From positions 1 through 12,913 of the forward strand of contig DPWB01000255.1 in NCBI GenBank assembly GCA_003527885.1: a DNA stretch of 12,913 bases, read 5' to 3'. The stretch's first letter is position 1, and each line of letters begins with the position of its first letter. Source of the stretch: Candidatus Competibacteraceae bacterium. GTDB lineage: Bacteria > Pseudomonadota > Gammaproteobacteria > Competibacterales > Competibacteraceae. The notes under the pieces were generated by a model. The model did not search any database. It was given only the letters and a program-made list of their open reading frames with translations, and had not been told where the DNA came from. The position numbers were made by a program, and so were the translations under genes. Shown here in pieces: positions 1 to 12,913 of the stretch.

Positions 1-1
1 G

Positions 2-139
2 TTCGCCATCGGCCGGATGCCGGGCTGGATCGCCAACTGGAAAGAGCTCCACGACGATCCCAAGTCGCGCATTTACCGGCCGCGTCAGGTCTACATCGGC
101 CCCACCGTCCAGGATTACGTACCGGTCAAGGACCGCTGA
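2..139 (+). CDS. gltA: Citrate synthase, C-terminal end (5' truncated by window)
   Basis: Only the last 45 codons and the TGA stop (137-139) are present; the gene enters from the left edge. The translated end contains [13 protein letters not shown], followed by RPRQVYIG and a final VPVKDR. This is the conserved C-terminus of type II (hexameric, gram-negative-type) citrate synthase, in which the RMPGW.AHW segment and the RPRQ(L/V)Y.G segment precede a short Lys/Arg-rich tail. The enzyme condenses acetyl-CoA with oxaloacetate in the first step of the TCA cycle in the cytoplasm. A strong hairpin lies 10 nt downstream and probably ends its transcript. The assignment rests on the C-terminal signature alone but that signature is distinctive. 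Confidence 0.9.
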
Positions 140-149
140 TCCCACAACC

Positions 150-180
150 GGTTCCCGGCCGGCGCATCCGGCCGGGAGCC
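150..180 (+). terminator. Strong GC hairpin after gltA, terminator-like
   Basis: A 13-bp stem (150-162 with 168-180, one G-T pair) encloses the 5-nt loop CGCAT, starting 10 nt after the gltA stop. The downstream bases (GCCCTTCCG) contain no clear T-run, so it is not a textbook intrinsic terminator; it may act as an imperfect terminator or as a 3'-end stabiliser. Confidence 0.5.
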
Positions 181-250
181 GCCCTTCCGAGAACCGGACC
201 CGCGCCGCCGTCGCCCGCCGGCGGTGCTTTGGCAACTCAAGCGAACCCCG

Positions 251-1729
251 ATGTCGCCCGACGCGTTGACAAAAGAGTTCATCGGCCTCGACACCCGCTA
301 CCGGTTGGCCGACGGGCGGGTAACCCGCCGCCGCTATCTCGATTCGGCGGCCTCCACGCTGGCGCTGCGTCCGGCCCGAGAGGTGGCGGACCAACTGCTC
401 GAACACTACGCCAACACCCATAGCGAGCTGCATTTCTCCGCCCGCATCGTCCAGCGAGCATACGCCTGGGCGCACGCGCAGGCGCTCGGTTTTCTGCAAG
501 CCGACCCCGACCGCCACACCGCCATTTTCGCCGGCAGCGGTTGCACCGCCTCGCTGAATCGGCTGGCGCGGGCGCTGGCGGCGCGCCGGCCGGAGCGGGA
601 TGCGGTGGTGTCGACCTTGATGGAGCATCACGCCAATGACCTGCCGCACCGCAAACACGCCCGCCACATCGTCCACGCGCCGCTGAACGGCGAACCGCCG
701 GCGCTGGGCGCGGTCGATCTGACGGCGCTGGCCGCCGTGCTGGAACAGCGGCGCGGCCGGGTCAACTACGTGGCCGTTTCGGCGGCCAGCAACGTCACCG
801 GCATCATCAATCCGGTTCACGACATCGCGGCGCTGGCCCACGCTCACGGCGCCTGGGTCGTCGTGGATGCCTCCCAGTATCTCGCCCACGCCCCGTTGCC
901 CCTCAGCGACACGGGCGCGACCGACAGGGAACTGGATGCCGTGGTCTTTTCCGGCCACAAGCTCTACGCGCCCGGCTCGCCGGGGGTACTGGTGGCGCGG
1001 CGAAATCTGTTGGCCGATCAGGAGCCCGACGAACTGGGCGGCGGCATGGTGGACGACGTCCATTTAAAGGGGTATCTGGTGACCGACCGCTTCCCGGATC
1101 GCGAGGAAGCCGGCACCCCGAACATCGTCGGCGCGGTACAGTTGGGCGCGGCGCTGAACATCTTGCGACGGATCGGCATGGCGCGCGTTCACGCCGCCGA
1201 GCAGGCGCGGCTCCGGGAATTCGTGGCGGAGCTATCGGCCCAGCCGGGCGTGCGGCTTTACGGCGACACCGATCTCGACCGCACGCCGCGCCTCGGAACC
1301 GTGGCCTTCAACCTGGACGGCCTGGAGCACGGCCTGACCGCCACCGCATTGAACGATTACCACAACATCGCGGTCAGAAACGGTTGTTTCTGCGCGCATC
1401 CTTACGTTCGCGAACTGCTGAAACCGGAGCTGTGGGCCCTGGAGCTCGATCCCGACGCCGAGGGTGCGGCGGCGTTGCTCGCCCGCCGGCAAGGCATGGT
1501 GCGCGCCAGTTTCGGCCTGCATACCGATCGGGACGATCTGGCGGCGTTGCTATCCGGAATTCGGGATCTGCTGGCGCGGCCGGATCACTATAGGGCGCTG
1601 TATCGGCCGGACGCGGACGGCGGTTTCGCGCACCGGACCTTCGCGGCGCCGGCCGAACGTTATTTCGACGCCGAAACGGCGCTCGATCACGCGCTGTCTA
1701 GACTGAGTGTAACGCAAGGTATACTATAG
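251..1729 (+). CDS. Aminotransferase class V-fold PLP-dependent enzyme (cysteine desulfurase-like)
   Basis: A 492-residue fold-type I PLP enzyme if started at the ATG at 251; a GTG at 224 would add nine residues. Neither start has a convincing ribosome-binding site, and ATG was preferred because conserved sequence begins only near residue 30 (RYLDSAAST). Visible motifs, numbered from ATG 251: VVVDASQ with the cofactor-contacting Asp206, FSGHKLYAPGSPG with the Schiff-base Lys237, an EEAGTPN segment near 286-291, and RNGCFCAHPY with Cys381 at the place of the SufS catalytic cysteine. The family includes cysteine desulfurases, selenocysteine lyases and related enzymes. The protein is about 80-90 residues longer than SufS (about 406 aa) and ends in a non-conserved extension. 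No suf or isc genes are adjacent, so the substrate is not settled; a housekeeping desulfurase role is not implied. Confidence 0.85.
   Translation: MSPDALTKEFIGLDTRYRLADGRVTRRRYLDSAASTLALRPAREVADQLLEHYANTHSELHFSARIVQRAYAWAHAQALGFLQADPDRHTAIFAGSGCTASLNRLARALAARRPERDAVVSTLMEHHANDLPHRKHARHIVHAPLNGEPPALGAVDLTALAAVLEQRRGRVNYVAVSAASNVTGIINPVHDIAALAHAHGAWVVVDASQYLAHAPLPLSDTGATDRELDAVVFSGHKLYAPGSPGVLVARRNLLADQEPDELGGGMVDDVHLKGYLVTDRFPDREEAGTPNIVGAVQLGAALNILRRIGMARVHAAEQARLREFVAELSAQPGVRLYGDTDLDRTPRLGTVAFNLDGLEHGLTATALNDYHNIAVRNGCFCAHPYVRELLKPELWALELDPDAEGAAALLARRQGMVRASFGLHTDRDDLAALLSGIRDLLARPDHYRALYRPDADGGFAHRTFAAPAERYFDAETALDHALSRLSVTQGIL
1697..1725 (+). promoter_or_regulatory. Possible sigma-70 promoter of the xpaC-telA unit
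   Basis: A good -10 hexamer TATACT sits at 1720-1725, inside the last codons of the aminotransferase gene. A poor -35 (TCTAGA, 1697-1702) lies 17 nt upstream. Only the -10 element is convincing; the call is supported mainly by the need for a promoter ahead of the following genes. Confidence 0.25.
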
Positions 1730-1768
1730 CGGGTAACGGCCCTAACGTCACTGAGCGAGTCTGCCACC

Positions 1769-1906
1769 ATGCCTGACTTTCTTCGCAAACTCATCGGCCT
1801 GCTGTTGCTGCTGGCCACGGTCGGGGCCGTATCCTGCCAGGCGCTGACGGCGGATCCCGCGAGCGTCGCGCCGCCGCATAGCCCATGGCCGACCTTGAGC
1901 CATTGA
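1769..1906 (+). CDS. Possible small lipoprotein-like peptide (45 aa)
   Basis: An ATG-started ORF of 45 codons fills most of the gap between the aminotransferase and xpaC and ends 18 nt before xpaC. The product starts MPDFLRK, then has a hydrophobic stretch (residues 8-22, Leu-rich) followed by AVSC at 20-23, which resembles a lipobox with Cys23 as the lipidated residue, and a Pro-rich tail (24-45). No Shine-Dalgarno sequence is evident and the lipobox lacks the preferred Leu at -3. It is not recognised as a family member. It could be a genuine small exported protein of the stress cluster or a chance ORF in GC-rich DNA. Confidence 0.35.
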   Translation: MPDFLRKLIGLLLLLATVGAVSCQALTADPASVAPPHSPWPTLSH

Positions 1907-1924
1907 TGCCGCTATTTTGCTGCC

Positions 1925-2842
1925 ATGAACCGTTTTTTGGTGCTGGCCAGCGCGGTCCTGTTTTTGGTGGTTCCCCTGGTCGTGTTGCTGCAAAGGAGAA
2001 TTCGCACCGTGGCCGAACGCTACACGCAAGCTCCCCGCTCGGCCTCTCCGACCAGGGGGCTGCTGATGTTCTTGTTGCCCTTGCCGGTGCTGCTGGCCGC
2101 CGTCGGCGCTTTGATGGACGGCGATCTGACCGGCCTGTTCGACAACGGGATCTGCTACGGGCTGTTCCTCGGTGGGGCGCTGCTGCTGCGGCGCGGTTTG
2201 CGCTCGGAAGCGGACTATCTGCGCCGCCAGGTCGCCAGAGCGCCCTGGCCGTTTAAAACGCTCGGCGGCGGCCTGATCGCGCTGGCGACCGCGACCACGG
2301 CCTGGGCCAGCGTCGGACACTCGCCCTTGATGGCGCTCGTCTACGGCCTGCTCGCCCTGCTCGGCTGTTATCTGAGCTACGGTTTCGACCCGCACCGCGC
2401 CAAACGCTTCACCGACCGCGACGGCCTCGATTCCACCGACCGGGTGCTGGAGGCGCTGGCCCAGGCCGAAGCCTCCATCGCCGCCATCGAGCAGAGCACC
2501 CGCCACATCTACAACGCCGAACTCAACACCCGTCTGCGCCGCATCGCCGGCCAAGCCCGCCAGATCTTGACGATGCTGGAGGAAGACCCCCGCGATTTGC
2601 GGCGCGCTCGCAAGTTCCTGAACGTTTATCTCGACGGCGCCAAGCAAGTGACCGAAGGCTACGCGAAAACCCACGGCCGCGTCACCGCGCCGGAACTGGA
2701 GGACAATTTCCGCCGGGTTTTGGCGACCATCGAGGAGGTTTTCGCGGAGCAGCGACAAAAGCTGCTGGAAGCGGATGTCACCGATCTCGACGTGCAAATC
2801 GAAGTCTTGACGACCCAACTGAAACGGGAAGGCGTGGTCTGA
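1925..2842 (+). CDS. xpaC: XpaC family protein (5-bromo-4-chloroindolyl phosphate hydrolysis family)
   Basis: A 305-residue membrane protein. Hydrophobic segments are visible at about residues 4-22, 46-64, 71-90, 111-130 and 134-152. A charged, helical cytoplasmic-type domain follows (about 155-305) with heptad-like stretches (LEALAQAEASIAAIEQ, LRRIAGQARQIL). The helical domain and its position directly before telA match XpaC (PF10112), a family named after a Bacillus gene linked to X-phosphate hydrolysis but with no established enzyme activity. In Bacillus xpaC is paired with yaaN, a telA homologue, as here. The start lacks a clear ribosome-binding site. Inference: a membrane partner of TelA in toxic-anion or envelope stress. 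Assignment depends on the helical domain plus gene order. Confidence 0.75.
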   Translation: MNRFLVLASAVLFLVVPLVVLLQRRIRTVAERYTQAPRSASPTRGLLMFLLPLPVLLAAVGALMDGDLTGLFDNGICYGLFLGGALLLRRGLRSEADYLRRQVARAPWPFKTLGGGLIALATATTAWASVGHSPLMALVYGLLALLGCYLSYGFDPHRAKRFTDRDGLDSTDRVLEALAQAEASIAAIEQSTRHIYNAELNTRLRRIAGQARQILTMLEEDPRDLRRARKFLNVYLDGAKQVTEGYAKTHGRVTAPELEDNFRRVLATIEEVFAEQRQKLLEADVTDLDVQIEVLTTQLKREGVV

Positions 2843-2931
2843 TGGAAAAAAATTTTTCCGGCTCTCCACCCATCATCCGTTCATCCTGGCTTGAAAGACG
2901 GCTTCCACCCTTAAGGAATGGCACTGCATGA
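2842..2931 (+). CDS. Possible 29-aa ORF bridging xpaC and telA
   Basis: The ATG overlaps the xpaC stop (TGATG at 2840-2844) and its own TGA (2929-2931) overlaps the telA start (ATGA at 2928-2931), so the ORF spans exactly the otherwise empty xpaC-telA gap. A purine-rich GGGAAGG (2826-2832) lies upstream at a usable distance. The peptide starts MEKNFSGSPP, is basic toward its middle (WLERRLPPLR) and has no membrane segment. It may be a small protein or simply a reading frame that translationally couples xpaC to telA. No homology is recognised. Confidence 0.35.
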   Translation: MEKNFSGSPPIIRSSWLERRLPPLRNGTA

Positions 2932-4088
2932 GCACGACGCCGACCACCACGCCCTCTTCGCCGCCGGCGCTGCCGCAAGAGTTCGCCGCCGCGCTGCCGC
3001 AAGTCCAACAGGATTTGGCCGCCCGCGCGCCGATGGCCGCCCAGAACCAGCAACACATCGCCGCCTTGGTCAAGGAACTGGATCTGAGCGACAGCAATTC
3101 CATCCTTTTCTTCGGCGGCAAGGCGCAGGAGCAGTTGACCGCCATTTCCGACCAGATGCTGGAAGGGGTGCGCAATAAGGACAGCGGTCCGGCCGGTTCC
3201 GCGCTGAACGAAATGATCGCGGTGCTGCGCGGCTTCGATCTCGACGAACTCGACCCGAACAAAAAGCCCGGCTTCTTCGGTCGGTTGCTCGGCAAAACCA
3301 AACCGCTGGTCAAGATCGTCCAGCAATACGAGACGGTGCGCAATCAAATCGACACCATCAGCGACGCACTGGAGCGGCACAAGACTCAGCTACTGACTGA
3401 TGTCGCCATGCTGGATCGGCTTTATGACGCGAATCTTGACTACTTTCATACGCTGGAGCTGTACATTGCCGCTGGGGACGCCAAGCTGCAACAGGTCGAT
3501 ACTGAAGTGCTGCCGACCCTGGAAAAGGAGGTTGCCGCCGGCGAGGATATGGTGAAAGCGCAATCTTTGCGCGATTTGCGCGCCAGCCGTGATGATCTGG
3601 AACGGCGAGTTTACGATCTCAAACTGACCCGCCAAGTCACCATGCAAAGCTTGCCCAGCATCCGCCTGGTGCAGGAAAACGACAAGGGATTGATCAACAA
3701 GATCAATTCCACCCTGGTCAATACCGTGCCGCTGTGGCGGCAGCAACTGGCCCAAGCCATCACTATCTATCGCTCCGGCGAAGCGGCCAAGACCGTCAAG
3801 GCCGCCACCGATTTAACCAACGATCTGTTGAAATCCAACGCCGAAAATCTCCGCCAGGCCAACGCCCAAACCCGTGCCGAAATCGAACGCGGCGTGTTCG
3901 ACATCGAAACGGTGAAACAAGCCAACGAAACCCTCATTGCCACCATTGAAGACAGCCTGCGAATCGCCGATGAGGGCCGCCGCCATCGCAAAGAAGCGAC
4001 TGCACAACTCGAAACCCTGGAAGGCGAATTGCGCCAAGCGCTATCCGCTGCCCACGCCCGTACCCAACCGCCTGCCGGAGGTCGCTAG
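2928..4088 (+). CDS. telA: Toxic anion resistance protein, TelA family
   Basis: A 386-residue, almost entirely alpha-helical cytoplasmic protein of the TelA/YaaN/KlaA family (PF05816), associated with tellurite and other toxic-anion resistance; the biochemical mechanism is unknown. Seen: the family signature at about 153-187 (LLTDVAMLDRLYDANLDYF, then YIAAGDAKL), PSIRLVQENDKGL at 243-255, and TVPLWRQQLA at 266-275. The first 17 residues are a Thr/Pro/Ser-rich tail. Length is typical for the family. The ATG at 2928 has AAGGA (2912-2916) upstream at slightly long spacing. The next gene starts 2 nt after the stop, so the two are surely co-transcribed. Despite the name, TelA homologues occur widely without tellurite resistance. 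Confidence 0.93.
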   Translation: MSTTPTTTPSSPPALPQEFAAALPQVQQDLAARAPMAAQNQQHIAALVKELDLSDSNSILFFGGKAQEQLTAISDQMLEGVRNKDSGPAGSALNEMIAVLRGFDLDELDPNKKPGFFGRLLGKTKPLVKIVQQYETVRNQIDTISDALERHKTQLLTDVAMLDRLYDANLDYFHTLELYIAAGDAKLQQVDTEVLPTLEKEVAAGEDMVKAQSLRDLRASRDDLERRVYDLKLTRQVTMQSLPSIRLVQENDKGLINKINSTLVNTVPLWRQQLAQAITIYRSGEAAKTVKAATDLTNDLLKSNAENLRQANAQTRAEIERGVFDIETVKQANETLIATIEDSLRIADEGRRHRKEATAQLETLEGELRQALSAAHARTQPPAGGR

Positions 4089-4090
4089 CC

Positions 4091-5185
4091 ATGGCCTTGT
4101 GGGACAAGTTGCTTGGTGAGTTCGTCGATGTCATTCAGTGGACCGATCCGTCAAACGATACCTTGGTGTACCGTTTCGAGCGCTACGGCAACGAAATCAA
4201 ATACGGGGCCAAGCTGACGGTACGGGAAGGGCAGGTGGCGGTGTTCATCAATGAAGGCCAGCTCGCCGATACCTTTCAGCCCGGCATGTACGAGCTGAAA
4301 ACCAACAACATGCCGCTGTTGTCCACCTTGCAAGCTTGGCCCCACGGTTTCGAGAGTCCGTTCAAGGCCGAGGTGTATTTTTTCAGCACTCGTCGCTTTA
4401 CCGATCTCAAGTGGGGGACGCAGAATCCGGTGATGCTGCGCGATGCCGAATTCGGCCCAATCCGGCTGCGGGCGTTTGGTAGCTACGCGATCCGCATTAA
4501 AGACGCATCGCTTTTCTTGCGTGAGATCGTCGGTACTGACGGCAATTTCACGACGGACGAGATCACCAACCAATTGCGCAACATGGTGGTATCGCGCTTT
4601 ACCAACATCTTGGGGCAATCCAAGATCCCGGCGCTGGATTTGGCGGGCAATTACGACCAACTCGGTCAATTCTTGTTACAACGGATCGCTCCAGAATTCG
4701 GGGCAGTCGGGTTGGAATTGACCAATTTGTTGGTCGAGAACATCTCCTTGCCCAAAGAAGTCGAAGCGGCTTTGGACAAGCGCAGCAGCATGGGTATCGT
4801 CGGTAATCTCGATCAGTACACGCAGTTTCAGGCAGCGGAAGCCTTGCGCGATGCAGCCGCTAATCCCGGTGGTGGTTCCGAGGCTATGAGCATGGGGCTG
4901 GGGTTGGCGATGGCGCAGCGCTTAAACGACGCGCTGGCGCGGCCGACCCAATCGGCACCGGCCCCACCGCCTTTGCCGACCGTTAACCGCTATTTTGTCG
5001 CGGTGAATAACCAGCAAGCTGGGCCGTTTGGCATGGAGGATCTGCAACAGCAGGCACAAAGCGGCCAATTAACCCGCACCACCTTGGTGTGGACCCAGGG
5101 CATGGCGAGTTGGACACCAGCCGGCGAGGTCAGGGAATTGAACGCCCTGTTTGCCGCCATGCCGCCCCCTTTACCCAATGCCTGA
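4091..5185 (+). CDS. SPFH (band 7) domain protein with C-terminal GYF_2 domain
   Basis: A 364-residue protein of the virion-core-like/YdjI-type SPFH family. The SPFH domain covers about residues 25-230 (VREGQVAVFINEGQLADTF; the NPVMLRDAEFGPIRLRAFG segment; LLVENISLP). An Ala/Gly-rich stretch (245-275) and a Pro-rich linker (285-297) lead to a GYF_2 domain at about 300-354 (YFVAVNNQQAGPF, LVWTQGMASW). Many relatives carry a zinc ribbon at the C-terminus; none is seen here. SPFH proteins assemble on membranes and organise microdomains. In B. subtilis YdjI helps place PspA at the membrane, so a scaffold role in membrane stress is likely. Translation starts at the ATG 4091 with GGAGG (4077-4081) nine bases upstream. 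There is no transmembrane segment, so membrane contact would be peripheral. Confidence 0.88.
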   Translation: MALWDKLLGEFVDVIQWTDPSNDTLVYRFERYGNEIKYGAKLTVREGQVAVFINEGQLADTFQPGMYELKTNNMPLLSTLQAWPHGFESPFKAEVYFFSTRRFTDLKWGTQNPVMLRDAEFGPIRLRAFGSYAIRIKDASLFLREIVGTDGNFTTDEITNQLRNMVVSRFTNILGQSKIPALDLAGNYDQLGQFLLQRIAPEFGAVGLELTNLLVENISLPKEVEAALDKRSSMGIVGNLDQYTQFQAAEALRDAAANPGGGSEAMSMGLGLAMAQRLNDALARPTQSAPAPPPLPTVNRYFVAVNNQQAGPFGMEDLQQQAQSGQLTRTTLVWTQGMASWTPAGEVRELNALFAAMPPPLPNA

Positions 5186-5214
5186 AAAGCCACGATCAGG
5201 CAGGCATTGGTTTT
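5175..5214 (+). terminator. Intrinsic terminator overlapping the SPFH stop codon
   Basis: A perfect 10-bp inverted repeat, CCAATGCCTG (5175-5184) and CAGGCATTGG (5201-5210), with a 16-nt loop is followed directly by TTTT (5211-5214). The left arm contains the last codons and part of the TGA stop of the SPFH gene. It probably ends the xpaC-telA-SPFH transcript, so the next gene should have its own promoter or depend on read-through. Confidence 0.65.
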
Positions 5215-5261
5215 CTGAGCGGCTCGACGACGTTTCATCGAGCAGAAACTCTGGCTTGAAA

Positions 5262-5298
5262 CCTCCCCCATCAGGGGGATAAGTGTGCGTGGGGGAGG
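5262..5298 (+). promoter_or_regulatory. Structured 5' leader of the kbp-like gene: alternative hairpins
   Basis: CCCCC (5265-5269) can pair with GGGGG at 5274-5278 (4-nt loop ATCA). Alternatively CCTCCCCC (5262-5269) can pair with GGGGGAGG at 5291-5298. The two pairings are mutually exclusive. The second would hide an SD-like GGAGGAG (5294-5300) that precedes a 10-codon ORF (ATG 5312 to TGA 5342-5344). This looks like a regulatory leader but no known riboswitch class is recognised. Confidence 0.35.
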
Positions 5299-5316
5299 AG
5301 TGACCTCTGCCATGCT

Positions 5317-5347
5317 GTTTCGCCCGGTCAAGGGCGTGGATTGAAAC
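5317..5347 (+). repeat. Solitary CRISPR-repeat-like sequence (type I-C-like)
   Basis: This 31-nt element begins GTTTCGCCC, has a short CGCCC/GGGCG inverted repeat, and ends in GGGCGTGGATTGAAAC. That 3' end is the hallmark of type I-C CRISPR repeats. There is no second good copy at spacer distance and no cas gene in the window, so it is an orphan repeat or a look-alike. It lies in the 5' leader, 11 nt before the Shine-Dalgarno sequence of the kbp-like gene. Confidence 0.55.
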
Positions 5348-5369
5348 CGAGAAATCACAGGAGATTGCA

Positions 5370-5810
5370 ATGGGACTTTTCGACTTTATCGTCAACCAGG
5401 GTAAAAAGTTGTTCGGCGCGGACGAGCAGGACCCAGCCGCGAAAATCAAGGCGGAAATTGAAGCGGCCAATCCCGGTGTCAAGAATCTGGATGTGAAATT
5501 CAAAGACGGCCAGGTTCAGCTTTCTGGTGATGCCATCACTCCGGAAGCCATGGAAAAAGCGGTCTTGATGGCGGGTAATGTTCAAGGGGTTCAGAATGTA
5601 TCCGCCGATGGGATAAAGGCCCCGCCTCAGACGGGTAAGGTCGAGTATTACACCATCAAGTCGGGTGACACGCTGTCCTCGATTGCCAAGCATTTCCTGG
5701 GCAATGCCTCGGCGTATAACCAAATTTTTGAAGCCAATCGCGAAGTGATCCAGGACCCCGACAAGATTTATGTCGGTCAGAAGATTCGGATTCCTCTCAG
5801 CGGAAGCTGA
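5370..5810 (+). CDS. kbp: BON-LysM protein, Kbp/YgaU-like potassium-binding protein
   Basis: A 146-residue soluble protein that can be followed end to end against E. coli Kbp (YgaU, 149 aa). It has an N-terminal MGLFDFIVNQGKKL, a BON domain at about 22-83 (VKFKDGQVQLSG, then GVQNVSADGIK) and a LysM domain at about 92-142 (YYTIKSGDTLSSIAKHFLG, then DKIYVGQKIRIP). E. coli Kbp binds K+ in the cytoplasm and has been linked to the envelope stress response and peptidoglycan cross-linking. No signal peptide is present, as in Kbp. The ATG at 5370 has a good AGGAG (5359-5363) six bases upstream. It is separated from the SPFH gene by a terminator and a structured leader, and followed by DUF533 after 129 nt. 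Confidence 0.88.
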   Translation: MGLFDFIVNQGKKLFGADEQDPAAKIKAEIEAANPGVKNLDVKFKDGQVQLSGDAITPEAMEKAVLMAGNVQGVQNVSADGIKAPPQTGKVEYYTIKSGDTLSSIAKHFLGNASAYNQIFEANREVIQDPDKIYVGQKIRIPLSGS

Positions 5811-5831
5811 GTTTTCACGGGAGCGGTTTCT

Positions 5832-5856
5832 GCGGGGTGACAGGTTGTCACTCCGC
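5832..5856 (+). other. Stable hairpin after the kbp-like gene
   Basis: An 11-bp stem (5832-5842 with 5846-5856, one G-T pair) with loop GGT starts 21 nt after the kbp stop. No T-run follows, so it may protect the transcript end or act as a weak or factor-dependent terminator rather than a classical one. Confidence 0.45.
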
Positions 5857-5889
5857 ACTGTTCACGCGATGAACGTTTTGCCGGGTGAC

Positions 5890-5906
5890 CGCTAATACGG
5901 TTAGCG
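5890..5906 (+). promoter_or_regulatory. Dyad upstream of the DUF533 gene, possible operator
   Basis: A perfect 6-bp inverted repeat CGCTAA / TTAGCG with a 5-nt spacer (TACGG) lies 33 nt before the DUF533 start codon. It has the size and place of a regulator-binding site, but no regulator can be named and a chance palindrome is possible. Confidence 0.25.
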
Positions 5907-5939
5907 TCATCGACCCACCAACTGAATGAGGGTAATGGA

Positions 5940-6809
5940 ATGGATGCATTAAAGATTTTAGGTAGTTTGCTGGGAAATAACGCCATGTCCTCCGGGATCG
6001 GCGGACAAGTTTTCGGGCAAGTACTCAATGGGTTGACGAGGGGCGGCGCCCAGCAGCCGGGCGGTGGCGGCTTAGGTGGTCTGCTCGGTGGTCTGCTCGG
6101 TGGCGGCCCACAGCAACAGCCCCCTGGCGGTGGTGGCTTAGGTGATCTTCTCGGCGGCCTGCTCGGTGGCCAACGCCCGCCACCGCCAGGTGCCGGTGGC
6201 GGTTTGGGATCGGTGCTGGGCAGTCTGCTCGGTGGTGGCCAATCGGGTGGGCTAGGCGGTTTGGGGTCGGTGTTGGGGCATCTCGCCGGTGGCGGTCGAT
6301 CCCAAGGCGGTGGTATTCCTTGGTCAGTGCTCGCTGGTTTGGCGATGAGCGGGTTTAGCATGTTGGGTAAAGGTAGCGCGGGTCAATCTTCTGCGTTGAC
6401 CGACGCTTCAATCCTGCCGCCCGGGGCGGAAGCGGCGCCCGCTGAAGCGGTGGCCCACTTAAACCAACAGGCCATCACCCTCATCAAAGCGATGCTGAAC
6501 GCCGCCAAGGCGGATGGCCAAATCGATGCGCAAGAGCAACAGAACATCGTTAGCAAACTGGCTGATCTTGGTCCACAGGAGGCAGCGTTTGTCAAAGATG
6601 AAATCGCTCGGCCGCTGAATATGGATTTTCTGGAGCAGGTCCAGCAGGGGATGGCCAGCAACGTCTATATGATGTCGCTGATGGCGATCAATCTCGACAC
6701 CAACGCCGAAGTTCAATACATGCAGCGGTTGGCACAGGCCCTTGGCCTGGACCCGCAAACGGTCAATGGCTTACATCAACAGCTAGGAATCACCCCGCTT
6801 TATTCGTAA
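5940..6809 (+). CDS. DUF533 / TerB-like protein with Gly-rich repeat region (YebE-related)
   Basis: A 289-residue protein in three parts. Residues 1-34 form an amphipathic N-terminus. Residues 35-125 are an extremely Gly/Leu-rich low-complexity region with about four copies of a GGGLGxLLGxLLGGG-type unit separated by Gln/Pro-rich spacers. A hydrophobic stretch (126-142) follows. Residues about 165-286 form a DUF533 domain (PF04391) of the TerB-like superfamily, seen as LIKAMLNAAKADGQIDAQE, VYMMSLMAINLDT and YMQRLAQALGLD. E. coli YebE is the best known member and belongs to the Cpx envelope-stress regulon; TerB domains bind metal through acidic residues. The start ATG at 5940 has GAGGG (5928-5932) seven bases upstream. 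The Gly-rich region is longer than in YebE (219 aa) and is probably prone to repeat-length change. Function is unknown. Confidence 0.85.
   Translation: MDALKILGSLLGNNAMSSGIGGQVFGQVLNGLTRGGAQQPGGGGLGGLLGGLLGGGPQQQPPGGGGLGDLLGGLLGGQRPPPPGAGGGLGSVLGSLLGGGQSGGLGGLGSVLGHLAGGGRSQGGGIPWSVLAGLAMSGFSMLGKGSAGQSSALTDASILPPGAEAAPAEAVAHLNQQAITLIKAMLNAAKADGQIDAQEQQNIVSKLADLGPQEAAFVKDEIARPLNMDFLEQVQQGMASNVYMMSLMAINLDTNAEVQYMQRLAQALGLDPQTVNGLHQQLGITPLYS
6076..6300 (+). repeat. GGT/GGC-rich coding repeats in the DUF533 gene
   Basis: Imperfect repeats encode the Gly/Leu-rich region. The clearest is a perfect tandem pair of the 12-mer GGTCTGCTCGGT (6078-6089 and 6090-6101). Related units recur near 6140-6170, 6205-6237 and 6250-6290. 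Confidence 0.7.
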
Positions 6810-6814
6810 GCATC

Positions 6815-6855
6815 GCGGTGGCCGGCTTCCCCTCATGAGGCGGCCGGTCACTGCG
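6815..6855. terminator. Palindromic spacer between convergent genes, possible bidirectional terminator
   Basis: The 56-nt gap between the DUF533 gene (+) and fpr (-) holds a perfect 10-bp palindrome CCTCATGAGG (6831-6840) nested between GGCCG and CGGCC arms. There is no strong T-run on either strand, so termination strength is uncertain. Confidence 0.3.
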
Positions 6856-6865
6856 TCGGCTGTCA

Positions 6866-7642
6866 TTATTTTTCCACAAATGCCCGCTCGATCACGTAAT
6901 GGCCGGGTTCACCGATGTGCGGCGAGATGCTGAAACCCCGTTCATTCAAAAGGGTACAAGTGTCTTTCAAGAGACCGGGGCTGCCGCAGATCATCGCCCG
7001 ATCCTGGGCCGGGTCGAGCGGTGGCAGACCAAGATCTTCGAAAATCTTGCCGCTTTCGATCAGGTGAGTCAGCCGCCCCCGGTTGTGAAAAGGCTCTCGG
7101 GTCACGGTGGGGTAATAGATCAGCTTCTCTCGGATCAGCTCCCCTAAAAACTCATTTTTCGGCAGTTCTTCTTTAATAAAGTCCGCGTAGGCCAGTTCGC
7201 TGATATGGCGGACACCATGGACCAGCACGACCTTTTCAAAGCCCTGGTAAGTATCCGGGTCTTTGATGATGCTCAGAAAGGGTGCCAAGCCTGTACCCGA
7301 ACCGAACAAGTAAAGCCGCTGGCCGGGAAGCAAATCGTCAATAACCAAGGTGCCGACCGGTTTGCGGCCAACCAGAATCGTATCGCCTTCCTTGAGATGT
7401 TGTAACCGCGAGGTCAGCGGCCCGTTACGCACCTTGATGCTGAAAAATTCGAGATGTTCCTCGTAGTTGGCGCTGGCGATGCTATAAGCTCGCAGCAACG
7501 GGCGGCCCTCCACCTCCAGTCCGATCATCACGAAATGACCATTGCGAAAGCGTAGCGTCGCATCTCGCGTGGTTTTAAAGCTGAAAAGCGTCTCGTTCCA
7601 GTGATGGACATCAAGTACACGTTCGACGTTGAAAGCTTGCAT
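6866..7642 (-). CDS. fpr: Ferredoxin--NADP(+) reductase
   Basis: A 258-residue FAD enzyme that moves electrons between NADPH and ferredoxin or flavodoxin in the cytoplasm, supporting Fe-S cluster and oxidative-stress functions. Seen from the ATG at 7642: VERVLDVHHWNETLFSFK at the start, the FAD-binding RAYSIAS (51-57), FFSIKV (66-71), GPLTSRLQHLKEGD, the NADP-binding GSGTGLAPF (114-122), YYPTVTREPF, and the Cys-containing AMICGSP. It ends AFVEK, the typical C-terminus of the bacterial subclass found in Pseudomonas and relatives (about 259 aa). An upstream in-frame TTG at 7672 would add ten residues that do not resemble the family, so the ATG was chosen. It is the last gene of the minus-strand run, 139 nt after folK, which leaves room for its own promoter. 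Confidence 0.95.
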   Translation of the reverse strand: MQAFNVERVLDVHHWNETLFSFKTTRDATLRFRNGHFVMIGLEVEGRPLLRAYSIASANYEEHLEFFSIKVRNGPLTSRLQHLKEGDTILVGRKPVGTLVIDDLLPGQRLYLFGSGTGLAPFLSIIKDPDTYQGFEKVVLVHGVRHISELAYADFIKEELPKNEFLGELIREKLIYYPTVTREPFHNRGRLTHLIESGKIFEDLGLPPLDPAQDRAMICGSPGLLKDTCTLLNERGFSISPHIGEPGHYVIERAFVEK

Positions 7643-7781
7643 GAGTGCATTAACCAAAAATAGACTGCCCAACGAGCCGCGATGACCGGCTGGGTAGGTT
7701 GAAAACGGTCGCTGGCTGATCGCCGGCGGCTAAGCGGTCGGGAAGGGTATCACATACTGGTTGGACACCCAGCAAGGCCAA

Positions 7782-8276
7782 TTAGTGGGCGCAGGGCAGC
7801 ACGACCGGCTGCAATCTTTCATGCGACTGATCGAATCGCTCCCACAGTTCGGCGAATGTGACACCGAGCAGCGGATGCAAACAGTCGCCGGCCACTTCCG
7901 CCAGGGGCCGCAGCACGAAGGCGTAGCGGGTAATGTCACGACGAGGAACCCGCACGCCATCAGCGATTAACACAGCATCGGCGTAAAGTAACAAATCCAG
8001 ATCTAATGCGCGCGGCGCAAATCGCACCTCTTTACCGGAGGGTTGCTGGCACTTTTCGATCTCGCGCAGTTCGGCGGCCAGCCGGGGAGGTGGCAGGTCG
8101 GTGTCGAACCGAACCACCAGGTTGAGGAAATCGTCACCGACAAAGCCAACCGGTGGATTGGCATAGACGGTGGATACGAGCAACGGGCCGAAGTGCCGAT
8201 TCAGCGCCGCCAAGGCGGCGCAGATATTTCGTTCAGGGTCAATATTGCTGCCGATACCGACACAAACCCAGGTCAT
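7782..8276 (-). CDS. folK: 2-amino-4-hydroxy-6-hydroxymethyldihydropteridine diphosphokinase (HPPK)
   Basis: A 164-residue enzyme that transfers pyrophosphate from ATP to 6-hydroxymethyl-7,8-dihydropterin, the step before dihydropteroate synthase in folate synthesis. Seen: the N-terminal VGIGSNIDPERN, the pterin-binding NPPVGFVGDDFLNLV (about 40-54), and the HPPK signature RFAPRALDLDLLLY at 85-98 with Mg2+-binding Asp92 and Asp94. The end DITRYAFVLRPLAEVAGDCLHP matches the conserved (R)xFVL.PL.ei region. Length fits the short form. No Shine-Dalgarno sequence is visible before the ATG (8276), which lies 33 nt after the stop of the PQQ-like gene. Its usual partners (folB, folP, panB) are not adjacent. 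Confidence 0.95.
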   Translation of the reverse strand: MTWVCVGIGSNIDPERNICAALAALNRHFGPLLVSTVYANPPVGFVGDDFLNLVVRFDTDLPPPRLAAELREIEKCQQPSGKEVRFAPRALDLDLLLYADAVLIADGVRVPRRDITRYAFVLRPLAEVAGDCLHPLLGVTFAELWERFDQSHERLQPVVLPCAH

Positions 8277-8309
8277 GGGTTTAATTCGGTATTGTCCCGG
8301 CGGTCGTCG

Positions 8310-9956
8310 CTAGGGGCTTGGCACATGGAACGCAAAGAATTTATTGCCCGGTGTCGCTTGGCCGGTGAAGTTGCCGTAACCGGAACCCCAGTAAATCGTG
8401 CCATCCGAGACGGCAGCCCCGCCGAGACAGACATTGCCGCTGGCGTATTTCCAAAGGACGGCACCGGTCGTGGCATGGAAGGCATACATGGAGCCAGCTT
8501 GATCCAGTGAACAGGCGTAGACCACGTTGTTGGCTACGGTGACCGGTGCCATGGTCGGTGCGGGTTGACCGTCACGCCCGATGCCGGAATCGGCCACTTG
8601 CCAGAGGATAATCCCGGTCGCGGCATCCAGGGCACTCCAAAGCCCTGAATTGATGGTGGTGGTCGTGGATTTGCCATTCTGGATCAGAGTCCACGATTTG
8701 TTTTCGGTGTTGGCAACGGCGGTGTAGATGCGTTGACCATCGACTGCTGAACCCCACTGCAACCCTCCGCCCTGGCCACCGGGTCCTACCTGAGTCATCC
8801 AGACGACCGCGCCGGTGTCTGGATCGAAAGCCCAATACTGGCCGCTTTTCTGGCCAGCGCCAAGGAGTTGGCGTAGCCGGCCGGTTTCAGGAATGCGCAC
8901 GGTAAAGAGGGCCGGCCCTTGCCCAAAGTCATAATCAGGCCCGGCCGGTTGTGGGCAGTTGCTGTCGTTGCCCAATTCGGGAATACAACCGGCGTTCCAG
9001 GCGTCGAACGGCAACACCGTGTTGGCCCATTTGACGGCACCGGTGCTGGGATCGAGAGCGACCACGGAATCGAAGTGGTTGTCGGGTGCGATACAAGCTC
9101 GCTGCGCTTGGGGGCTGCCCTGCGCACCGGCGACACACTGCCGGACGGCCTCCGGTACGGTGTAGTTGTTGCCGGTCGTCACGTACAAGCTACGGCGCGC
9201 TGCATCCAGCACGGCGGTGCTACCCCAGATGGCGCCCCCGCTGTAGCCTTCGGGGACCGTATGCCACTTCCAGAGAATTTGGCCGGTGTGTTCGTCCAGA
9301 GCCACCATGCTGCCGCGAAAGGTGCAGCATTGATAATTAGGCACCAACACCGCATAGGCTTCTTCCCAGGAAGACACACCCACGTAAACCACCCCGTTGG
9401 CCACGATAGCAGCTTGGGTGATGATGGCCGCCGGGTGGGCATCGACTTGGGTTTTCCACAGCAAGTCCCCGGTTCGCTTATCGACCGCCATCACCCAGGC
9501 TGTTGATGGCTGCCGGCGCGCGCTTTGGTTGCCGAAGATCAACTTGTCGCCGCCTACAGCCGGGGTCGCCCGCGCCAGATCACCGGCGATGCCGGTGTAG
9601 TCGGCTACCCGGCGGGACCAGAGCTGCTTCCCGGTATGACGGTCAACGGCGAAGAGATTTCCAGCCCAATCAGGGAAATAAGTGGCTTGTTCATCCACTG
9701 CCGGCGTGGCTGAAACATCGCCGCCGGTGGCAAATTGCCAGCGCACGGTCAGGGCTGGCGCGTTGTTAGGGCCGATGGTGCGCTCTTCGTTTTGGAAGCG
9801 GGTATTGTGCAGATCGTGGCCGGCGGTCAGCCAGCGACTGTCGGCCACGGTTCCCGGCGTGGCGCCACTCACATCGTCATTGCTGTCGCCATTACAAGCG
9901 CTCAGCAAAAATCCGCCAATCATTAAGAAGAAGAGCGCGGTGGGTCGGGTAGTCAT
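8310..9956 (-). CDS. PQQ-binding-like beta-propeller lipoprotein (polyvinyl-alcohol dehydrogenase-like)
   Basis: A 548-residue exported lipoprotein. A short signal peptide ends in a clean lipobox LLSAC (17-21), with Cys21 as the lipidated residue. At least seven propeller motifs of the (A)xDxxTGxxLW type start near residues 102, 156, 218, 298, 375, 441 and 491, as in quinoprotein dehydrogenases. The N-terminal GHDLHNTRFQNEERTIGP and SATPAVDEQATYFPDWAGN resemble polyvinyl-alcohol dehydrogenase, which oxidises alcohols with PQQ in the periplasm. Vicinal cysteines Cys210-Cys211 recall the disulfide of PQQ alcohol dehydrogenases, though their position differs from that in methanol dehydrogenase. 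No CxxCH heme motif exists, so electrons would have to leave through a separate carrier. AGGAGT (9962-9967) precedes the ATG at 9956 by five bases. Substrate and true PQQ use are unproven; some relatives are structural. Confidence 0.85.
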   Translation of the reverse strand: MTTRPTALFFLMIGGFLLSACNGDSNDDVSGATPGTVADSRWLTAGHDLHNTRFQNEERTIGPNNAPALTVRWQFATGGDVSATPAVDEQATYFPDWAGNLFAVDRHTGKQLWSRRVADYTGIAGDLARATPAVGGDKLIFGNQSARRQPSTAWVMAVDKRTGDLLWKTQVDAHPAAIITQAAIVANGVVYVGVSSWEEAYAVLVPNYQCCTFRGSMVALDEHTGQILWKWHTVPEGYSGGAIWGSTAVLDAARRSLYVTTGNNYTVPEAVRQCVAGAQGSPQAQRACIAPDNHFDSVVALDPSTGAVKWANTVLPFDAWNAGCIPELGNDSNCPQPAGPDYDFGQGPALFTVRIPETGRLRQLLGAGQKSGQYWAFDPDTGAVVWMTQVGPGGQGGGLQWGSAVDGQRIYTAVANTENKSWTLIQNGKSTTTTINSGLWSALDAATGIILWQVADSGIGRDGQPAPTMAPVTVANNVVYACSLDQAGSMYAFHATTGAVLWKYASGNVCLGGAAVSDGTIYWGSGYGNFTGQATPGNKFFAFHVPSP

Positions 9957-10033
9957 CGGTCACTCCTGATAACGATTGAATTTTTTGATGGGCCAGAGGA
10001 CATCCGGCCCGTGAATAGATCTGCGAGCGTCGA

Positions 10034-11416
10034 TCATATACCGGCGGACAGTGGCGGAAATTCGGGATGATCGGATTGCCGTTGCCGGACTGCTGGATTG
10101 TAGCGCAGACAATTCGGCACACAGGGGCATTCGCGATTGATCTTCATCGGTGCAATCAGGCCCTGATCGCGTAGCTGGAACAGGCGCTGCGTGACGCGCT
10201 TGTGCAAGGTTTCCGGGTCGATGGTGTTCACGTAGATTTTGGTGCCGCCCTCAAAGCCGGCAGGAGTCGATACCCGCCACTTGATGAGCACTCGCCACGG
10301 CATCGGGACATCGACATCCGGTGGTTTGTAGTACCACTCCTCGTTGCACGGAATATCGGTGCCGGTGGCGGCATGGCACGCATGAACCAAATCGGACATG
10401 TTGCGCAATTCGTCGGGGGAATGGTTCCATGGCTGGCTGCGCGCGCTCTTGGAGAAAATTTCCAGGGTCGGAAACAGGTGGCCAAAACCCGCATAGGCGA
10501 CCGCGTGGTCGTTTTCGGCCACCACCAAGTTACGATAAGCGGCAAAGTTGACGGCCGCTTCGTTGTACAGGTTGGGGTTGGCCCTGACTCGCTCAATCTC
10601 CATTTCGTTTTGGGTGCCGCGTTCGTCGATGGCGACGAGTTGCTTATGGAGATGATCGAAGGAGGCACCAGCCGGTTTTAGCCAGTTTTGGAAGACGGCC
10701 ACATAGCGGACGTAGCGGTTGTCGAGGTAAATTTCCCGCATGGCATCAATGGTGAAGCGCAGGTATTGATAGTGTTCCTCCAGCGTCATGGTTCCTGAGG
10801 AGGCCAGTTGGTGGTCGTGGGTGGCGCCATCGATATAATGCCGCCGAGCCACGATCAGTTCATGACCGCCGCCAAAGAACGCATCGGCGAACTGTAGCCG
10901 TTCCCCGGTTGACATCCGCTCCCAGGCCGATTCGTCAAAGCCGGCCGCTTTTAGCCGCTGTTCGGACATTCTCAGGACGTGCTGTCGCCCGGCTTCACCC
11001 GATAGATACTTGTGTTTGTGCTGCTCAATGGCATCCGGCAGGTTATACCCGAAGTTTTTGCGCCAGTAATCGAAGGAGACGATTTCGAACAGGTTTGGCA
11101 GGCGGCGAAATTCGGCCACTGTGTCAAACAGTTCGTCGGCTAGCAGGTGACGCAGGGTGATGTATTTGTCATCGGCCTTGATCAGGCGGGCTTTCTCAGG
11201 TGGCGTCTCCAGATATTGGCGGGAGCAGAAAGCGCAATGAGCCTCGGCTCGATTCGGGTCGATAGGGCGAGGACTGAGAGGCATGACGCCAAGCGGACGA
11301 TTGCCACGGCCGGGAACGGTCCACACCTCAGTGCCGGTGAAGGGATTAACCTGCTTGATGGTCCCGTCGGCCATCCGCATTAGATAGTTGGATTCGGGAA
11401 CAGTCTGCGGCAACAT
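10034..11416 (-). CDS. DUF4921 family protein, GalT/HIT-superfamily nucleotidyltransferase-like
   Basis: A 460-residue cytoplasmic protein related to galactose-1-phosphate uridylyltransferase. Seen: VNPFTGTEVWTVPGRGNRP (23-41); a zinc-type CAFC pair (Cys61, Cys64); YITLRHLLADELFDTVAEF where GalT has its N-terminal HIT half; and GASFDHLHKQLVAID (250-264). In the last segment His255-x-His257 matches the HPH motif of GalT, whose second His is the uridylylated nucleophile. A second cysteine cluster CPCVPNC (430-436) lies near the C-terminus. The family is usually annotated DUF4921 and its substrate is unknown; nucleotidyl transfer to a sugar or nucleotide is inference from the motif. The ATG at 11416 is preceded by GAGG at slightly long spacing (11 nt). 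The next gene starts 77 nt downstream. Confidence 0.82.
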   Translation of the reverse strand: MLPQTVPESNYLMRMADGTIKQVNPFTGTEVWTVPGRGNRPLGVMPLSPRPIDPNRAEAHCAFCSRQYLETPPEKARLIKADDKYITLRHLLADELFDTVAEFRRLPNLFEIVSFDYWRKNFGYNLPDAIEQHKHKYLSGEAGRQHVLRMSEQRLKAAGFDESAWERMSTGERLQFADAFFGGGHELIVARRHYIDGATHDHQLASSGTMTLEEHYQYLRFTIDAMREIYLDNRYVRYVAVFQNWLKPAGASFDHLHKQLVAIDERGTQNEMEIERVRANPNLYNEAAVNFAAYRNLVVAENDHAVAYAGFGHLFPTLEIFSKSARSQPWNHSPDELRNMSDLVHACHAATGTDIPCNEEWYYKPPDVDVPMPWRVLIKWRVSTPAGFEGGTKIYVNTIDPETLHKRVTQRLFQLRDQGLIAPMKINRECPCVPNCLRYNPAVRQRQSDHPEFPPLSAGI

Positions 11417-11495
11417 GCTGATAATGACCTCTTAACGGTGGCGGCCTGTCTGCACTGGCAGATGGAACAGTGAATCAGTTCCACCAGGGGAAGGA

Positions 11496-11825
11496 TTACG
11501 TTTGCCGGTATCGTAGCGGTTCGCCAGCGCGGATGCGCTCGTTGAGTTGTTTGATGAGATCTGGGGAGACCTCCAGCCAGCGACGCTCCGAGCCATCGAG
11601 TTGCGCAGACTGCCAGCCTACTACGGCGCCTTCATAATCCAGTGTTAGCAAATGTTCGAACGATTCGGCCCCTGATCGGTCGCTTTGATTGAAATAACGG
11701 TAGGGGTCGATTCCAGACCAGAGCAAGACGCCGACTTCCTCAGCAGGCGTGCTGACATAACCGACAACTCGAAAGGGGATATCGAAAACCAAACGTGGTC
11801 TCGAAGAAGGGTTATCACCGTTCAC
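11496..11825 (-). CDS. Hypothetical protein, 109 aa
   Basis: An unrecognised small soluble protein. The GTG start (11823-11825) is well supported: GGAGG lies seven bases upstream, and no in-frame ATG follows. The sequence is acidic to neutral with no membrane segment or signal peptide. It is rich in aromatic and charged residues (RLVFDIPFRVVGYVS; GVLLWSGIDPYRYF; LLTLDYEGAVVGWQS) and ends in a helix-like SPDLIKQLNERIRAGEP. A possible -10 element (TACAAT) lies upstream. It precedes the DUF4921 gene by 79 nt on the same strand and may be co-transcribed with it. It could be a regulatory or accessory protein; nothing visible decides this. Confidence 0.75.
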   Translation of the reverse strand: MNGDNPSSRPRLVFDIPFRVVGYVSTPAEEVGVLLWSGIDPYRYFNQSDRSGAESFEHLLTLDYEGAVVGWQSAQLDGSERRWLEVSPDLIKQLNERIRAGEPLRYRQT

Positions 11826-11864
11826 TACCTCGCCTCCAAATACAAGGTGATCAGTTGACCTTAA

Positions 11865-11870
11865 ATTGTA
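11865..11870 (-). promoter_or_regulatory. Possible -10 element for the 109-aa gene
   Basis: TACAAT on the minus strand sits about 40 nt upstream of the GTG start, a suitable distance for a 30-35 nt leader. No good -35 is seen at 16-18 nt, so this is a weak call. Confidence 0.25.
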
Positions 11871-11965
11871 GACGAGTTGAGGAGCATGCTGATAATTTCA
11901 GCGGTATTTTTAGGAAAGAAAATAATTAAAAGGCGTTGAATTTATTTGAGTTTTTGGAGAAACGG

Positions 11966-11992
11966 AAACGACGCCCGAAGGCGTCGTTTTTT
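11966..11992 (-). terminator. Intrinsic terminator of the PEP-CTERM gene (UUCG loop)
   Basis: A perfect 10-bp stem (11966-11975 with 11980-11989) lies 28 nt past the PEP-CTERM stop. Read on the minus strand the loop is TTCG closed by C-G, the extra-stable cUUCGg tetraloop, followed by TTTCCGTTT. On the plus strand the same hairpin has a longer T-run (11987-11992), so it may work in both directions. Confidence 0.75.
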
Positions 11993-12020
11993 AGAGCTTA
12001 CCGCTACACCAACACGGTAC

Positions 12021-12638
12021 TTAAGCGGCTTCGGCAGCCTTTTTCTGGCGGCGCTTGGCGCCCAGGCCGAGCAGGCCCATACCGAGCAGCGCCAGGGTGG
12101 TCGGTTCGGGGACTGGAGTAGTAGAAATTTGCCCCGAGTATAAATTAGTGGCATAAGTTACATTCGAAACAGTACCGCTTACCTCAAAAGCGTACTGCCC
12201 CGCCGTGAGGGTGCCAAATGGAATATTGCTGTTGAAATTTGGAGATGTGTTACCTGGTGTTACAAGGGAACCAACTGAAACACCAGTGCAGAGCGACCCA
12301 ATCGTACCACAACTGGAAGAATTAACCGTATAGAGATTAAGTGAAAAGTTTGAAATATTATCCGTGGGTATGAAATTAACGTTGAGGCCGGCTGCAGCGG
12401 TAGGGTCAAGATAGAATACCCACCAATCGCTCAAAGGTCCTAAAGGGACAACAGGATTGTTGAAACCTGCAGAATTCAATGAAGGAAGAGGGCTGGTAGC
12501 GTCTAATGAGCCAAGGAAGGTATAGTCTCCTGCGAAGTCAATAGATGTCGCCGAAGCGGTATTTGCAAAACCGCAGATGCCAAGCCCTAATGCAAGAGTT
12601 ACAGCGGCCAAACCAGAACGCTTTACTTTCGTATTCAT
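12021..12638 (-). CDS. PEP-CTERM sorting domain-containing exported protein
   Basis: A 205-residue secreted protein. It has an N-terminal signal peptide (Lys/Arg at 4-7, hydrophobic core 9-24, likely cleavage after NTASA at residue 30). The mature domain is rich in Asn, Ser, Thr and Gly with two cysteines (110, 117). It ends in a PEP-CTERM tripartite signal: VPEP at 176-179, a hydrophobic helix (181-193) and a basic cluster KRRQKK (195-200). Such proteins are recognised by an exosortase (EpsH/XrtA type) that cleaves near the PEP motif and delivers them to the surface, typically in bacteria making exopolysaccharide or flocs. The mature domain is not recognised. The gene is clearly lower in GC than the rest of the window. 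A sigma-54-type promoter precedes it and a terminator follows. No exosortase gene is in the window. Confidence 0.93.
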   Translation of the reverse strand: MNTKVKRSGLAAVTLALGLGICGFANTASATSIDFAGDYTFLGSLDATSPLPSLNSAGFNNPVVPLGPLSDWWVFYLDPTAAAGLNVNFIPTDNISNFSLNLYTVNSSSCGTIGSLCTGVSVGSLVTPGNTSPNFNSNIPFGTLTAGQYAFEVSGTVSNVTYATNLYSGQISTTPVPEPTTLALLGMGLLGLGAKRRQKKAAEAA

Positions 12639-12682
12639 TGGGTAGTACCTCAGTCAGTATTTATAAGTTCCGAGTTGGATAT

Positions 12683-12698
12683 GGCAAATTTTATGCCA
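12683..12698 (-). promoter_or_regulatory. Sigma-54 (-24/-12) promoter of the PEP-CTERM gene
   Basis: The minus strand reads TGGCATAAAATTTGCC. It matches the RpoN consensus TGGCAC-N5-TTGCW at the invariant GG (-24) and GC (-12) with the required 10-nt gap, and at TGGCA and TTGC in full. Transcription would start near 12672, leaving a 5' leader of about 34 nt that contains GAGG before the ATG at 12638. Confidence 0.7.
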
Positions 12699-12751
12699 TA
12701 ATCTAAATAAAGAGTACTTTATCAATATATAGAATATGAAATTATTTAATA

Positions 12752-12838
12752 ATAAGAGACAGGTGCCTCCACCTTTAGGCGAGCCTCAGAATTTAATCGT
12801 AGCTATCATGAAGGCTAATCGTGCGCCTGTCTCTTATA
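12752..12838. repeat. Inverted mosaic-end-like repeats at the contig end
   Basis: ATAAGAGACAG (12752-12762, the end of the Nextera/Tn5 mosaic end) and its continuation through 12766 mirror GCGCCTGTCTCTTAT (12824-12838) with one mismatch. The roughly 64-nt segment between the two mosaic-end copies contains no gene and may be a misjoined short library insert rather than native flanking DNA. Confidence 0.5.
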
Positions 12839-12896
12839 CACATCTGACGCTGCCGACGAGCGATCTAGTGTAGATCTCGGTGGTCGCCGTATCATT
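12827..12896 (+). other. Illumina Nextera adapter with i5 index and P5 sequence (contamination)
   Basis: 12827-12845 is the Tn5 mosaic end CTGTCTCTTATACACATCT. 12846-12859 is GACGCTGCCGACGA, the read-1 side of the Nextera adapter in reverse complement. 12860-12867 is GCGATCTA, the reverse complement of the i5 index TAGATCGC (N501/S501). 12868-12896 is the reverse complement of P5. This is not genomic DNA. Confidence 0.98.
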
Positions 12897-12913
12897 AAAA
12901 AACAAACAAAAAA
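12897..12913 (+). other. A-rich read-through past the adapter
   Basis: The last 17 bases are nearly all A with two C, as seen when a sequencer reads beyond the end of a short library molecule. They directly follow the P5 sequence and are technical. Confidence 0.9.

Follow-up and report, generated by a model that had tools for sequence, protein, structure and literature searches.

The locus and its genes

The window (the whole stretch of DNA analyzed here, 12,913 nucleotides from a Competibacteraceae bacterium) carries five consecutive plus-strand ORFs at 1925-6809, with exactly the coordinates reported in an earlier note, which had read them as one five-gene module for envelope and toxic-anion stress. 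The features discussed below are the following.

224..1729, plus strand: class V aminotransferase gene (Pfam); outside the unit, served as synteny yardstick
1925..2842, plus strand: XpaC-like gene (PF10112; Pfam); core, putative membrane anchor
2928..4088, plus strand: TelA gene (PF05816; Pfam); core, anchor of the neighborhood counts
4091..5185, plus strand: SPFH gene (Band_7_1, YdjI type) with C-terminal GYF_2 (Pfam); core
4964..4978, plus strand: PPPLP motif in the linker before GYF_2 (SPFH residues 292-296; from the translation)
4991..5140, plus strand: GYF_2 domain (SPFH residues 301-350; Pfam)
5162..5176, plus strand: C-terminal PPPLP motif (SPFH residues 358-362; from the translation)
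5370..5810, plus strand: Kbp/YgaU-like BON-LysM gene; accessory, lineage-specific in this position
5940..6809, plus strand: DUF533 (YebE/TerB-like) gene with a Gly/Leu-rich repeated N-terminus; accessory, lineage-specific in this position

The intergenic gaps measure 85 nt (XpaC-TelA), 2 nt (TelA-SPFH), 184 nt (SPFH-Kbp) and 129 nt (Kbp-DUF533). The family names first proposed for the five products are borne out by Pfam, by NF008399 and by a match to the E. coli Kbp structure. XpaC reaches 117.7 bits with PF10112 (cut-off 29.8), TelA 393.1 bits with PF05816 (cut-off 30; profile positions 2-331 of 332 covered), and the SPFH protein 339 bits with PF13421 (cut-off 24), a model that also matches B. 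subtilis among the control genomes, and 78.5 bits with GYF_2, PF14237 (cut-off 25.8). The Kbp-like protein passes the Pfam cut-offs for LysM (48.7 vs 20.9 bits) and BON (42 vs 27) and the curated equivalog cut-off of NF008399 (162.4 vs 134), and matches E. coli Kbp (7pvc) at 5.9e-31. The supposed TerB-like character of the DUF533 protein holds only in part: PF04391 is matched securely (115.8 bits, cut-off 29.6), whereas the score with TerB itself (PF05099) falls just below the cut-off (24.1 vs 24.4 bits). The sole oxidoreductases among the window proteins scanned, a ferredoxin-NADP reductase-like and a PQQ-propeller protein, are encoded on the opposite strand.

XpaC has hydrophobic segments at residues 4-22, 46-64 and 130-148, its N-terminal half being hydrophobic, and its AlphaFold2 model (mean pLDDT 87) is helical with a C-terminal bundle. 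TelA, in which the hydrophobic-segment scan found no membrane helix, is modeled as all-helical (AlphaFold2, mean pLDDT 72), with a long hairpin formed by residues 126-204 and 208-294. Fold searches returned no informative relative of either protein, and the names of the TelA and XpaC families, which refer to toxic-anion resistance and indolyl-phosphate hydrolysis, respectively, have little explanatory value.

The SPFH protein likewise has no membrane helix of its own (zero hydrophobic segments at the threshold used). Its tail differs from that of Bacillus YdjI, which ends in a zinc finger according to the part of PMC8581546 consulted: here the zinc finger is missing and GYF_2, with its PPPLP motifs, stands in its place. 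A PPPLP-type motif is found in the linker of 27 of 28 family and 31 of 38 other SPFH proteins and at the C-terminus of 26 of 28 and 34 of 38, respectively; PPP-GYF_2-PPP tails, with variants, also occur in SPFH proteins of Vibrio, Tsukamurella, Bacteroides and Paracoccus. Among solved structures, GYF_2 is best matched by 7z3c, a Myxococcus gliding protein domain (9.6e-7), the other four matches listed having E values of 0.25 or worse. The known behavior of GYF domains is the ground for assuming that GYF_2 binds PPPLP, and the conservation of the PPPLP-GYF_2-PPPLP tail suggests that the SPFH protein may crosslink to itself.

XpaC, TelA and the SPFH protein form a unit

A class sample of 185 gammaproteobacterial genomes has XpaC over the cut-off in 14 places and a strong YdjI-type SPFH in 10, and all of these places adjoin TelA (14/14 and 10/10), which makes XpaC-TelA-SPFH a genuine unit. 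Band_7_1 matches 51 places in this sample, of which we count as YdjI-type only the 10 with an E value of 3e-98 or better; the remaining 41 (1.6e-5 or worse) resemble other SPFH families, and in the eight genomes that pass the curated cut-off by such weak places alone, these places do not lie next to TelA. A count of 11 of 11 genomes for TelA with XpaC was discarded as circular, its set being the TelA genomes outside the family that had been chosen for an adjoining XpaC.

The same linkage is seen in 76 named loci outside Competibacteraceae (one of which, L113, is also named Competibacteraceae). With "beside TelA" defined as at most 400 nt away on the same strand, XpaC is beside TelA in 64 of the 69 loci with room and SPFH in 37 of 67; none of six other window genes is found there. 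SPFH is present in all 28 family TelA loci with room. The unit occurs in Gammaproteobacteria, in records labeled Alphaproteobacteria and in MAGs labeled Campylobacterota. Its parts can nevertheless separate, because XpaC is absent upstream in 7 of 28 family TelA loci with room and in 6 of the 21 class-sample TelA places over the cut-off (14 have it adjoining and one is a contig-end fragment), and SPFH is absent after TelA in 30 of the 67 named loci with room. The two Paracoccus stretches gave no match to XpaC, and a Cytobacillus stretch carries XpaC-TelA in the same order and strand without SPFH.

A zinc-ribbon membrane protein is the fourth partner

The fourth partner of XpaC, TelA and SPFH is one that the earlier note did not include: ZnR-TM, a double-zinc-ribbon protein of about 400 aa with a C-terminal membrane helix, the gene for which lies outside the window. 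Outside the family, each of the 37 SPFH-bearing named loci with room has ZnR-TM after SPFH, directly in 33 and overlapping or displaced in four, and ZnR-TM is found in none of the 33 named loci without SPFH (some of them without full room downstream); across the 185 genomes, all six strong ZnR-TM places outside the family adjoin SPFH. Paracoccus denitrificans and Thiothrix are among the bacteria that encode TelA, SPFH and ZnR-TM. In Competibacteraceae the gene has mostly moved away, yet it is co-retained with TelA: it is present in 26 of 30 genomes with TelA vs 1 of 9 others (p 6e-5; G214, a genome whose single TelA match is weak, was placed among those lacking TelA), and in 19 of 19 vs 1 of 6 when only genomes at least 90% complete are considered. 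The genome of the window itself, 73% complete, has no detectable ZnR-TM gene.

These data bear on the possibility that XpaC-TelA and SPFH-ZnR work independently and that some Proteobacteria simply encode the two systems in one operon. The frequent lack of SPFH at named TelA loci, the Cytobacillus stretch, and Vibrio and Tsukamurella stretches that encode an SPFH-ZnR pair without a TelA match all favor separateness, as do the separate operons of Bacillus described in the excerpted part of PMC3498285. We nonetheless judge independence unlikely, given that all strong SPFH places of the gammaproteobacterial sample lie next to TelA and that ZnR-TM accompanies TelA in Competibacteraceae although its gene is mostly unlinked there.

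Kbp and DUF533 are a cassette lineage-specific to this position

The five-gene order is no assembly accident, since 9 of the 29 other Competibacteraceae TelA loci match it, two of them (L074 and L075) with a DUF533 ORF that is a short piece of 64 or 75 aa. It is not conserved beyond close relatives, however: among named loci outside the family with room, Kbp is beside TelA in 0 of 67 and DUF533 in 1 of 67. In the class sample the two genes adjoin TelA in the window's own genome only; beyond the family, Kbp occurs in 18 class genomes and strong DUF533 in 15, of which 7 and 6, respectively, also carry TelA, and in no case is the gene next to TelA. Within the family, where loci with room keep Kbp in 9 of 21 cases and DUF533 in 8 of 20, neither is commoner than the aminotransferase gene, found upstream in 14 of 24 (and upstream of TelA in 0 of 69 named loci outside the family). 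The claim of one system is supported for XpaC, TelA and SPFH, linked across genomes, and not for Kbp and DUF533, whose remaining tie to TelA is a weaker one, at the level of genome content.

This tie was examined in the class sample, with all 16 TelA genomes over the cut-off outside the family and with DUF533 limited to places at E < 1e-25 (23 places, 16 genomes). Kbp is encoded somewhere in 7 of 16 genomes with TelA vs 11 of 167 without (p 1.8e-4), and DUF533 in 6 of 16 vs 9 of 167 (p 5e-4), both by Fisher tests that ignore kinship. A control family, PF16268, which outside the window's genome gives weak, mostly partial matches only, is not enriched with TelA (4/16, p 0.28) or DUF533 (p 0.95) but shows some enrichment with Kbp (p 0.017); such tests may therefore be confounded by relatedness and genome size.

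It could still be held that all five genes make one system, in which Kbp senses K+ and DUF533 supplies a TerB-like domain, and that the link was lost or rearranged elsewhere. The nine family loci and the genome-level enrichment fit this proposal, as does the distribution of Kbp: of the 14 of 39 family genomes that encode it (E 1e-15 or better), 13 have it in the TelA cluster, and three named loci, two of them from Thiothrix, carry it 5.5-6 kb downstream of the TelA start on the same strand. The locus L095 (genome G185), which the tree draws as the family's deepest branch, reads XpaC-TelA-SPFH-Kbp-DUF533-ZnR-TM. On the family TelA tree, however, the Kbp-DUF533 cassette needs five gains or losses, two of them forced by well-supported branches; with adjacency to TelA never seen in the class genomes outside the family and conservation inside it no better than that of the aminotransferase, a five-gene system seems distinctly improbable. 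Kbp and DUF533 are instead an add-on kept in this position mainly by one wastewater family, Competibacteraceae, and in only part of it.

The two proteins belong to the Kbp (YgaU) equivalog and to the DUF533 family of YebE. In E. coli, according to the earlier note, ygaU and yebE lie apart, whereas here the genes are adjacent, downstream of TelA-SPFH. Both were said to be connected to the Cpx response in E. coli, in agreement with the CpxR target list, which includes yebE and ygaU in the portion of PMC7657598 seen. Kbp and DUF533 probably have a role in envelope stress too, but outside the machine proposed below.

A proposed submembrane scaffold for envelope stress

The nearest likeness is to B. 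subtilis pspA-ydjGHI, in which a membrane-less SPFH protein is also encoded with a double-zinc-ribbon membrane protein (sections of PMC8581546 and PMC11237479); ZnR-TM is likened to YdjG by this description (double zinc ribbon plus membrane segment). In contrast to that operon, no PspA or YdjH gene was found in the window, and XpaC-TelA takes the upstream place. The XpaC-TelA pairing recurs in Bacillus xpaC-yaaN and Listeria lmo1966-lmo1967 (PMC12791056 and PMC3498285, in part), there without an SPFH or zinc-ribbon gene. Both xpaC-yaaN and pspA-ydjGHI are listed in the SigW regulon (PMC3498285, same portion). The best reading is that the locus unites what Bacillus splits in two, with no pspA gene in it. 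Passages of PMC8581546 report that YdjI reaches the membrane only with the membrane proteins YdjG and YdjH and that PspA localization depends on YdjI.

Toward Ter systems (TerB, TerC, TerD, TerF) the likeness consists of TelA, described in an excerpt of PMC7824862 as forming sub-membrane structures, and of a DUF533 protein with weak TerB similarity; a Pfam scan of ten window proteins matched no PspA, TerC, TerD or TerF. The work on Ter systems by Anantharaman et al. 2012 may describe parts of the four-gene unit. A literature search, with most subscription papers outside its scope, returned no paper that joins TelA, XpaC and SPFH, and the titles and abstract openings among the matches listed do not describe the four-gene unit; in the portions retrieved, PMC11237479, PMC10936438 and PMC9239133 do not mention TelA, and PMC2636767 mentions neither YdjI nor tellur-.

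Classical detoxification of toxic anions such as tellurite, as the family names imply, is highly improbable. The Listeria telA (lmo1967) mutant does become more sensitive to tellurite, by 2-fold, yet the effect on nisin is larger, 4-fold (both from the part of PMC12791056 available). The window proteins scanned yielded no match to an efflux or methyltransferase family and no oxidoreductase beyond the two on the other strand, and the regular partners of TelA are of the membrane-scaffold type.

The best explanation, to which we give an even chance, is that XpaC, TelA, the SPFH/GYF_2 protein and ZnR-TM constitute a submembrane scaffold for envelope stress. From the protein families, their linkage, the co-retention of ZnR-TM and the conserved tail, all of them observed, we infer the physical contacts, the way in which the system acts on the membrane and its part in the stress response of this organism, as follows. 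Membrane-embedded XpaC would keep helical TelA under the inner membrane, where the membrane-less SPFH protein would oligomerize; its GYF_2 would grip the PPPLP motifs of neighboring subunits, building a larger sheet or cage, and ZnR-TM would tether SPFH to the membrane, as YdjG/YdjH do for YdjI in Bacillus. Upon envelope stress by membrane-active peptides or oxyanions, the assembly would stabilize or reorganize the membrane. In line with such a role, the Listeria XpaC and TelA genes respond modestly to a bacteriocin, with a log2 change of about 0.6, and the telA (lmo1967) mutant gains sensitivity to nisin as well as tellurite (PMC12791056, same part). More broadly, and tentatively (we think it somewhat unlikely), many Proteobacteria might possess a PspA-independent envelope-protection machine in which XpaC is the anchor, TelA the effector (a helical hairpin in the place of PspA), SPFH a scaffold cross-linked to itself by PPPLP-GYF_2-PPPLP tails, and ZnR-TM the tether.

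The conserved unit probably protects the cell membrane, and its core is now separated from the lineage add-ons Kbp and DUF533. Now that the regular partners of TelA and XpaC are fixed, namely an SPFH scaffold and a membrane protein with zinc ribbons, an enigmatic family acquires a testable mechanism, and the double PPPLP around GYF_2 offers a point-mutation handle on the possible mode of assembly of a bacterial SPFH scaffold. If the broader proposal is true, the "tellurite resistance" label of TelA hides a function in remodeling or sealing membranes.

Gene content of the window

The five plus-strand ORFs at 1925..6809 are exactly as the earlier note described them, and domain, family and structure matches place each in its named family: XpaC, TelA, an SPFH protein with a GYF_2 domain, a Kbp-like BON-LysM protein (Kbp) and a DUF533 protein. 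Around them lie:

5' of the five genes, plus strand: class V aminotransferase (domain match)
Downstream of the five genes, convergent: ferredoxin-NADP reductase-like gene
Downstream of the five genes, convergent: folK
Downstream of the five genes, convergent: PQQ-propeller protein gene
Downstream of the five genes, convergent: DUF4921 gene
Downstream of the five genes, convergent: 109-aa ORF
12021-12638, minus strand: PEP-CTERM protein gene

Promoter and terminator scans of the window gave no excess over shuffled sequence (5 vs 4.5 and 15 vs 15.0). The DUF533 N-terminus (5940-6300) is repetitive and Gly/Leu-rich, and its length differs between relatives (whole proteins, 242-326 aa). The closest named relatives are Competibacteraceae, including Candidatus Contendobacter, and the source genome is metagenome-assembled (3.1 Mb, 417 contigs, 73% complete, 4.3% contaminated). 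Its contig C329 (L043) carries a second cluster, TelA(fragment)-SPFH-Kbp-DUF533, whose best DNA stretches are 79% identical to the window vs 84% to another genus member, which suggests a mixed bin; DUF4921 occurs twice in the assembly.

A conserved XpaC-TelA-SPFH core

A common set of 185 Gammaproteobacteria genomes (177 genera) was searched for four Pfam families and one from NCBIfam. TelA scored over the cut-off at 21 places in 18 genomes, with XpaC adjacent at 14, absent at 6 and one place being a contig-end fragment. The earlier note had proposed that all five genes form one functional system, and for XpaC, TelA and SPFH the proposal holds: all 14 XpaC places over the cut-off (13 genomes) adjoin a TelA match, two weak ones under it lying elsewhere, and so do all 10 strong places of the YdjI-type SPFH family (Band_7_1; 9 genomes), a count that leaves out 41 weak places, some of which pass the curated cut-off but look like members of other SPFH families. 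Kbp gave 20 matches over the cut-off plus one split match, and DUF533 gave 23 at E under 1e-25 in 16 genomes; for each, only two matches, both in the window's own genome, lie beside TelA.

Loci fetched by TelA from named organisms point the same way. Counting the 76 of 80 that fall outside the four closest family records, and only those with room (a DNA stretch extending far enough to show the gene in question), XpaC lies on the same strand within 400 nt of TelA in 64/69 and SPFH in 37/67; the corresponding figures are 1/67 for DUF533, 0/67 for Kbp, 0/69 for the aminotransferase and 0/67 for each of the five downstream window genes. From the genome and named-locus counts, the conserved core is thus XpaC-TelA, to which SPFH is very often added. 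A putative nucleotide-cyclase-FHA fusion gene, so labeled from the L131 sequence alone, occurs close 5' of XpaC in nine loci, including L131:8112-8990.

Kbp and DUF533 as a probably separate cassette

Among 29 Competibacteraceae TelA loci, again counting only those with room, TelA is accompanied by SPFH in 28/28, XpaC in 21/28, the aminotransferase in 14/24, Kbp in 9/21, DUF533 in 8/20 and the downstream reductase in 2/17; without the room rule, Kbp is found in 12/29 and the aminotransferase in 16/29. Kbp and DUF533 are therefore retained beside TelA no more often than the aminotransferase, which is no plausible system member, and their inclusion in the unit is unsupported. Kbp occurs in 14 of 39 family genomes and, G201 excepted, always in the TelA cluster; at E 1e-15 or better the remaining 25 gave no match. 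Of the 13 genomes with Kbp in the TelA cluster, 9 have a PF04391 (DUF533) match after Kbp on that contig; the contig ends after Kbp in G187, G198 and G200, and G192 has just a short PF04391 piece. A TelA tree of 25 family members implies five gains or losses of the cassette (4-5 across bootstraps), two of them forced by well-supported branches.

Outside the family, kinship ignored, Kbp is present in 7/16 class genomes with TelA vs 11/167 without, and DUF533 in 6/16 vs 9/167; in these genomes a control family showed no association with TelA (p 0.28) but was mildly associated with Kbp (p 0.017). Kbp and DUF533 co-occur in 8 of 18 Kbp genomes (p 7e-6), and E. coli ygaU and yebE are both reported among CpxR targets (PMC7657598); a shared envelope-stress role for the pair is plausible. 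Kbp lies 5.5-6 kb 3' of the TelA start, same strand, in L138, L145 and L152 (two Thiothrix and one other), all of which carry SPFH and the zinc-ribbon gene described below; in L152 a 156-aa ORF (15965-16435) that includes a Gly-rich stretch comes after it. Among named loci from outside Competibacteraceae, L163 (2476-3117, same strand) and L128 (11169-11975, opposite strand) have DUF533 next to TelA; no SPFH was found in either.

A zinc-ribbon partner of SPFH

When the ORFs near TelA were clustered across 82 loci (76 named and 6 of the class sample), one extra gene emerged, just 3' of SPFH and as frequent as SPFH (36 and 34 loci). Its product has ~400 residues, eight cysteines in two zinc-ribbon pairs that are invariant in 15 aligned sequences, and a single C-terminal hydrophobic segment (one sequence tested). 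Pfam finds only scattered, mostly sub-threshold zinc-ribbon domains in the five sequences scanned, and source labels for named relatives include 'primosomal protein N' (replication factor Y)' and 'RPC12/RpoP'. A profile of this protein, A2, matches in all 37 named loci where at least 600 nt follow SPFH: the gene is immediately adjacent in 33, overlaps in 2 because of the start chosen, and is shifted by ~1 kb in 2. It matches in 0/33 named loci without SPFH. Across the 185 genomes, 6/6 strong matches outside the family adjoin SPFH; in G131, the seventh SPFH genome there, the contig ends where the gene would be.

Within Competibacteraceae the gene mostly lies outside the TelA cluster. It trails SPFH by ~0.7 kb in G196, G197 and G199 and by 2 kb in G208, immediately follows DUF533 in G185, and is ~20 kb distant in G220; elsewhere it is separate from TelA, with varied neighbors in the ten cases inspected. 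Despite this mostly lost linkage it is co-retained with TelA, being present in 26/30 family TelA genomes vs 1/9 others (p 6e-5). For genomes with a completeness of 90% or more, the figures are 19/19 vs 1/6; the four TelA genomes without a match, the window's included, are 58-82% complete. Seven family TelA loci with upstream room have no XpaC match (L085, L091, L094, L097, L098, L099, L100); in L085, L099 and L100 the zinc-ribbon gene still follows SPFH at a distance of 0.7 kb.

The deposited annotation of Paracoccus ferrooxidans reads toxic anion resistance protein, DUF2927, SPFH, zinc ribbon protein, the last matching A2 at 6e-144; this locus has no XpaC match, and the DUF2927 gene between TelA and SPFH is at L192:7089-8117. 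SPFH-zinc-ribbon pairs on two plasmid records, L194:6001-8154 (Vibrio) and L195:4989-7408 (Tsukamurella), have no TelA match in the stretch examined.

A candidate submembrane scaffold

The SPFH C-terminal tail reads PPPLP-GYF_2-PPPLP. With the motif defined as PPP, one of nine residues, then P, the linker copy is present in 27/28 family and 31/38 other SPFH proteins and the C-terminal copy in 26/28 and 34/38; Vibrio, Tsukamurella, Bacteroides and Paracoccus have comparable tails, with variants. Such motifs occur in TelA in 3/24 family and 1/72 other proteins, in XpaC in 0/21 and 0/69, in Kbp in 0/11 and 0/3, and in the zinc-ribbon protein in 0/36. Because GYF domains bind proline motifs, the simplest reading of these sequences is that SPFH subunits would bind one another via GYF_2 and PPPLP.

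TelA is predicted to be all-helical, with a hairpin of two ~80-residue helices (mean pLDDT 72), and XpaC, hydrophobic in its N-terminal half, to form a confidently predicted helical bundle (mean pLDDT 87). We posit a submembrane scaffold in which XpaC and the zinc-ribbon protein would serve as anchors. In Bacillus, YdjG is described as combining two zinc ribbons with one more domain and a membrane segment, while the SPFH protein encoded with it is given as a band-7 protein with a C-terminal zinc ribbon (PMC11237479); xpaC-yaaN and pspA-ydjGHI are both assigned to the SigW regulon (PMC3498285). The proteobacterial unit combines one part of each, XpaC-TelA plus SPFH-zinc-ribbon; no pspA gene was found in the window. 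In Listeria, a report on the PSP response to the bacteriocin GarKS gives a modest induction of lmo1966-1967 (XpaC-TelA; log2 ~0.6) by GarKS, and an lmo1967 mutant whose sensitivity rises 4-fold to nisin and only 2-fold to tellurite (PMC12791056). The Listeria data fit such a scaffold.

The earlier observation is right. Its interpretation holds for three of the genes, lacks support for two others and overlooked one more. What gives the finding its value is the corrected core together with a scaffold model that can be tested.
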